DNA from: Pseudomonas fluorescens
Lineage (GTDB): Bacteria; Pseudomonadota; Gammaproteobacteria; Pseudomonadales; Pseudomonadaceae
Direction of reading: 5' to 3'
DNA length: 64,000 bases
NCBI RefSeq assembly: GCF_001623525.1
Contig: NZ_CP015225.1
Location: forward strand, 4,290,501-4,354,500
Part shown: one piece after another, positions 1 to 64,000 of the stretch
Layout: every line of letters starts with the position of its first letter
Numbering within the stretch: the first letter of the stretch is position 1
The notes under the pieces: model-generated
Told to the model about the DNA's origin: nothing
The model's input: only the letters and a program-made list of their open reading frames with translations
Database searches by the model: none
Translations under genes and position numbers: made by a program

Positions 1-905
1 TCCTTGATACGCATGAAATGTCCGCTGACCAGGGCGTTTTCATTGCTGCCGCCTTCTGCCACGCAGTGGTCGGCGCCGTGGCGCTCGAGGGCGCGTCGGG
101 TCAGATGCTTGCCGTCGTCACGGGCGCAGAAACCACCGGGATAGTGATAGTCCTCGAGCACAGGACGCTGTCGATTGTCGAGTTGGGTTTGCAGTAACGA
201 ACCGGGCCTGCGGAAGTCGTAATCGCGCAACGTCACGGCAGTGGTACGGGTCTGGAGCCGCACCGCCAGGCGCTTGATGGCCGGCTCGTCGGTAGCCATG
301 CCGCTGTCCGGCAGGTATAGCGTCGACTCAGGCAGGCGGGGAAACACCGTCTGGTCGTCACCGAACACCAGCAGATGACCGCAAGGGCGGTGCCTGAAGT
401 GATAATGGATACCGACTTCGGCGCAGATCCGCTCGATGAAGGCCAGGTCGCTTTCGCCATACTGCACACAATACTCGCGTTCGGGATATTGGCCGCCAAG
501 CGTGAACTGGCAGGCATCCGCCAGGATCCCGTGCTCCTTCAACACCCGGGCGACGATATCGGGTACGTTCAGGCGCTGGAAAATCCGCTGGTTGATGCGA
601 TGGCGCAAGTAGGCCAGGCGGGGCACCAGGCTGATCTGGTAACGGGTCAGGCGTTTGCCCGAATCCCCCTGGGCCACGCTATAGACCTGACCGTGTACGC
701 CACTGTCCCGATCATCGAACCCCAGAAATGCCTGGCGATGCAGGAGCTCTTCCAGCGCCAGGTCAGACCGCTCGCTGACCAGTTCCAGGTCAAAGCGATA
801 GGGTTGGCTGATGGCCTCCTGCCCCTTGAACTCAAGCACTTTGAGTTCACTCGGCCCGCTGTCGAGCGTTAGCGTGAAACGTGATGGATTGGCAGGCGCG
901 AACAT
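1..905 (-). CDS. vgrG: Type VI secretion tip protein VgrG, N-terminal part (gene runs off the window)
   Basis: VgrG trimers form the spike at the tip of the type VI secretion tube and carry effectors or PAAR caps. The reverse strand is open from the ATG at 905 to the window edge (about 301 codons). It begins MFAPANPSRFTLTLDSG, the usual VgrG opening, and continues with the gp27-like segment (EAISQPYRFDLELVSE, then CQFTLGGQYPEREYCVQYGE), which matches the first beta-barrel domain of the family. An AAGGA ribosome-binding site precedes the ATG. The gp5/needle part and any C-terminal extension lie outside, so cargo type cannot be judged. No tss structural genes occur in the window, so this looks like a vgrG away from the main T6SS cluster. 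Family call is firm; completeness is unknown. Confidence 0.88.
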   Translation of the reverse strand, partial: MFAPANPSRFTLTLDSGPSELKVLEFKGQEAISQPYRFDLELVSERSDLALEELLHRQAFLGFDDRDSGVHGQVYSVAQGDSGKRLTRYQISLVPRLAYLRHRINQRIFQRLNVPDIVARVLKEHGILADACQFTLGGQYPEREYCVQYGESDLAFIERICAEVGIHYHFRHRPCGHLLVFGDDQTVFPRLPESTLYLPDSGMATDEPAIKRLAVRLQTRTTAVTLRDYDFRRPGSLLQTQLDNRQRPVLEDYHYPGGFCARDDGKHLTRRALERHGADHCVAEGGSNENALVSGHFMRIK

Positions 906-1173
906 CCGATGTCCTTTGCTGAGTGGAGGCCAGCGATTCTGCATCAGCCATCGGAAAGTTGATCGACGCTCAGGAAAAACAGATTTTCCTTACATACACA
1001 AAGCTAAAAGCTGCAAAACGTGTGGCGCTTTCCGACAGACAATCCTTGCATCACGCCCTTCAGAAACCGTCGCACGAATGAATCAGCAACTTCTTACAAC
1101 GCAACAGGACTCTGACTGCAAGTTCGCGTGATAACGTTTTTTACCCGATTACAAAAAGCAAAGGACGCAACCC

Positions 1174-1668
1174 ATGACCATTCGCTACGCAAAGATTGCA
1201 ATGATCCTGGCGCTCGCCGCATTCGCCTTCCTGACCGTGTTCAACAACATCACGGACTACAGCTCCAATTTCAATTTCGTCCATCACGTGCTGAGTATGG
1301 ACACCACCTTCCCCGACAATGCCGCCCGGTATCGTGCGATCGACCAACCCTGGGTGTGGCACGGCGCCTATTGGCTGATCATCCTCGGTGAAGCCATCAC
1401 GGCAGGCCTGCTGGGCTACGGCGCGCTGCTGCTGTGGCAGGCGCGCAAGGCCGAGGGCGCGGTGTTCGCACGTGCCAAGGGGTGGGCCATCGCCGGCTTG
1501 ACGGTGGGTTTTTTCGTCTGGTTTTTCGGCTTCATGGTCGTTGGCGGCGAATGGTTTCTGATGTGGCAGTCAGAAATCTGGAATGGCCAGGATGCCGCGT
1601 TCAGATTCTACATGGCGATCCTGGGCGTGCTGATCTTCCTCAACCAGGCGGATCCCGACATGGCGTGA
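1174..1668 (+). CDS. DUF2165 family small integral membrane protein
   Basis: A 164-residue membrane protein with about four hydrophobic segments (roughly residues 6-24, 62-86, 102-125 and 141-157). The motif FNNITDYSSNFNFVHHVLSMD after the first segment and the tryptophan-rich GGEWFLMWQSEIWNGQ before the last are characteristic of DUF2165 proteins (predicted small integral membrane proteins). The biochemical role of the family is unknown. An AAAGGA ribosome-binding site sits a few bases before the ATG. It is monocistronic between vgrG (divergent) and a secreted lyase-like gene, and nothing links it functionally to either. Confidence 0.8.
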   Translation: MTIRYAKIAMILALAAFAFLTVFNNITDYSSNFNFVHHVLSMDTTFPDNAARYRAIDQPWVWHGAYWLIILGEAITAGLLGYGALLLWQARKAEGAVFARAKGWAIAGLTVGFFVWFFGFMVVGGEWFLMWQSEIWNGQDAAFRFYMAILGVLIFLNQADPDMA

Positions 1669-1758
1669 GCGCCGTGAGCATCGCGGGCCCACATCACGCT
1701 TCCCATAAGTGTCGAAAGTTTCACGTCAACAACATCAAGAACTTCAGGAAACTCACTG

Positions 1759-2523
1759 ATGAAATTTCCCCTGCTCGCCGCTGCGAGCCTGATCACTGCC
1801 TTTCATCTTTGCCCCCCCGCGGAGGCCCACTTGATTTGGAATGGAGACGCCGCCAATCCTATCGGTAAAGAAAAAATATTCGCGAATGCCGTGAGTGAAT
1901 GCCCAGCCCCGTCCAGCATCACCGTGGTAGACGATGATGACCGAGGCAAATCCTGGTTATTCCATAAAGGCGCCGGCGAGCCCCGCTGCGAAGCACGCAA
2001 TATCAGGACTGGCGCCAATCACACACCCTATCGATTCGAAAAGGACAGAACCTATTTTATTGGCTGGTCATTCAAGTTGAATGACACCCAGAGCAATCAT
2101 CATCCATTCCAGTGGAAGTCCTATGAAGCGGGGCATCAACAAAACTATCCGTTCCTGATGAGTGCCAAGGACGGCAACTTGAGGCTTTTCTACTACGGCA
2201 TGCCAGGCGAGACATCCGGTGTGATCTGGACCCAACCTATTGAACCGCTGAAGTGGTACTGCCTGGTCTTGGCCATCCATACTTCCAATCAATCAAGCAG
2301 CGGTTGGACGCAGTTATGGTTCGAGGGTCAGGCACAGACCTTCAGCAACGGCCAGAAACGCTTTTCCGGAAGAACCTGGGACGGCGCGAACATAGGTGCG
2401 AACGAGCCTAAATGGGGCGTTTACAATAAGCATCAGCCAGGCGTCATGGAGGATGTGAAGAACTATATTTCCGGCCTGAAGATCGGCACCACGTACGCCG
2501 ATGTCGAACAGTCCTGTCATTGA
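1759..2523 (+). CDS. Secreted heparin-lyase-I-like polysaccharide lyase
   Basis: A 254-residue exported protein. Residues 1-23 form a clear Sec signal peptide ending PAEA before HLIWNG. The mature part shows the jelly-roll pattern of the heparin lyase I-like family (Pfam Polysacc_lyase): an early RCEARN-type basic segment, FQWKSYEAGHQQNYPF, then a C-terminal stretch with WTQLWFEGQAQ and PKWGVYNKHQ, the latter typical of the lyase fold's final strands. Members cleave uronate-containing polysaccharides by beta-elimination; the substrate cannot be told from sequence. Four cysteines in the mature part suggest periplasmic or extracellular disulfides. The gene stands alone and ends about 60 bp before a strong terminator hairpin shared with putP. 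The family assignment is fairly sure; the substrate is open. Confidence 0.7.
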   Translation: MKFPLLAAASLITAFHLCPPAEAHLIWNGDAANPIGKEKIFANAVSECPAPSSITVVDDDDRGKSWLFHKGAGEPRCEARNIRTGANHTPYRFEKDRTYFIGWSFKLNDTQSNHHPFQWKSYEAGHQQNYPFLMSAKDGNLRLFYYGMPGETSGVIWTQPIEPLKWYCLVLAIHTSNQSSSGWTQLWFEGQAQTFSNGQKRFSGRTWDGANIGANEPKWGVYNKHQPGVMEDVKNYISGLKIGTTYADVEQSCH

Positions 2524-2587
2524 GGGGCTGGATTCGCTCGGTGAGCCATACGTTTTGCCAGTCCCATCCCACCTGACACCCGTAAAA

Positions 2588-2620
2588 AAGGCCCGCCTCC
2601 ATTGGAGACGGGCCGTTTTC
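2588..2620. terminator. Bidirectional intrinsic terminator between the lyase gene and putP
   Basis: A GC-rich stem (GGCCCGCCTCC / GGAGACGGGCC, one mismatch, loop ATT) is flanked by an A-run on the left and a TTTT run on the right, so it can terminate the plus-strand lyase transcript and the minus-strand putP transcript, which converge here. Confidence 0.75.
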
Positions 2621-2662
2621 ATGCAAGTCGTCCTGCGAGCCATCAAGGCCTCGCCGAAGGCC

Positions 2663-4147
2663 TTACTGGTTCAGGCGAAAATCTTTTTCCGCCGCGTCGA
2701 AGCGCTGCAGCATACCGGCGGTAGGCGCGCCCATCTTGCTGACGAAGTAGATAGCCAGGCTGGCGAAGATGAAGCCCGGGATGATTTCGTACAGGCCCAG
2801 CAACGCGAAATGCTTCCAGACGATCACGGTGATCGCACCCACCAGAATGCCGGCGAGCGCGCCATTGCGGGTCATGTTTTTCCAGATCACGGAGATCAGC
2901 ACAACCGGGCCGAAGGCGGCACCAAAACCGGCCCAGGCGTAGCTCACTAGGCCCAGTACGCGGTTTTCCGGGTTGGCGGCCAGGGCAATGGCGACCAGGG
3001 CCACCAGCAGCACCATGGCGCGGCCGACCCAGACCAGTTCCAGCTGGGAAGCGCCCTTGCGCAGGAAGGTCTTGTAGAAGTCTTCGGTCAGGGCACTGGA
3101 GCACACCAGCAACTGGCAACTCAGGGTGCTCATCACCGCCGCCAGGATGGCCGACAGCAACACACCGGCAACCCAAGGGTTGAACAGGATCTTCGCCAGC
3201 TCGATGAACACCCGCTCTGGGTTCTCGGTCACGGGACCGGCCACGTCAGGGTGCGCCGAGAAGTAAGCGATACCGAAGAAGCCCACAGCCACGGTGCCGC
3301 CCAGGCACAGGATCATCCAGGTCATGGAAATGCGACGGGCATTGGCGATCGACTTGACCGAATCCGCCGCCATGAAGCGCGCCAGGATGTGCGGCTGGCC
3401 GAAGTAGCCCAGGCCCCAGCCCATCAGCGAGATGATGCCGATGAAGGTGGTGTTTTTCAGCATGTCGAACGACGTAGGATCTTTTGCTTCGATGGCCAGG
3501 AACGTGGTGTCCACACCACCGGTAGCCAGCAGCACGATGATCGGCGTGAGGATCAGCGCAAAGATCATCAGGGTGGCTTGTACGGTGTCGGTCCAGCTCA
3601 CGGCCAGGAAACCACCGACGAAGGTGTAGGCAATGGTCGCTGCAGCACCGGCCCACAGCGCCGTCTCGTAAGACATGCCGAAGGTGCTTTCGAACAGACG
3701 GGCACCGGCCACGATGCCGGAAGCGCAGTAGATGGTGAAGAACACCAGGATCACCACCGCAGAGATGATCCGCAGCACGCCGCTCTTGTCTTCGAAACGG
3801 CTGGAGAAGTAGTCCGGCAGCGTCAGTGCGTCACCGTTGTGCTCGGTCTGAACCCGCAGGCGACCGGCCACGAACAACCAGTTCAGGTAGGCACCGGCGA
3901 TCAGGCCGATGGCGATCCAACTTTCCGACAGGCCGGACATGTAGATTGCACCGGGCAAACCCATCAACAACCAGCCGCTCATGTCGGAAGCACCTGCAGA
4001 CAGTGCCGTCACCACGCTGCCCAGGCTACGACCGCCCAGGATGTAATCGGAAAGGTTGTTGGTGGAGCGGTAAGCCATCAGACCGATCAGGACCATGGCT
4101 GCGATATAGATCACGAAAGTGATCAAGGTGGGATTACTAACACTCAT
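2663..4147 (-). CDS. putP: Sodium/proline symporter PutP
   Basis: PutP is the Na+-coupled proline importer of the inner membrane (SSS family). The 494-residue product has the family's usual length and about 13 hydrophobic segments. The N-terminus carries the conserved SDYILGGRSLG and SAGASDMSGWLLMGLPGA motifs, the latter holding the Na+- and proline-binding residues of TM2; later GWGLGYFGQPHILARFMA and SCQLLVCSSALTEDFY are also classic PutP signatures. It is divergent from putA across a 462-bp gap rich in PutA-type boxes, so the two are expected to be co-regulated by PutA. It ends about 40 bp before a bidirectional terminator. Nothing is truncated or unusual. Confidence 0.95.
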   Translation of the reverse strand: MSVSNPTLITFVIYIAAMVLIGLMAYRSTNNLSDYILGGRSLGSVVTALSAGASDMSGWLLMGLPGAIYMSGLSESWIAIGLIAGAYLNWLFVAGRLRVQTEHNGDALTLPDYFSSRFEDKSGVLRIISAVVILVFFTIYCASGIVAGARLFESTFGMSYETALWAGAAATIAYTFVGGFLAVSWTDTVQATLMIFALILTPIIVLLATGGVDTTFLAIEAKDPTSFDMLKNTTFIGIISLMGWGLGYFGQPHILARFMAADSVKSIANARRISMTWMILCLGGTVAVGFFGIAYFSAHPDVAGPVTENPERVFIELAKILFNPWVAGVLLSAILAAVMSTLSCQLLVCSSALTEDFYKTFLRKGASQLELVWVGRAMVLLVALVAIALAANPENRVLGLVSYAWAGFGAAFGPVVLISVIWKNMTRNGALAGILVGAITVIVWKHFALLGLYEIIPGFIFASLAIYFVSKMGAPTAGMLQRFDAAEKDFRLNQ

Positions 4148-4609
4148 GAGTTACGCCCTGGCTTTGTTTTTATGTAGCGGTGGCAGTTGAAAGCGTCGAC
4201 AACACAGACGTTGTAGCGACGATTTGCAGTCCCGCGAATTTATGACTGATGTTTCCCCAGGAAAGCCATCAGCCGATGCCCCTCGGCTTTGAACCGGTTG
4301 CACCTTGGCCGCGAATGCTATTCAACAAATCAAATAAGGTGCAACCAGTTTCGTTCGAATAAGTTGCACCTGATCGGTTTTATCGCAAAATCTGTGTTTT
4401 TTGCTCCCTTTTAGTGCAGTTCCCAGCGCTCAGCTAGAAGCCAAAGCACTAAGCCGGTGCAGAATCAACCGGACGATATTTGCTTCCGGATGAGCTGCCT
4501 GTCATTTCGAGAAAAAAAGGGTTGCACCCGGTTGCACCTCAATCATCCCGCAGCTAATCTTGCCGCCAGCTGATGCCACGCGATACGTGGTAAACATGAG
4601 GATAAAAAT
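4148..4609. promoter_or_regulatory. putP-putA divergent control region with five GTTGCA operator boxes
   Basis: This 462-bp gap contains five copies of GTTGCA(CC), the recognition core described for the PutA ribbon-helix-helix repressor. They lie at 4297-4302 (+), 4340-4345 (reverse), 4363-4368 (+), 4521-4526 (+) and 4531-4536 (+); the last two are a direct pair with 10-bp spacing, one helical turn, about 75 bp upstream of the putA start. The first three lie 150-215 bp upstream of the putP start. A sixth copy lies inside the putA coding region at 4750-4755. The rest of the gap is AT-richer than its surroundings and should hold both promoters. The boxes are seen directly; binding is inferred from the E. 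coli/Salmonella precedent. Confidence 0.75.
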
Positions 4610-7600
4610 ATGGCTACCACCACCCTTGGGGTCAAACTCGATGACCCGACCCGCGAACGCCTCAAGGCGGCCGCAACCTCGATTGATCGCACGCCGCACT
4701 GGCTGATCAAGCAGGCAATTTTCAATTACCTGGAAAAACTCGAGGGTGGTGCAACCCTGACCGAGCTGAACGGTTCACCTCGCACCGACAGCGACGATGC
4801 TGGCGATGTGCAAGTCGACCATGCTCACCAATGCTTCCTCGAATTTGCCGAGAGCATCCTGCCGCAATCGGTCCTGCGCGCCTCCATCACGGCCGCTTAC
4901 CGTCGCCCAGAGCCGGAAGTGGTGCCGATGCTGATCGAGCAGGCCCGCCTGCCGGCACAAATGGCCGAAGCCACCAACAAACTGGCGGCTTCGATTGCTG
5001 AAAAACTGCGCAACCAGAAAAGTGCCGGCGGCCGTGCCGGTATCGTTCAGGGTTTGCTGCAGGAATTTTCCCTGTCGTCCCAGGAAGGCGTAGCACTGAT
5101 GTGCCTGGCCGAGGCGCTGCTGCGCATCCCGGACAAAGGCACCCGTGACGCCCTGATCCGCGACAAGATCAGCACCGGCAACTGGCAGCCACACTTGGGC
5201 AACAGCCCGTCGCTGTTCGTCAACGCCGCCACGTGGGGCCTGCTGCTGACTGGCAAGCTGGTCGCTACCCATAACGAAGCGGGCCTGACCTCTTCCCTGA
5301 GCCGCATCATCGGCAAGAGCGGCGAACCGATGATCCGCAAGGGCGTCGACATGGCCATGCGCCTGATGGGCGAGCAGTTCGTCACCGGTGAAACCATCGC
5401 CGAGGCCCTGGCCAACGCCAGCAAGTTCGAAGCCAAAGGCTTCCGCTATTCCTACGACATGCTAGGTGAAGCCGCACTCACCGAACACGATGCGCAGAAG
5501 TACCTGGCCTCGTACGAACAAGCCATCCACTCGATCGGCAAAGCGTCCCACGGTCGTGGGATTTATGAAGGCCCAGGCATTTCCATCAAGCTGTCCGCCC
5601 TGCACCCACGTTACAGCCGCGCCCAGTACGAGCGCGTCATGGACGAGCTGTACCCACGCCTGCTGTCGCTGACCCTGCTGGCCAAGCAATACGACATCGG
5701 CCTGAACATCGACGCCGAAGAGGCCGACCGCCTCGAGCTGTCGCTGGATCTGCTCGAGCGCCTGTGCTTCGAGCCGCAATTGACCGGCTGGAACGGCATC
5801 GGCTTCGTGATCCAGGCCTACCAGAAGCGTTGCCCGTACGTGATCGACTATGTGATCGACCTGGCTCGTCGCAGCCGTCATCGCCTGATGATTCGCCTGG
5901 TAAAAGGCGCGTACTGGGACAGCGAAATCAAGCGCGCCCAGGTCGAAGGCCTGGAAGGCTATCCGGTCTATACCCGCAAGGTGTACACCGACGTGTCCTA
6001 CATCGCCTGCGCCCGCAAACTGCTGTCGGTGCCGGAAGTCATCTACCCGCAGTTCGCCACGCACAACGCCCATACCCTGGCAGCCATCTACCACATCGCC
6101 GGTCAGAACTATTACCCGGGCCAGTACGAATTCCAGTGCCTGCACGGCATGGGTGAACCCCTGTACGAACAGGTTGTAGGCAAGGTTTCCGAAGGCAAGC
6201 TGAACCGTCCGTGCCGCGTGTACGCTCCGGTCGGCACTCACGAAACACTGCTGGCGTACCTGGTACGTCGCCTACTGGAAAACGGCGCGAACACTTCGTT
6301 CGTCAACCGTATCGCCGACCAGTCCATCTCGATTCAGGAGCTGGTGGCCGATCCAGTGGCCAGCATCGAGCAGATGGCGACGCTGGAAGGCGGTTTCGGC
6401 CTGCCGCACCCGCGCATCCCGCTGCCGCGCGACCTGTATGGCAGCGACCGGGCCAACTCCAGCGGCATCGACCTGGCCAACGAACATCGTTTGGCGTCGC
6501 TGTCCTGCGCCCTGCTTGCCACTGCCCATAACGATTGGAAAGCCGTGCCGATGCTCGGCTGCGCCGCCAGCGAAGAAACCCCGGCCCCGGTACTGAACCC
6601 GTCCGATCACCGCGACGTGGTTGGCCATGTGCAGGAAGCCACGGTCGCCGATGTCGACAACGCCATCCAGTGCGCCCTCAACGCCGCACCGATCTGGCAA
6701 GCCACGCCGCCAGCCGAGCGCGCCGCGATCCTCGAACGTGCCGCCGACCTGATGGAAGGCGAGATCCAGCCGCTGATGGGCCTCCTGGCCCGCGAAGCCG
6801 GCAAGACCTTCGCCAACGCCATTGCTGAAGTGCGTGAAGCGGTGGATTTCCTGCGCTACTACGCGGTGCAGGCGCGCAACGATTTCACCAACGATGCCCA
6901 CCGCCCACTGGGTCCGGTGGTCTGCATCAGCCCGTGGAACTTCCCGCTGGCGATTTTCAGCGGCCAGGTCGCCGCTGCCCTGGCCGCCGGTAACCCGGTA
7001 TTGGCCAAGCCCGCCGAGCAGACGCCATTGGTGGCGGCCCAGGCGGTGCGCCTGATGCTTGAAGCCGGCATTCCGGAAGGCGTGCTGCAGCTGCTGCCGG
7101 GGCGCGGCGAAACCGTCGGAGCCCGCCTGGTGGGTGACGAGCGGGTCAAAGGCGTGATGTTCACCGGCTCCACCGAAGTCGCGCGCCTGCTGCAACGCAA
7201 CATAGCCGGGCGCCTGGACAACCAGGGCCGTCCGATCCCGCTGATCGCCGAAACCGGCGGCCAGAACGCCATGATCGTCGACTCCTCGGCGCTGACCGAA
7301 CAAGTGGTCATCGACGTGGTGTCGTCGGCCTTCGACAGTGCCGGCCAGCGTTGTTCGGCCCTGCGGGTCCTGTGCCTGCAGGAAGATTCCGCCGACCGCG
7401 TCATCGAAATGCTCAAGGGCGCCATGGCCGAATCGCGCCTCGGCAACCCTGAGCGCCTGTCCGTGGACATCGGTCCGGTGATCGACGCCGAAGCCAAGGC
7501 TGGCATCGAGAAACACATCCAGGCCATGCGCGACAAGGGTCGCACCGTGTACCAGATGGCAATCGCCGACAGTGACGAGTGCAAGCGCGGCACCTTCGTG

Positions 7601-8563
7601 ATGCCAACCCTGATCGAGCTGGAAAGCTTCGACGAGCTGCAGCGCGAGATCTTCGGTCCGGTGCTGCACGTGGTGCGCTACAAGCGCAAGGAACTGGGCC
7701 AGCTGATCGACCAGATCAACGCCTCCGGCTATGGCCTGACCCTGGGCGTGCATACGCGCATCGACGAGACCATCGCCAAGGTGATCGACAATGTCCATGC
7801 CGGTAACGTCTACGTGAACCGCAACATTGTCGGCGCTGTGGTCGGCGTGCAGCCGTTTGGCGGCGAAGGCCTGTCGGGCACCGGTCCCAAGGCCGGTGGT
7901 CCGCTGTACCTGTACCGCCTGCTGTCGACACGTCCTACCGATGCGATCCAGCAATCCTTCGCCCGTGGTGATGCCCTCACCGCGCCGGACCTGCGTTTGC
8001 GCGACGCCATGAGCAAACCGCTGACCGCCCTGCAAGCCTGGGCCGACAGCCAGAAGCTCGCCGAGCTGAGCGCCCTGTGCGTGCAGTTCGCGGCTCAATC
8101 GCAAAGCGGTATTACCCGGACTCTGACCGGCCCGACCGGCGAGCGCAACAGCTATGCCATCCTGCCGCGCGAGCACGTGTTGTGCCTGGCCGACGTGGAA
8201 GGCGACCTGCTGACACAACTGGCGGCCGTACTGGCGGTGGGCGGCTCGGCTGTGTGGCCGGAAACCGACACCAGCAAGGCTTTGTTCGCACGCTTGCCGA
8301 AGGAGATTCAGGCGCGCATCCAGCGGGTGGCTGACTGGAGCAAGGACGAGGTGCTGTTCGACGCGGTCCTGCACCACGGCGATTCGGATCAACTGCGCGG
8401 CGTTTGCCAACAGGTAGCCAAGCGCACCGGCGCTATCGTCGGGGTCCATGGCCTGTCCCAGGGCGAGACCAGCGTGGCGCTGGAGCGTCTGGTGATCGAG
8501 CGAGCCTTGAGCGTCAACACCGCGGCCGCGGGTGGTAACGCCAGCTTGATGACTATCGGTTAA
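4610..8563 (+). CDS. putA: Trifunctional PutA: transcriptional repressor, proline dehydrogenase and P5C dehydrogenase
   Basis: PutA oxidises proline to glutamate in two steps at the inner membrane and represses the put genes when proline is absent. The 1317-residue length fits the trifunctional class. Residues 1-47 form the ribbon-helix-helix DNA-binding domain (TTTLGVKLDDPTRERLKAA). Residues about 260-560 are the FAD-dependent barrel with GRGIYEGPGISIKLSALHPRY and the LVKGAYWDSEIKRAQ motif. Residues about 640-1120 are the NAD-dependent aldehyde dehydrogenase domain, with SPWNFPLAIFSGQ, the glutamate of ETGGQNA, and catalytic Cys915 in SAGQRCSALR. The remaining 190 residues are the conserved C-terminal domain that closes the substrate tunnel. 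The start follows a GAGGA site. It is divergent from putP. Confidence 0.97.
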   Translation: MATTTLGVKLDDPTRERLKAAATSIDRTPHWLIKQAIFNYLEKLEGGATLTELNGSPRTDSDDAGDVQVDHAHQCFLEFAESILPQSVLRASITAAYRRPEPEVVPMLIEQARLPAQMAEATNKLAASIAEKLRNQKSAGGRAGIVQGLLQEFSLSSQEGVALMCLAEALLRIPDKGTRDALIRDKISTGNWQPHLGNSPSLFVNAATWGLLLTGKLVATHNEAGLTSSLSRIIGKSGEPMIRKGVDMAMRLMGEQFVTGETIAEALANASKFEAKGFRYSYDMLGEAALTEHDAQKYLASYEQAIHSIGKASHGRGIYEGPGISIKLSALHPRYSRAQYERVMDELYPRLLSLTLLAKQYDIGLNIDAEEADRLELSLDLLERLCFEPQLTGWNGIGFVIQAYQKRCPYVIDYVIDLARRSRHRLMIRLVKGAYWDSEIKRAQVEGLEGYPVYTRKVYTDVSYIACARKLLSVPEVIYPQFATHNAHTLAAIYHIAGQNYYPGQYEFQCLHGMGEPLYEQVVGKVSEGKLNRPCRVYAPVGTHETLLAYLVRRLLENGANTSFVNRIADQSISIQELVADPVASIEQMATLEGGFGLPHPRIPLPRDLYGSDRANSSGIDLANEHRLASLSCALLATAHNDWKAVPMLGCAASEETPAPVLNPSDHRDVVGHVQEATVADVDNAIQCALNAAPIWQATPPAERAAILERAADLMEGEIQPLMGLLAREAGKTFANAIAEVREAVDFLRYYAVQARNDFTNDAHRPLGPVVCISPWNFPLAIFSGQVAAALAAGNPVLAKPAEQTPLVAAQAVRLMLEAGIPEGVLQLLPGRGETVGARLVGDERVKGVMFTGSTEVARLLQRNIAGRLDNQGRPIPLIAETGGQNAMIVDSSALTEQVVIDVVSSAFDSAGQRCSALRVLCLQEDSADRVIEMLKGAMAESRLGNPERLSVDIGPVIDAEAKAGIEKHIQAMRDKGRTVYQMAIADSDECKRGTFVMPTLIELESFDELQREIFGPVLHVVRYKRKELGQLIDQINASGYGLTLGVHTRIDETIAKVIDNVHAGNVYVNRNIVGAVVGVQPFGGEGLSGTGPKAGGPLYLYRLLSTRPTDAIQQSFARGDALTAPDLRLRDAMSKPLTALQAWADSQKLAELSALCVQFAAQSQSGITRTLTGPTGERNSYAILPREHVLCLADVEGDLLTQLAAVLAVGGSAVWPETDTSKALFARLPKEIQARIQRVADWSKDEVLFDAVLHHGDSDQLRGVCQQVAKRTGAIVGVHGLSQGETSVALERLVIERALSVNTAAAGGNASLMTIG

Positions 8564-8574
8564 ACCGCTGCAAC

Positions 8575-8599
8575 CCAGGCACCTGCAATGGGTGCCTGG
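8575..8599 (+). terminator. Hairpin after putA, probable weak terminator
   Basis: A perfect 9-bp stem CCAGGCACC/GGTGCCTGG with a 7-base loop begins 11 bp after the putA stop. No U-run follows, so termination may be weak or the hairpin may protect the 3' end. Confidence 0.45.
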
Positions 8600-8612
8600 C
8601 AATCCAATCCCT

Positions 8613-8697
8613 GTGTGCGAGCTTGCTCGCGATAGCGGTGGTTCAGTCAGGAATGTTGTCGACTGAGATACCGCTATCGCGAGCAAGCTCGCCCCCC
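8613..8697. repeat. REPIN (paired REP palindromes, GAGCTTGCTC type)
   Basis: Two inverted REP elements, GCGAGCTTGCTCGCGATAGC and its reverse complement, are separated by about 30 bp of unrelated sequence. This is the typical extragenic twin-palindrome of fluorescent pseudomonads, here between putA and an acyl-CoA dehydrogenase gene. Confidence 0.85.
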
Positions 8698-8804
8698 ATT
8701 GGGATTAGTGTCGCCCGCACCTCTGCATCACTACCATCAATCATCCTGTTCAGCCTTTATCAGCACGCCTAGACTCGGCCCATCCCAAAAAAAGGTAAGC
8801 CGCC

Positions 8805-10607
8805 ATGTCCGAGACGCTGCTCAGTTCCCGCAATCTGGCTTTCGAGCTGTATGAAGTCCTCGATGCCGAGGGCCTGACCCAGCGCGAGCGGTTCGCCGAA
8901 CACAATCGCGAAACCTTCGACGCGGCCCTCGCGACGGCGCGAAACATCGCCGAGAAATTTTTCGCCCCCCACAATCGCAAGAATGACGAAAACGAACCGC
9001 GCTACGAGAACGGCGAGGCGATTCTGATTCCCGAGGTGAAACCGGCGGTGGATGCCTTCCTCGAGGCGGGCTTTCTCAACGCCGCACGCAGTTTCGAGGC
9101 AGGCGGCATGCAACTGCCAACGTTGCTGTCCCAGGCCTGCTTCGCGCACTTCCAGTCGGCCAACGCCGCGTCCACGTCTTATCCGTTCCTGACCATGGGC
9201 GCGGCGAACCTGATCGAAAGCTTCGGCAGCGAAGAACAGAAAAGACGCTTCCTGCAACCGATGATCGACGGTCGTTTCTTCGGCACCATGGCCCTGACCG
9301 AACCCCATGCAGGCTCTTCGCTGGCGGATATTCGTACGCGTGCAGAGCCGGCATCCGACGGCACCTATCGACTCAAGGGCAACAAGATCTTCATTTCCGG
9401 CGGCGATCATCCGTTGTCGGAAAACATCGTGCACATGGTCCTGGCGAAATTACCGGACGCGCCGCCGGGTGTGAAAGGCATTTCGCTGTTTATCGTGCCC
9501 AAGTTCCTGGTCAACGATGACGGCAGCCTCGGCCAGCGTAACGACGTGCTGTTGGCCGGGCTGTTCCACAAGATGGGCTGGCGTGGCACCACCTCCACCG
9601 CGCTGAACTTCGGCGACAACGGCGCGTGTGTCGGTTACCTCGTAGGTAAACCGCACCACGGCCTGAGCTACATGTTCCAGATGATGAACGAGGCGCGGAT
9701 CGGCGTCGGCATGGGCGCAGTAATGCTGGGTTACGCCGGCTACTTGTATTCCCTGGAATACGCCCGCGAACGCCCGCAGGGCCGGGTGCCCGACAGCAAG
9801 GACCCGACCACCGCCCCGGTGACGATCATCCAGCACGCCGACGTGCGCCGCATGCTGCTGACCCAGAAGGCCTACGTTGAAGGTTCGTTTGACCTGGGCC
9901 TGTACGCGGCGCGCTTGTTCGACGACACCACCACCCTGGAAAGCGAAGCCGAGCGCAGACGCGCCCATGAGCTGCTGGACCTGCTGACCCCGATCGTCAA
10001 ATCCTGGCCCTCTGAGTTCTGCCTGAAGGCCAACGAGCTGGCGATCCAGATCCTGGGGGGCCACGGCTACACCCGCGAATACCCAGTGGAGCAGTATTAC
10101 CGCGACAATCGCCTGAACCCCATCCATGAAGGCACCCACGGCATCCAGTCCCTGGACCTGCTGGGGCGAAAACTGGCGCAGAACGGCGGTGCCGGGCTCA
10201 AGCAGCTGGTCCGCCTGGTGGCCGACACCACCGAACGCGCCCAGGCGCACCCATCGTTAACGCCGTTGCGCCAACCACTGGAAGCCCTCGTGGCACGCCT
10301 GCAAACCGTCACCCTCGGACTGCTGACGGACCTGGCCCAGGGCAAGGTGAACAGCAGCCTGGCCAACTCGGCCCTGTACCTCAAGGTGTTTGGCCATATG
10401 GTGATTGGCTGGCGCTGGCTGGAACAGGCGATCCGTGCCGAGGAGGGCTTGGCCAAGGGGGATACCGCGGACAGCGACTTCTATAAAGGCAAGCTGCAAG
10501 CGGCGCGCTACTTCCTGACCTGGGAAGTGCCGGGTTGTCATCATGAGCTGGCAATTCTCGAAGCGCGGGATGATACGTGCCTGGGGATGCGGGATGAGTG
10601 GTTCTGA
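8805..10607 (+). CDS. Acyl-CoA dehydrogenase (FAD-dependent, large C-terminal-extension type)
   Basis: The product catalyses the FAD-dependent alpha,beta-dehydrogenation of an acyl-CoA. At 600 residues it belongs to the longer subclass with an extra C-terminal helical domain (AcdA/DmdC-like), not the 380-residue short-chain type. It shows the FAD/substrate motif ALTEPHAGSSLADIRTRA (near residue 165), KGNKIFISGGDHPL, and the ILGGHGYTREYPVEQYYRDNR motif. The catalytic glutamate is probably Glu442 in IHEGTHGIQSLDLLGRK, the position used by this subclass. An AAAGGT site precedes the ATG. It stands alone between two REP-bearing gaps, without an adjacent electron-transfer flavoprotein or ligase, so chain length preference is unknown. 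Confidence 0.9.
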   Translation: MSETLLSSRNLAFELYEVLDAEGLTQRERFAEHNRETFDAALATARNIAEKFFAPHNRKNDENEPRYENGEAILIPEVKPAVDAFLEAGFLNAARSFEAGGMQLPTLLSQACFAHFQSANAASTSYPFLTMGAANLIESFGSEEQKRRFLQPMIDGRFFGTMALTEPHAGSSLADIRTRAEPASDGTYRLKGNKIFISGGDHPLSENIVHMVLAKLPDAPPGVKGISLFIVPKFLVNDDGSLGQRNDVLLAGLFHKMGWRGTTSTALNFGDNGACVGYLVGKPHHGLSYMFQMMNEARIGVGMGAVMLGYAGYLYSLEYARERPQGRVPDSKDPTTAPVTIIQHADVRRMLLTQKAYVEGSFDLGLYAARLFDDTTTLESEAERRRAHELLDLLTPIVKSWPSEFCLKANELAIQILGGHGYTREYPVEQYYRDNRLNPIHEGTHGIQSLDLLGRKLAQNGGAGLKQLVRLVADTTERAQAHPSLTPLRQPLEALVARLQTVTLGLLTDLAQGKVNSSLANSALYLKVFGHMVIGWRWLEQAIRAEEGLAKGDTADSDFYKGKLQAARYFLTWEVPGCHHELAILEARDDTCLGMRDEWF

Positions 10608-10631
10608 TCCAGGGCGGCGCCGCTGAAATCC

Positions 10632-10655
10632 AATCGCGAGCAGGCTCGCTCCCAC
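10632..10655. repeat. Single REP palindrome
   Basis: One REP unit (TCGCGAGCAGGCTCGCTCCCAC) lies 25 bp after the acyl-CoA dehydrogenase stop. It is unpaired with the REPIN that follows 47 bp later and may act as transcript-end structure. Confidence 0.7.
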
Positions 10656-10701
10656 AAGGGTTCCAAGTGGACGCGACATCTGCGCTCACCACCGATCCAT
10701 T

Positions 10702-10788
10702 GTGGAAGCGAGCTTGCTCGCGATAGCGGTGTTTCAGCCAACACACAGGCAACTGTGCTGACGCCGTCGCGAGCAAGCTCGCTCCCAC
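10702..10788. repeat. REPIN (GAGCTTGCTC type)
   Basis: Inverted REP pair: GCGAGCTTGCTCGCGATAGC on the left and TCGCGAGCAAGCTCGCTCCC on the right, with about 40 bp between. It lies between the convergent ends of the acyl-CoA dehydrogenase and zapA-like genes. Confidence 0.85.
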
Positions 10789-10820
10789 ACAAACCCCACA
10801 GTCAACATTCGTTAACGGTT

Positions 10821-11123
10821 TCAGGCCTGCTGGATCGTCTTGGCAATCACATCGACCGTGGCGCTGACTTGCTCTTGGTAACGGTCGAGTTCCGCTTGAT
10901 GTTGCTTCTGCATTTCCATCTGCTGCGAACACAGGTTCATGGCCGCCAGCACCAGCAGGCGATCACCGATCAGCGTCGGGTACTTCCTTTTCGTATCGGC
11001 CAGTGCGGCCTTGAGCATCGAAGCGGCGTCCAACAGGGCCTGTTCCTGCCCGGCCGGCGCTTTGATTGAATAGTCTTCTCCCAGGATCGAGATGACTGTC
11101 ACTCCATCGGCGCCGTGCTTCAT
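10821..11123 (-). CDS. zapA: ZapA-like cell-division protein (probable second, divergent copy)
   Basis: ZapA is a small cytoplasmic protein that bundles FtsZ filaments. This 100-residue product has the ZapA layout: an N-terminal beta-strand head with [16 protein letters not shown], then a long helix with [17 protein letters not shown] (compare the ADRVAVMAALNI-type motif) ending in a coiled coil. It overlaps the upstream ZapB-like gene by 4 bp (ATGA). In pseudomonads the usual zapA lies with pepP/ubiH genes and is followed by the 6S RNA gene and a 5-formyltetrahydrofolate cyclo-ligase gene; none of these is present here, and the sequence is quite divergent from my recollection of the standard copy. 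It may be a paralogue. Family call good, identity as the housekeeping copy doubtful. Confidence 0.75.
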
Positions 11124-11350
11124 GCGCTGACAGGACCGGCGCTGGCGCGCTCAATCAGGGCCTGGATGCGGGCCGCGGTGGTGCCGTGCAGTTCTTCCTG
11201 TTCCATCAGGCTCAGTTGCAGGCTTTCGTTTTCATCCTTGGCCTTGGCAAGCTCGGTGTTCAGGGTTTCGTTCAGGCCGGTGAGGTGACGGTTCTGTTGC
11301 ACCAGGTCATTGACCAGTTGCTCAAGTTGGCTGAGGGATGTTTCCAACAT
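11120..11350 (-). CDS. ZapB-like short coiled-coil protein (TIGR02449 family)
   Basis: A 76-residue protein that is almost entirely a heptad-repeat coiled coil: [18 protein letters not shown] near the N-terminus, then [20 protein letters not shown]. This is the TIGR02449 family, which in gamma-proteobacteria is encoded directly upstream of zapA and is thought to act with it at the division site, as ZapB does in enterobacteria. Its stop overlaps the zapA-like start by 4 bp, so the two are translationally coupled. The start codon at 11350 follows a GGAAA element. Function is inferred from context and coiled-coil structure only. Confidence 0.72.
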
Positions 11351-11608
11351 ATTGATTTCCAGGCTTTTTCAAGGGGCGCGTACGATAAAGAAAAGTCACT
11401 GCCAATGCCACGCTTTACGGGGTGGCAGGGCTTTCCAGCGAGTTTTAGAGACTGCGAATGGAGAATCTGGTTCCGACCCTTCGTCGCACCGCCACCTTTG
11501 CTCCGTGACAAAAACACGCATGTCACTCAAGACTTTAGTCGTATGACCGATAAGTCAGGGAACAGCAGTCACAGCCCCGCACGGACGCATCTACTTCCGG
11601 TACTTTCC

Positions 11609-13234
11609 ATGTCCCTACGTAATATGAACATCGCGCCGCGGGCGTTCCTGGGGTTTGCCCTGATCGGCGCCCTGATGCTGGCCCTTGGGGTATTTGCCCT
11701 GACCCAGATGAGCAAAATCCGCACGTCCGGCGAAAACATCGCCCAGAACAGCGTACCCAGCATCAAGGCCCTGAATGAGTTCACCCAGCTCACCCTGCGC
11801 CTGCGCGTCTTGTCCTATCGCTTGCTGGTCAACCGCGAGCCGGACATCCAACAGAAAACCTACGATCTGGTCGAACAACGCAGCCAGCAGATCCGCGCGG
11901 CCCAGACCACCTACGAAAAGCTCATCAGCGCTTCGGACGAACGGGCCGCCTACGACCAACTCGTGCAACTGCTCGGGCAGTACCGTCAGCTCGAAGAGCG
12001 CATGAAGACCCTGTCGCGAAATAATCAGGTCGATGAACTGCGGGCGCTGCTCAACACTGAACTGCTGAGCAACTCAGATGCCATCAATGCCGCAATCGAC
12101 CGCTTGGTGGAGATCAACAACCTGCAAGCCGAGGCTCTCAATAAGGGCGCGGCGCAACAATATTCAAGCGCTTTCAACTGGGTGGTCACCCTGCTGCTCA
12201 TCGCCACCGGCCTGACCCTGCTGTTCGCCTGGCTGCTGACCAACAGCATCACCAAACCGATCGCCAACGCCCTGGACGCTGCCGAAGAAATCGCCAAGGG
12301 CAACCTGACTCGGCCGATCACCGTGGATGGCAGCGACGAAGCCGGTCGCCTGCTGCGGGCAATGTCGACCATGCAGGAAAAACTGCGCGACACCTTGCAG
12401 CGGATCTCCGGCTCGGCCACACAACTGGCCTCCGCCGCCGAAGAACTCAACAGTGTCACCGATGAAAGCGCCCGTGGCCTGACCCAGCAAAACAACGAAA
12501 TCGAGCAGGCCGCCACCGCAGTCAACGAAATGACCAGCGCCGTGGAAGAAGTCGCGCGCAATGCAGTGAGCACCTCCGAAGCATCGAAAAACGCCACCAC
12601 CTCCGCAGGCGACGGTCGCGACCTGGTGCAGGAAACCGTCAGCGCCATCGAACGCATGAGCGCCGATGTGCAAAGCACCGCGGCGTTGATCGGCAACCTG
12701 GCCGATGAATCCCGTGACATCGGCAAGGTGCTGGACGTGATCCGTGGCCTGGCCGACCAGACCAACCTGCTGGCCCTGAACGCCGCCATCGAAGCCGCCC
12801 GTGCCGGTGAGGCCGGTCGTGGTTTTGCCGTGGTGGCCGACGAAGTCCGCGCCCTGGCCCATCGCACCCAGCAGTCGACCAGCGAGATCGAGCGCATGAT
12901 CGGCAGCATCCAGAGCGGCACTGAACACGCCGTGGATTCGATGCGCAACAGCACCGAGCGCGCGGAGTCGACGCTGAACATCGCCCGCGGCGCCGGCATG
13001 TCCCTGGACACCATCAACACCGCCATCGTCGAGATCAACGAACGCAACCTGGTGATTGCCAGCGCCGCCGAAGAGCAGGCCCAAGTGGCCCGTGAAGTGG
13101 ACCGCAACCTGGTGAACATCCGCGACCTGTCGGTGCAATCGGCCACCGGCGCCAACCAGACCAGCGCCGCCAGTGCCGAACTGTCGCGCCTGGCCGTGGA
13201 CTTGAACAACATGGTTGGGCGGTTCAGCCTGTAA
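11609..13234 (+). CDS. Methyl-accepting chemotaxis protein
   Basis: A 541-residue inner-membrane chemoreceptor. TM1 (residues about 11-31), a four-helix-bundle-type periplasmic ligand domain of about 155 residues (4HB_MCP style), TM2 (about 190-212), a HAMP linker beginning [21 protein letters not shown], then the cytoplasmic signalling coiled coil. The hairpin tip that contacts CheA/CheW is near residues 380-420 ([20 protein letters not shown], then [15 protein letters not shown]). The reading frame is open far upstream, into the opposite-strand ZapB-like gene; I take the ATG at 11609 because it starts [16 protein letters not shown], typical of Pseudomonas receptors of this class. The ligand cannot be predicted. 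No CheB/CheR-binding pentapeptide is visible at the C-terminus (VGRFSL). Confidence 0.92.
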
Positions 13235-13287
13235 CCCACTAACGGTTGATCGTCCACAGACCGTGAGCGATCAACCCTCCAGCTTTT

Positions 13288-13386
13288 GTGGCGAGGGAGC
13301 TTGCTCCCGCTGGGCTGCGAAGCGGCCCCAGGACCTCAAAAGCGACGACTGCTTCGCAGCCGAGCGGGAGCAAGCTCCCTCGCCAC
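13288..13386. repeat. REPIN (GGGAGCTTGCTCCC type)
   Basis: Inverted pair of the second REP type, GTGGCGAGGGAGCTTGCTCC at the left and its complement at the right, enclosing about 50 bp with a CTGCGAAGC/GCTTCGCAG inner repeat. It lies between the chemoreceptor and the antiporter gene. Confidence 0.88.
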
Positions 13387-13512
13387 GGTATGATCAGCTC
13401 CCCTCCCTCCCAACCTTTTTTGACAGCATCACATTTCAACAGGTTAGAATCGCTGGCACGCAGACTGCATGGTCAGTCTGCGCCCGCCCTTAGCTTTCCC
13501 GGAGTACTGCCA

Positions 13513-15255
<1,743 letters not shown>

Positions 15256-15289
15256 ACTGCTCCCACTCTCACTTGCTTGACCGGTCTCT

Positions 15290-20153
<4,864 letters not shown>

Positions 20154-20219
20154 CGCGGCGCCACGACTGAAATCACCTTCCCGCCCAACACATAACTGTT
20201 TGGGAGCAGGGTTAACCCT

Positions 20220-20350
20220 GTGGCGAGGGAGCTTGCTCCCGCTGGGCGGCGCAGCCGCCCCAAGAAGGACTGACGCGGTCTTCCAGGCAGACCGCGTCAA
20301 CCGGTTTTACGACGGCTACGCCGCCGAGCGGGAGCAAGCTCCCTCGCCAC
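20220..20350. repeat. REPIN, copy 1 of the tandem array
   Basis: 131-bp inverted pair of GTGGCGAGGGAGCTTGCTCC elements with inner repeats GACGCGGTCT/AGACCGCGTC. Identical in layout to copies 2 and 3. Confidence 0.88.
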
Positions 20351-20388
20351 AAAAGCAGGTCGGTATTTCACTGCGCTACACCGATCCA

Positions 20389-20538
20389 TCAAATGAAGGT
20401 TTCCACCGATACACCGAAGCGCTCGGCCAACCAGCGGATCTGCCTCAAATTGAGCTGACGCTTACCGCTCAAAACTTCCGATACCACCGACTGAGTACCA
20501 ACGCCCGGCAAGTCGCTCTGGCTCATGCCATGTTCACG
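20389..20538 (-). pseudogene. HigA-like antitoxin 3' fragment, copy 1
   Basis: The reverse strand encodes the last 49 residues of the antitoxin (REHGMSQSDLPGVGTQSVVS then SGKRQLNLRQIRWLAERFGV to ETFI and stop), fused upstream to selO-derived sequence. It holds the helix-turn-helix segment but no native start. An open frame of 111 codons runs on through the junction into the next REPIN, which is a coincidence of the duplication, not a real gene. Confidence 0.75.
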
Positions 20539-20643
20539 GAATGTGGCAAGCACCCGGAGATCAGTTGCTCGTCGTAACCCAGCCCCTCGGCTGAAATCAC
20601 CTTCCCGCCCAACACATAACTGTTTGGGAGCAGGGTTAACCCT

Positions 20644-20774
20644 GTGGCGAGGGAGCTTGCTCCCGCTGGGCGGCGCAGCCGCCCCAAGAAGGACTGACGC
20701 GGTCTTCCAGGCAGACCGCGTCAACCGGTTTTACGACGGCTACGCCGCCGAGCGGGAGCAAGCTCCCTCGCCAC
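20644..20774. repeat. REPIN, copy 2 of the tandem array
   Basis: Second copy, exactly 424 bp after the first. Confidence 0.88.
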
Positions 20775-20812
20775 AAAAGCAGGTCGGTATTTCACTGCGC
20801 TACACCGATCCA

Positions 20813-20962
20813 TCAAATGAAGGTTTCCACCGATACACCGAAGCGCTCGGCCAGCCAGCGGATCTGCCTCAAATTGAGCTGACGCTTACCGCTCAAAACT
20901 TCCGATACCACCGACTGAGTACCAACGCCCGGCAAGTCGCTCTGGCTCATGCCATGTTCACG
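20813..20962 (-). pseudogene. HigA-like antitoxin 3' fragment, copy 2
   Basis: Second truncated antitoxin tail, same 49 residues as copy 1 and differing from the intact gene by a few substitutions (for example Glu for Gly before the final RFGVSVETFI). Confidence 0.75.
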
Positions 20963-21067
20963 GAATGTGGCAAGCACCCGGAGATCAGTTGCTCGTCGTA
21001 ACCCAGCCCCTCGGCTGAAATCACCTTCTCGCCCAACACATAACTGTTTGGGAGCAGGGTTAACCCT

Positions 21068-21198
21068 GTGGCGAGGGAGCTTGCTCCCGCTGGGCGGCGC
21101 AGCCGCCCCAAGAAGGACTGACGCGGTCTTCCAGGCAGACCGCGTCAACCGGTTTTACGACGGCTACGCCGCCGAGCGGGAGCAAGCTCCCTCGCCAC
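21068..21198. repeat. REPIN, copy 3 of the tandem array
   Basis: Third copy, 848 bp after the first; it precedes the stop codon of the intact antitoxin gene by 39 bp. Confidence 0.88.
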
Positions 21199-21236
21199 AA
21201 AAGCAGGTCGGTATTTCGCAGCGCTACACCGAACCA

Positions 21237-21638
21237 TCAAATGAAGGTTTCCACCGATACACCGAAGCGCCCGGCCAACCAGCGGATCTGCCTCAAATTG
21301 AGCTGACGCTTACCGCTCAATACCTCCGATACCACCGACTGGGTACCAACGCCTGGCAAGTCGCTCTGGCTCATGCCATGTTCACGCATCAGGTAACGAA
21401 GCGCCTCGACGCCGCTCGCCTTGGGTATTGGCCGGTGCTGCTGGTCCCATGCCTCGATCCATTCGCCGATAATATCCACCAGGCTCATGAGAGGATGGGT
21501 TTCGTCTTCGCCCACCAACGCCAACAGCTCATCAAGAGCACTCGCCAAGCGGTCATAATCCTCTTCGCTCCTGGGTTTTCGCAGCAGGGGCGACACAAAT
21601 TCCCAATGGGCAGCGACTTGTTCAATCAGTGCACTCAT
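21237..21638 (-). CDS. Orphan HigA-type antitoxin / HTH regulator
   Basis: A 133-residue protein with an N-terminal helical part (LRKPRSEEDYDRLASALDEL, then HPLMSLVDIIGEWIEAWD) and a C-terminal Xre-type helix-turn-helix (LMREHGMSQSDLPGVGTQSV, then SEVLSGKRQLNLRQIRWLA). This is the layout of HigA antitoxins, which neutralise a RelE-fold mRNA interferase and repress their own operon. A strong AGGAGG site lies before the ATG. The usual toxin gene, which would precede it on the same strand, is missing: only 160 bp separate it from the next gene, and that gap holds a perfect palindrome that is probably its operator. Its 3' third is duplicated twice downstream. Confidence 0.82.
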   Translation of the reverse strand: MSALIEQVAAHWEFVSPLLRKPRSEEDYDRLASALDELLALVGEDETHPLMSLVDIIGEWIEAWDQQHRPIPKASGVEALRYLMREHGMSQSDLPGVGTQSVVSEVLSGKRQLNLRQIRWLAGRFGVSVETFI

Positions 21639-21683
21639 CCCTTTTCCTCCTTTTTGCTGTGGAGGATTTAAACATAGATTGCA

Positions 21684-21704
21684 ACTATCGCAAATTGCGA
21701 TAGT
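21684..21704. promoter_or_regulatory. Perfect inverted repeat, probable HigA autoregulatory operator
   Basis: ACTATCGCAA-A-TTGCGATAGT, two 10-bp arms around one base, 46 bp upstream of the antitoxin start. Its position and symmetry fit a dimeric Xre-type repressor site; binding is inferred. Confidence 0.7.
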
Positions 21705-21797
21705 AACAGCCAGACTAAGGGTTGCCTGACTGCGTTTTAGCCTAGCCAGCCAACCCTTAAGGCTTCGGTAAGAAATGTGAACGGATGTGAGCCCAGC

Positions 21798-22076
21798 TCA
21801 CCCCACCTTATCGTTCCCCTGCTCGGGCGTCTCGATGCCCGGCTCGGCTTCGGCATTGTCCTTGTCAGTGGGTTTTGCCGGTGGTTTTTCCTCGGGATAG
21901 CCGGGCATGCCGCGGGCGTCTTCGGGGGTCAGTTCATCCCGTTCATGACGGCGGTCGGTGGCGTAGGCCGGGGCGGCGTTGGGGTCTTCGTCGCGGCCAG
22001 CGGTGCCGAGGACGAAGCCGTCGTCATTGGGGTTGTCCACGGCCTGTGGGGTGTCTGGGTCTTGAGGATTGCTCAT
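21798..22076 (-). CDS. Small acidic disordered protein, conserved in pseudomonads, function unknown
   Basis: A 92-residue protein rich in Asp, Glu, Pro, Gly and Asn with no hydrophobic segment: it begins MSNPQDPDTPQAVDNPNDDG, has a central FVLGTAGRDEDPNAAPAYAT core, and ends in a proline/acid-rich tail. It looks intrinsically disordered. A GGAGGTCCC site precedes the ATG at 22076; a longer open frame upstream lacks one. I recall similar short proteins in other fluorescent pseudomonads (some carry uninformative kinase/phosphatase labels), but no function can be read from it. It stands alone between the antitoxin and a LysR gene. Confidence 0.6.
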   Translation of the reverse strand: MSNPQDPDTPQAVDNPNDDGFVLGTAGRDEDPNAAPAYATDRRHERDELTPEDARGMPGYPEEKPPAKPTDKDNAEAEPGIETPEQGNDKVG

Positions 22077-22209
22077 GGGACCTCCGGGTTGCGAACAGGT
22101 ACGTTGTGGTTTTTTTGAGGGCCTGGCGTGCGTTGAGTGCAACGCACCTGATGAATGGCAGCCTGGCTAGCCGCCCTTCACCGCAGGCAAAAAACCAACG
22201 GGGCCGGCC

Positions 22210-23115
22210 CTACGCCATGTCGCTGTGACTGAATTCCTCAGCCAGAAAATCGATCAGCGTACGCACCGACGGCAGCAACCCGCGTCGTGAGGCAAAGATC
22301 GCGTGGACGATCCCGCACTTGGGCGTCCAGCCCGGCACCAGTTCCACCAGCCGGCCAGCCGCGATGTCTTCACGCACCACCACGGTGGGCAGGTGAGCGA
22401 TGCCGATGCCGGCCAACACGGCGTGACGCAGGGCCAGCAGGTCGTCGGTGACCATGCGCGGTTCATGGCGGATCAATGCGCGGGTGCCGTCCGGGCCGAA
22501 CAATTCCCACTGATATTCCCGTTGCGCCCCGCCCCAATGCACGCTCGGCAGGCCGTTGAGGTCCGCCGGCGAAGCGGGTGAAGATAAGCGCTCAAGGTAA
22601 GCCGGGCTGCCCACCAGGCATTGGGTGCTATTGCTCAGCACCTTCATGACCATGTCGGTGTTTTCCAGCGGCGGAAAGCGCACCCGCAAGGCGATATCGA
22701 ACCCTTCATGAATCAGGTCGACCCGGCGGTTGGTGCTCTCGATGAACAACTCCACTCGCGGGTACTTGAGCATGTAGCGGGTCAGCATCGGCCCGACCCA
22801 ACTATTGAGCAGCGCCGTCGGGCAACTGATGCGCACCAGCCCCTGGGGTTCGGAACGGTTGCGCTCGATCACCTCCGCCGCGCTCTCGGCCTCGACCCGC
22901 ATCGCCAGGCAGCGCTGGTAATAGGCCTGGCCGATCTCCGTCAACGTGCAATGGCGGCTGGTGCGATGGAGCAAGCGTACCCCGAGTCGCTCTTCCAGTT
23001 GGGCGATACGCCGGCTGAGCTTCGACTTGGGCATGTCCAACGCCCGTCCCGCGGCGGCGAAGCCACGGTGTTCCACGACCTGGGTGAAGTAGTACAGCGT
23101 GTTGAGGTCTTCGAT
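22210..23115 (-). CDS. LysR-family transcriptional regulator with a non-standard start codon
   Basis: A LysR regulator with an N-terminal winged helix (EDLNTLYYFTQVVEHRGFAA, KSKLSRRIAQLEERLGVRLL) and a substrate-binding domain from about residue 90. The sequence needed for helix 1 begins IIEDLNTLYYFTQVVEHRGF, but no ATG, GTG or TTG precedes it in frame before the stop at 23137-23139. The first ordinary start is the GTG at 23076, which would delete helix 1. A good GGAG site lies 7 bases before the ATC at 23115, so I place the start there (an AUC start, as AUU is used by infC); the ATC at 23118 is the alternative. It is divergent from the ycaC-like gene, its likely target. Confidence 0.82.
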   Translation of the reverse strand: MEDLNTLYYFTQVVEHRGFAAAGRALDMPKSKLSRRIAQLEERLGVRLLHRTSRHCTLTEIGQAYYQRCLAMRVEAESAAEVIERNRSEPQGLVRISCPTALLNSWVGPMLTRYMLKYPRVELFIESTNRRVDLIHEGFDIALRVRFPPLENTDMVMKVLSNSTQCLVGSPAYLERLSSPASPADLNGLPSVHWGGAQREYQWELFGPDGTRALIRHEPRMVTDDLLALRHAVLAGIGIAHLPTVVVREDIAAGRLVELVPGWTPKCGIVHAIFASRRGLLPSVRTLIDFLAEEFSHSDMA

Positions 23116-23322
23116 GATCGTTCTCCAAATAGAACGCTAAGGCGGATTTTTGCAGTCTAGCGCATCAAAGGTGCCAGTTTTAATCTACACCCATCGAAAC
23201 GCAACACGGATTGAAGCCGGGGCGCTTCGACCGGATGAGCCACCGATCAATCGCTGCACCGATATTGAAAACCTTAACCACGCCGACACCTTCGGCAAAC
23301 AAAACTTAATGAGGACTACGCC

Positions 23323-23949
23323 ATGACCACTTCCTACAACCGCCTCGACAAAGATAACGCCGCCGTTCTGCTGGTCGATCACCAAGCCGGCCTGCTGTCT
23401 CTGGTACGCGATATCGACCCGGACCGCTTCAAGAACAACGTGCTGGCCCTGGCCGACCTGGCGAAGTACTTCCAACTGCCGACCATCCTCACCACCAGCT
23501 TCGAAACCGGCCCCAACGGCCCGTTGATGCCCGAGCTCAAGACCCTGTTCCCGGATGCGCCGTACATCGCCCGTCCTGGCCAGATCAACGCCTGGGACAA
23601 CGAAGATTTCGTCAAGGCGATCAAGGCCACCGGCAAGAAGCAACTGATCATCGCCGGTGTGGTCACCGAAGTCTGCGTAGCCTTCCCGGCACTGTCGGCC
23701 CTGGCCGAAGGTTTCGAAGTGTTCGTGATCACCGATGCGTCCGGCACGTTCAACGAGCTGACCCGTCAATCGGCCTGGGACCGCATGTCGTCCTCGGGTG
23801 CGCAACTGATGACCTGGTTCGGCCTGGCCTGTGAACTGCACCGCGACTGGCGCAACGACGTGGAAGGGCTGGCGACCTTGTTCTCCAACCACATCCCGGA
23901 CTACCGCAACCTGATGACCAGCTACAACACGCTGACCAGCGCAAAATAA
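23323..23949 (+). CDS. YcaC-like isochorismatase-family hydrolase
   Basis: A 208-residue cysteine hydrolase of the isochorismatase fold, the same length as E. coli YcaC, with which it shares the opening YNRLDKDNAAVLLVDHQAGL and the catalytic segment VVTEVCVAF. Catalytic Asp19 and Cys118 are present; the third catalytic position (normally Lys) falls in the YIARPGQINAW segment. YcaC proteins form octamers and their substrate is unresolved; amides or carbamates are likely for the fold. A GAGGA site precedes the ATG. The gene is divergent from the LysR regulator at 22210-23115, suggesting control by it, and ends just before a strong terminator. Confidence 0.88.
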   Translation: MTTSYNRLDKDNAAVLLVDHQAGLLSLVRDIDPDRFKNNVLALADLAKYFQLPTILTTSFETGPNGPLMPELKTLFPDAPYIARPGQINAWDNEDFVKAIKATGKKQLIIAGVVTEVCVAFPALSALAEGFEVFVITDASGTFNELTRQSAWDRMSSSGAQLMTWFGLACELHRDWRNDVEGLATLFSNHIPDYRNLMTSYNTLTSAK

Positions 23950-23964
23950 CCCGCGACGCAGCCC

Positions 23965-24005
23965 CCCCTGTGGGAGCGAGCTTGCTCGCTCCCACAGGGG
24001 TTTTT
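23965..24005 (+). terminator. Intrinsic terminator built from a REP palindrome, after the ycaC-like gene
   Basis: A near-perfect 16-bp stem CCCCTGTGGGAGCGAG/CTCGCTCCCACAGGGG (loop CTTG) is followed by TTTTT. The core GTGGGAGCGAGCTTGCTCGC is the REP sequence of this genome, extended by a GC clamp and a U-run. Confidence 0.85.
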
Positions 24006-24062
24006 GTGGTGGTTTCTATATAGTGTTCAATCTGTGCCCATGATTTTCTGGAGACCGACCTG

Positions 24063-24485
24063 ATGCTGATCCCCTGCCCCCATTGCAACGGGCTCAATCG
24101 CATACCCGCCGAACGCCTGGGCGACCAACCCAAATGCGGGCGCTGCAAAGCCCAGGTGTTATTGAACAAACCGTTCGAACTCAAGCAAGGCGACTACACC
24201 AGCCAGATCAAAGGCGACCTGCCATTGCTGGTGGATGTATGGGCCGATTGGTGTGGGCCGTGCAAGTCCTTCGCCCCGGTGTTCGAACAGGCCGCCGCGC
24301 AACTGACGGGCAAATGCCGCTTGGCCAAGCTCGACAGCGAGGCCAATCAGCAGTTATCGGCACAGTTGGGGATCCGCTCGATTCCCAGCCTGATTCTGTT
24401 CAAGGATGGCCGGGAAGTGGCACGTCAGAGCGGTGCGTTTCCGTTGCCGCAATTGATGAGCTGGTTGCGCAGCCAGGGGATTTGA
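24063..24485 (+). CDS. trxC: Thioredoxin 2 (TrxC)
   Basis: TrxC is a cytoplasmic disulfide reductase induced in oxidative stress. The 140-residue product has the diagnostic N-terminal zinc ribbon (Cys5/Cys8 in CPHC, Cys25/Cys28 in CGRC) and a thioredoxin domain with the active site WADWCGPCKSF (Cys64, Cys67) and the cis-proline loop GIRSIPSLILFKDGREV. Length and layout match the family. It is transcribed away from the ycaC-like terminator and converges with the imide operon, whose last gene ends only 3 bp after the trxC stop. Confidence 0.95.
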   Translation: MLIPCPHCNGLNRIPAERLGDQPKCGRCKAQVLLNKPFELKQGDYTSQIKGDLPLLVDVWADWCGPCKSFAPVFEQAAAQLTGKCRLAKLDSEANQQLSAQLGIRSIPSLILFKDGREVARQSGAFPLPQLMSWLRSQGI

Positions 24486-24488
24486 TGT

Positions 24489-25685
24489 TCATCGGCCTTT
24501 GTTGGCCGCACGCAGAAAATCCCCCCAACGCCGCACCAGGTAGTTGTGCTCGTCCATCACCGAGTTCCACACGGCGATATGGCCCATGCGTTGCTCATAC
24601 GAACCGCCGTCGCGCATTTCGCCGATGTCGATCAAGGGTTCGCCATCGCTGCCTGGCAACACTTCACGGGCCGGTTTGCCGGCGTACCAATAGTCCCATT
24701 CGGCATCGCTCAAATGATCGCGGCTGCGGGGTGGGTTGCTGATGTAATAACCCTGGCGCGCCATGACCGCGCCAGGCCATCCCGAGAGCCACCAATTAAG
24801 GAACGCATAGGCAGCATCCAGCACCGCTCCCCGGGCATGGCGTGACACGGATAGCCCGCCGAACCAGGCGCGATAGCCTTCACGGGGCACGGCGAGGCGG
24901 TACTTGATCCCGGCCCGATGCAGGCGCATGAGGGTCGGTGACCAGAGGCTCTCGATGTCGATGGTCGGGCTGAGCATCAGTTGCGCCGCCTGTTCGTCAT
25001 CTGACCAGAACGCCGCGAAATGGCCTTCGCGCTGTTTGCGCACCAATACGTCGGCCAGGCTGTCGATCTCTTCGATGCTGAGATTGCCGATGTCCTTGAA
25101 CGACGCCAACCCCATGCCCTGTATCGCCAGCGCCGCATCGATGGCGCCAATTGCCGCGTCGCTTTGCAGCGCGGTGCGCCCGCTCCAGGCCGGATCGAGC
25201 AGCCAGCCCCAACTTTCGTTGTCACGGGAAAAACCCGCCGGCAAGCGTTCCGGGCGGTAGGCAAAACTGTCGGCGTTGTGGGTCAACGGCAACATGCTGA
25301 TGTAGTCGCTGACGGTGCTGCCCAGGCTGCCGTCGTGTTGCACGTACAGGCGCTCATTGGGCACGCTGCCGCTGACCGGGCGATCCGCGGCGGACAACCG
25401 GCCGCGCTTGGGCAGGTCATTGATCTCGTGCCACAGCGCGATGCGCCGTGTGTCGATGGGCTGGATCGCGCGTGCTGGCCAGACGAAATCAACGTTGTGA
25501 AACCACTGGTCGTAAAGGTCGTAGCTGTCCGGTTGCATCACCGCAATGCGCTGGGCCTGCTCGACACTGTGGACCTGATAGACCAGGCGAATGCCAAGGT
25601 CCTGTTCGGCGCGAACCCGCAGGGATTCGAGGAGCGTGACGGAGGTGCCAAGCACCCGCAACGTGATGGGCGTGCCGCGGGTCAT
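24489..25685 (-). CDS. Leaderless extracellular-solute-binding-type protein (PotD-like fold)
   Basis: A 398-residue protein resembling type 2 periplasmic binding proteins of spermidine/putrescine or polyol ABC transporters (early strand ITLRVLGTSVTL, later LMLSPTIDIES and AAYAFLNWWLSGWPGAVMARQ). Unlike true binding proteins it has no signal peptide: the N-terminus is MTRGTPITLRVLG, directly at the first strand. No ABC permease or ATPase is nearby. It is the last gene of the eight-gene operon and overlaps the CobW gene by 1 bp (TGATG). It may be a cytoplasmic ligand-binding protein, or use a non-Sec route, or have lost its leader. Function unresolved. Confidence 0.7.
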   Translation of the reverse strand: MTRGTPITLRVLGTSVTLLESLRVRAEQDLGIRLVYQVHSVEQAQRIAVMQPDSYDLYDQWFHNVDFVWPARAIQPIDTRRIALWHEINDLPKRGRLSAADRPVSGSVPNERLYVQHDGSLGSTVSDYISMLPLTHNADSFAYRPERLPAGFSRDNESWGWLLDPAWSGRTALQSDAAIGAIDAALAIQGMGLASFKDIGNLSIEEIDSLADVLVRKQREGHFAAFWSDDEQAAQLMLSPTIDIESLWSPTLMRLHRAGIKYRLAVPREGYRAWFGGLSVSRHARGAVLDAAYAFLNWWLSGWPGAVMARQGYYISNPPRSRDHLSDAEWDYWYAGKPAREVLPGSDGEPLIDIGEMRDGGSYEQRMGHIAVWNSVMDEHNYLVRRWGDFLRAANKGR

Positions 25686-26689
25686 CAGGCGCTCACCTCA
25701 ACCGCCGGTGCGAAGCAACGGGCGAAGACATCGAACGAATGCCGCAACCGCTCCGGATCCAGGCCCCTGACGATAAATACCAACCGCGATTGGCGTTCGG
25801 CACAGGGCCAGTGGGGCAAGTGTACCGGTGCGTGCAGGCAATGCTGCACGCCATGGATGACGACTGGGGCCTGGAGGCTGTTCACGTTGAGCAATCCCTT
25901 GACGCGAAGAATGCGTTCGCCGTGGCATCTTAGCAGCATCGACAACCAGACTCCGAAGCCGATCCAGTCCAGCGGCTGATCGAAGGTCAGGCAGCAAACC
26001 TGTGCCTGGCCATGCTGCGTGACCTGGCCCTGCGGACGATGCAATTGCCAACGGGCCACCTCGACTTCAGGCGTGGCGCCACGCAGACCTTCGCCCAACA
26101 ATAATTGATCGCCACTGAGCACGTCGTGAGTGTCGAGCAGCGGCGCCCCCGGGTTCAGCGCTTGCAGCCGTTGACGCAACGCGCTGACAACCGGCGCAGC
26201 GACCTGATCAGTCTTGCTCAGCAGCAGGCGATCCGCGGCGGCCACCTGGGCCAGCCACTCCGGGTGAATACGCGCCTGCAACTCGGCGTGACAGGCGTCT
26301 ACCAGCGTCACCACCAAGCCAATGTGGAAGCGCCCGCGCAACTGCACGTCGTTGTTGAGTGTCGCCAGGATCGGCGCCGGATCGGCCAGCCCGGTCGTCT
26401 CCAGAATCACCCGTCGAAAAGCCGGGATCTCTCCTCGGTCACGCCGTGCCAGCAGATCGAGCAACGCGTCTTTCAACTCGCCGCGGATGGAACAGCAGAC
26501 GCATCCGCTGGGCAACAACACGGTGTCCGGCGCCACTTCCTGGACCAACAAGTGATCGATGCCGATGTCGCCGAACTCATTGATCAGCAGCGCTGTGTCA
26601 CCGAGGCTTTCGTCTTGCAGCAGACGGTTGAGCAAGGTGGTCTTGCCGCTGCCGAGAAACCCGGTCATGACGTTCAAGGCGATGCTCAT
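25685..26689 (-). CDS. CobW/COG0523-family GTPase, putative metal chaperone
   Basis: A 334-residue P-loop GTPase of the COG0523 group, which hands Zn, Co or Fe to client enzymes. Walker A GFLGSGKTTLLNRLL is at residues about 10-24, followed by NEFGDIGIDH, the metal-binding GCVCCSIRGEL (CxCC) motif near residue 65, ETTGLADPAPIL and the guanine-specificity SKTD. The C-terminal CobW_C domain carries scattered His and Cys (VIHGVQHCLHAPVHLPHWPC). The start at 26689 overlaps the preceding 99-aa gene by 4 bp (ATGA). Placement in an operon with a metal-dependent deacetylase-fold hydrolase suggests that enzyme as the client; this is inference. Confidence 0.88.
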   Translation of the reverse strand: MSIALNVMTGFLGSGKTTLLNRLLQDESLGDTALLINEFGDIGIDHLLVQEVAPDTVLLPSGCVCCSIRGELKDALLDLLARRDRGEIPAFRRVILETTGLADPAPILATLNNDVQLRGRFHIGLVVTLVDACHAELQARIHPEWLAQVAAADRLLLSKTDQVAAPVVSALRQRLQALNPGAPLLDTHDVLSGDQLLLGEGLRGATPEVEVARWQLHRPQGQVTQHGQAQVCCLTFDQPLDWIGFGVWLSMLLRCHGERILRVKGLLNVNSLQAPVVIHGVQHCLHAPVHLPHWPCAERQSRLVFIVRGLDPERLRHSFDVFARCFAPAVEVSA

Positions 26690-26985
26690 GAGCCCTGCTC
26701 CAAAGACTGGAGCAGGGCCGGATCGAGAGGGTCCGCCGCGCGGCCCGACATCGACTCGGCCAGGCTCCACAGCTGGTCGAGCCCACTGGCCAGTTCCTGC
26801 CGCCCGGTGGCGCCCAGCAGCAGATAGGCCGTGCCCTGGAAATCCTCGACCTTGAGCCGTAACGGCGCCAACACACGGTTAATCGCCGAAATCCGCCGCA
26901 ACCGCTCACGACGCCGGGGCAGTTCATCACCCAGCGGATCACTCCAGTGGACGTCCTCGCCCAATAGACCGCACAAGCCACACAT
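26686..26985 (-). CDS. 99-aa protein with N-terminal MCGLCG motif, function unknown
   Basis: A small protein starting MCGLCGLLGEDVHWSDPLGDE and followed by a predicted helical body (RERLRRISAINRVLAPLRLK, LLGATGRQELASGLDQLWSL). The opening CxxC and the general MCG[IL]xG look resemble class II glutamine amidotransferases, where Cys2 is the nucleophile, but 99 residues cannot form that domain. A metal or cofactor site using Cys2 and Cys5 is possible. It has a good AAGGAG site and overlaps the CobW gene by 4 bp, so the two proteins are probably made in step. I do not recognise a described function. Confidence 0.7.
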   Translation of the reverse strand: MCGLCGLLGEDVHWSDPLGDELPRRRERLRRISAINRVLAPLRLKVEDFQGTAYLLLGATGRQELASGLDQLWSLAESMSGRAADPLDPALLQSLEQGS

Positions 26986-26999
26986 GCTTCAGCACTCCT

Positions 27000-27749
27000 T
27001 CATGGCATGACGTCGCCAGCGTTCGGTCCCAGGGTTTGCCCCACGAACAGGTTGCCCCCTGGGTCACTGGCCAGCAGGACGGCGGTGGGCGCCACTTCCG
27101 TGGCCAAGCCGAAGCGTCGCAAAGGCAGTTCGGCGGACTTGGCCTGTTTCCAGCTTTCGCTGATGCCGGCCACCAGCGGTGTTTCGATCGGCCCAGGGGC
27201 GATGGCATTGACCAACACGTTGTCGGCCGCCACTTCCAGGGCCAGTGACTTGGTAAAACCGATCACACCGGCCTTGGCCGCCGCGTAGTGGCTGAGCTCG
27301 GCCCCGCCTTTGATGCCCAATTGCGAGGCGATGTTGATGATCCGCCCCCAGCGCTGCGCCAGCATATGTGGCAAGGCTCGCTGGCTGGCGATGAACACGC
27401 TGGTCAAGTCGACCCGGAGCATGTCGTTCCACATCTCGATACTCAACTCGGTGCAGCGCGCCTGGGTCAGCATGCCGGCGTTGTTGACCAGGATATCGAT
27501 ACCGCCAAAGTGCTCGACGCACGCATCGACCCCAGCCTGGGCCCCTTCGAGCGTGCCGACATCGGCCACGCACTCGTGCACCTCGACCGCCAACGCGCGA
27601 CAGTCATTTGCGGTGGCGGTCAAGCGTTCTGCATCACGATCGGCCAGTACCAGGCGCGCGCCTTGCTCGGCATAGGCTCGCGCGATAGCGGCACCGATGC
27701 CGCTGCCGGCGCCGGTGATCACGGCGCGGCGGTTGAACAGTTGCTGCAT
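27000..27749 (-). CDS. Short-chain dehydrogenase/reductase (first of two)
   Basis: A 249-residue classical SDR, NAD(P)-dependent. It shows the cofactor motif TGAGSGIGAAIA near residue 13, NNAG at about 87, and the catalytic Tyr-x3-Lys in HYAAAKAGV, then AIAPGPIETPL. The aspartate of LVLADRD after the second strand favours NAD over NADP. The ATG at 27749 has a GGAGGG site; an upstream in-frame ATG at 27779 has none. It lies 14 bp before the 99-aa gene and 70 bp after the second SDR in the same operon. The substrate is unknown; a hydroxy- or oxo-acid derived from the amide product is possible. Confidence 0.85.
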   Translation of the reverse strand: MQQLFNRRAVITGAGSGIGAAIARAYAEQGARLVLADRDAERLTATANDCRALAVEVHECVADVGTLEGAQAGVDACVEHFGGIDILVNNAGMLTQARCTELSIEMWNDMLRVDLTSVFIASQRALPHMLAQRWGRIINIASQLGIKGGAELSHYAAAKAGVIGFTKSLALEVAADNVLVNAIAPGPIETPLVAGISESWKQAKSAELPLRRFGLATEVAPTAVLLASDPGGNLFVGQTLGPNAGDVMP

Positions 27750-27819
27750 GGGAGAACCCTCCAGATCCAGGACAAACATGGATTACCATCCATGGAAAAC
27801 AAAACCCGTGACGCCCTCT

Positions 27820-28581
27820 TCAATCCGGCCAACGCACGGTCAGGCCGCCATCAATGATGATGCTTTGGCCCGTCAGGTAGCTGGACTCATCGCCGGTCAG
27901 GAACCGCACCAGCGACGCCACCTCATCGGCCCGGCCGACTCGCCCCAGCGGAATCGCCCGGGCCGCCTTGGCCAGGCCTTCGGGCCCGAGGGAATTTTGA
28001 CTGTCCAAGGACTGCGGCGTCTCGATCAGGCCCGGGATCACCGCATTGCAGCGAATGCCCTGCCCGGCCAACTCCACCGCCAGCGAACGGCATAGGCCCG
28101 GCACACCGGCCTTGGCCGCGGCGTAGTGGGCGTGGTCCTGCCAGCCATATACGCCGCCGGCGATCGAAGAAATCGCCACCAACGCACCGCCCTCGGTCAT
28201 GTAGCGAACGCTGGCGCGGAAGGTGCGCATCACCCCGGTCAGATCGACATCGAGCATGGCGTTCCAGGCCTCGTCGCTCATTTCCAACAGGGGCGCGCGG
28301 CGCAGCAGGCCGGCGTTGGCCACCGCGTAATCAAGACGCCCGAAGGTGCTGAACGCCTGCTCGGCCAGGTTATCCACCGAGCGAGTGTCGGTGACGTCCA
28401 GTGGCAGCATCAGGCATTCGCCACCCAACGCCTCGATCTGTCGGCGGGTGTCTTGTGGGTCGTGAGGGTCCGCTGGCAAGTAGCCTGCGGCCACGGCCAC
28501 ACCGTGGCGGGCATACGCCACGGCAAGGGCCTGGCCGATGCCGCTGGCGGCACCGGTAATCAATGCAACTCTTCGGGTCAT
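27820..28581 (-). CDS. Short-chain dehydrogenase/reductase (second of two)
   Basis: A 253-residue classical SDR with [12 protein letters not shown], a non-acidic residue at the end of strand 2 ([11 protein letters not shown], which suggests NADP or relaxed use), VANAGLL, and the catalytic HYAAAKAGV with [11 protein letters not shown]. It is clearly distinct from the neighbouring SDR, so the pair is not a recent duplication. GGAGGC precedes the ATG at 28581. It is 11 bp downstream of the MFS transporter gene. Two SDRs with different cofactor preferences could epimerise or interconvert a hydroxyl via a ketone; speculative. Confidence 0.85.
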
Positions 28582-28592
28582 GGGGGGCCTCC

Positions 28593-29933
28593 TTACTTCA
28601 CGGTTTCCGGACGGACATGGCGCGCCGCGAACATCAACGCACCGGAGAGGAAACAAGGCAGCGCGCCGAAGTACAGCGCCGAGGTCTGCCAGTTGCCGCC
28701 CGCCGCCAGCACCTGGGTGGCACCGAACCCCGCCACTACCGCGCCGATCGGCCCCATGGCATGGATAATCGCGCCGCCCGTGGCGCGGATACTGGTGGGG
28801 AAACTCTCGCCGATGAAGAACAGCGCCGCCGAATAGGGCCCGATCAGGAAGAACAGGCCCAGGCTGTAGAGACCGACCACCATCGGCAGGTTGCTCGGAC
28901 CGTAGAGCATGCCGGCAAACGACAGCCCGCCCAGCATCCAGCCCAACGCGATGACATTGCGCCGGCCGATCTTGTCGCCCATCCAGCCATGGCTCAGGTA
29001 ACCGCAGTAGCCCACCAGGTTGGAGAGCACCAGGATGATCAACGAGTTTTCGAAGGAGATATGGTGCACGCTGACGATCACCGTCGTGCCGAGCACGCTG
29101 AACACCTGGATCGCCGCCCAGTTGAGCAGGATCGCCGCGCCGATCACCAGTGTCGCGCGCCGCGACGTGCCGCGAAAGGCCGACGCGAGGCCGGCCTTGC
29201 TGTGTTCCTCATAGTCGACGCCATAGGTGGACGCCACTGCCTGGGCATCGGCGACCGCGCCGCTTTTGCGCAACTGGCCGATACGCTGGTGGATCTGGAA
29301 CTGCGGGCTTTCCTTGAGCTTGCGCGCCATGATCGCAATGACGATGGCCGGGATCGCCGCAAAGATAAAACAGCCCTGCCAGCCGATGGTCGGCAGCAAC
29401 ACGGCGGTCAATCCGGCGGCGATCAGCGCGCCCACCGGCCAGCCACCCTGCACCAGGCTGTAGATGAAGCCACGTCGCTTGGCCAGCCTCGGGTCATCGG
29501 AGGCGGCGTAGAGCTCGCTCAGATAGGTGGCATTGACGGTTTCTTCCGCGTAACCCAACCCGCCGAGAGAACGGATCAGGATCAACGGGGACTTGCCCCA
29601 GGCACCGCCGATGGCCGTCAGCGCCGAACAGATCGCCGCGCCGCTGACGGTGAAGATGATCCCCATGCGCCGGCCCAAGCGGTCCACCAGCGGGCCGATG
29701 GCCAACGCCACCACCGCCGTGCCGACCGCTACCCAGGTGGCGATTTCGGCTTGCTCGACTTCGCTCCAATTGAAGTGCCGGCCGATTTCCGGCAACAACG
29801 TGCCGAACAGAATGAAGTCGTAGACCGCAAACACCCAGGCAAAAAAAGCGATCCAGGTGGCGAAGCGCACCTGGGCCGGAGTCAATTGCTCGGGTTTCCA
29901 ACCAGTCAGGTCGAGTTTGTTGTAGATGGACAT
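28593..29933 (-). CDS. MFS transporter (metabolite:H+ symporter type)
   Basis: A 446-residue, 12-TM major facilitator with the family loop motifs [12 protein letters not shown] between TM2 and TM3 and GDKIGRRN in the second half, and the acid-containing TM1 [21 protein letters not shown] typical of aromatic acid, sialate or carboxylate symporters. A cytoplasmic insertion of about 60 residues joins TM6 and TM7. It sits between the imidase-like gene (27 bp upstream) and an SDR gene (11 bp downstream), so it probably imports the operon's substrate or a related organic acid or amide. Confidence 0.88.
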
Positions 29934-29960
29934 GAGAACACGCCTCGATTAAATGCCGGC

Positions 29961-30842
29961 TCAGCGGCTGCGGGGGTTGCGACGAATGAAGTCATTGGCA
30001 ATTTCATCGAACGTGACGAAGCGCACGCCGGCATGGCCCTGGATGTGTTCGATCAGGCGCTCAAGCATCAGCAGCACCTGGGGACGCCCGGAGACGTCGG
30101 GGTGGATGGTCATGGTGAACACGGCATGCTCGTGTTCGCGATAGACCCAGTCGAACTGATCGCGCCACATCTCCTCAAGGTGCCGTGGGTTGACGAAACC
30201 GTGGCTGTTGGGCGATTTCTTGATGAACATCATTGGCGGCAAATCATCGAGGTACCAATTCGCCGGAATCTCCACCAGATCGGTTTCCTGACCACGCACC
30301 AACGGTTTCATCCAGGTGTCCGGGTGCTGGCTGTAGTCGATCTTGGTCCAGCTGTCGCCGACGCGAACATAGTAGGGGTGGAAGTCGTTGTGCATCAGGC
30401 TGTGGTCGTACTTGATGCCTTTCTTGAGCAGCAGCTCGTTGGTCACTTTGCTGAATTCCCACCAGGGCGCGACATAGCCGGTAGGCCGCTTGCCGGTCAC
30501 CTGGGTAATCAACTCGATGGATTTATCAAGCACCGCTTCTTCCTGTTGCGGGGTCATCGCGATGGGGTTTTCGTGGCTATAGCCGTGCACGCCGATCTCG
30601 TGGCCCGCATCCGCCACGGCTTTCATCTGCTCGGGAAAGGTCTCCAGGGAATGCCCGGGCACAAACCAGGTGGTACGCAGGCCGTAGCGCTCGAACAATT
30701 TGAGCAGCCGCGGCGAGCCGATTTCACCGGCAAACAGGCCGCGGGAAATATCGTCGGGCGAATCTTCACCGCCGTAGGAGCCGAGCCAGCCCGCCACGGC
30801 GTCTACATCGACCCCAAATGCACAAAGAATATCTTTAGCCAT
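29961..30842 (-). CDS. Polysaccharide-deacetylase-fold hydrolase, probable cyclic imidase
   Basis: A 293-residue NodB-fold metal hydrolase. The metal triad is in place: Asp14 in FGVDVD and His86/His90 in [10 protein letters not shown], with a late catalytic-type histidine in MTIHPDVSG. Length, these positions and the opening [20 protein letters not shown] agree with what I recall of the 293-residue cyclic imide hydrolase of Pseudomonas putida and of Helicobacter PgdA. There is no signal peptide, so it acts in the cytoplasm, against a role in cell-wall deacetylation. The imidase reaction opens succinimide- or maleimide-like rings to half-amides, which the amidase encoded 37 bp upstream could then deamidate. 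Family certain; imidase activity is inferred. Confidence 0.85.
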
Positions 30843-30879
30843 GATCGGCCTCCGGTTGTGGTGGTGGTTTAAACATCAA

Positions 30880-32241
30880 TCAGGAATTGGCCAGCGTCGC
30901 CTCGACCGAGCGCGCGACTCGCAGGAGCCGCGCATCCTCGCCTTGGGGCACGCTGAGCAGCAGGCCTGTGGGCAGCCCCTGGCTGTCACGGCCGCTGGGA
31001 AGGTTGACGCTGGGCATGTCGAGCAAACTGCCGGGCATCGTCAGCCTCAGGGTGGCGAGATTGGTGCGGACAAACAGTTCGTCATCGGCTTCCAAAGGCG
31101 CCAGCGGCGGGGCGACGTGGGCCACAGTCGGCGTGATCAGCACCGCGCCGTCGAGTTCTTCGACGAGCTGTCGCTGCAAGGCCGAGCGGGCGTCGTAGAG
31201 TTTGAGCACCTGGCTGGCGGTCATCGGCCGCGCCGCTTCGAGCCGTCGGCGTACCCGCGGGTCGAGTCGTTCGGCATCGGCGCTGTCGAGCAAGGCCTCA
31301 TGCAAGGCGAACGCCTCGGCGGCCCCCAGCCAGCCGTGGTCGCGGATCAGCGCAAGGCTGGCCTGGAAAGCCGGCAATGGCCGAATCTCCACCAGCGCCC
31401 CAGCGGTGCGCAGCGCCTGGACACCGGCCAGCACATTGGCCCGCACCGCGGCCTCGACACTGGCATCCTCCAGCACCGCTTGCTCGACCCAGAAACGCTG
31501 CCCGGCCAGGCTGCGCACCGGTGGCGCTTGTCGTGGGTCGCGCCCCTGAAGCAGTTCGTCGATCATCCAGGCGTCACGCACGCTGCGAGTCAACGGGCCG
31601 ATGCTGTCGATGCTGTGGGCCAGGGGAAATACCCCGTCACGACTGTGACGACGGGAACTGGCGCGAAACCCCACCAGAGCGTTGAAAGCCGCCGGGACGC
31701 GGATCGAACCGGCGGTATCGGTGCCCATGGCGATCGGCACGATGCCCGCCGCGACCGCTACCGCCGAACCGCTGGAGGAGCCGCCGGGGATCCGCGGTTG
31801 TGCATCGCTGAACGGGTTGACCGGCGTGCCGAAGTGCGGGTTGAGGCCGAGCCCTGAATAGGCGAACTCGCTGAGGTTGGTCTTGCCCAGGCAGACCATA
31901 CCGGCCCGGCTGAGCAGGCTGACACTGGCGGCGTCCAACAGCGCGGGCGGTGCATCCCGACGCACCGCCGCTGCCGCGGTGGTGACACTGCCGGCCACGT
32001 CGAACAAGTCCTTCCAAGCCAGCGGCACGCCGTCGAAGCCACTCAACGGTTGCCCGGCACGCCAGCGCGCCGCCGAGGCCTGCGCTTCGCGCCGAGCTCG
32101 GGCTTCGGTCAGCGACACGAACACGTGCTCAGCACGCGAGGCTTGCTCCAGCGCTTGCTCCAGCACTTGGACCGGGTCGGTACGCCCCGAGGCGAAAGCT
32201 TCGGCGAGCGCAATGGCATCCGGCGAGGAAAATGCATTCAT
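30880..32241 (-). CDS. Amidase-signature enzyme, probable half-amidase
   Basis: A 453-residue amidase-signature hydrolase. The catalytic Lys77 is in GVPLAWKDLFDVAG, the cis-serine in IPGGSSSGSAV (residues about 155-157) and the nucleophile Ser179 in GTDTAGSIRVPAAF. These enzymes cleave carboxamides to acid and ammonia. First gene of the minus-strand operon, so it is the promoter-proximal partner of the imidase-like enzyme. The start is not certain: ATGs at 32241 and 32253 are both in frame and neither has a strong ribosome-binding site. A related possibility is a general amidase with a different natural substrate. Confidence 0.88.
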   Translation of the reverse strand: MNAFSSPDAIALAEAFASGRTDPVQVLEQALEQASRAEHVFVSLTEARARREAQASAARWRAGQPLSGFDGVPLAWKDLFDVAGSVTTAAAAVRRDAPPALLDAASVSLLSRAGMVCLGKTNLSEFAYSGLGLNPHFGTPVNPFSDAQPRIPGGSSSGSAVAVAAGIVPIAMGTDTAGSIRVPAAFNALVGFRASSRRHSRDGVFPLAHSIDSIGPLTRSVRDAWMIDELLQGRDPRQAPPVRSLAGQRFWVEQAVLEDASVEAAVRANVLAGVQALRTAGALVEIRPLPAFQASLALIRDHGWLGAAEAFALHEALLDSADAERLDPRVRRRLEAARPMTASQVLKLYDARSALQRQLVEELDGAVLITPTVAHVAPPLAPLEADDELFVRTNLATLRLTMPGSLLDMPSVNLPSGRDSQGLPTGLLLSVPQGEDARLLRVARSVEATLANS

Positions 32242-32588
32242 GGGCAACGGCATCCGATAAAACGTATCAATTATTAAAATGTACATTTATGCGGAGCAGA
32301 TTCCGTGCCAGCTACGCTTGAGCCGGAGATACTCATTGAGTTCCCAGGCTCACCAATGGGCCAAGATAACCGGGTTAGAGCCGCGTCCATGTCTTGGACG
32401 ACCACGCCCCTGGTCAAAACCGAAATGGAATGCTTATCTAATGTATGTTTTAAGAAAAGATACATTTAGGTGCACAAAAGTAACGCTTTGATGGAGCGGG
32501 CCCCACGAAAGGGCGCGCCAATGTGACCCTCAGTGACACAGGACACTGTGAGAGAATCCCGCCATCACCGTCACGCCCAGAGGAATCG
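32242..32588. promoter_or_regulatory. Divergent control region between the amidase operon and its GntR/FCD regulator
   Basis: This 347-bp gap is AT-richer than its flanks and contains no gene. A perfect 10-bp palindrome AATGTACATT (32278-32287) lies just upstream of the amidase start, and an inverted repeat AATGTAT-N13-ATACATT (32440-32466) lies in the regulator-proximal half. Both share the ATGTA/TACAT half-site style used by GntR-family proteins, so they are the best operator candidates for the adjacent regulator. Promoter boxes were not assigned. Confidence 0.55.
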
Positions 32589-33590
32589 ATGAAAGCAGCG
32601 CCAGCCCAAGACCCGCGCACCGCATCGCGCTACGCGATGATTCATCAAGTATTGCGTGACGCAATCACCGAGGGCACCGCGCTGCAAGGCTTGGTATTAC
32701 TGGAAGCACCGCTGGCCGAGCTGTTCGGCACCAGCCGTGTGCCGGTGCGCAAGGCGCTGGATCTGTTGCATGAAGAGCGATTGATCAGTCGTTTTGACGG
32801 GCGTGGGTACTTGATCAATCCCCTGGGCCTGGATATCGAGCCGCTGCGCCTGCCCTTGAGCCATGTTCACCTGGGCCTGGCGAGCGGCGAAGAACTGGTG
32901 GACACGCGGCCATTGGGCGAGCGGATTCACGAGGAAATCGGCAGCGCGCTGCTGACCTGCATTACCTTCGGCCACTACCGCCTCGATGAACAAGCCGCCG
33001 CCGAGCATTACGGCGTGAGCCGGGCCGTGGTGCGAGAAGCCTTGATGCGCCTGAGGGATCGGGGCTTGCTGGAAAAAGAACCCTATTCCCAATGGCTGGC
33101 CGGCCCGCTCACCGCCCGTGAAGTCACCGAAGATTATGAATTGCGCGCCTGCCTGGAGCCCGAGGCACTGCGTCAGAGCGCGCCAGGGCTGGGCCGCGAG
33201 CAATTGCAAGCCATGCTGGAGCGGGTGACCCAGGCGCAACAGGCTGAGCATTGCCCGGAAGAGACGATCCAGCGCATCGAGGAAGACCTGCACCAACACT
33301 GCCTCAGCGGCCTGCAAAATCGCAAGATGGCCGCACTGATTCGCCAGGCCCAGAGCCCGATGATCATCAGCCGGATTTTTTCCCGGTTGCTGGGAATCGG
33401 CGCGGACCCCGCCATGCTGGCCGAGCACCGCCTGATCCTGGAGCTGCTGTTACACGGCGCCTTCGACGCCGCCGCGCTGAACCTCAAGGAGCATTTGCAA
33501 CGCGCCCGGCAACGCATGTTGCAGCGCCTCAAGGTGCTGTCTGTGGTGCCGGAGCAAGACTTGCCGCCCTACCTGAGCAAAATCAGCTGA
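32589..33590 (+). CDS. GntR-family regulator with two winged-helix domains and an FCD ligand domain
   Basis: A 333-residue regulator. Unlike ordinary FadR/FCD proteins (about 230-250 residues, one HTH), it has two GntR-type winged helices: residues about 15-78 (IHQVLRDAITEGTALQGLVL, GTSRVPVRKALDLLHEERLI) and about 108-172 (RIHEEIGSALLTCITFGHYR, EHYGVSRAVVREALMRLRDR). The FCD all-helical ligand domain follows (LEPEALRQSAPG, EEDLHQHCLSG, AEHRLILELLLHGAFDAA), with likely metal-binding Asp/His residues. An AGAGGAA site precedes the ATG. Divergent from the amidase operon, it most likely senses an organic-acid product and controls that operon. Confidence 0.87.
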   Translation: MKAAPAQDPRTASRYAMIHQVLRDAITEGTALQGLVLLEAPLAELFGTSRVPVRKALDLLHEERLISRFDGRGYLINPLGLDIEPLRLPLSHVHLGLASGEELVDTRPLGERIHEEIGSALLTCITFGHYRLDEQAAAEHYGVSRAVVREALMRLRDRGLLEKEPYSQWLAGPLTAREVTEDYELRACLEPEALRQSAPGLGREQLQAMLERVTQAQQAEHCPEETIQRIEEDLHQHCLSGLQNRKMAALIRQAQSPMIISRIFSRLLGIGADPAMLAEHRLILELLLHGAFDAAALNLKEHLQRARQRMLQRLKVLSVVPEQDLPPYLSKIS

Positions 33591-33606
33591 TCGCGAAGGG
33601 CCGCCC

Positions 33607-34374
33607 TCAGCTTTCCAGCAACCCATGCAACTCGACGAACTGCTGGGTCAGCTTGTGTCGCGGGTCCAGGTGGATCAGCGGCAGGCTGGCCTGGTGGGAT
33701 TCGCGCATGCGCACCGAGCTGCTCAGGTACACCGGCAATACCGGCAGCCCTTCGGCGATCAATTCGTCGAGAATCTGCTGTGGCAGGCTGGCCCGAGCCT
33801 GGAACTGGTTGACCACGATGCCTTCGACTTCCAGGCCTTCGTTATGGTCGTCCTTGAGCTCTTCGATTTCCGCCAGCAGTCCGTACAACGCCTGTCGGGA
33901 GAAGCTGTCGCAGTCGAAAGGGATCAGCACCCGATCGGCGGCGATCAATGCTGAAACCGCATAGAAATTCAGTGCTGGCGGGGTATCCAGGTAAATCCGG
34001 TCGTAATCTTCCTCCAGCTCTTCGAGCAGTTTGCGCAGCTTGTTGATCTTGTGCTTGGCCTCAAGCTTGGGCTGCAGATCCGTCAGTTCCGCCGTGGCGG
34101 TGATGACGTGCAGGTTGTCGAACGGCGTTTCGTAGATATCCACCTTGTTCTTTTTCGAGAACGGCCCGGACGACAGGGTTTGCTTGAAGAAATCGGCAAT
34201 ACCCATGGGAATGTCATCGCCGGTCAAGCCAGTCAGGTATTGAGTGGAGTTGGCCTGGGCATCCAGGTCGACCAACAGCGTGCGATAGCCCTCGCTGGCG
34301 CTGACTGCCGCCAGATTGCAGGCGATGCTGGACTTGCCCACGCCACCTTTCTGATTGAACACCACACGCCGCAT
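33607..34374 (-). CDS. ParA-family ATPase (orphan, no ParB)
   Basis: A 255-residue Walker-type ATPase with the deviant P-loop [14 protein letters not shown] at residues 9-22, [15 protein letters not shown] (Walker A') and [15 protein letters not shown] (Walker B). Such proteins position plasmids, chromosomes, chemoreceptor arrays or other cargo by oscillating on the nucleoid. It lacks an N-terminal DNA-binding domain. The ATG at 34374 follows AGGAGG. There is no ParB or parS-like repeat nearby, so it is not a replicon partition locus; it is encoded divergently from the aryl polyene operon. Chromosomal ParA orphans at this place are common in the genus as far as I recall; the cargo is unknown. 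Confidence 0.85.
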
Positions 34375-34579
34375 GTCAAAACCTCCGTGTATCAAAGATT
34401 CCCGAGTGTAGTAGGCAGCGACACCGCTTAGCTACCTTCCGCGTAGAAGGACTACAGCCACAGTGGCTTTTCCCACGATTCAGACGTCAATTCGCCCAGA
34501 CCGTGACAGAAACAACCGACAGACAGACTCATGATGATCGCGACAATGGTCCAAGCCTGGCCTTGAGCGGACCAACTCG

Positions 34580-34639
34580 TACATTTCGCTGGACAAAATG
34601 TAACCAGCATTTGCTACAAGCCAATCGCACCGGGATAAT
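34580..34639 (+). promoter_or_regulatory. Probable sigma-70 promoter and upstream inverted repeat of the aryl polyene operon
   Basis: TTGCTA (34611-34616) and GATAAT (34634-34639) with exactly 17 bp between them form a good sigma-70 promoter about 85 bp before the first ape gene. An inverted repeat TACATTT-N9-AAATGTA (34580-34602) lies directly upstream of the -35 box, a place suited to an activator. The remainder of the 350-bp gap between parA and the operon shows nothing else. No regulator is encoded in the operon itself. Confidence 0.55.
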
Positions 34640-34724
34640 GCGCGCCACTTGGGTCGCAAGGCCATGCAGGGTTGGACGCGGGTCAAACCACTGAACCGTG
34701 ACAATAAAAGCCCGCAGGGGTGGG

Positions 34725-35453
34725 GTGAAGTTTGTGATCAATTTCAATATCGCCCAATGGCGCGCGTGGGCCCCTGGGCTCGAAAGCGTGGACGATTGGC
34801 AGGCATGGAGCCGACAGCCGGTCGTATTGCCGGCCAGCGATGCCGCCCCTGACGTTTCGTTCCTGCCGGCCATGCAGCGCCGGCGCCTCAGCCGCCTGGC
34901 GCGGATGGCCTTCAGTGTTGGCTGGCCGTTGGCCGAGGGCCGGCCGGACCTACCGTTGGTCTTTATTTCCCGCCACGGCGAAACCCCGCGCACTTTTGAG
35001 ATTCTCAAGGACCTGGCAGCCGACCAGCCCTTGTCGCCGACCCAATTCAGCCTGTCGGTGCACAACGCGGTGATTGGCCTGTGGTCGATCATGCGCGGCG
35101 AAACCAGCGAAATGACCGCCCTGGCCGCTACCGGCGACGGCTTGGAACACGGCGTGCTGGAGGCCGTCGCGCTGCTGAACGAAGGATCGCCTGCGGTGCT
35201 GCTGGTGATCACCGAAGAGCAACCTCCGCAAGTCTATGCACCCTGGGTCGATGACGTTCCGTTTCCCTATGCCATGGGCCTGCTACTGACCCCGGGCGAT
35301 GACTGGCAACTGGATCTCTGCGCGCAGGCCGGCCAATCGCCTGGCAGCGACTGGCCCCATGCCCTGGATCTGTTGCGTACCCTGCTGAACAATGAAACCA
35401 CCTGCCAACATGCCTGGAAGAATCGTGTATGGACCTGGCAACGCAACCGGTGA
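34725..35453 (+). CDS. Aryl polyene chain-length factor (beta-ketoacyl synthase-like, ApeC type)
   Basis: A 242-residue protein of the short ketoacyl-synthase-like family (Ketoacyl-synt_2), the non-catalytic partner that pairs with the ApeO ketosynthase to set chain length in the type II system. It has the thiolase-fold N-half (FISRHGETPRTFEILKDLAA, LSPTQFSLSVHNAVIGLWSI) but the catalytic cysteine position is occupied by the SVHNA segment, so condensation activity is not expected. The start is unclear: GTG codons at 34698, 34725 and 34734 are in frame; 34725 has AGGGG a few bases upstream and gives the opening MKFVINFNIAQW. It is the first gene of the operon and overlaps the next by 25 bp. 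Confidence 0.82.
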   Translation: MKFVINFNIAQWRAWAPGLESVDDWQAWSRQPVVLPASDAAPDVSFLPAMQRRRLSRLARMAFSVGWPLAEGRPDLPLVFISRHGETPRTFEILKDLAADQPLSPTQFSLSVHNAVIGLWSIMRGETSEMTALAATGDGLEHGVLEAVALLNEGSPAVLLVITEEQPPQVYAPWVDDVPFPYAMGLLLTPGDDWQLDLCAQAGQSPGSDWPHALDLLRTLLNNETTCQHAWKNRVWTWQRNR

Positions 35454-36238
35454 CGGGTAAATATCGCGACGCCTATTACTGGCGCCTGATCGCGACCGCC
35501 GCAAGCTTCGCCCTGTTCGGGCTGGGCGGGCTGTGCCTGCGTTTGCTGGTGCTCCCGTTGCTGGCCTGGTGGCCCGGCGATGCCCAGGCCCACCGGCAAC
35601 GGGCGCGCCGCACGGTCGGGCGGTTGTTCTGGTTCTTTATCCGGTTCATGGCCCGTACCGGCGTGCTCACCTATCAGATCGATGGCGCCGAACGACTCGG
35701 TCGCCCTGGGCAGATGATCATTGCCAATCACCCGTCGCTGATCGACGTGGTGTTCCTGATCGGGCTGGTGCGCGACGCCAACTGCGTGGTCAAGCAAAGC
35801 CTCTGGGACAACCCCTTTACCCGGGGCCCACTGCATTCGACCCAATACATCAGCAACGACGGCAGCATGGACATGCTCGATGCCGCCAGCGACGCCTTGC
35901 AAGAGGGCCAGACATTGATCGTCTTCCCCGAAGGGACACGCACCCAGCCAGGCCAGGTGCCGGCCTTTCATCGGGGGGCGGCGGCCATCGCCCTGCGGGG
36001 TGCGAAAATCCTCACGCCCGTCACGATCAAGGTCTGCCCCACGACCCTGACCAAGGCTGAACCCTGGTATCGCATCCCCCTGCGCCGCGTGCACTTCAGT
36101 TTTCACGTCGGAGCCGATATAGACCCACAGGCGTTCGCCGCGCTCGGCCCGCCACCCCAGGCTTCGCGCAGGCTCAACGATTTTTTGCATCACTATTACA
36201 TCAAGGAGCTCGCCGAAGATGAGCGATCTGCACCGTGA
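35429..36238 (+). CDS. PlsC-like lysophospholipid acyltransferase of the aryl polyene cluster (ApeD type)
   Basis: A 269-residue membrane-anchored acyltransferase. One or two hydrophobic helices (residues 19-48 and 64-80) precede the catalytic motifs: NHPSLIDVVFL (the His-x4-Asp dyad), and FPEGTRTQPGQ, which binds the phosphate of the acceptor. In aryl polyene clusters such enzymes are thought to attach the polyene acyl chain to the lipid anchor. It overlaps the chain-length-factor gene upstream (25 bp) and the first ACP gene downstream (20 bp). Confidence 0.85.
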   Translation: MDLATQPVTGKYRDAYYWRLIATAASFALFGLGGLCLRLLVLPLLAWWPGDAQAHRQRARRTVGRLFWFFIRFMARTGVLTYQIDGAERLGRPGQMIIANHPSLIDVVFLIGLVRDANCVVKQSLWDNPFTRGPLHSTQYISNDGSMDMLDAASDALQEGQTLIVFPEGTRTQPGQVPAFHRGAAAIALRGAKILTPVTIKVCPTTLTKAEPWYRIPLRRVHFSFHVGADIDPQAFAALGPPPQASRRLNDFLHHYYIKELAEDERSAP

Positions 36239-36479
36239 CATCAAAAAGCTGATCATCGACGCCCTCGGCCTGGAAGACATAGACATCGACGACATCGGCG
36301 ACCACCAGACGCTGTTCGGCGAAGGCCTGGGCCTGGACTCGGTGGATGCCCTGGAGTTAGGCCTGGCGATCCAGAAGGAGTACGGCATCAAGATAGACGC
36401 CGACGCCAAGGACACCCGTAACCATTTCAGCAATGTGGCAAGCCTTGCGGCCTTCGTCACTGCAAAAAGCGTAGCCTGA
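36219..36479 (+). CDS. Acyl carrier protein (ApeE type)
   Basis: An 86-residue ACP with the phosphopantetheine serine in GLGLDSVDALELGLAI (Ser near residue 41). It is an acidic four-helix protein of usual length. In the aryl polyene system two ACPs are used, one for starter loading and one for elongation. Overlaps the acyltransferase gene by 20 bp and is followed 9 bp later by the second ACP gene. Confidence 0.9.
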   Translation: MSDLHRDIKKLIIDALGLEDIDIDDIGDHQTLFGEGLGLDSVDALELGLAIQKEYGIKIDADAKDTRNHFSNVASLAAFVTAKSVA

Positions 36480-36488
36480 GACCAGACC

Positions 36489-36743
36489 ATGCAAACTCGT
36501 GACGATATTTTCCACACCCTGCGCGATGCTCTGGTCGAGCTTTTCGAGCTGGACCCTGAGCGTGTGACGTTGGAATCGAACCTGTACCAGGACCTGGAAA
36601 TCGACAGCATCGATGCGGTCGACCTGATCGACCATATCAAGCGTCAGACCGGCAAGAAAATCGCCGCCGAAGAATTCAAGTCGGTGCGCACCGTCAATGA
36701 CGTGGTCGAGGCGGTTTATCGACTGGTCCAACCGGCCGCATGA
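36489..36743 (+). CDS. Acyl carrier protein (ApeF type)
   Basis: An 84-residue ACP with the attachment serine in DLEIDSIDAVDLIDHI (Ser near residue 38). It differs clearly from its upstream neighbour, so the two are not a recent duplication and probably have separate partners. The stop overlaps the following membrane protein gene by 4 bp. Confidence 0.9.
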   Translation: MQTRDDIFHTLRDALVELFELDPERVTLESNLYQDLEIDSIDAVDLIDHIKRQTGKKIAAEEFKSVRTVNDVVEAVYRLVQPAA

Positions 36744-37285
36744 CCCGGCTGATTGGCCTTGGCCTGCTGCTGGCGGGCCTGCTCTACCCCTTTGCGGTGT
36801 ATTTCGGCATGGAGCACTTTGCCCCGTGGCAGTTCGGACTGCTGCTGGGCAGCCTGTGGCTGGCCCGGGCGTTGCTTGGCACAGGCGGGGCCGGCAGCCG
36901 CTGGATGGCGGCCACGGCGATCGTGTTTTGCATATTGCTCGCGCTGTTCGACAGCCCGCTCCTGCTGCGCTGGTACCCGGTGCTGATCAGCGCGTTCATG
37001 CTTGGGCTGTTCGTGCTGAGCCTGAAATACGGCCCGCCAATGATCGAACGCCTGGCCCGCCTGCGCGAACCGCAGTTGCCGGCCAAGGCGGTGGTGTATA
37101 CGCGCCAGGTCACGGTGGCCTGGAGTGTGTTTTTCCTGTGTAACGGTTTGCTCGCCGCCGCCCTCACCCTCTGGGCGCCGCTGAGCTGGTGGATGTTGTA
37201 CACCGGCCTGATTTCCTACGGATTGATGGGGCTGCTGTTTGCCATTGAATGGCTCATACGACAACGGGTAAGAGGCCGCCCATGA
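36740..37285 (+). CDS. COG4648-like membrane protein of the aryl polyene cluster (ApeG type)
   Basis: A 181-residue protein with about five or six hydrophobic helices (for example LIGLGLLLAGLLYPFAVYFG, then LLGSLWLARALLG, IVFCILLALFD, VLISAFMLGLFVLSLKYG). Proteins of this type are constant members of aryl polyene clusters but have no assigned activity; a membrane scaffold or acyl-handling role is possible. It overlaps the ACP gene and the ligase gene by 4 bp at each end. Confidence 0.8.
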   Translation: MTRLIGLGLLLAGLLYPFAVYFGMEHFAPWQFGLLLGSLWLARALLGTGGAGSRWMAATAIVFCILLALFDSPLLLRWYPVLISAFMLGLFVLSLKYGPPMIERLARLREPQLPAKAVVYTRQVTVAWSVFFLCNGLLAAALTLWAPLSWWMLYTGLISYGLMGLLFAIEWLIRQRVRGRP

Positions 37286-38961
37286 ATTGGATAACGCTTG
37301 AGCAGATGCTGCTCAAGACTCAGCCGGAACGCACCGTTGCGGTCGATCCGGCGCTGAATCACTCGCAACTGCGGGACGCGGCGTTGCGCCTGGCGGCCGG
37401 CCTGCAAGCTCGGGGGGTGCGGCATGTGGCGGTGCACCTGGAAGATGCCGCCGACCTGGCCGTCGCCCTGCTTGGTGCCTGGCGCGCCGGGGTCCGGGTC
37501 CTGCTGCCCGCCGACCTGCAAGCGCAGACACGTCAGCGTTGGGCGGCGGACGTGGATCTGTGGCTGACCGACCAGCCCGGCGATGCACATCCCGGCGACC
37601 TGCAACAAGCGCCGATGGACGCCGCCGAACTGGACCTCGATCACTGCTGGCTGAGCCTGTGCACCTCGGGCTCCAGCGGCGAGCCCAAGCGCATCGAGAA
37701 AACCCTGCGCCAGTTAAGCAACGAGGTCCAGGCCCTGGAACACCTGTGGGGCGCCGACCTGGGCCCGGCCTGCATGATCGGCAGCGTTGCTACCCAGCAC
37801 ATCTACGGGTTGCTGTTCCGGGTGCTGTGGCCGCTGTGCGCCGGGCGTGCGTTCGTGCGTCGGCAACTGGCCTTCCCGGAAGACCTGCAACGTGCCAGCC
37901 GTGAGCAACTGGCCTTCGCCTGGGTCGCCAGCCCGGCGCTGCTCAAGCGCATGGGCGATAACCTCGATTGGCCAGCCCTGAGCAGCGTGCGCCGGGTGTT
38001 CTCCTCTGGCGGCGCCTTGCCCCCCGAGGCAGTGCAAAGCTTGCAGCAGCGCCTGGGGCAATGGCCCACGGAAATTTTCGGCAGCTCGGAAACAGGCGGC
38101 ATTGCCTGGCGCCAAGGTGGCGGATTGTGGCAGCCCTTTGCCGGCGTCGAGCTGAGCCAGGACAGCGACGGCGCCTTGCTGATCGCATCGCCCTATCTGC
38201 CGGTTGGGCATGTGGAACACACCGCCGACGCGGCGCGGATCGCCGAAGACGGCCGTTTCGAGCTACTCGGGCGACTGGACCGTATCGTCAAGCTAGAAGA
38301 GAAACGCATCTCCCTGCCCATGCTGGAACACGCGTTGGTGACCCACGACTGGGTCAGCGAAGCGCGACTGGGCGTGGTGCAGGAGAATCGCGCCTCCCTT
38401 GGCGCGCTACTGGTGTTGAGCGATGCCGGCCTGGGCGCCTTGCGCAACCAGGGTCGGCGCGCCGTGACCGAGGGCCTGCGCCGGCACCTGAGCGAACATT
38501 GCGAAACCCTCGCCCTGCCACGGCGCTGGCGCTGGCTGCGGCAGTTGCCGCTCAACGCCCAGGGCAAGCTGCCCCAGGCCGAGGTCGAGGCGCTGCTGAT
38601 GGCGCCACGCCCCAAGGCCCCCGACGTGTTGGCGCAAGTCGAAACCGATGGTGAGTGGAGCCTGCAACTGGTCGTGCCGCCCGATCTGGCGTACTTCAGC
38701 GGCCACTTCCCCACCGCGCCGGTACTGCCGGGCGTGGTGCAAGTCGATTGGGCCTTGAGCCTGGGGCGCCAACTGCTGGACCTGCCGCCTCGGTTCGTCG
38801 GCATGGAAGTGCTGAAATTCCAGCAACTGGTGCGCCCGGGCGATGACATCCAATTGCACCTGCGCTTCGACCGCGAGCGCGGCAAGCTGTACTTCGCCTA
38901 CCGCAATGACACGGCGGCCTGCTCCAGCGGGCGGATTGTATTGGGGGAAAACAATGCCTAG
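37282..38961 (+). CDS. Acyl/aryl-ACP ligase fused to a FabZ-like dehydratase (ApeH-ApeI fusion)
   Basis: A 559-residue two-domain enzyme. Residues 1-440 are an adenylate-forming ligase with the ATP loop LCTSGSSGEPKRIEKT (near 130), FGSSETGGIAWR and the hinge LLGRLDRIVKLEEKRISL; it would activate 4-hydroxycinnamate (or a benzoate) and load it on an ACP. Residues about 455-559 are a hot-dog domain with the dehydratase motif YFSGHFPTAPVLPGVVQVDW (His475), typical of ApeI. In the Xenorhabdus and E. coli systems I recall these as separate genes, ApeH and ApeI; here they form one polypeptide. The ATG at 37282 overlaps the previous gene by 4 bp. Confidence 0.88.
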   Translation: MNWITLEQMLLKTQPERTVAVDPALNHSQLRDAALRLAAGLQARGVRHVAVHLEDAADLAVALLGAWRAGVRVLLPADLQAQTRQRWAADVDLWLTDQPGDAHPGDLQQAPMDAAELDLDHCWLSLCTSGSSGEPKRIEKTLRQLSNEVQALEHLWGADLGPACMIGSVATQHIYGLLFRVLWPLCAGRAFVRRQLAFPEDLQRASREQLAFAWVASPALLKRMGDNLDWPALSSVRRVFSSGGALPPEAVQSLQQRLGQWPTEIFGSSETGGIAWRQGGGLWQPFAGVELSQDSDGALLIASPYLPVGHVEHTADAARIAEDGRFELLGRLDRIVKLEEKRISLPMLEHALVTHDWVSEARLGVVQENRASLGALLVLSDAGLGALRNQGRRAVTEGLRRHLSEHCETLALPRRWRWLRQLPLNAQGKLPQAEVEALLMAPRPKAPDVLAQVETDGEWSLQLVVPPDLAYFSGHFPTAPVLPGVVQVDWALSLGRQLLDLPPRFVGMEVLKFQQLVRPGDDIQLHLRFDRERGKLYFAYRNDTAACSSGRIVLGENNA

Positions 38962-38979
38962 GCATCTGCACAGATCACT

Positions 38980-39076
38980 GTGGCGAGGGAGCTTGCTCCC
39001 GCTGGGCTGCGAAGCAGCCCCTGGTGCTACAAGAGCGAGTGCTTCGCACTCGAGCGGGAGCAAGCTCCCTCGCCAC
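38980..39076. repeat. REPIN inside the aryl polyene operon
   Basis: 97-bp inverted pair of GTGGCGAGGGAGCTTGCTCC elements with inner repeats CTGCGAAGCAG and AGTGCTTCGCACT. It occupies almost all of the 146-bp gap between the ligase-dehydratase and glycosyltransferase genes and is the only sizeable non-coding gap in the first 18 kb of the operon. Confidence 0.88.
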
Positions 39077-39107
39077 AAAGTGCACCTTAGCCACCGAGAC
39101 ATGCCGC

Positions 39108-39842
39108 ATGCATAACCCCTGCGCCGTCATCCCGGTCTACAACCACGAAACCGCCATCTCGGCGGTGGTCCAGGCGTTGCTCGCCAACGGACTGCCCTGC
39201 GTGCTGGTGGATGACGCCAGCAGCCCGGCGTGTGCCGCCGTGCTCGACCGGCTGGCAGAGGGCGAGCGGGTTCATCTGGTCAGGCTAGCCGTCAACGAGG
39301 GCAAGGGCGGCGCGGTGATGACTGGCCTGCGCGAGGCTTCGCGCCTGGGTTTCAGCCACGCCTTGCAGGTGGACGCCGACGGGCAGCACGACCTTGGCGA
39401 CGTGAAAGCCTTCATCGAACAATCCCGTGCCCACCCGGACGCGGTGATCTGTGGTTATCCGCGCTACGACGCCAGTGTGCCGAAAGGTCGCCTGTACGCG
39501 CGCTACCTGACCCACGTGATGGTCTGGATCAACAGCCTATCCTTGCAAATCCGCGATTCCATGTGCGGCTTTCGGGTCTATCCCCTGACACCGACCCTGG
39601 CGCTGATCGACTCGGCCAATATCGGCAAGCGCATGGATTTCGATTCGGACATTCTCGTGCGCCTGGCCTGGCGCAATCAGCCGATGCGCTGGCTGCACAC
39701 GCGGGTCCATTACCCCCAGGACGGGGTCTCGCACTTTCGCCTGTTCCACGACAACGTGCTGATTTCCAGCATGCACACCCGGTTGTTCTTCGGCATGCTC
39801 GTGCGCTTTCCCCTGATTCTCTGGCGACGGTGGCGAGCATGA
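39108..39842 (+). CDS. Family 2 glycosyltransferase of the aryl polyene cluster (ApeJ type)
   Basis: A 244-residue GT-A fold glycosyltransferase lacking a membrane anchor. The nucleotide-sugar motif is near the start (CAVIPVYNHETAISAVVQAL) and the metal-binding DxD equivalent is VDADGQHDLGDV near residue 91. In aryl polyene pathways this enzyme is believed to glycosylate the lipid-polyene product. The ATG at 39108 follows a GAGAC element; translation re-initiates after the REPIN. It overlaps the next gene by 4 bp. Confidence 0.85.
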   Translation: MHNPCAVIPVYNHETAISAVVQALLANGLPCVLVDDASSPACAAVLDRLAEGERVHLVRLAVNEGKGGAVMTGLREASRLGFSHALQVDADGQHDLGDVKAFIEQSRAHPDAVICGYPRYDASVPKGRLYARYLTHVMVWINSLSLQIRDSMCGFRVYPLTPTLALIDSANIGKRMDFDSDILVRLAWRNQPMRWLHTRVHYPQDGVSHFRLFHDNVLISSMHTRLFFGMLVRFPLILWRRWRA

Positions 39843-40783
39843 GCCCTCAGGAAGACAAGCAACACTGGGCCGACCGCCAGGAGCGCGGCAGTTTCTGGCT
39901 GATGAAACTCACCGCAGTCGCTGCCAAAGTGCTAGGCCGGCGCTTGCTGACTCCGGTGCTGTACGGCATCGTCCTGTACTTCTTCATTTTCGGCCGCAGC
40001 GCGCGCCAGGCGGCCTGGCAATATCAGCAGCGCCTGACCGACTGGAGCGCACGTCCCGAGCTGCACCCGAGCCACTGGCGGGTGTTCGGCCAGTTCATGG
40101 CGTTTGCCGACTCCCTGCTGGACAAGCTCGACGTCTGGAACGGCAAGCTGAGCATCGACCAGATCGAAATCGTCGATAAGGCACTGCTGCGCAATCACTT
40201 GCGAGACACCCGCGGGCAAATGCTGGTGGGCGCTCACCTGGGCAACCTGGAAATGTGCCGGGCCCTGGCCGAGCTGGGCGAGAAAGTCACCATGAACGTG
40301 CTGGTGCACACCAAGCACGCCGAGCAGTTCAACCGCTTGCTGGGCGAAGCCGGTGCCACGCACCTGCGGCTGATCCAGGTCAGCGAGCTGGACCCGGTGA
40401 TCATGTTGCAGTTGAGCGAACGCCTGGAGCGCGGCGAGTGGCTGGCAATTGCCGGCGACCGCGTACCGCTGCACGGCGGGCGCAGCGTGACTGTGGACTT
40501 CATGGGTCAGCCGGCCGCTTTTCCCCAGGGCCCCTGGCTGCTGGCCGGCCTGCTGAAATGCCCGGTCAACCTGCTGATGTGCCTCAAGCACGAGGGGCGC
40601 TATCGCGTCACCCTCGAACCCTTCGCCGATGCCGTGGTGTGGAAACGCAACGACCGCGAGCAAGTGATTGCCCACTGGGCTGGCCGCTACGCCGAGCGCC
40701 TGGCGCAATACTGCCTCCAGGCCCCCCAACAGTGGTTCAACTTTTACCCTTTCTGGAAGACCGATGACGATGCCCACTCTTGA
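39839..40783 (+). CDS. HtrB/LpxL-like acyltransferase of the aryl polyene cluster
   Basis: A 314-residue lysophospholipid/lipid A-type acyltransferase. One N-terminal membrane helix (LLTPVLYGIVLYFFIFG, about residues 38-54) precedes the catalytic GAHLGNLEM (His-x4-Glu) and the downstream AIAGDRVPLHGGR and PVNLLMCLKHEGRYRV motifs of the HtrB family. With the PlsC-like enzyme encoded earlier, it gives the cluster two acyltransferases, consistent with building a diacyl-type lipid anchor carrying the polyene. Overlaps the glycosyltransferase gene by 4 bp and the ammonia-lyase gene by 20 bp. Confidence 0.85.
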   Translation: MSPQEDKQHWADRQERGSFWLMKLTAVAAKVLGRRLLTPVLYGIVLYFFIFGRSARQAAWQYQQRLTDWSARPELHPSHWRVFGQFMAFADSLLDKLDVWNGKLSIDQIEIVDKALLRNHLRDTRGQMLVGAHLGNLEMCRALAELGEKVTMNVLVHTKHAEQFNRLLGEAGATHLRLIQVSELDPVIMLQLSERLERGEWLAIAGDRVPLHGGRSVTVDFMGQPAAFPQGPWLLAGLLKCPVNLLMCLKHEGRYRVTLEPFADAVVWKRNDREQVIAHWAGRYAERLAQYCLQAPQQWFNFYPFWKTDDDAHS

Positions 40784-42308
40784 GCCGGTAACCTTCGGCG
40801 AACGCCCTTTGCGCATCGAAGATGTGCTGGCCCTGGCCAACCGTCAGGCACCGACGCAGTTGCAGGATGACCCGGCGTTCCGCCAGCGCATCGCCAAGGG
40901 TGCGCAATTCCTCGATTCCTTGCTGGACAAGGAAGGCGTTATCTACGGCGTGACCACCGGTTACGGCGACTCCTGCGTGGTGGCCGTGCCGTTGCACCAC
41001 GTCGAGGCCCTGCCGCGTCACCTGTATACGTTCCACGGCTGCGGCCTGGGCAAGCTGCTCGACGCCCAGGCCACCCGTGCGGTGCTGGCGGCGCGTCTGC
41101 AGTCGCTGTGCCACGGCGTGTCCGGGGTGCGGGTGGAACTGCTGGAACGCCTGCAGGCCTTTCTTGAACACGACATCCTGCCGTTGATTCCGGAAGAAGG
41201 CTCTGTGGGCGCCAGTGGCGACCTGACGCCGCTGTCCTACGTCGCCGCCACGCTGTCCGGCGAACGGGAAGTGATGTTCCGTGGCGAACGGCGATTGGCC
41301 GCCGATGTGCACCGCGAATTGGGCTGGACCCCGCTGGTGCTGCGGCCCAAGGAAGCCCTGGCGCTGATGAACGGCACCGCCGTGATGACCGGCCTGGCCT
41401 GCCTGGCCTTCGCCCGGGCCGATTACCTGTTGCAACTGGCAACCCGCATCACTGCGCTGAACGTCGTCGCCCTGCAGGGCAACCCGGAACATTTCGACGA
41501 GCGCCTGTTCGCCGCAAAGCCGCACCCGGGACAGATGCAAGTCGCCGCGTGGCTGCGCAAGGACCTGGCCATCGACGCGCCGACCGCGCCGTTGCATCGC
41601 CTCCAGGATCGCTACTCCCTGCGCTGCGCGCCCCATGTGCTTGGGGTATTGGCCGACAGCCTGGGCTGGCTGCGCGCGTTCATCGAAACCGAACTCAACA
41701 GTGCCAACGACAACCCGATCATCGACGCCGAAGCCGAGCGCGTACTGCACGGCGGGCATTTCTACGGCGGGCATATCGCCTTCGCCATGGACAGCCTGAA
41801 AAACCTGGTGGCCAACGTCGCCGACTTGCTGGATCGCCAGCTCGCGCTGCTAGTGGACGAGCGTTACAACCATGGCCTGCCGAGCAACCTGTCCGGCGCC
41901 AGCGCCGACCGAGCGATGCTCAACCATGGCTTCAAGGCCGTGCAGATCGGCACCAGCGCCTGGACCGCCGAAGCCCTGAAAAACACCATGCCGGCCAGTG
42001 TGTTCTCGCGCTCCACCGAGTGTCACAACCAGGACAAGGTGAGCATGGGCACCATCGCCGCCCGGGACGCCATCCGCGTACTGGAGCTGACCGAACAAGT
42101 CGCCGCCGCGACCTTGCTGGCCGCCAACCAGGGCGTATGGCTGCGCAGCCGCGCCGAAGACGCCCGCCCACTGCCGCCGGCCCTGGCCGCCATGCACGAG
42201 CAACTGGCCGAGGATTTCGCCCCAGTCATCGAAGACCGCGCCCTGGAAGGCGAACTGCGCCTGTGCTTGCAACGCATCGCCGAGCAACACTGGAGGCTGC
42301 ATGCGTAG
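40764..42308 (+). CDS. Aromatic amino acid ammonia-lyase (MIO enzyme, HAL/TAL family)
   Basis: A 514-residue enzyme of the histidine/tyrosine ammonia-lyase family. The self-forming MIO prosthetic group comes from Ala150-Ser151-Gly152 in EGSVGASGDLTPLSYVA, and the family tyrosine is in IYGVTTGYGDSC. In the cluster it should deaminate tyrosine to 4-hydroxycinnamate, the starter unit of the aryl polyene. The selectivity residues after TFHGCGLGKLL (a His/Gly pair in place of the Ser-His of histidine lyases) argue against histidine. GGAAGA precedes the ATG. The following thioesterase gene overlaps its end by 8 bp. Confidence 0.9.
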   Translation: MTMPTLEPVTFGERPLRIEDVLALANRQAPTQLQDDPAFRQRIAKGAQFLDSLLDKEGVIYGVTTGYGDSCVVAVPLHHVEALPRHLYTFHGCGLGKLLDAQATRAVLAARLQSLCHGVSGVRVELLERLQAFLEHDILPLIPEEGSVGASGDLTPLSYVAATLSGEREVMFRGERRLAADVHRELGWTPLVLRPKEALALMNGTAVMTGLACLAFARADYLLQLATRITALNVVALQGNPEHFDERLFAAKPHPGQMQVAAWLRKDLAIDAPTAPLHRLQDRYSLRCAPHVLGVLADSLGWLRAFIETELNSANDNPIIDAEAERVLHGGHFYGGHIAFAMDSLKNLVANVADLLDRQLALLVDERYNHGLPSNLSGASADRAMLNHGFKAVQIGTSAWTAEALKNTMPASVFSRSTECHNQDKVSMGTIAARDAIRVLELTEQVAAATLLAANQGVWLRSRAEDARPLPPALAAMHEQLAEDFAPVIEDRALEGELRLCLQRIAEQHWRLHA

Positions 42309-42726
42309 CCAAGGTGTTTTGCACGTCGACACACACATCGTGGTGCCGTTCTTCGATGTCGATTCGATGAACGTGGTCTGGCACGGCCACTACATCAAAT
42401 ATCTGGAAGTGGCCCGCTGCGCCTTGCTCGACCTGATCGGCCACAACTACAACGACATGCTCGAATCCGGCCACGCATGGCCGATCATCGACCTGCAACT
42501 GCGCTACGTGCGCAGCGCCGTGTTCGGCCAGGCCCTGACCGTGCGTGCCAGTCTGGTGGAGTGGGAAAACCGGCTGAAGATCAATTACCTGATCAGCGAC
42601 GCAACCACGGGCGAGCGCTTGACCCGTGCCAGTTCGGTGCAAGTGGCCGTGGACCTCGCCAGTCGCGAAATGCTGCTGGCCTCGCCCCGGGTCTTTGTCG
42701 AAGCCGTGGAAAGGAAACTGCCATGA
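42301..42726 (+). CDS. Hot-dog acyl thioesterase (4HBT/YbgC type) of the aryl polyene cluster
   Basis: A 141-residue hot-dog thioesterase with the family motif FFDVDSMNVVWHGHYIKYLEVAR, whose aspartate and histidine are catalytic in 4HBT/YbgC enzymes. It could release mis-primed or finished acyl chains from ACP; Ape thioesterases have been described as editing enzymes. Overlaps the ammonia-lyase gene by 8 bp and the LolA-like gene by 4 bp. Confidence 0.88.
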   Translation: MRSQGVLHVDTHIVVPFFDVDSMNVVWHGHYIKYLEVARCALLDLIGHNYNDMLESGHAWPIIDLQLRYVRSAVFGQALTVRASLVEWENRLKINYLISDATTGERLTRASSVQVAVDLASREMLLASPRVFVEAVERKLP

Positions 42727-43316
42727 AGCGCCTGTCAGTCTGGCTGTTGCTGTGCTGCCTGGCACCCCTGGCCCAGGCGTTCGACTTGCAACAGTTGAGC
42801 GACCAACTGGCCCGCCCGGAAGTGATCCACGGGCAGTTTATCCAGGAAAAACACCTGCGCGCCCTGCCCCAGCCCCTCACCAGCAAGGGACGCTTCGTGC
42901 TGGCGAAAAACCATGGACTGCTGTGGCTGCTGCAAACCCCGCTGCAACAGGACTACCGCATCACCGCCCAGGGCATCGCCCGGCGGGATGGCAACGCCTG
43001 GCAGATGCTGCCGAACAAGAGCGCCGGCGCCGAGCAGAACCGCTTGTTCCTGGCGGTATTGCAGGGAGACAGCACAGGCCTGCAACGGGATTTCGAACTG
43101 AGCCTGTCGGGCGAGCCGCAACAATGGAAGCTCACCCTGACCCCGCGCTCGGTGCTGCTCAAGCAGGTTTTCAACCAGATCAACATCGACGGCGGCGAAC
43201 TGGTGCAGCGCATCGAACTGCTGGAAACCCAAGGCGACAGTACCGTGCTACGCATGCAGGACAGCAACAGCGCACAACCCTTGAGCGAAGCGGAGCAACA
43301 TGATTTTGCCGAGTGA
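42723..43316 (+). CDS. LolA-like periplasmic lipid carrier of the aryl polyene cluster
   Basis: A 197-residue exported protein: a Sec signal peptide of 19 residues (ends LAQA before FDLQQL) and a LolA/LolB half-barrel with the early GQFIQEKHLRALPQPLTSKG segment and the hook-like RFVLAKNHGLLWLLQTP. LolA proteins carry lipoproteins across the periplasm; this dedicated homologue probably moves the lipid-linked polyene from the MMPL exporter to the outer membrane. Overlaps the exporter gene by 17 bp. Confidence 0.87.
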   Translation: MKRLSVWLLLCCLAPLAQAFDLQQLSDQLARPEVIHGQFIQEKHLRALPQPLTSKGRFVLAKNHGLLWLLQTPLQQDYRITAQGIARRDGNAWQMLPNKSAGAEQNRLFLAVLQGDSTGLQRDFELSLSGEPQQWKLTLTPRSVLLKQVFNQINIDGGELVQRIELLETQGDSTVLRMQDSNSAQPLSEAEQHDFAE

Positions 43317-45639
43317 ACGGATGCTGCCCCGGCTGTTCCTGATCCTGCTGCTGGCGGTGCTGGCGCTCGCCGGTTGGCAATGGCGCAACGGCGCGCCGTT
43401 GTCGGCCAATCTCATGGAGCTGGTGCCGGGCACGTCGCCCGATGCCCTGGAACTGATCGCCGAACAACGCATGCAGGAGCCGCTCAATCGCGAGATGCTG
43501 GTACTGGTCGGCCACACCGATCGCCAGCAGGCCATCGCCTTGGCGCAAACCCTCGGCGAGCAATGGCAGGCCAGCGGTCTGTTCGACAAGGTGCAGTGGA
43601 CGTTGCAGGCCGACTTGCCGGCGCTGCGCACGCAATTGCTCAACGGGCGGCTGGCGATGCTCTCGGCGGCGGACCGGCAGCAATTGATCGAGCAGCCCCA
43701 GGCGTTCATCCAACAACGGGTGCAGGCCCTGTTCGACCCGTTCAGCGGCTTCAGCCTGGTGCCGAACCAGGACGACTGGCTGGGCCTGACCGGGCGCATC
43801 CAGAACAGCCAGCCACAACGCGGCGCGATCAAATTCGACATCGGCAGCGGTGCGTTGGTCGCCGATGCCGACGGTAAAAGCTGGGTGATGCTGCGGGCCC
43901 GCGCCCAGGGCAACGCCTTCGACATGAACCTGCCGCTGCAAGTGGCCGAGCTGCTGCAACGCAGCCGCGACCAGGCGAGCCAGGCCCAAGGTCAACTGCT
44001 GGCGGCGAGCGGCCTGCTGTACGCCGCCAGCGGCCAGCAACAGGCGTCGCGGGAAATCACCTGGGTCGGCGGTGGCGCGACCGTCGGCATCTTGCTGTTG
44101 CTGTTGCTGGCCTTCCGGCGCCTGCGAGTGTGGCTGGCGTTCGTGCCGGTGCTGGTGGGCGTGCTGTTCGGCGCGGTGGCCTGCGTGGCCTTGTTTGGCC
44201 GCATGCATGTCATGACCCTGGTCCTGGGTTCCAGCCTGATTGGCGTGGCCGTGGATTACCCGCTGCACTACCTGTCCAAGAGCTGGAGCCTGAAGCCATG
44301 GCGCAGCTGGCCGGCCTTGCGTCTGACCCTGCCGGGGCTGAGCCTGAGCCTTGTGACTACCTGTATTGGCTACCTGGCCCTGGCCTGGACGCCCTTTCCG
44401 GCCCTGACCCAGATCGCGATATTTTCCGCCGCTGGCCTGGTCGGCGCTTACCTGAGCGCCGTCTGCCTGCTACCGGCGCTGCTCAAGGGCGCAGAGTTGC
44501 GTCCCGCCCAATGGCCGCTCCAAGTCTGCCAATACCTGCTCAAGGCCCGCGAAGCCCTGCTGAAACGGGTACGCACGCCGGCCCTGCTGATGTTGTTGCT
44601 GATGTTCTGCGCGGGTGGGCTCTGGCACCTGACCCCGAAAAACGACATCCGCCAGTGGATCGGCACGCCCCAGCACCTGACCGACGAAGCCCGCGACATC
44701 GCGCGCATCACCGGTTTCCAGCCCACCAGCCAGTTCTTCCTGATCCGCGCCGACGATCAATCCCAACTGCTGGAGCGCCAGACCGCCCTCAACGAGCGGC
44801 TGGATCAGTTGATCGGCCTGGAAAAGCTCCAGGGCTACCTGTCGCTGAACCAACTGGTCAGCCCACCCGCCGAACAACAGAAAGTGCGTGAGGCCCTGGG
44901 GCGCTTGCCAGCCGTCTGGCAACCGCTACTGGACCTGGGCGTCCCGGTCGCTGCGCTGCAAGCGGAACTGGCGCAATTACAGGCCCTGCCGGTGACCGAC
45001 ATTGACGCCGCACTGGCAGGTCCGCTGGCCGAGCCGTATCGCACACTCTGGCTCGGACCAACAGCGCAAGGCGTCGCGGCGGTGGTCAGCTTGCAAGGTT
45101 TGAACGATGCGGCGCTGCTGCGGATACAGGCGGTGGATCTGCCAGGCGTACAACTGGTGGATCGCCTGGGCGACCTGAACCGGGTCTTCGCCGCCACGCA
45201 GGTCAGCGCCGCCGAGTTGAAACTGGCCTCCTGCGTGCTGATTGTGCTGGTGCTGATCTGGCCGTTTGGCGTCGGCGGCGCCTTGCGCATCGTGGCACTG
45301 CCGCTGCTGGCTGCGCTGTGCAGCCTGGCGAGCCTCGGCTGGCTGGGGCAGCCACTGACCTTGTTCAGCCTGTTCGGCCTGTTGCTGGTGACGGCCATCG
45401 GCGTCGACTACGCGATCCTGATGCGCGAACAGATCGGCGGTGCCGCCGTGAGCCTGCTGGGCACGTTCCTGGCGGCGGTCACCACCTGGCTGTCGTTCGG
45501 CCTGCTGGCGCTGTCCAGCACACCGGCGGTGAGTAACTTCGGCCTGGCGGTGAGCCTGGGGCTGGCCTTCAGCTTCATGTTGGCGCCCTGGGCCGGACAA
45601 CAAGCCCACGCGGCGACGGTCGCGGAGCCCGCCCAATGA
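43300..45639 (+). CDS. MMPL/RND-family exporter of the aryl polyene cluster
   Basis: A 779-residue inner-membrane transporter with two repeats, each made of one membrane helix, a large periplasmic loop and a block of five helices. The first block begins VGGGATVGILLLLLLAFRRL and includes LGSSLIGVAVDYPLHYLSK; the second includes LLLVTAIGVDYAILMREQ, both with the conserved membrane aspartate for proton relay. It is the predicted flippase or exporter of the polyene lipid. Overlaps both neighbours by a few bases. Confidence 0.9.
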   Translation: MILPSERMLPRLFLILLLAVLALAGWQWRNGAPLSANLMELVPGTSPDALELIAEQRMQEPLNREMLVLVGHTDRQQAIALAQTLGEQWQASGLFDKVQWTLQADLPALRTQLLNGRLAMLSAADRQQLIEQPQAFIQQRVQALFDPFSGFSLVPNQDDWLGLTGRIQNSQPQRGAIKFDIGSGALVADADGKSWVMLRARAQGNAFDMNLPLQVAELLQRSRDQASQAQGQLLAASGLLYAASGQQQASREITWVGGGATVGILLLLLLAFRRLRVWLAFVPVLVGVLFGAVACVALFGRMHVMTLVLGSSLIGVAVDYPLHYLSKSWSLKPWRSWPALRLTLPGLSLSLVTTCIGYLALAWTPFPALTQIAIFSAAGLVGAYLSAVCLLPALLKGAELRPAQWPLQVCQYLLKAREALLKRVRTPALLMLLLMFCAGGLWHLTPKNDIRQWIGTPQHLTDEARDIARITGFQPTSQFFLIRADDQSQLLERQTALNERLDQLIGLEKLQGYLSLNQLVSPPAEQQKVREALGRLPAVWQPLLDLGVPVAALQAELAQLQALPVTDIDAALAGPLAEPYRTLWLGPTAQGVAAVVSLQGLNDAALLRIQAVDLPGVQLVDRLGDLNRVFAATQVSAAELKLASCVLIVLVLIWPFGVGGALRIVALPLLAALCSLASLGWLGQPLTLFSLFGLLLVTAIGVDYAILMREQIGGAAVSLLGTFLAAVTTWLSFGLLALSSTPAVSNFGLAVSLGLAFSFMLAPWAGQQAHAATVAEPAQ

Positions 45640-46793
45640 TGACCCTGCTGTTCTGGCTCATGGCCCTGGGGCTGTTCGCAGTTGCCACACGCCTGGGCGC
45701 TCGCTTCGGGTTGATCCCGATTGTCAGCCAGTTGTTGCTGGCGACCTTCGGCCTGCCGCTGCTGATGTATTTCTGGATCGAGCCGGGCTGGCAGCTCAGC
45801 GGCGCGCAATTGGTGTCGCCGGTGTGGCTGAAGAACCTCTACAGCCTCGCGTTCGCGCTGTTGCTGGGGCATATCCTCAGCGACGTGATCGACCTGCGCC
45901 TGGACCGCCAGAGCGTGAAAATCGCCCTGCCAAGCTTCGTCGTTCCGTTCGCCTGCGGTCTGGCGACAGCGTTCTGGTTGCTGCCGCCCCAGCCCTGGAT
46001 CAGCTCCCTGGCGGTGGGACTGCTGTTTGCGATCACAGCGATCCCTGTGCTGTATCTGTATCTGCGTCACATCGATTACCCACCCGCCGCCACTCGGCGA
46101 CTGGTGCAAACGGCGATCCTGATCGACCTGGCCTGCTGGAGCCTGTTCGGCCTGGCCCAGGGCAGTCTCCACCTGGGCAGCCTGCTGTTGCCGATGGCCG
46201 GCGCCTGCGTGCCGCTGCTGTTGCGCCTGGTTGGCCTGCGCCAGCCGTTGCTGTACAGCGGCGTGTTTTTTGCCCTGCTGGTGGTGGCCGAACACTACCG
46301 GCTCAATGCACTGATCGTCGGCATCGGCTATCTGCTGTGCATGGCCGCGCTCAAAGTGCCCTTGAGGCTGCCGTTCAATATCGCCTGGATGCAGGGTTTG
46401 CAGACGTACCTGGCGATCCCGCTGATTCTCACGTTCGGCATTGTGCAGATCGACGTCCACAGCGCCATGAGCAGCCTCGACTGGGTGCAATTGACGGCGT
46501 TGCTGCTGTTGCCCATTGCCAGCAAACTATTGGGCAACTGGCTGGGCCTGGGTTGGGCCGCCGCGTCATTCGCCGGCGCCAGTCGCTGGCGCGAAAGTAT
46601 CCTGCTGAACATTCGCGGCTTGAGTGAAATCGTGTTCCTCAATCTGCTCTTGCAACAACAGCTCATCAGCCCCGCGTTGTATTTCACGCTGATGCTGATG
46701 GGGCTGATCGCCACATTGCTGCCGGCCGTGACCGGTTTGCACAGTATTCCCTCGATTGCCGTCCCGGCCAGGAGCTCCAGTGCCAACAGTTGA
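45636..46793 (+). CDS. CPA2-like antiporter-fold membrane protein in the aryl polyene cluster
   Basis: A 385-residue protein with 11-12 hydrophobic segments arranged like sodium/proton antiporters (YSLAFALLLGHILSDVIDLR, QTAILIDLACWSLFGLAQGS, and near the end ILLNIRGLSEIVFLNLLLQQ). The paired aspartates of bona fide antiporters are reduced to a single clear membrane aspartate (LIDLACW), so ion exchange is uncertain. It starts 4 bp before the MMPL stop and runs into the flavoprotein gene, so it is a genuine operon member; it may energise or assist export. Confidence 0.75.
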   Translation: MMTLLFWLMALGLFAVATRLGARFGLIPIVSQLLLATFGLPLLMYFWIEPGWQLSGAQLVSPVWLKNLYSLAFALLLGHILSDVIDLRLDRQSVKIALPSFVVPFACGLATAFWLLPPQPWISSLAVGLLFAITAIPVLYLYLRHIDYPPAATRRLVQTAILIDLACWSLFGLAQGSLHLGSLLLPMAGACVPLLLRLVGLRQPLLYSGVFFALLVVAEHYRLNALIVGIGYLLCMAALKVPLRLPFNIAWMQGLQTYLAIPLILTFGIVQIDVHSAMSSLDWVQLTALLLLPIASKLLGNWLGLGWAAASFAGASRWRESILLNIRGLSEIVFLNLLLQQQLISPALYFTLMLMGLIATLLPAVTGLHSIPSIAVPARSSSANS

Positions 46794-48027
46794 AATGGAA
46801 CGTCGACAGGTCGTCATCATTGGCGCAGGCCCTTCCGGCGCCATCGCCGCCGCGCTGCTCAAGCGCAAGGGCCATGAGGTGCTGGTCATCGAGCGCCAGC
46901 ATTTCCCCCGGTTCTCCATCGGTGAGAGCCTGTTGTCCCATTGCCTGGATTTCGTCGAAGAAGCCGGCATGCTCGACGCGGTGAATGCCGCCGGGTTCCA
47001 GCGCAAGAACGGCGCCGCGTTTGCCTGGGGCGAGCGCTACAGCGCCTTCGATTTCGGCGATACCTTCAGCAACGGCAAGCCCACGACCTTCCAGGTGCAA
47101 CGCGCCGACTTCGACAAGTTGCTGGCCGACCAGGCCGCCCTGCAAGGCGTGGAGATCCGCTACGGCCAAGCGATCACCAGCGCCGACTTCAGCCTCGCCA
47201 AACCACAACTGGGCGTGCAGCGCGAAGATGGCAGCGAGTACTGTGTCGAGGCCGACTTCGTGCTCGATGCCAGCGGCTATGGCCGAGTCCTGCCGCGCCT
47301 GCTGGACCTCGAAGCCCCGTCGAATTTCCCGGTGCGCCAAGCAGTGTTCACGCACATCGAGGATCGCATCGACGCCCCAGCGTTCGATCGAGAAAAGATT
47401 CTGATCACCACCCACCCGAGCAAGCGCGACGTGTGGTTCTGGACCATTCCGTTCAGCGGCGGGCGCTGCTCGGTGGGCGTGGTCGCGGCGGCGGAACATT
47501 TCGCCGGCCGCACCGACGATCTCGATGCCTGCCTGCGCGGTTTCATCGACGAAACCCCAAGCCTGGCCGGCGTGTTGAAGAATGCCGTGTGGGACACCCC
47601 GGCGCGGACCATCGGCGGCTACTCGGCCAACGTCAAGACCCTGCACGGCCCAGGCTTCGCCCTGCTGGGCAACGCTGCGGAATTTCTCGACCCGGTGTTC
47701 TCCTCCGGCGTGACCATTGCCATGCGTTCGGCGAGCATGGCCGCCGACGTGCTCCACCGTCAGTTGCAAGGTGAGAGCGTGGATTGGCAAAGCGAGTTCG
47801 CCGAGCCGCTCAAGCGCGGCGTCGACACCTTCCGCTGCTATGTCGAGGGCTGGTACGCCGGCACCTTCCAGGACGTGATTTTCTACACCGAAGGCTCGGA
47901 CGACATCCGCCGCATGATCAGCTCGATCCTGGCCGGCTACGCTTGGGATCAGCGCAACCCGTTCGTCAGCGAACCCAAGCGGCGCCTGCGCATGCTCTCG
48001 GAAATCTGCGCGAGCCCGGCGCCATGA
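46780..48027 (+). CDS. FAD-dependent oxidoreductase with halogenase-like motifs
   Basis: A 415-residue flavoprotein of the p-hydroxybenzoate hydroxylase/halogenase fold. The dinucleotide motif is VVIIGAGPSGAIAAALL at residues 11-27. It also has GESLLSHCLDFVEEAG, a lysine in the halogenase-like position (Lys76 in GFQRKNGAAFAWG) and the WxWxIP signature WFWTIP at 219-224, which distinguishes flavin halogenases from monooxygenases. It may halogenate, hydroxylate or reduce the aryl head or polyene. The GTG at 46780 follows AGGAG; the ATG at 46795 is an alternative. It overlaps the previous gene by 14 bp. Confidence 0.8.
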   Translation: MPTVEMERRQVVIIGAGPSGAIAAALLKRKGHEVLVIERQHFPRFSIGESLLSHCLDFVEEAGMLDAVNAAGFQRKNGAAFAWGERYSAFDFGDTFSNGKPTTFQVQRADFDKLLADQAALQGVEIRYGQAITSADFSLAKPQLGVQREDGSEYCVEADFVLDASGYGRVLPRLLDLEAPSNFPVRQAVFTHIEDRIDAPAFDREKILITTHPSKRDVWFWTIPFSGGRCSVGVVAAAEHFAGRTDDLDACLRGFIDETPSLAGVLKNAVWDTPARTIGGYSANVKTLHGPGFALLGNAAEFLDPVFSSGVTIAMRSASMAADVLHRQLQGESVDWQSEFAEPLKRGVDTFRCYVEGWYAGTFQDVIFYTEGSDDIRRMISSILAGYAWDQRNPFVSEPKRRLRMLSEICASPAP

Positions 48028-48037
48028 GTCAGCAACC

Positions 48038-48766
48038 ATGAGCTACTTGAGCGACAACTACGTCGAAGAAACCCGCTTCGGTTTCTGGTTCCTGCGCAGC
48101 CACACCTGGCAGCACCATGTGTTGCGCGTGGCGATCAACGACCTGCGCAGCCTGTTCAGCACCCCGCTGCCGAGCAACCCGGTACTGCTGGATGCCGGCT
48201 GCGGCCAGGGCAAATCATTCCAGTACCTGCGCCAGGTGTTCGCGCCACACCACCTGATCGGCGTGGATGCCGACCCCCACAGCCTGGACCTGAGCCGGGA
48301 GGAGGCCGCGCGCCAGGGCATGACCGTGGAGCTGATCGGCAGCGACTGCGCGACATTGGCAGTGCCGGATGCCAGCGTCGACCTGCTGTTCTGCCACCAG
48401 ACCTTCCATCACCTGGTGGAGCAGGAAAAAGCCCTCGCCGAGTTCTACCGCGTACTCAAGCCTGGTGGTTACCTGATGTTCGCCGAATCCACCGAGGCCT
48501 ACATCGATACCTGGGTGATCCGCTGGCTGTTCCGCCATCCCATGCACGTGCAGAAAAGTGCCGCGCAGTACCTGGAGATGATCCGTGGGCAGGGTTTCCA
48601 GTTCGAAGCCCGCAACGTGTCCTATCCGTACCTGTGGTGGAGCCGCGCCAAGGACTTCGGCTTGCTGGAGCGTTTTGGCCTGCGCCGGGCCAAACCGTTC
48701 GGCGAGCGAGAGGAAACCCTGGTCAATGTGGTGGCGCGCAAGCCCGTCGAAGGGGCCATCGGATGA
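48038..48766 (+). CDS. Class I SAM-dependent methyltransferase of the aryl polyene cluster
   Basis: A 242-residue class I methyltransferase: SAM-binding motif I LLDAGCGQGKSFQYL near residue 50, the acidic GVDADPHSLDLSREE, and motif IV-type VDLLFCHQTFHHL. It probably O- or C-methylates the aryl head group of the polyene, as in the 3-methyl- or methoxy-aryl products known from related bacteria. It starts 10 bp after the flavoprotein gene and overlaps the lipoprotein gene by 4 bp (ATGA). Confidence 0.85.
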   Translation: MSYLSDNYVEETRFGFWFLRSHTWQHHVLRVAINDLRSLFSTPLPSNPVLLDAGCGQGKSFQYLRQVFAPHHLIGVDADPHSLDLSREEAARQGMTVELIGSDCATLAVPDASVDLLFCHQTFHHLVEQEKALAEFYRVLKPGGYLMFAESTEAYIDTWVIRWLFRHPMHVQKSAAQYLEMIRGQGFQFEARNVSYPYLWWSRAKDFGLLERFGLRRAKPFGEREETLVNVVARKPVEGAIG

Positions 48767-49245
48767 TTCGAGCCCTGCTTATCGGCTGCCTGTTGCTGCT
48801 CAGTGCCTGCGCCAGCCATGCGCCGCTGCCCGAGCGCACGCCAACCCTGGCCTTGCCGATGCAACTGCACATCGAGCGGACCCTGGTCGGCCAACGCCAG
48901 GACTGGTTGCTGGTGATCCAGCGCGAAGACACCGGCATCCGTTGGTCGATGATGGACCCGCTGGGCATTCCCGTGGCCCGCCAGCGCCTGGTCGCAGGTC
49001 AGTGGCAGGCCGACGGTCTGCTGCCGCCCAATGCCGAGGCCCGGGAGTTGTTCGCCGCGCTGTTGTTCGCCCTGACCCCCGAAGCCGAACTGCCGGACAA
49101 CTACCCGGCCGCCCGGCAACAGGCGTCGCAACGGACCCTCGATAGTCGCTGGCAGGTGCGCTACACGCAGCCGCTGGATTTTGAGATGAGCCTGCCCCAG
49201 GGCCCCCGCTACCGCATCACACCGTTGACCGAGAACGCCCCATGA
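48763..49245 (+). CDS. DUF3261-like lipoprotein of the aryl polyene cluster
   Basis: A 160-residue predicted lipoprotein with signal sequence MIRALLIGCLLLLSAC, lipobox LSAC and lipid-modified Cys16. The residue after it (Ala) predicts transport to the outer membrane. The mature part has LolB-like beta-strand patterning (QLHIERTLVGQRQDWLLVIQ, WSMMDPLGIPVARQRL) and is the likely outer-membrane acceptor of the LolA-like carrier encoded 5.4 kb upstream. Overlaps both neighbouring genes by 4 bp. Confidence 0.82.
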   Translation: MIRALLIGCLLLLSACASHAPLPERTPTLALPMQLHIERTLVGQRQDWLLVIQREDTGIRWSMMDPLGIPVARQRLVAGQWQADGLLPPNAEARELFAALLFALTPEAELPDNYPAARQQASQRTLDSRWQVRYTQPLDFEMSLPQGPRYRITPLTENAP

Positions 49246-50438
49246 CCGCCTATTTGAATGCCCTCGGGGTGATCTGTGCCCTGGGCCGCGACAAGCCCAG
49301 CGTCGCGCGCAACCTGTTTGCCGGCGACTGCTCGGGCGTGCGTATCAAGGACGGCTGGGTCGCCGAACGTGCGTTGCCGGTTGCCGCGGTGCCGGGTGAA
49401 CTCGCCCCCATCCCCCCAACCCTGTTGGCGCACCGCAGCCGCAACAATCAACTGCTGTTGGAAGCCGGGCTGCAGATTCGCGCCGAGATCGACCAGGCCA
49501 TCCAGGCCTACGGTCGCGCCCGCATCGGCATCGTGTTGGGCACCAGCACTTCGGGGATCGACGAGGCCAGCCAGGGCATTGCCCATTACCTGCGCGAGCA
49601 ACACTTCCCCGACGGCTACGACTACCAGCAACAGGAACTCAGCGCGCCGGCCAACTTTCTTTCCGACTGGCTCGGCCTGAGCGGCCCGTCCTACGTGATT
49701 TCCACGGCCTGCACCTCCAGCGCCCGCGCCTTGATGAGCGCCCGGCGCCTGCTGGACCTGGGCCTGTGCGATGCCGTGCTGTGCGGTGGCGTGGACAGCC
49801 TGTGCAAACTGACCCTCAACGGTTTTTCGGCCCTGGAAGCGGTGTCGAACGAACGCTGCAATCCGTTTTCGGTGAACCGCAGCGGCATCAACATTGGCGA
49901 AGCAGCCGTGCTGTTTCTCATGAGCAAGACGCCAGGCGACGGGACACCGATTGCCTTGCTCGGCGACGGCGCCAGTTCCGATGCCCACCATATTTCCGCC
50001 CCTGAACCCAGTGGTCGCGGCGCCCGCCAGGCCATGGAAAAAGCCCTGCGTTGCGCCGGCCTCGAGGCCAGCCAGATCGACTACCTGAACCTGCATGGCA
50101 CCGCCACGCAGCACAATGACGCCATGGAAAGCCAGGCGGTGGCCGGGCTGTTTCCGGCGGGCGTGCCCTGCTCGTCCACCAAGCCCATGACCGGCCATAC
50201 CCTCGGCGCGGCAGGGGCGCTGGAAGCGGCGTTCTGCTGGTTGGCCCTGAGCTCGGAGAATACCGTCCTGGCCCTGCCGCCGCATGTCTGGGACGGCCAG
50301 GCCGATCCGGCCCTGCCGGCGCTGAACTGGGTCACCGCCGGCACCCACCTGAGCCCGGCCACCCCGCGCTGCCTGATGAGCAATTCATTTGCATTCGGTG
50401 GCAACAACGTCAGCCTGATTATCGGAGACGCCCCATGA
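49242..50438 (+). CDS. Beta-ketoacyl-ACP synthase (ApeO type)
   Basis: A 398-residue KAS II-fold condensing enzyme with an intact triad: Cys157 in ISTACTSSARALMSA, His285 in NLHGTATQHND and His319 in KPMTGHTLGAAGA. In aryl polyene synthesis the ApeO-type ketosynthase forms the active heterodimer with the chain-length factor (first gene of this operon) and extends the polyene. It overlaps the lipoprotein and dehydratase genes by 4 bp each. Confidence 0.9.
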   Translation: MTAYLNALGVICALGRDKPSVARNLFAGDCSGVRIKDGWVAERALPVAAVPGELAPIPPTLLAHRSRNNQLLLEAGLQIRAEIDQAIQAYGRARIGIVLGTSTSGIDEASQGIAHYLREQHFPDGYDYQQQELSAPANFLSDWLGLSGPSYVISTACTSSARALMSARRLLDLGLCDAVLCGGVDSLCKLTLNGFSALEAVSNERCNPFSVNRSGINIGEAAVLFLMSKTPGDGTPIALLGDGASSDAHHISAPEPSGRGARQAMEKALRCAGLEASQIDYLNLHGTATQHNDAMESQAVAGLFPAGVPCSSTKPMTGHTLGAAGALEAAFCWLALSSENTVLALPPHVWDGQADPALPALNWVTAGTHLSPATPRCLMSNSFAFGGNNVSLIIGDAP

Positions 50439-50902
50439 TTGACTGGCCGCTCGCCGAACTGCTGCCTCATGCCGGCGACATGATTCTCATCGACCGGATC
50501 CTGTCGTTCGATGACGAACAGATCCATACCCACGCCACCGTCAAGCCCGGCGGCTTGTTCAGCCGCGACGATGGCACGCTGCCGGCCTGGGTCGGCATCG
50601 AGCTGATGGCGCAAAGCGTCGCGGCCTTTGCCGGTTGCCATGCACGCCAACGGGGTGATGCCGTGGCCCTGGGCTTTTTGCTCGGCACCCGCAAGTTCGA
50701 ATGCAATGTCGAGTGTTTTCCCGTCGGCGTCGAGCTGACCATCCACGGCGTGCGCTCCCTGGAAGACGACAACGGCATGGGCGTGTTCGAATGCCACATC
50801 CACGCCCCCGGCATCCATGCCACGGCCCGGCTCAACGTATTCCGTCCGCCCCAGGCCGCCCATTACCTTCATGAACCATCCGCAACAGGAAACCCGTCAT
50901 GA
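50435..50902 (+). CDS. 3-hydroxyacyl-ACP dehydratase, hot-dog fold (ApeP type)
   Basis: A 155-residue hot-dog protein with the conserved early LLPHAGDMILIDRIL (catalytic histidine at residue 11) and helix segment WVGIELMAQSVAAFAG, whose glutamate is the partner residue of this dehydratase group. It dehydrates the 3-hydroxyacyl intermediate in each elongation cycle, giving the conjugated double bonds; a second dehydratase domain is in the ligase fusion. Overlaps both neighbours by 4 bp. Confidence 0.87.
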   Translation: MIDWPLAELLPHAGDMILIDRILSFDDEQIHTHATVKPGGLFSRDDGTLPAWVGIELMAQSVAAFAGCHARQRGDAVALGFLLGTRKFECNVECFPVGVELTIHGVRSLEDDNGMGVFECHIHAPGIHATARLNVFRPPQAAHYLHEPSATGNPS

Positions 50903-51627
50903 CTGAATCCGTACTGGTCACCGGCTCCAGCCGTGGCATCGGCCGCGCCATCGCCCTGCGCCTGGCCCAGGCCGGGCACGACATCGTGCTGCACTGCCGT
51001 AGCGGCCGCGCCGAGGCCGAGACGGTCCAGGCGCAAATCCAGGCCCTGGGCCGCAACGCCCGGGTGCTGCAATTCGACGTGGCCGACCGTGCCGCGTGCA
51101 AGGCCATTCTCGAAGCCGATGTCGAAACCCACGGTGCCTATTACGGTGTGGTGCTCAACGCCGGCCTGACCCGTGATGGTGCCTTCCCAGCCCTTAGCGA
51201 AGACGACTGGGATGTGGTGATGCGCACTAACCTCGACGGTTTCTATAACGTGCTGCACCCGGTGATGATGCCGATGATCCGTCGTCGCGCCGCCGGAAGG
51301 ATCGTCTGCATCACCTCGGTTTCGGGGCTGATCGGCAATCGCGGCCAGGTCAACTACAGTGCGTCGAAGGCTGGTTTGATCGGCGCGGCCAAGGCGTTGG
51401 CAATCGAGTTGGGCAAGCGCAAGATCACCGTCAATTGCGTCGCGCCCGGGCTGATCGATACCGCCATGCTCGATGAAAACGTCCCGGTGGAGGAACTGAT
51501 GAAAATGATCCCCGCCCAGCGCATGGGCACCCCGGAAGAAGTGGCGGGTGCGGTAAATTTCCTGATGTCGGCCGAAGCCGGCTACATCACCCGGCAGGTC
51601 CTGGCCGTCAATGGAGGCTTGTGCTGA
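50899..51627 (+). CDS. 3-oxoacyl-ACP reductase (FabG-like, ApeQ type)
   Basis: A 242-residue SDR of the FabG type: cofactor loop GSSRGIGRAIALRLA at residues 8-22, VLNAGLTRDGAF, catalytic serine in ITSVSGLIGNRGQ, and Tyr-x3-Lys in NYSASKAGLIGAAKALA. It reduces the ketoacyl-ACP in each polyene cycle. Start overlaps the dehydratase gene by 4 bp; stop overlaps the next ketosynthase start by 1 bp. Confidence 0.9.
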   Translation: MTESVLVTGSSRGIGRAIALRLAQAGHDIVLHCRSGRAEAETVQAQIQALGRNARVLQFDVADRAACKAILEADVETHGAYYGVVLNAGLTRDGAFPALSEDDWDVVMRTNLDGFYNVLHPVMMPMIRRRAAGRIVCITSVSGLIGNRGQVNYSASKAGLIGAAKALAIELGKRKITVNCVAPGLIDTAMLDENVPVEELMKMIPAQRMGTPEEVAGAVNFLMSAEAGYITRQVLAVNGGLC

Positions 51628-52853
51628 TGAAGCGCGTCGTCGTTACCGGCATGGCCGGCATCACCTCCATCGGCAGCGACTGGGACACCATCGCCGCCAA
51701 CTTCGCCGCCAACCGCAGCGGCATCCGGCGCATGGATGAGTGGGACCGTTTCACCGAACTGAACACCCGCCTGGCCGGTCCCATCGACGACTTCCAGGTC
51801 CCGGCCCACTGGACCCGCAAGCAACTGCGCAGCATGGGCCGGGTTTCGCGCCTGGCGGTCGCGTCGGCGGAACAGGCCCTGGCCGACGCCGGCCTGCTGG
51901 GCGACGAGTCGATCACAGACGGGCGCATGGGCGTGTCTTGCGGTTCGTCCACCGGCAGCACCGACGAGATCAAGGCCTTTGGCAACATGCTGCTCAACAG
52001 CGTGGCCGAAGGGCTGAACGCCAACTCCTACGTGCGGATGATGCCCCACACCACGGCGGCCAATATCAGCATCTTCTTCGGCCTGACCGGGCGCCTGATC
52101 CCCACCTCCAGCGCCTGCACCAGCGGCAGCCATGGCATCGGCTATGCCTACGAGGCCATCAAGTTCGGGCGCCTGCCATTGATGCTCGCCGGTGGCGCCG
52201 AAGAGTTGTGCCCGACCGAAGCGATGGTGTTCGATGCGCTCTACGCCACCAGCCTGAAAAACGAAGCACCGCAAACCAGCCCGCGCCCCTACGACAAGGA
52301 CCGCGATGGCCTGGTGATCGGCGAAGGCGCCGGCATGCTGGTGCTCGAAGAACTGGAACATGCCCTGGCACGCGGTGCGCGGATCCATGCCGAAATTGTC
52401 GGCTTTGGCAGCAACGCCGACGGCCAGCATGCCACCCGCCCAGAACTGGTCACCATGCGCCGAGCCATGGAACTGGCCCTGGAAGACGCAGGCCTCAGTC
52501 CCTCAGCCATTGGCTACGTCAACGGCCACGGCACCGCCACCGAACAGGGCGACATTGCCGAAACCCTGGCCACCAGCAGCCTGTTTGGCGAACACATGCC
52601 CATCAGCTCACAGAAGAGTTTCCTGGGCCATACCCTGGGTGCCTGCGGGGCGCTGGAGTCTTGGTTCAGCATCGAAATGATGAACCGCGACCTCTACGTG
52701 CACACCTTCAACCTCGATGAGGTTGATCCCCAATGCGGCAAGCTCGATTACCTGCGTAACGAGTTCAGGTCGATGAGCAACGAATACGTGATGAACAACA
52801 ACTTCGCCTTTGGTGGGGTCAACACCTCGCTGATTTTCCGCCGCTGGCACTGA
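51627..52853 (+). CDS. Beta-ketoacyl-ACP synthase (ApeR type)
   Basis: A 408-residue KAS II-fold enzyme with Cys164 in TSSACTSGSHGIGYAYE, His301 in NGHGTATEQGD and the second histidine in FLGHTLGACGALE. It is the second active ketosynthase of the cluster; ApeR-type enzymes are proposed to perform the first condensation or a branch of chain extension. The ATG at 51627 has GGAGG 9 bases upstream; a GTG 6 bp earlier lacks good spacing. Confidence 0.9.
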   Translation: MKRVVVTGMAGITSIGSDWDTIAANFAANRSGIRRMDEWDRFTELNTRLAGPIDDFQVPAHWTRKQLRSMGRVSRLAVASAEQALADAGLLGDESITDGRMGVSCGSSTGSTDEIKAFGNMLLNSVAEGLNANSYVRMMPHTTAANISIFFGLTGRLIPTSSACTSGSHGIGYAYEAIKFGRLPLMLAGGAEELCPTEAMVFDALYATSLKNEAPQTSPRPYDKDRDGLVIGEGAGMLVLEELEHALARGARIHAEIVGFGSNADGQHATRPELVTMRRAMELALEDAGLSPSAIGYVNGHGTATEQGDIAETLATSSLFGEHMPISSQKSFLGHTLGACGALESWFSIEMMNRDLYVHTFNLDEVDPQCGKLDYLRNEFRSMSNEYVMNNNFAFGGVNTSLIFRRWH

Positions 52854-52895
52854 ATCGGATTCAAAACCCTGTTGCCCCTCGTCAAGGAGACCACG

Positions 52896-53342
52896 ATGTC
52901 GTTGAAGAAAATCGCTGTGACCACCGCCCTCTTGCTCAGCACCCTGCCAAGCCTCAGCCAGGCCCGTGATACCGCGCTGTTCCTGCCGTTCGACAAAGTC
53001 GTGGCCGAAGCCATCCGCACCGGCAAGATCGACGGCAGCGTGAAGTTCTACCTGGCCGGCAATAAACCGGCCGGCAACGTCACCGTCGTCAGCCCGGGTG
53101 CCGTGACCAACAAGAAAACCAACGCGTTCAACAAGTCCGATGAAGTCGCCTGCGAATGGGTGCTGCAATCGGCCCTGATCAGCCTGCACCAAGCCGCCAA
53201 GAACGCCGGCGCCAACGCCGTCACCAACATTGTCAGCTTCTACAAGAGCAACGAACGCAAGGACCCGACCACCTATGAATGCCACGCCGGCGCGATCATG
53301 GCGGGCGTTGCGTTGAAGGGAGATTTGGCGAAGGTGCAATAA
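52896..53342 (+). CDS. Small exported protein at the end of the aryl polyene operon
   Basis: A 148-residue protein with a Sec signal peptide (about residues 1-22, ending LSQA before RDTALF) and a compact mature domain (FDKVVAEAIRTGKIDGSVKF, VACEWVLQSALISLHQAAKNAGANAVTNIVSFYKS). I recall homologues at the same place in other Pseudomonas aryl polyene clusters, often mislabelled as excinuclease subunits, with which it has nothing in common. The repeated gly/ala-asn-ala-val core resembles YbjQ/DUF4156-like proteins. AAGGAGA precedes the ATG. The role is unknown; 42 bp separate it from the ketosynthase gene. Confidence 0.72.
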   Translation: MSLKKIAVTTALLLSTLPSLSQARDTALFLPFDKVVAEAIRTGKIDGSVKFYLAGNKPAGNVTVVSPGAVTNKKTNAFNKSDEVACEWVLQSALISLHQAAKNAGANAVTNIVSFYKSNERKDPTTYECHAGAIMAGVALKGDLAKVQ

Positions 53343-53373
53343 GCCCGGAACGGCTGTGGCACCGATCCACCGC

Positions 53374-53398
53374 AATCGCGAGCAAGCTCGCTCCCACA
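53374..53398. repeat. Single REP palindrome
   Basis: CAATCGCGAGCAAGCTCGCTCCCAC lies 31 bp after the last aryl polyene gene and just before the stop of the convergent PAAR gene. It may serve as the 3' boundary of both transcripts. Confidence 0.75.
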
Positions 53399-53417
53399 GT
53401 GGATCTATGCTGTACGC

Positions 53418-53951
53418 TCATTGGATGTTCTCCTTCACCTCACCCGAGCGCAAGTAATGAACATCCGCCAGTTTGAGAGCGGGCAAAAAGTCTTCTGCCA
53501 TCGGCACGCCTTCACGCACGATGATCAGAAAACGTCTCTGAAGCGTATTGATGATCTCGTCGCCATTGCTCAAACGGCTGCCGACCAGGGCGATATGACT
53601 GTTGGCTGCCCCCGCGGCGGTTACGATCCGCGCGGTACTGCCATCGGCATACACAACCTGGTCACCTTTCCGCGCGGCTCGTACTTTCCAGCCATTATCC
53701 AAGGTGAACGTCAACGACGATGACACTTGCTGGACCGTTGCGCCGTTACGGGTCTGGCTGCCCTCGGTGGCCACTCGGTAAATAGCGATTGGGGGATGAG
53801 CTTTGACGAATGCTTTTTGTCGATTGATAAATGTGATGACTTTTTCGTCAACACCATCGAGTTGCTGTTGCGCCAAGTACAGATCGTCCAAATGACGGAG
53901 ATAGTCACAGGAGACTTCGTTGGTGTAGGGGGCGTACAAAGATGAGTGCAT
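53418..53951 (-). CDS. PAAR-domain protein, putative T6SS spike cap
   Basis: A 177-residue protein. Residues about 1-60 are a helical N-terminal part (YLRHLDDLYLAQQQLDGVDE). Residues about 62-160 carry the PAAR pattern as seen in pseudomonads: YRVATEGSQTRNGATVQQVS, a GDQVVYADGSTARIVTAAG repeat and ALVGSRLSNGDEIINTLQ. PAAR proteins cap VgrG and can carry effectors. The frame is open 255 bp further upstream, but that stretch lacks coding character, so I use the ATG at 53951, although its ribosome-binding site is poor. A PAAR-like protein of unrelated use remains possible. It is divergent from the Cif-like and toxin genes. Confidence 0.65.
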   Translation of the reverse strand: MHSSLYAPYTNEVSCDYLRHLDDLYLAQQQLDGVDEKVITFINRQKAFVKAHPPIAIYRVATEGSQTRNGATVQQVSSSLTFTLDNGWKVRAARKGDQVVYADGSTARIVTAAGAANSHIALVGSRLSNGDEIINTLQRRFLIIVREGVPMAEDFLPALKLADVHYLRSGEVKENIQ

Positions 53952-54369
53952 TTCCAAGGCCTTATTCACGGGCTTCAGGCGGGTCCCCTTTCCGCCGGGA
54001 AAGAGCACTGAGCCAGACAATTCGGAATGATGAATAAAACGTTGCAACACAGGCGAATCGCAACCCCAACATCGTGGGCATCTGGAGCGAATAGGAAACA
54101 TCGCAACTAGAAACGTGACTTTTCCTACAGCCAACAGAAGTCCTGTGCAAGTTCCGCCCTGCTTTTTTTCACCTGCAACTGCTCTGCCGGGGCTCAATCG
54201 GAACAATTGCCGTTTGTCGGAACTGTCAACTTCGACAGTATCGATGACATGCGGAAAACCACAAGCTCTAAACGCCTTAAAAACACCTTAGAAGTTAACG
54301 CTCGATAAACAGTTCGCCGTTACTTATGAGCTGCACGGCGTAGCTCATGAAATTAACTCGGCTCCCAAA
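53952..54369. other. Non-coding gap between the PAAR gene and the Cif-like gene
   Basis: 418 bp with visibly lower GC than the rest of the window and no convincing gene. It contains a small inverted repeat ACTGTC-N6-GACAGT (54222-54239). Promoters for both divergent genes must lie here, but no clear -35/-10 pair was found. An open reverse frame reaching 54206 is judged non-coding because its translation shows no family pattern. Confidence 0.5.
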
Positions 54370-55344
54370 ATGGACAAGAAAATGATGGACACAATAGCCT
54401 GGTCGGGCGCCATCGCCTTATCTTCTCGACACCAGGCCACATCGCCTTCTGTAGAACAAAATATCGTTGTAGGGGGGGCATCGTTCACACGGGCCTACGT
54501 GTACGTGAACGGCATCCGCATGCACTATCTTATAAGCGGTGATGGCGCAAACCCTGTGTTGCTGGTGCATGGGTTCCCGGGAAGCTGGCGCAATTGGACG
54601 GTATTGATGGGGCCATTGGTGCGTGCCGGTTATACGCCTATCGTTCCTGATTATCGCGGTGCTGGGGAAACCGATATTTCAGAAAGCGGCTATGATAAAA
54701 AAAATATGGCGCATGACCTGCACGAGCTGGTCACCCACCTGAATATCAAACAGGTTGATATTGTCGGCCATGACATGGGCTTAATGATTGCCTATGCCTA
54801 CGGAGCCCTTTATCCCGATGAAACCAAACGTATTATCCTGATGGACGGATTCATTCCTGGCATCCCAGGGTGGGAAACGGCTTATAACGGAGACCCGCAA
54901 GCCCGCATTGCCAGCAAGTGGCATTTCCGCTTCTTTGGCAAGACAGCTCTCAGCATGATCCAAGGTCAGGAAAAAACTTACCTGGACATGTTTTTTGACG
55001 ACTTTGTATTCCCCGGCAACGACACAATGCCGGACGAGGTGCGTGTGGCTTTGGTGAAAGATTATTCCCAGCCCGGACGCATGGAGGCAGCCTTCAAGCT
55101 TTATTCAGCCTGGATAGAGCATGATGTGGGTGATAATCAAGCATACGCCAACAATAAACTGACAGTGCCTGTGCTCACTATCGGCGGGGACCATTCGAGA
55201 GGAAGTACCCTGGCCGAGCAAGTCAAATGTATCACCACGCAACCGTACTCTTTTATATTGCACAACACCGGACATTGGGTACTGGAAGAAAGAACACAGG
55301 CAACCTGCGAGGCGATCCTGGTATTTCTGCGTGATAAAACATGA
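54370..55344 (+). CDS. Alpha/beta-hydrolase epoxide hydrolase, Cif-like
   Basis: A 324-residue hydrolase of the epoxide hydrolase/haloalkane dehalogenase group. Nucleophile Asp135 in IVGHDMGLMIAYAYG, oxyanion motif LVHGFPGSWRNW, catalytic base His302 in NTGHWVLEE. The cap region WHFRFFGKT (His185) and Tyr245 in FKLYSAW match the ring-opening His/Tyr pair of P. aeruginosa Cif, and HWVLEE matches its HWLPEE; the charge-relay acid is Asp159 (LMDGFIPG) where Cif has Glu. Cif is a secreted virulence factor that opens epoxides. A standard Sec signal is not evident at the N-terminus. The start has no strong ribosome-binding site. It is followed 172 bp later by the large toxin gene. Confidence 0.82.
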   Translation: MDKKMMDTIAWSGAIALSSRHQATSPSVEQNIVVGGASFTRAYVYVNGIRMHYLISGDGANPVLLVHGFPGSWRNWTVLMGPLVRAGYTPIVPDYRGAGETDISESGYDKKNMAHDLHELVTHLNIKQVDIVGHDMGLMIAYAYGALYPDETKRIILMDGFIPGIPGWETAYNGDPQARIASKWHFRFFGKTALSMIQGQEKTYLDMFFDDFVFPGNDTMPDEVRVALVKDYSQPGRMEAAFKLYSAWIEHDVGDNQAYANNKLTVPVLTIGGDHSRGSTLAEQVKCITTQPYSFILHNTGHWVLEERTQATCEAILVFLRDKT

Positions 55345-55516
55345 CCGTTAGCATGCCCCGTCAAGGCGCATCGCGAACAGTCTCGCTGCCACATCGATTA
55401 TGTATCCACAACACCGGTACACCGCCTGTCGCCGCTCCATGCGGTATCTATATACCGCCCCCTCTTCGCGCACCTTCAATAGGTTGTTCCTTCCGAAAAA
55501 CTTTCAGGAAGAGAAC

Positions 55517-58500
55517 ATGCTGGAGAACACCCCCTTACAAACCGCTAGCGCCCTGCTGATACACCAACTCAATGCCTCGCAGCAGCAGATGATCCGTCTG
55601 AACGATGCCGTTCCGCGCGCCTCGGAAGTGGCTGCGCGGCACTTGGATGATGGGTTCAGGCAAGCCTTCCCCACGCTGGTGAACAAGCTGGCCGTCAAAG
55701 AAATACGCGTGTGCCGACTGCAAGATGAAGCCGTCCCCCCAACTGAACGCGCAGCCAACGAGCCGGCGTTTAAAAAGGTGGCGCAAACAGTCCCCCTCGA
55801 CACGCTCTTCTGGCGTGCGGTGGCAGGAAAGATCAATGCCCACGAGTTCTTCGACGATTTGGGCAATATAGACATCGTCACCGAGCTGAACAGCGTCACG
55901 GAGATGCCGGCAGCCCTGAATAGCCGTGACGCCAAGCAAGCAATCAAGCAACTGATAAGCGTCACCCCAACGTCGTATGAACAAATGCTGGCGCGGGCAC
56001 TGGACAACTTCTGGGACACCCCGCCCGACGTTAGCCAGGACCGCAGCGTCAGCCAATGGCTGGCCGATGAATTCGGTAGGCAACTCAAGGCACAGGCCGA
56101 TCTCCACCAACTGGATGGAACCCTGAGCCCGCCACTGCACAAGGCGCTGACGGAACATGCACTGTCGGCACCGGACGCAACGTCTCGCGCCAGGCTGGCG
56201 GAGCGTGACCGGCCCGGGGTCTACAGCCTCAGTATCACCCCCGAAGGATGGGGGTTCAGCGTGCCGGTGTCAGGCGCTGTTGCACTGACCCGACATGACA
56301 ATACCGACTACCCGGCAAGCGCGGTGCTGTACAGCTTGGGCAAGCCGCTGGAAGTGTACGCGGACCTGACGGCGCTGAAGGCCAGCCTGGAGGCCGACGA
56401 TAACGTTCAGTATGACGTGACAATCGCCCCCATCGCCGGGGACTTCCTTGCCTACCTGGTTATGGATCTGCGAGCGGCGCAAAAAACCGCCGTGAGCGAC
56501 GTATTGCTGAACGGGCCGGGAGATGATGAGGAAATCAGCGCCTGGATCGCCAGGCTGGATATCGCGGCGAACCTCAAGGACCAGCTGGACCTGGCGGGCG
56601 CCATGGACGAGCGCGCGCTACGGCTCTACCAGAAAAAACTGGACGACTGGCTGCACGCCAACCCGAACGTGATCGGCAGCGACCGCGTGGCCTGGTGGAA
56701 CGCGCTGCAGGACCTGCAGATAACCCTGGCGGATACCCCACCCCCGCCAGATCCCGTGATGCTGGCGTCCCCTGACGCCCTCCAGGACCGGACCCGCACG
56801 TTGCTCGCCGGCTTCATCAAGGACAAATACGCCCCGGTCGATCCTGACCAGGTATCCCTGTGCATCCGCAAGCAGACCATCGACTCGCACGCGCCCACGG
56901 GCGAGTCACCGTTCGGGTCCGGGGTGTCGCTAGGCAGTGCGAAGGCGATATTCGACGATTGCCGTTCCATGACGCAGTGGGCAATGTCCAACCTGACACC
57001 GGACGAACGCAACGCTTCCCACCACACCGAAGAGGGGCCGCTCAGCTTTGCGCAGATCGTGGAGATCATTGAAAGGGCAAATGTGGGTGCCCGTATCCCG
57101 CCCGCGTTGCTGCTTGCGGCCCGGGAGCGCCAGGCACAATGGATGGCTCTGAAAGCCAAACAAATGCGGGCGCAGGCGTGGGCCGCGCATATATCGGGAG
57201 ACTTTACACACGATAAGGACAACACCGGCCTGAACCTGGTGCTGGCGGCGTTGGACAGCGCAATGCCTGAGGCGCGCCGCAAGGTCAACGGGCACGAGGT
57301 GGTGGTGCGGCAGATCCAGTGGGGCGACAGTGTGCTGAAAGAGCTGCTGGCCTTTGGCGTCAGGAAACTATCCAGCCGGCCTTCATTGACGCTGTACACG
57401 CCGGGTGCGCCGGACGGAAAAGTGTTCAGGGACATCCACGCAGGAAGCGAAAGGGAGCTGGAAGCGGTCCTGGTCAAGACACTCATCAGCACGCTGGAAA
57501 TGACCCGCTGGCTGATTTCCCAACTGCCGCTGATGGAACAAGCCGATCAGCTTGCCAGCCTGGTGCCGGCCGCGGAAAACCTGACGCTCAACGAGAAGAT
57601 AAAGAAAGTCACGCAGTCCACCTTCTCATGGATCAAGCATCGGGTTCAGGATGATTTCGCCTTGAAGGTCGCCTCCCCCGTGGTCAAAGGCGACCTGCTC
57701 AAAGCACTGCACGAAACGCAGATCAGCCACGCGCTCAAGACGGCTGACGCACTGATGGTAACGAACGCCGAGCGCGACAGCGCAGCGGCCCAGGAAGGGC
57801 GCAGGAATGGCGTCACCTTGCTGGCGGGTGCGATGGCCATGTTCTACGCGGGCCGCCTGGGCGGGGTACTGGGCCGTGCGATCCTGCCGACAATGGCCGG
57901 GGGCGCCGCGGTGTCGGCCATAAAAGACGAGGGTGGCAGCTTCAGCCAGTGGGCCAGTGATTTCATCAGCGGGCTGGGTGAGGTCGTGGCAGAGGCCGGG
58001 CAGGACCTGATCATGGCGCGCGCGGCACGACGCCGGGACAAGACCCGCCCGGAGCTGTCTTCCCTGCCCCGTATGCCCGACCCCGAGCTAGGCCCTTTTC
58101 TCCTGAAAGGTTTTGACAGCAAAGGGCTCGTCCCCGAGGGTCGCAACCTGTACAGGGACGCGTCCGGCCAAGCCTATTTGAAGATGGGGCATGACTACTG
58201 CAAAACCGCGATCCAGGAAAGCCTGCGGATTATCTACGCGCCCAACAATCGTACCCATCAACGGACGGTGACGTGGAAAAACGGTCGCTGGCACATCGAA
58301 GAACCGCAACGCCTGCTCGGTGGCGGAGTCCTGCATAGTCTGTTCAGTCGGGCCCCGGAAACTGCGCAACAGAAAACCTATAACGCCTTGGTGGAGGGCA
58401 TCCTGGTCGACCATCACTGGCCTTCTCGACAGGTGGTGAATACGGTAAAGAAGGTCATCCACTCGATGCCCGAGGAGCTGGCCGAACGCACCTTGCGCGA

Positions 58501-59581
58501 GAGCATGAATGACATCGACGCGCCCGATATAGACACTTACCTTTCACGAATCAACCAGATCAACAAGGGCCTCCACGGCCTCGGGCAACATAAGAAGCCC
58601 CACGAAAGCCTGCTGTACAAATTCAACGTATGGCAGGCCGTCGACTACTGCACCCGAGACATCGACTCCCAGGTAAAGGGGATCCAGCTGACGGCCGCGC
58701 AAAAAATAAAAGTTTTCGACATGACCCTGCCACTCAAGAAGGAGCTTTTCGACAACGAAGGCAACTTCAAGATGATGATGTCCTCCTTGCCAGACAACCT
58801 CACCGGCGCATTATTCATCACCATCGTCCCCGAACAGGGAAAGAAGAAAGCCGCCATGACCAAGATACAGGACGATATTCATGAGGTGGTCAAAGTCGCG
58901 GAAAAGCGCGTCTGGGAGGACCTGGGCGTCCGGTTTTCAGGAGAAGGTCCCGAGGTAGAGGCTGCCAGGGAGGACTATAAAACGAACCCTGCAAACTTCG
59001 CGGAGTACAAAAAGAAAAAGCTCGGCGCGTTCCGGGACGAGATGAAAAAAAGACACAAACCCGGGCTCCTGACGGAAATCCGCAACAACAAGATTCCTTA
59101 CGTCATCGCCAACAAGGGCAAGTCGCAGCGCAAGACGTTACTGGTCACCGGAGAGGACATTACCAACTTCGCAAAAAATCTCTCGAACTACGACGCGTTT
59201 GATATCGAGGTCGTGACCCAAGTCCCGACGAAGAAGGTCACTGGCACATCACCTACCACCAGCACTTCACCAGTACTGGGGGAAGCATCCACCGCAATAG
59301 ACAAGTTTACGGTGACTCTCAGCACGCTGGCTGAAACACAGATGTCCTATGACAACTTTCCCGAAGCGGCCCGAGCCAAGATCAACGAAATCATGGATGA
59401 CATTCGAGCCGGCAGGGCCACGACAAAACGAATCAACAAATATTACTGGTACGACATGGCCCAGCTATCCCCCGGTGGCGGCAGAAGCGCATGGCGCGCC
59501 GCGTTCGAACGCAAGGGCGATACCTGGATACTCCAGGGTTTTTATGATTACCACGCCAATAAACCTGCGACGGTCTGGTAA
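55517..59581 (+). CDS. Very large dermonecrotic-toxin-like protein (DUF6543-type) with unassigned C-terminal domain
   Basis: A 1354-residue protein. The N-terminal part (about residues 20-350: RASEVAARHLDDGFRQAFPT, GVYSLSITPEGWGFSVP, DFLAYLVMDLRAAQKTAVS) resembles the dermonecrotic-toxin domain repeated in large Pseudomonas toxins. Residues about 768-805 are a Gly/Ala-rich hydrophobic hairpin (AMAMFYAGRLGGVLGRAILP) that could insert into membranes. The last 55 residues (INKYYWYDMAQLSPGGGRSA, WRAAFERKGDTWILQGFYDY) form a compact basic/aromatic domain with a vaguely RelE-like pattern, a possible toxic tip. No signal peptide. AGGAAGAG precedes the ATG at 55517. Domain calls are from memory of patterns, so the family label is moderate. 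Confidence 0.7.
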   Translation: MLENTPLQTASALLIHQLNASQQQMIRLNDAVPRASEVAARHLDDGFRQAFPTLVNKLAVKEIRVCRLQDEAVPPTERAANEPAFKKVAQTVPLDTLFWRAVAGKINAHEFFDDLGNIDIVTELNSVTEMPAALNSRDAKQAIKQLISVTPTSYEQMLARALDNFWDTPPDVSQDRSVSQWLADEFGRQLKAQADLHQLDGTLSPPLHKALTEHALSAPDATSRARLAERDRPGVYSLSITPEGWGFSVPVSGAVALTRHDNTDYPASAVLYSLGKPLEVYADLTALKASLEADDNVQYDVTIAPIAGDFLAYLVMDLRAAQKTAVSDVLLNGPGDDEEISAWIARLDIAANLKDQLDLAGAMDERALRLYQKKLDDWLHANPNVIGSDRVAWWNALQDLQITLADTPPPPDPVMLASPDALQDRTRTLLAGFIKDKYAPVDPDQVSLCIRKQTIDSHAPTGESPFGSGVSLGSAKAIFDDCRSMTQWAMSNLTPDERNASHHTEEGPLSFAQIVEIIERANVGARIPPALLLAARERQAQWMALKAKQMRAQAWAAHISGDFTHDKDNTGLNLVLAALDSAMPEARRKVNGHEVVVRQIQWGDSVLKELLAFGVRKLSSRPSLTLYTPGAPDGKVFRDIHAGSERELEAVLVKTLISTLEMTRWLISQLPLMEQADQLASLVPAAENLTLNEKIKKVTQSTFSWIKHRVQDDFALKVASPVVKGDLLKALHETQISHALKTADALMVTNAERDSAAAQEGRRNGVTLLAGAMAMFYAGRLGGVLGRAILPTMAGGAAVSAIKDEGGSFSQWASDFISGLGEVVAEAGQDLIMARAARRRDKTRPELSSLPRMPDPELGPFLLKGFDSKGLVPEGRNLYRDASGQAYLKMGHDYCKTAIQESLRIIYAPNNRTHQRTVTWKNGRWHIEEPQRLLGGGVLHSLFSRAPETAQQKTYNALVEGILVDHHWPSRQVVNTVKKVIHSMPEELAERTLRESMNDIDAPDIDTYLSRINQINKGLHGLGQHKKPHESLLYKFNVWQAVDYCTRDIDSQVKGIQLTAAQKIKVFDMTLPLKKELFDNEGNFKMMMSSLPDNLTGALFITIVPEQGKKKAAMTKIQDDIHEVVKVAEKRVWEDLGVRFSGEGPEVEAAREDYKTNPANFAEYKKKKLGAFRDEMKKRHKPGLLTEIRNNKIPYVIANKGKSQRKTLLVTGEDITNFAKNLSNYDAFDIEVVTQVPTKKVTGTSPTTSTSPVLGEASTAIDKFTVTLSTLAETQMSYDNFPEAARAKINEIMDDIRAGRATTKRINKYYWYDMAQLSPGGGRSAWRAAFERKGDTWILQGFYDYHANKPATVW

Positions 59582-59620
59582 GGCCAAGTGAAAAAATAAA
59601 GGATCGAGGTGAGTACCGCC

Positions 59621-59697
59621 TGCCACGGCAAGCGCCGCCGCGCACGGACAATTCCAATTGGCGAGGATTCTCCGGGTGTGCGGCACCCGCCGTGGCA
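59621..59697. repeat. Long-armed inverted repeat between the toxin gene and queC
   Basis: TGCCACGGC at 59621-59629 pairs with GCCGTGGCA at 59689-59697, enclosing GC-rich sequence with further local pairing. It lies 40 bp after the toxin stop and could fold as the 3' end of that transcript; no U-run follows. The rest of the 254-bp gap shows no gene and no preQ1 riboswitch pattern. Confidence 0.5.
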
Positions 59698-59835
59698 GCG
59701 ATCTTCTAGCGGCTTCACTTGCGACTGAAAAACCAAATAGAGAAAGCGGAGCACGTAAATTCGGAAACTTCCCACAACAAGGTGTTGAACTTCGGGCTAG
59801 GGTCACTCCTTCAGCACCTATTGGGACAGGTCCAA

Positions 59836-60540
59836 ATGAATGAAATGACAAAAAAAGCAGTCATCGTTTTCAGCGGCGGCCAGGATTCGACTACCTGCCT
59901 GATTCACGCCTTACCCCGGTACGACGAAGTTCATTGCATCACGTTCGACTACGGCCAGCGCCATCGTCAAGAAATCGAAGTGGCGCAACAACTCTGCAAG
60001 GCCCTTGGCGTGACCGTTCATAAAATACTGGACACCACCCTGCTCAACGAACTGGCCATCAGCAGCCTCACCCGCGACAACATTCCAGTGCCCGCGGCCA
60101 ACAGCGATGGAGATGGCCTGCCCAGCACCTTCGTGCCTGGGCGCAACATTCTGTTTTTGACCCTGGCGTCTATCTATGCGTATCAGGTGGGTGCAAAAAC
60201 TCTTATCACCGGTGTGTGTGAAACCGACTTCTCGGGCTATCCGGACTGCCGCGATGCGTTCGTGAAGGCGCTGAACAACGCCATTGAACTGGGCATGGAC
60301 TATCCCTTGCGCATCGAGACGCCCTTGATGTGGCTGAACAAAGCCCAAACCTGGGCGCTGGCTGATTATCACGGGTGGTTGGAGTTCATCGATCAACAGA
60401 CACTGACATGCTACAACGGCATCAAGGGCAGAGGCTGCGGTGACTGCGCCGCCTGTCATCTGCGCGCAAAGGGCCTGAGCCACTACCTTGAAAACCGGGT
60501 GGAGATCATGAACAGCCTGAAGACAAAACTGGATTTATAG
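59836..60540 (+). CDS. queC: 7-cyano-7-deazaguanine (preQ0) synthase QueC, enterobacterial type
   Basis: QueC converts 7-carboxy-7-deazaguanine to preQ0, a precursor of queuosine in tRNA and of 7-deazaguanine DNA modifications. The 234-residue product shows the PP-loop [15 protein letters not shown] near the start, [52 protein letters not shown] and the zinc-binding four-cysteine cluster [19 protein letters not shown]. It reads as the E. coli form. My recollection is that pseudomonads carry a different QueC (opening with an LLSGGLDSATV PP-loop) in the pal/queE region, so this is probably an acquired second copy. No queD, queE or DNA-modification gene is adjacent. Confidence 0.92.
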
Positions 60541-60558
60541 GCACAACGCTCGAAGGGT

Positions 60559-60584
60559 AATGGGCTATGAGGCAATAGCCCATT
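60559..60584 (+). terminator. Hairpin after queC, probable terminator
   Basis: A perfect 10-bp stem AATGGGCTAT/ATAGCCCATT with loop GAGGCA lies 19 bp after the queC stop. Only a short T-poor tail follows, so efficiency is uncertain. The rest of the 368-bp gap to the next gene holds a REPIN and nothing else recognisable. Confidence 0.5.
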
Positions 60585-60704
60585 GAACTCTTATGCAGGC
60601 TGGGCACCGGTTACATACTTCCTAAACAACGCCCTGGCGCCATAGGCGGGTAGTACATTAAAAACAGCAAAACACATTTTTCACCTAAGGCAATCGATAC
60701 ACCC

Positions 60705-60835
60705 GTGGCGAGGGAGCTTGCTCCCGCTGGGCCGGGAAGCGGCCCCAAAACCTGCCAAATGCGGAGCATCAGACACACCGCACCCGCCGGTTTACGACTG
60801 CTTCGCAGCCGAGCGGGAGCAAGCTCCCTCGCCAC
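60705..60835. repeat. REPIN (GGGAGCTTGCTCCC type)
   Basis: 131-bp inverted pair of GTGGCGAGGGAGCTTGCTCC elements, between queC and the convergent LysR gene. Same family and size class as the REPINs of the tandem array. Confidence 0.88.
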
Positions 60836-60908
60836 AGGTCCATCACTTTTCTCATGACCAGCATTAGCCTTGCGGCGCCCCTTCACATATAGGCAAGTTT
60901 TTTATTCA

Positions 60909-61814
60909 TCACGCCGACCTGTGGGTGTCTATATTTTCAGTCAACAACTCCACAAACCCCTTCGCCATCGGCGAACGCTGGTCCTTGCGCTGCACCAGCC
61001 ACACCGCTGACACCGCCGCCGGATCGAGCAGCGGCCGGTAGACCACGCCATCGATTCGCATGCGTTGGTAAGACGCTGGCAAGACCGAAACGCCCAGGCC
61101 TGCCGCCACCAGGCCGATGATGGTCATGGCTTCGCCGGCTTCCTGGGCGAAGTGCGGGCTGAAGCCGGCGTCGCGGGCCAGGTTCAGGAGTTGCGCGTAC
61201 AGGCCGCTGCCGTAGCTGCGCGGGAAGAACACGAACGGTTCCTGGGCCAACGCCGAGAGAAACAGGCCTTCTTCGTTGCCCTGGGCCAGCGGATGTTTGG
61301 CGCTGAGCACGGCCACCAGCGGTTCGCGGCTGAGTTCGATTTCCCTCAAGGCGTCGGGCAGTGGCAACGGACGCATGATGCCCACCTCGATTACCTCGTC
61401 CACCAGCGCATCGGCCACTTGGGTGCTGCTCATTTCCCGCAGGTTCAGGTGCACCGCGGGAAAGCGCTGGCGGAACGAGAAGATCGCTTGGGGAATGGTG
61501 GAGTTGAACGGTGCCGAAGAGGTGAAGCCGATTTTCAGTTCTCCCAGTTCCCCCAGTTGGGCACGACGGGCTACGTCGGCGGCCTTATCGACCTGGACCA
61601 AAACCCGTCGCGCCTCCTCGAGAAACAGTCGACCGGCCTCGCTCAGCTCGACCCGACGATTGGTACGCTCGAACAACCGCGCCCCGATCTCCTGTTCCAG
61701 GGCCTGGATCTGCTGGCTCAAGGGCGGTTGGGAGATACCCAGGGCCAAGGCGGCGCGGCCGAAATGCAGTTCTTCGGCAACGGCGATGAAGTAACGCAGG
61801 TGGCGCAATTCCAT
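60909..61814 (-). CDS. LysR-family transcriptional regulator (YnfL-like)
   Basis: A 301-residue LysR regulator: winged helix in residues 1-60 (MELRHLRYFIAVAEELHFGR, AALALGISQPPLSQQIQALE) and a periplasmic-binding-protein-like sensor domain from about 90 (LGELKIGFTSSAPFNSTIPQ). It is divergent from the MFS gene across 119 bp, the arrangement of E. coli ynfL-ynfM, so it probably controls that exporter. The ATG at 61814 gives the standard LysR opening; ligand unknown. Confidence 0.9.
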   Translation of the reverse strand: MELRHLRYFIAVAEELHFGRAALALGISQPPLSQQIQALEQEIGARLFERTNRRVELSEAGRLFLEEARRVLVQVDKAADVARRAQLGELGELKIGFTSSAPFNSTIPQAIFSFRQRFPAVHLNLREMSSTQVADALVDEVIEVGIMRPLPLPDALREIELSREPLVAVLSAKHPLAQGNEEGLFLSALAQEPFVFFPRSYGSGLYAQLLNLARDAGFSPHFAQEAGEAMTIIGLVAAGLGVSVLPASYQRMRIDGVVYRPLLDPAAVSAVWLVQRKDQRSPMAKGFVELLTENIDTHRSA

Positions 61815-61933
61815 GGGCAATCCAATAGGTCGTAAAACGTCTTAAACAGGTCGAACAATATATTGGATAGAAACGTTAGCCGGCTATATGCTTTTTTCAT
61901 TGCCTGCCTGGCCGTGCTCGTTCGAGGTTCAAC

Positions 61934-63211
61934 GTGAAAACTGCTGTTGCTCCACTGGCCCATGAAATACCACCTCGTGTGCAAGATGAGGTCGTCGCCG
62001 AACTGAAGGACATCTACATCGAAAAAGGCACGCCGATGTTCATGCGCACGGTGCTGGCACTGTTCAGCGGCGGCTTTGCAACGTTCGCCCTGTTGTATTG
62101 CGTGCAACCGATGATGCCGCTGTTGTCCACGGAGTTCTCCATCAATGCGGCGCAGAGCAGCCTGATCCTGTCGGTCGCGACCGGCTTGCTCGCCATCGGT
62201 CTGTTGATCACCGGCCCGATTTCCGACCGCATTGGTCGCAAGCCAGTGATGGTCGCGGCGCTGTTCGCCGCATCGGTGTGCACGATCGCCAGTGCCATGA
62301 TGCCGACCTGGCACGGCGTGCTGCTGCTACGCGCCCTGGTGGGGCTGTCTTTGAGCGGCTTGGCTGCAGTCGCGATGACCTACCTGAGCGAAGAAATCCA
62401 TCCCAAGCACATCGGCCTGGCGATGGGGCTGTACATCGCCGGCAACGCCATCGGCGGGATGTGCGGGCGCCTGATCACCGGGGTCTTGATCGACTTTGTC
62501 AGCTGGCACACCGCGATGCTGGTGATCGGTGGCCTGGCCTTGATCGCGGCGGCGGTGTTCTGGAGGATTCTCCCCGAGTCGCGCAACTTCCGTCCTCGCT
62601 CGCTGCACCCGCGTAGCCTGCTGGACGGTTTCATCATGCACTTTCGCGACGCCGGCTTGCCGCTGCTGTTTCTTGAGGCCTTCGTCTTGATGGGCGCGTT
62701 CGTCACCCTGTTCAACTACATCGGTTACCGCCTGCTGGCCGAGCCTTATCACTTGGATCAGGCCTTTGTCGGGTTGCTGTCGGTGGTGTACCTGTCGGGC
62801 ATCTACAGCTCGGCAAAAATCGGCGCACTGGCGGACAAACTCGGCCGACGCAAAATGCTCTGGGCGACCATCGCGCTGATGCTGGCCGGCCTCGCGCTGA
62901 CCATGGCCACGCCGTTGTGGTTGGTCGTGCTGGGCATGCTGGTGTTCACCTTCGGCTTCTTCGGCGCCCACTCGGTCGCCAGCAGTTGGATCGGCCGCCG
63001 CGCCCTCAAAGCCAAGGGCCAGGCGTCGTCGCTTTACCTGTTCAGCTATTACGCCGGATCGAGTGTCGCAGGTACGGCGGGCGGCGTGGCCTGGCATTTG
63101 GGCGGGTGGAACGGTGTCGGTCTGTTCATCGGCACCTTGCTGGTGGTGGCGTTGCTGGTGGCGGTGAAACTGGCGAAGTTACCGTTGTTGCCGGGGAATG
63201 TTCAGGTTTAG
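61934..63211 (+). CDS. MFS transporter, YnfM-like
   Basis: A 425-residue, 12-TM drug/metabolite exporter of the arabinose-efflux/YnfM group. An N-terminal cytoplasmic tail of about 30 residues precedes TM1 (TVLALFSGGFATFALLYCVQ), and the loop motif GPISDRIGRKPVMV lies between TM2 and TM3. The segment SSWIGRRALKAKGQASSLY in the second half is typical of the group. GTG start at 61934 after GAGG. It is divergent from the LysR regulator at 60909-61814 and followed by a REPIN. Confidence 0.9.
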   Translation: MKTAVAPLAHEIPPRVQDEVVAELKDIYIEKGTPMFMRTVLALFSGGFATFALLYCVQPMMPLLSTEFSINAAQSSLILSVATGLLAIGLLITGPISDRIGRKPVMVAALFAASVCTIASAMMPTWHGVLLLRALVGLSLSGLAAVAMTYLSEEIHPKHIGLAMGLYIAGNAIGGMCGRLITGVLIDFVSWHTAMLVIGGLALIAAAVFWRILPESRNFRPRSLHPRSLLDGFIMHFRDAGLPLLFLEAFVLMGAFVTLFNYIGYRLLAEPYHLDQAFVGLLSVVYLSGIYSSAKIGALADKLGRRKMLWATIALMLAGLALTMATPLWLVVLGMLVFTFGFFGAHSVASSWIGRRALKAKGQASSLYLFSYYAGSSVAGTAGGVAWHLGGWNGVGLFIGTLLVVALLVAVKLAKLPLLPGNVQV

Positions 63212-63256
63212 CCGTCACGAATTCACGACCCAAACCAGGGACAGAGCAAATACTTT

Positions 63257-63386
63257 GTGGCGAGGGAGCTTGCTCCCGCTGGGTGGCGCAGCCACCCCAG
63301 AACCAGACGCCGCGGAGCGACAGGTGAACCCTGCAAACCGCTTTACGACTGCTACGCAGTCGAGCGGGAGCAAGCTCCCTCGCCAC
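63257..63386. repeat. REPIN (GGGAGCTTGCTCCC type)
   Basis: 130-bp inverted REP pair with inner repeats GGTGGCGCAGCCACC and GACTGCTACGCAGTC, between the convergent MFS and gspM genes. Confidence 0.88.
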
Positions 63387-63430
63387 AAAAACCCCCATGC
63401 TTCAGGCCAAATGGCTGTGTACTCGATCGC

Positions 63431-63877
63431 TCATTGACGCAACACCACCCGCGCCTCCAACACACTATTGCGTGCTTCCAGAGTCAACGACTGCAGCGTC
63501 GCGCCCTCCCGCTCTTGTTGATCCAGCCACTGGAGCAATTGATTGGCATCGCCACTGACGGCCAGTCGCAACGAATCGCCATCGACCTCCATTTCAGCTA
63601 TTTCCAACCCCGTCGCGGCCGCACTGTCATTGACGCGCACCGACAAGGGCCGTGTGGCGGTGGTTAGATCCCGGGCGGGCTCGGCGCGCTGGATTCGTGC
63701 GTGCAGCTCGGCCTGTTGGCGGTACTGTCGCTCGGCGACATCCAGCCGTTGCCGGACAGGTTGCCAGATCGTTGTGTAGACCACGACCACCAGCAGCAGC
63801 CCGACAAGGCCCAGCAACAATTGTTGCTCACGGCGTGACAGCCTCCCCCAGGCCTGTATCAAGCTATTGAAGTTCAT
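63431..63877 (-). CDS. gspM: Type II secretion system protein GspM
   Basis: A 148-residue bitopic inner-membrane protein of the T2SS assembly platform. A short cytoplasmic tail (WGRLSRREQQLL), one membrane helix (residues about 22-41, LLGLVGLLLVVVVYTTIW), a coiled-coil neck (RQRLDVAERQYRQQAELHAR) and a small ferredoxin-like periplasmic domain with SAAATGLEIAEMEVDGDSL, which pairs with GspL. Start ATG at 63877 overlaps the gspL stop by 1 bp. It is the last visible gene of an operon that begins beyond the window. Confidence 0.85.
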   Translation of the reverse strand: MNFNSLIQAWGRLSRREQQLLLGLVGLLLVVVVYTTIWQPVRQRLDVAERQYRQQAELHARIQRAEPARDLTTATRPLSVRVNDSAAATGLEIAEMEVDGDSLRLAVSGDANQLLQWLDQQEREGATLQSLTLEARNSVLEARVVLRQ

Positions 63878-64000
63878 CAACTGTTCTCCAGGGTGAGGAT
63901 GGCCTGCACGCGGTTGTTCTGCTTGCTGGCGCTGCCGAGGGTGACGGGCAGTCCGGTTTGCTGCCCCCGCTCGCGCAGTTGCTCAAGCTCGACGAAACTG
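63877..64000 (-). CDS. gspL: Type II secretion system protein GspL, C-terminal end (gene runs off the window)
   Basis: The reverse strand is open from the window edge to a TGA at 63877-63879. It encodes about 40 residues ending SKQNNRVQAILTLENS, the end of a periplasmic ferredoxin-like domain. Assignment to GspL rests mainly on its position: it overlaps gspM by 1 bp in the usual gspL-gspM order. Only the C-terminus is visible. Confidence 0.6.
   Translation of the reverse strand, partial: SFVELEQLRERGQQTGLPVTLGSASKQNNRVQAILTLENS

Follow-up and report, generated by a model that had tools for sequence, protein, structure and literature searches.

Gene organization

The window analyzed here, a 64,000-nucleotide stretch of Pseudomonas fluorescens DNA, harbors an eight-gene run on the minus strand that encodes an amidase, a predicted cyclic imidase of the CE4 fold, an MFS protein, two SDR proteins, a 99-aa MCxxC protein, a CobW GTPase, and a leaderless solute-binding protein. 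A GntR/FCD regulator gene is divergent from this run. All nine genes reported in the initial annotation were confirmed at their positions, with several start codons revised. SDR1 (27820..28581, minus strand; ORF open to 28656) is placed to start at the ATG at 28581, which follows AGGAGG, and the start of SDR2 (27000..27749, minus strand; ORF open to 27779) was moved to 27749. The CobW gene (25685..26689, minus strand; ORF open to 26770) starts at 26689, where ATGA overlaps the stop of the gene for the 99-aa protein (26686..26985, minus strand), and TGATG forms the overlap between the CobW and binding-protein genes. For the regulator (32589..33590, plus strand; ORF open to 32523), the ATG at 32589, preceded by GAGGA, is favored. 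The amidase gene (30880..32286, minus strand) more likely starts at 32253 or 32241, because its annotated start at 32286 falls within a conserved palindrome. With the revised starts, the intergenic gaps amount to 37, 27, 11, 70, and 14 bp, plus two overlaps, and the run is likely a co-transcribed operon.

The regulator contains PF00392 in two stretches together with PF07729 (FCD), in agreement with the double-HTH architecture proposed initially; the second winged helix is additional to the GntR/FCD norm. Homologues (33–52% over about 90% or more of the length) were found in 7/10 plasmid loci. Upstream of the operon lies the palindrome AAATGTACATTT (O1, 32277..32288), a predicted regulator site with a degenerate partner at 32260-32271, and a second site (O2, 32456..32467), which reads AAATGTATCTTT on the minus strand, has a partner at 32439-32450; both partners were placed by eye. 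The palindrome was kept (≤2 mismatches) in 48/48 related intergenic regions, and a second copy 17 bp away was usual (39/48); the window is among the other nine because the copy paired with O1 at that distance is too degenerate, with 5 mismatches counted by eye. Four of 49 Pseudomonas loci (L009, L020, L025, and L034), where both flanking genes were not present, were dropped from the operator count. Two palindrome matches with ≤2 mismatches in the whole window were reached in 13 of 100 shuffles. AAATGTACATTT itself occurs once in the genome, ahead of this operon, and such a genome-unique operator would allow direct reporter screens for the regulator and its inducer.

Predicted functions of the encoded proteins

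The 293-aa CE4-fold protein (29961..30842, minus strand) matched the HP0310 structure (3qbu_A) over its full length (residues 1-292, 545 bits, 4e-163) and showed 84–96% identity across 31 other genus genomes. All HP0310 active-site residues checked (D12, D14, H86, H90, W127, W128, and H247) are present, including the complete metal/catalytic set of Asp12, Asp14, His86, His90, and His247. Judged by sequence, the earlier assignment to the imidase group is well founded, and we place the protein in the HP0310/HxnM group with a predicted activity of cyclic-imide hydrolysis. Against the PuuE allantoinase model (TIGR03212) it scored 87, far below the cut-off of 424.6 bits, which rules out a PuuE identity. 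A peptidoglycan or polysaccharide deacetylase was rejected as well: the protein has no leader, and HP0310 was inactive on such substrates in the accessible part of its description.

The amidase, a predicted half-amide hydrolase of the amidase-signature family, matched PF01425 (254 bits) and NCBIfam PRK06102 (688 bits, exceeding the cut-off of 559), and carries the Lys and Ser motifs KDLFD and GGSSSG. The predicted MFS importer (28593..29933, minus strand) matched PF07690 and PF00083; its best NCBIfam model, an aromatic acid/H+ symporter, scored far under the cut-off. SDR1 (PF13561, 217 bits; TGxxxGxG and YxxxK) and SDR2 (PF00106, 200 bits; TGxxxGxG, NNAG, and YxxxK) are predicted NAD(P)-dependent dehydrogenases.

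The 99-aa protein, with its MCGLCG motif, matched no Pfam or NCBIfam family. Across 26 aligned rows, M1, C2, C5, G6, and W14 are invariant, whereas Pantoea and Klebsiella have Q at the position of H13. AlphaFold pLDDT falls below 50 at residues 1-6 and 9-14, and the model suggests that the conserved N-terminal CxxC...HW tail is unstructured and precedes a helix, three strands, and two helices. The adjacent CobW protein (PF02492 and PF07683), a COG0523 G3E GTPase and predicted metallochaperone, contains the Walker A motif GxxxxGKT, the CxCC motif, and the CobW_C domain, and matched the YjiA structure 1nij (7e-43).

The binding protein (24489..25685, minus strand) has the PotD/PotF fold and is predicted to be cytoplasmic. 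Its leaderless state, already noted in the initial annotation, was supported both by eye and by the reading frame. Among 48 of 49 Pseudomonas loci (L027, with an incomplete gene, was dropped), an in-frame stop lies ≤10 codons from the first well-conserved stretch (residue 7) in 27 and ≤20 codons from it in 32; the remaining 16 have a frame that continues upstream into cobW, where no leader-like stretch was seen by eye. A twin-arginine start was present in 10/10 ABC- or kinase-linked relatives read and in 0/9 imide-cluster copies outside Pseudomonas (both by eye), in a survey that omits two weak partial matches in G265, a partial second match in L077, and most of 171 plasmid records. Tree support for a single loss of the leader (69/42) is not firm. 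Because it has no export signal, the protein would remain inside the cell. That it serves an ABC importer of this operon as a subunit was rejected: this MFS-type operon has no ABC importer, cognate ABC permeases are absent from its eight genes, and the ABC importers of Shinella, Rhizobium, and Thioclava have a separate Tat-type binding protein. If this reading is true, an importer-type binding protein works inside the cell.

Distribution and co-occurrence

The imidase, the 99-aa protein, and the binding protein occurred in the same 32 of 149 genus genomes (own genome included), and the amidase adjoined the imidase in 30 of these. No amidase match beside the imidase was obtained in G588 and G696 (search E up to 1e-120), and loci L022, L043, L044, and L068 contained none. 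The initial annotation had made its reading depend on the imidase and amidase genes travelling together, which they do within the genus, whereas outside it the association is broken in part.

In 172 genomes of another class, the 99-aa protein was found in 8/8 genomes with a close imidase and in 0/10 whose CE4 paralogues are all remote. Both the 99-aa protein and CobW belonged to the cluster in all 20 non-Pseudomonas loci read that carry an imidase or CE4 gene, most of which had been fetched because the imidase/CE4, 99-aa, or CobW gene matched; 15 of the 20 have the two genes in direct order, both on one strand. Locus L088 was not long enough to reveal the 99-aa gene. Nine loci of this other class (L130-L138) lacked the binding protein and yielded only weak SDR matches (29–33%). 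All eight genes in conserved order were found only in Pseudomonas, Klebsiella, and Paraburkholderia, and Halomonas has all eight rearranged. Many relatives carry the set as a block, the conservation of which was put forward initially as a check; in the wider sample the imidase, the 99-aa protein, and CobW form the core, the tightest one outside the genus. The set is rare at large (imidase in 6/299 genomes of the phylum). Around this core, the type of importer varies (MFS, ABC, or NCS1), as does that of the half-amide hydrolase (amidase or asparaginase).

Proposed pathway and alternative explanations

We consider it fairly probable that the operon degrades a small cyclic imide derived from a hydroxylated nitrogen heterocycle that the cell imports, using a dedicatedly metallated imidase. 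In the fungal series, as given in the accessible part of its description, the SDR HxnW forms the imide, HxnM opens it, and HxnN removes ammonia (PMC9304392), and by analogy the cyclic imide here is likely made from a hydroxylated ring compound. The imide catabolism proposed initially is retained on the basis of the imidase group, the amidase adjacency, and the HxnM-HxnN parallel; what changes is the role of the SDRs, which may form the imide instead of processing the carbon skeleton after ring opening. The MFS protein, whose place is occupied elsewhere by an ABC or NCS1 importer, would import the substrate, the dehydrogenases would convert it to the cyclic imide, the imidase would open the imide to a half-amide, and the amidase would free ammonia. 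Linkage, motifs, and the structural model predict that the 99-aa protein and CobW are a dedicated metal-supply pair that would load the imidase active-site metal; under GTP control, the flexible CxxC tail would bear the ion or pass it on. The leaderless PotD-fold protein, perhaps a relative of Tat-exported binding proteins that is kept in the cell, may bind substrate or intermediate in the cytoplasm; of all the proposed steps, this one is the least secure. In the divergent promoter region, the paired palindromes would be the site of action of the regulator, which would answer a pathway compound. That self-contained metallation of the imidase by the 99-aa/CobW pair, a cytoplasmic binding protein without a Tat leader, and a two-domain regulator gripping 17-bp-spaced palindromes all hold jointly is a tentative proposal that we regard as doubtful. 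If right, the pathway gives a patchily spread bacterial cyclic-imide route a defined set of genes and an order of steps that experiments can address.

Alternatively, the 99-aa protein and CobW could act for a different metalloenzyme, or in zinc supply more generally, and be linked to the imidase through shared regulation only. COG0523 has many proposed clients, some of them Zur-regulated, according to the accessible text of PMC2770081; however, CE4 and CobW genes lie within about 5 kb of the 99-aa gene in 20/20 non-Pseudomonas loci read that contain it, even in L130-L138, which have little else in common with the operon, and the 99-aa protein is missing from genomes whose CE4 paralogues are all remote; we judge a separate function unlikely. 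For HP0310 the pair appears dispensable, because the protein, produced in E. coli apparently alone, contained a bound ion in the crystal as far as the accessible report goes.

Two rival readings give the CE4 enzyme another substrate. NCS1 transporters adjoin the core in Leisingera and Halomonas, a dihydropyrimidinase lies within the Skermanella cluster, a Hydantoinase_B gene is close to the core in L133, and the CE4 enzyme has weak PuuE similarity, all of which would suit degradation of a ureide, hydantoin, or dihydropyrimidine by an allantoinase- or hydantoinase-like CE4 opener, whose carbamoyl product would then be the substrate of the amidase. Yet the PuuE score is far under the cut-off, allantoin is not a substrate of HP0310 in the accessible part of its report, the two dehydrogenases have no evident place, and Skermanella carries a separate ring opener; we therefore judge this route improbable. 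Deacetylation of small N-acetylated molecules (acetylpolyamines, for example), with the PotD-fold protein binding the polyamine, would agree with the PotD/PotF fold and with the link that the HP0310 authors draw between homologues and polyamine-type importers. It is highly improbable, given that the same partial source lists HP0310 as inactive on N-acetyl putrescine, spermidine, and cadaverine, GlcNAc, chitotriose, and N-acetyl dipeptides, and that the amidase and SDRs would be left without explanation.

Comparison with known systems

Compared with the PotD/PotF polyamine-binding proteins, to which it is 14–18% identical, the binding protein has no export leader and no ABC partner in the operon. 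Known COG0523 systems, the nitrile hydratase activator among them, likewise link a G3E GTPase to a metalloenzyme, as described in the accessible text of PMC2770081; the present operon differs in its proposed client, the CE4 imidase, and in the additional MCxxC protein. If true, the CE4 imidase would be a likely client named for a CobW GTPase, and an unnamed 99-aa protein family would become tied to both.

The Pseudomonas putida YZ-26 cyclic imidase (AAY98498) presumably belongs to the same 293-residue class as the window imidase. It is cited as a relative of HxnM, which shares 64% identity with the P. putida enzyme in the accessible part of PMC9304392. PuuE allantoinase shares a CE4-like fold and a small ring substrate with the window imidase but is described, in contrast to HP0310, as binding no metal in the portion of the source available. 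Helicobacter pylori HP0310 (HpPgdA, 3qbu), the full-length match with common active-site residues, is named a peptidoglycan deacetylase and was inactive on all compounds tested, among which the accessible text lists allantoin as the only imide.

The operon has no counterparts of HxnS, HxnX, HxnV, and HxnT, and hxn-type upstream hydroxylase and monooxygenase genes are absent from its eight genes. Conversely, the 99-aa protein, CobW, and the leaderless binding protein are not named in the accessible description of hxnW-hxnM-hxnN (PMC9304392). The hxnW-hxnM pair is reported to be conserved among fungi, and the hxnW-hxnM-hxnN genes of nicotinate catabolism in Aspergillus nidulans combine, like the window, an SDR, an imidase, and an amidase, which act in series and form one inducible set in the fungus.

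Results and discussion

The operon stands up as a real and coherent unit, and it is conserved. The ORF listing of the window shows eight minus-strand ORFs spanning 32286 to 24489 with the regulator gene (32589–33590, plus strand) divergent, and together with Pfam and NCBIfam family searches it bears out the layout proposed in the initial annotation: amidase, CE4 imidase, MFS transporter, two SDRs, a 99-aa protein, CobW GTPase and a leaderless binding protein. With starts re-set from ribosome-binding sites and overlaps, ATGA and TGATG overlaps link the 99-aa gene, CobW and the binding-protein gene in a chain, which suggests coupled translation of the three. A thioredoxin-like gene (24063–24485) is convergent with the operon end, which it flanks together with an isochorismatase-like gene (23323–24485 for the pair; labels by eye).

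Searching with the 99-aa protein recovered at least 49 Pseudomonas loci. The window protein is 90% identical to that of Pseudomonas protegens, and its imidase is 94–96% identical to those of most listed loci, both of which point to Pseudomonas as the host. Gene order is preserved across the listed loci wherever locus length suffices, and the amidase is absent from three of the 49 (L022, L043 and L044). At a cut-off of 1e-10, none of these 49 loci contains the genes that lie outside the block in the window (TrxC-, ParA-, isochorismatase- and LysR-like by eye). The eight-gene block thus occupies differing genomic places among them, and we infer that it moves as one unit. One and the same 32 of 149 genus genomes (own included; lists matched by eye) encode the 99-aa protein (E-value limit 1e-8), the imidase (1e-100) and the binding protein (1e-20), the last split into two pieces in one genome (G636). 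Of these 32 genomes, 30 have the amidase (1e-120) adjoining the imidase, the exceptions being G588 and G696; five further genus genomes carry an amidase at 48–54% identity without the rest of the set. Across wider samples the set is rare, with imidase matches (E up to 1e-60) in 6/299 genomes of the phylum and relatives of the binding protein in 9/274 genomes of the class.

Among ten plasmid loci examined for neighbourhood comparison, all eight genes stand in the same order in Klebsiella (L069) and Paraburkholderia (L070); in the others the set is partial or rearranged. Halomonas (L077) has all eight genes rearranged plus an NCS1 transporter, which the Leisingera cluster also carries. The clusters of Shinella, Rhizobium and Thioclava lack the MFS gene; their importer is of the ABC kind, has two ATPases and comes with a Tat-type binding protein of its own. 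The idea that imidase and amidase travel together, largely borne out within the genus, fails in Pantoea At-9b (L068; set without amidase), in Acidiphilium (L075; MFS retained, no amidase seen in the locus), and in Thioclava and Skermanella, whose loci contain an asparaginase and no amidase match. The complete Klebsiella operon (L069:3398–11188) occurs at ≥99% identity on plasmids of five Klebsiella records, whose sources are clinical, sewage or unstated, and megablast found no copy in 5,426 E. coli genomes. In Leisingera, a second, remote cluster (L073:17426–20873) of CE4, amidase, urea carboxylase-associated and ABC genes lies within a few kb of the core cluster.

Outside the genus, imidase, 99-aa protein and CobW form the most constant core. 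Every one of 20 non-Pseudomonas loci that contain an imidase or CE4 gene (L068–L077, L084 and L130–L138) has the 99-aa protein and CobW in its cluster, in a non-random sample mostly retrieved because one of the genes matched; the three genes stand in direct order on one strand in 15 of the 20 (by-eye count; gap of ~0.75 kb in L135). In another class, 18 of 172 genomes gave imidase matches with E-values of 1e-40 or below. The 99-aa protein was present in all eight with a 60–80% identical imidase and in none of the ten with only 37–42% identity. One of the eight (G771) has two imidase copies (L136 and L137), and each copy is accompanied by a separate 99-aa protein and CobW, in differing orientations. 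The 99-aa protein also occurs in a ninth genome (G854), where it adjoins CobW and a CE4 gene that is 31% identical to the imidase, next to a protein with two L-PSP stretches (L138:9549–12217); this CE4 protein is possibly another client of the 99-aa/CobW pair. Six loci retrieved through remote binding-protein relatives (L078–L083) contain none of the three core genes. In one (L078:8748–11898), a sensor histidine kinase gene directly follows a Tat-type relative, which suggests that the same fold is used in periplasmic sensing.

The 99-aa protein had no relative in Pfam, NCBIfam or PDB searches. Across 26 rows, M1, C2, C5, G6, W14, N36, T60, G61, W73 and DPL 85–87 are invariant, and the Pantoea and Klebsiella proteins have Q in place of H13. 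AlphaFold modelling (mean pLDDT 80.9) assigns the least structure to the conserved N-terminal tail. This conserved, flexible CxxC tail and the neighbouring CobW GTPase point to a putative metal-handing role, whose look the protein fits, and a metallation cassette of 99-aa protein and CobW serving the imidase is plausible.

In 8/10 plasmid loci a relative of the regulator points away from a cluster operon in divergent orientation, the gene being cut by the locus end in L071 and L072; none was seen in the Skermanella locus. In Paraburkholderia the relative lies downstream, and an NADH:flavin oxidoreductase ~4.6 kb past it (L070:16822–17937) recalls HxnT of the fungal nicotinate pathway. In 48 intergenic regions (45 of the 49 listed Pseudomonas loci, the window, Pantoea and Klebsiella), AAATGTACATTT is perfect in 36 and present at ≤2 mismatches in all 48, against means of 0/48 and 0.8/48 after single-base shuffles. 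The host genome, one 6.92-Mb contig, has a single exact occurrence, at this operon. Within the 64-kb window alone, two matches at ≤2 mismatches are not beyond chance (reached by 13/100 shuffles). In 39/48 regions a second copy (≤3 mismatches) begins precisely 17 bp further along, and the 18 other offsets in the 12–30 bp range gave none. The window, with paired 12-bp palindromes 17 bp apart at 32260–32288 and 32439–32467, is among the nine exceptions, its partner sites having five and three mismatches, respectively (by eye). Two palindromes would suit a regulator whose every chain carries two winged helices.

The operon likely serves cyclic imide catabolism. The imidase matches Helicobacter pylori HP0310 (3qbu) over residues 1–292 (545 bits), and a sequence check against it found D12, D14, H86, H90, W127, W128 and H247 all present, with active-site roles as described in PMC3084791. 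The imidase scores 87 on the PuuE allantoinase model (cut-off 424.6); HP0310 itself is described as having no activity towards allantoin or the N-acetyl compounds tested. The parts are of known kinds, and no description of their combination was found in the literature searched. A close likeness is fungal nicotinate catabolism in Aspergillus nidulans, where the SDR HxnW is described as making 3-hydroxypiperidine-2,6-dione, HxnM, 64% identical to a P. putida cyclic imide hydrolase, as opening the ring, and the amidase HxnN as finishing (PMC9304392). Transferred to the window operon, a likeness drawn from the published step order, this series would account for the imidase, the amidase and one of the two SDRs.
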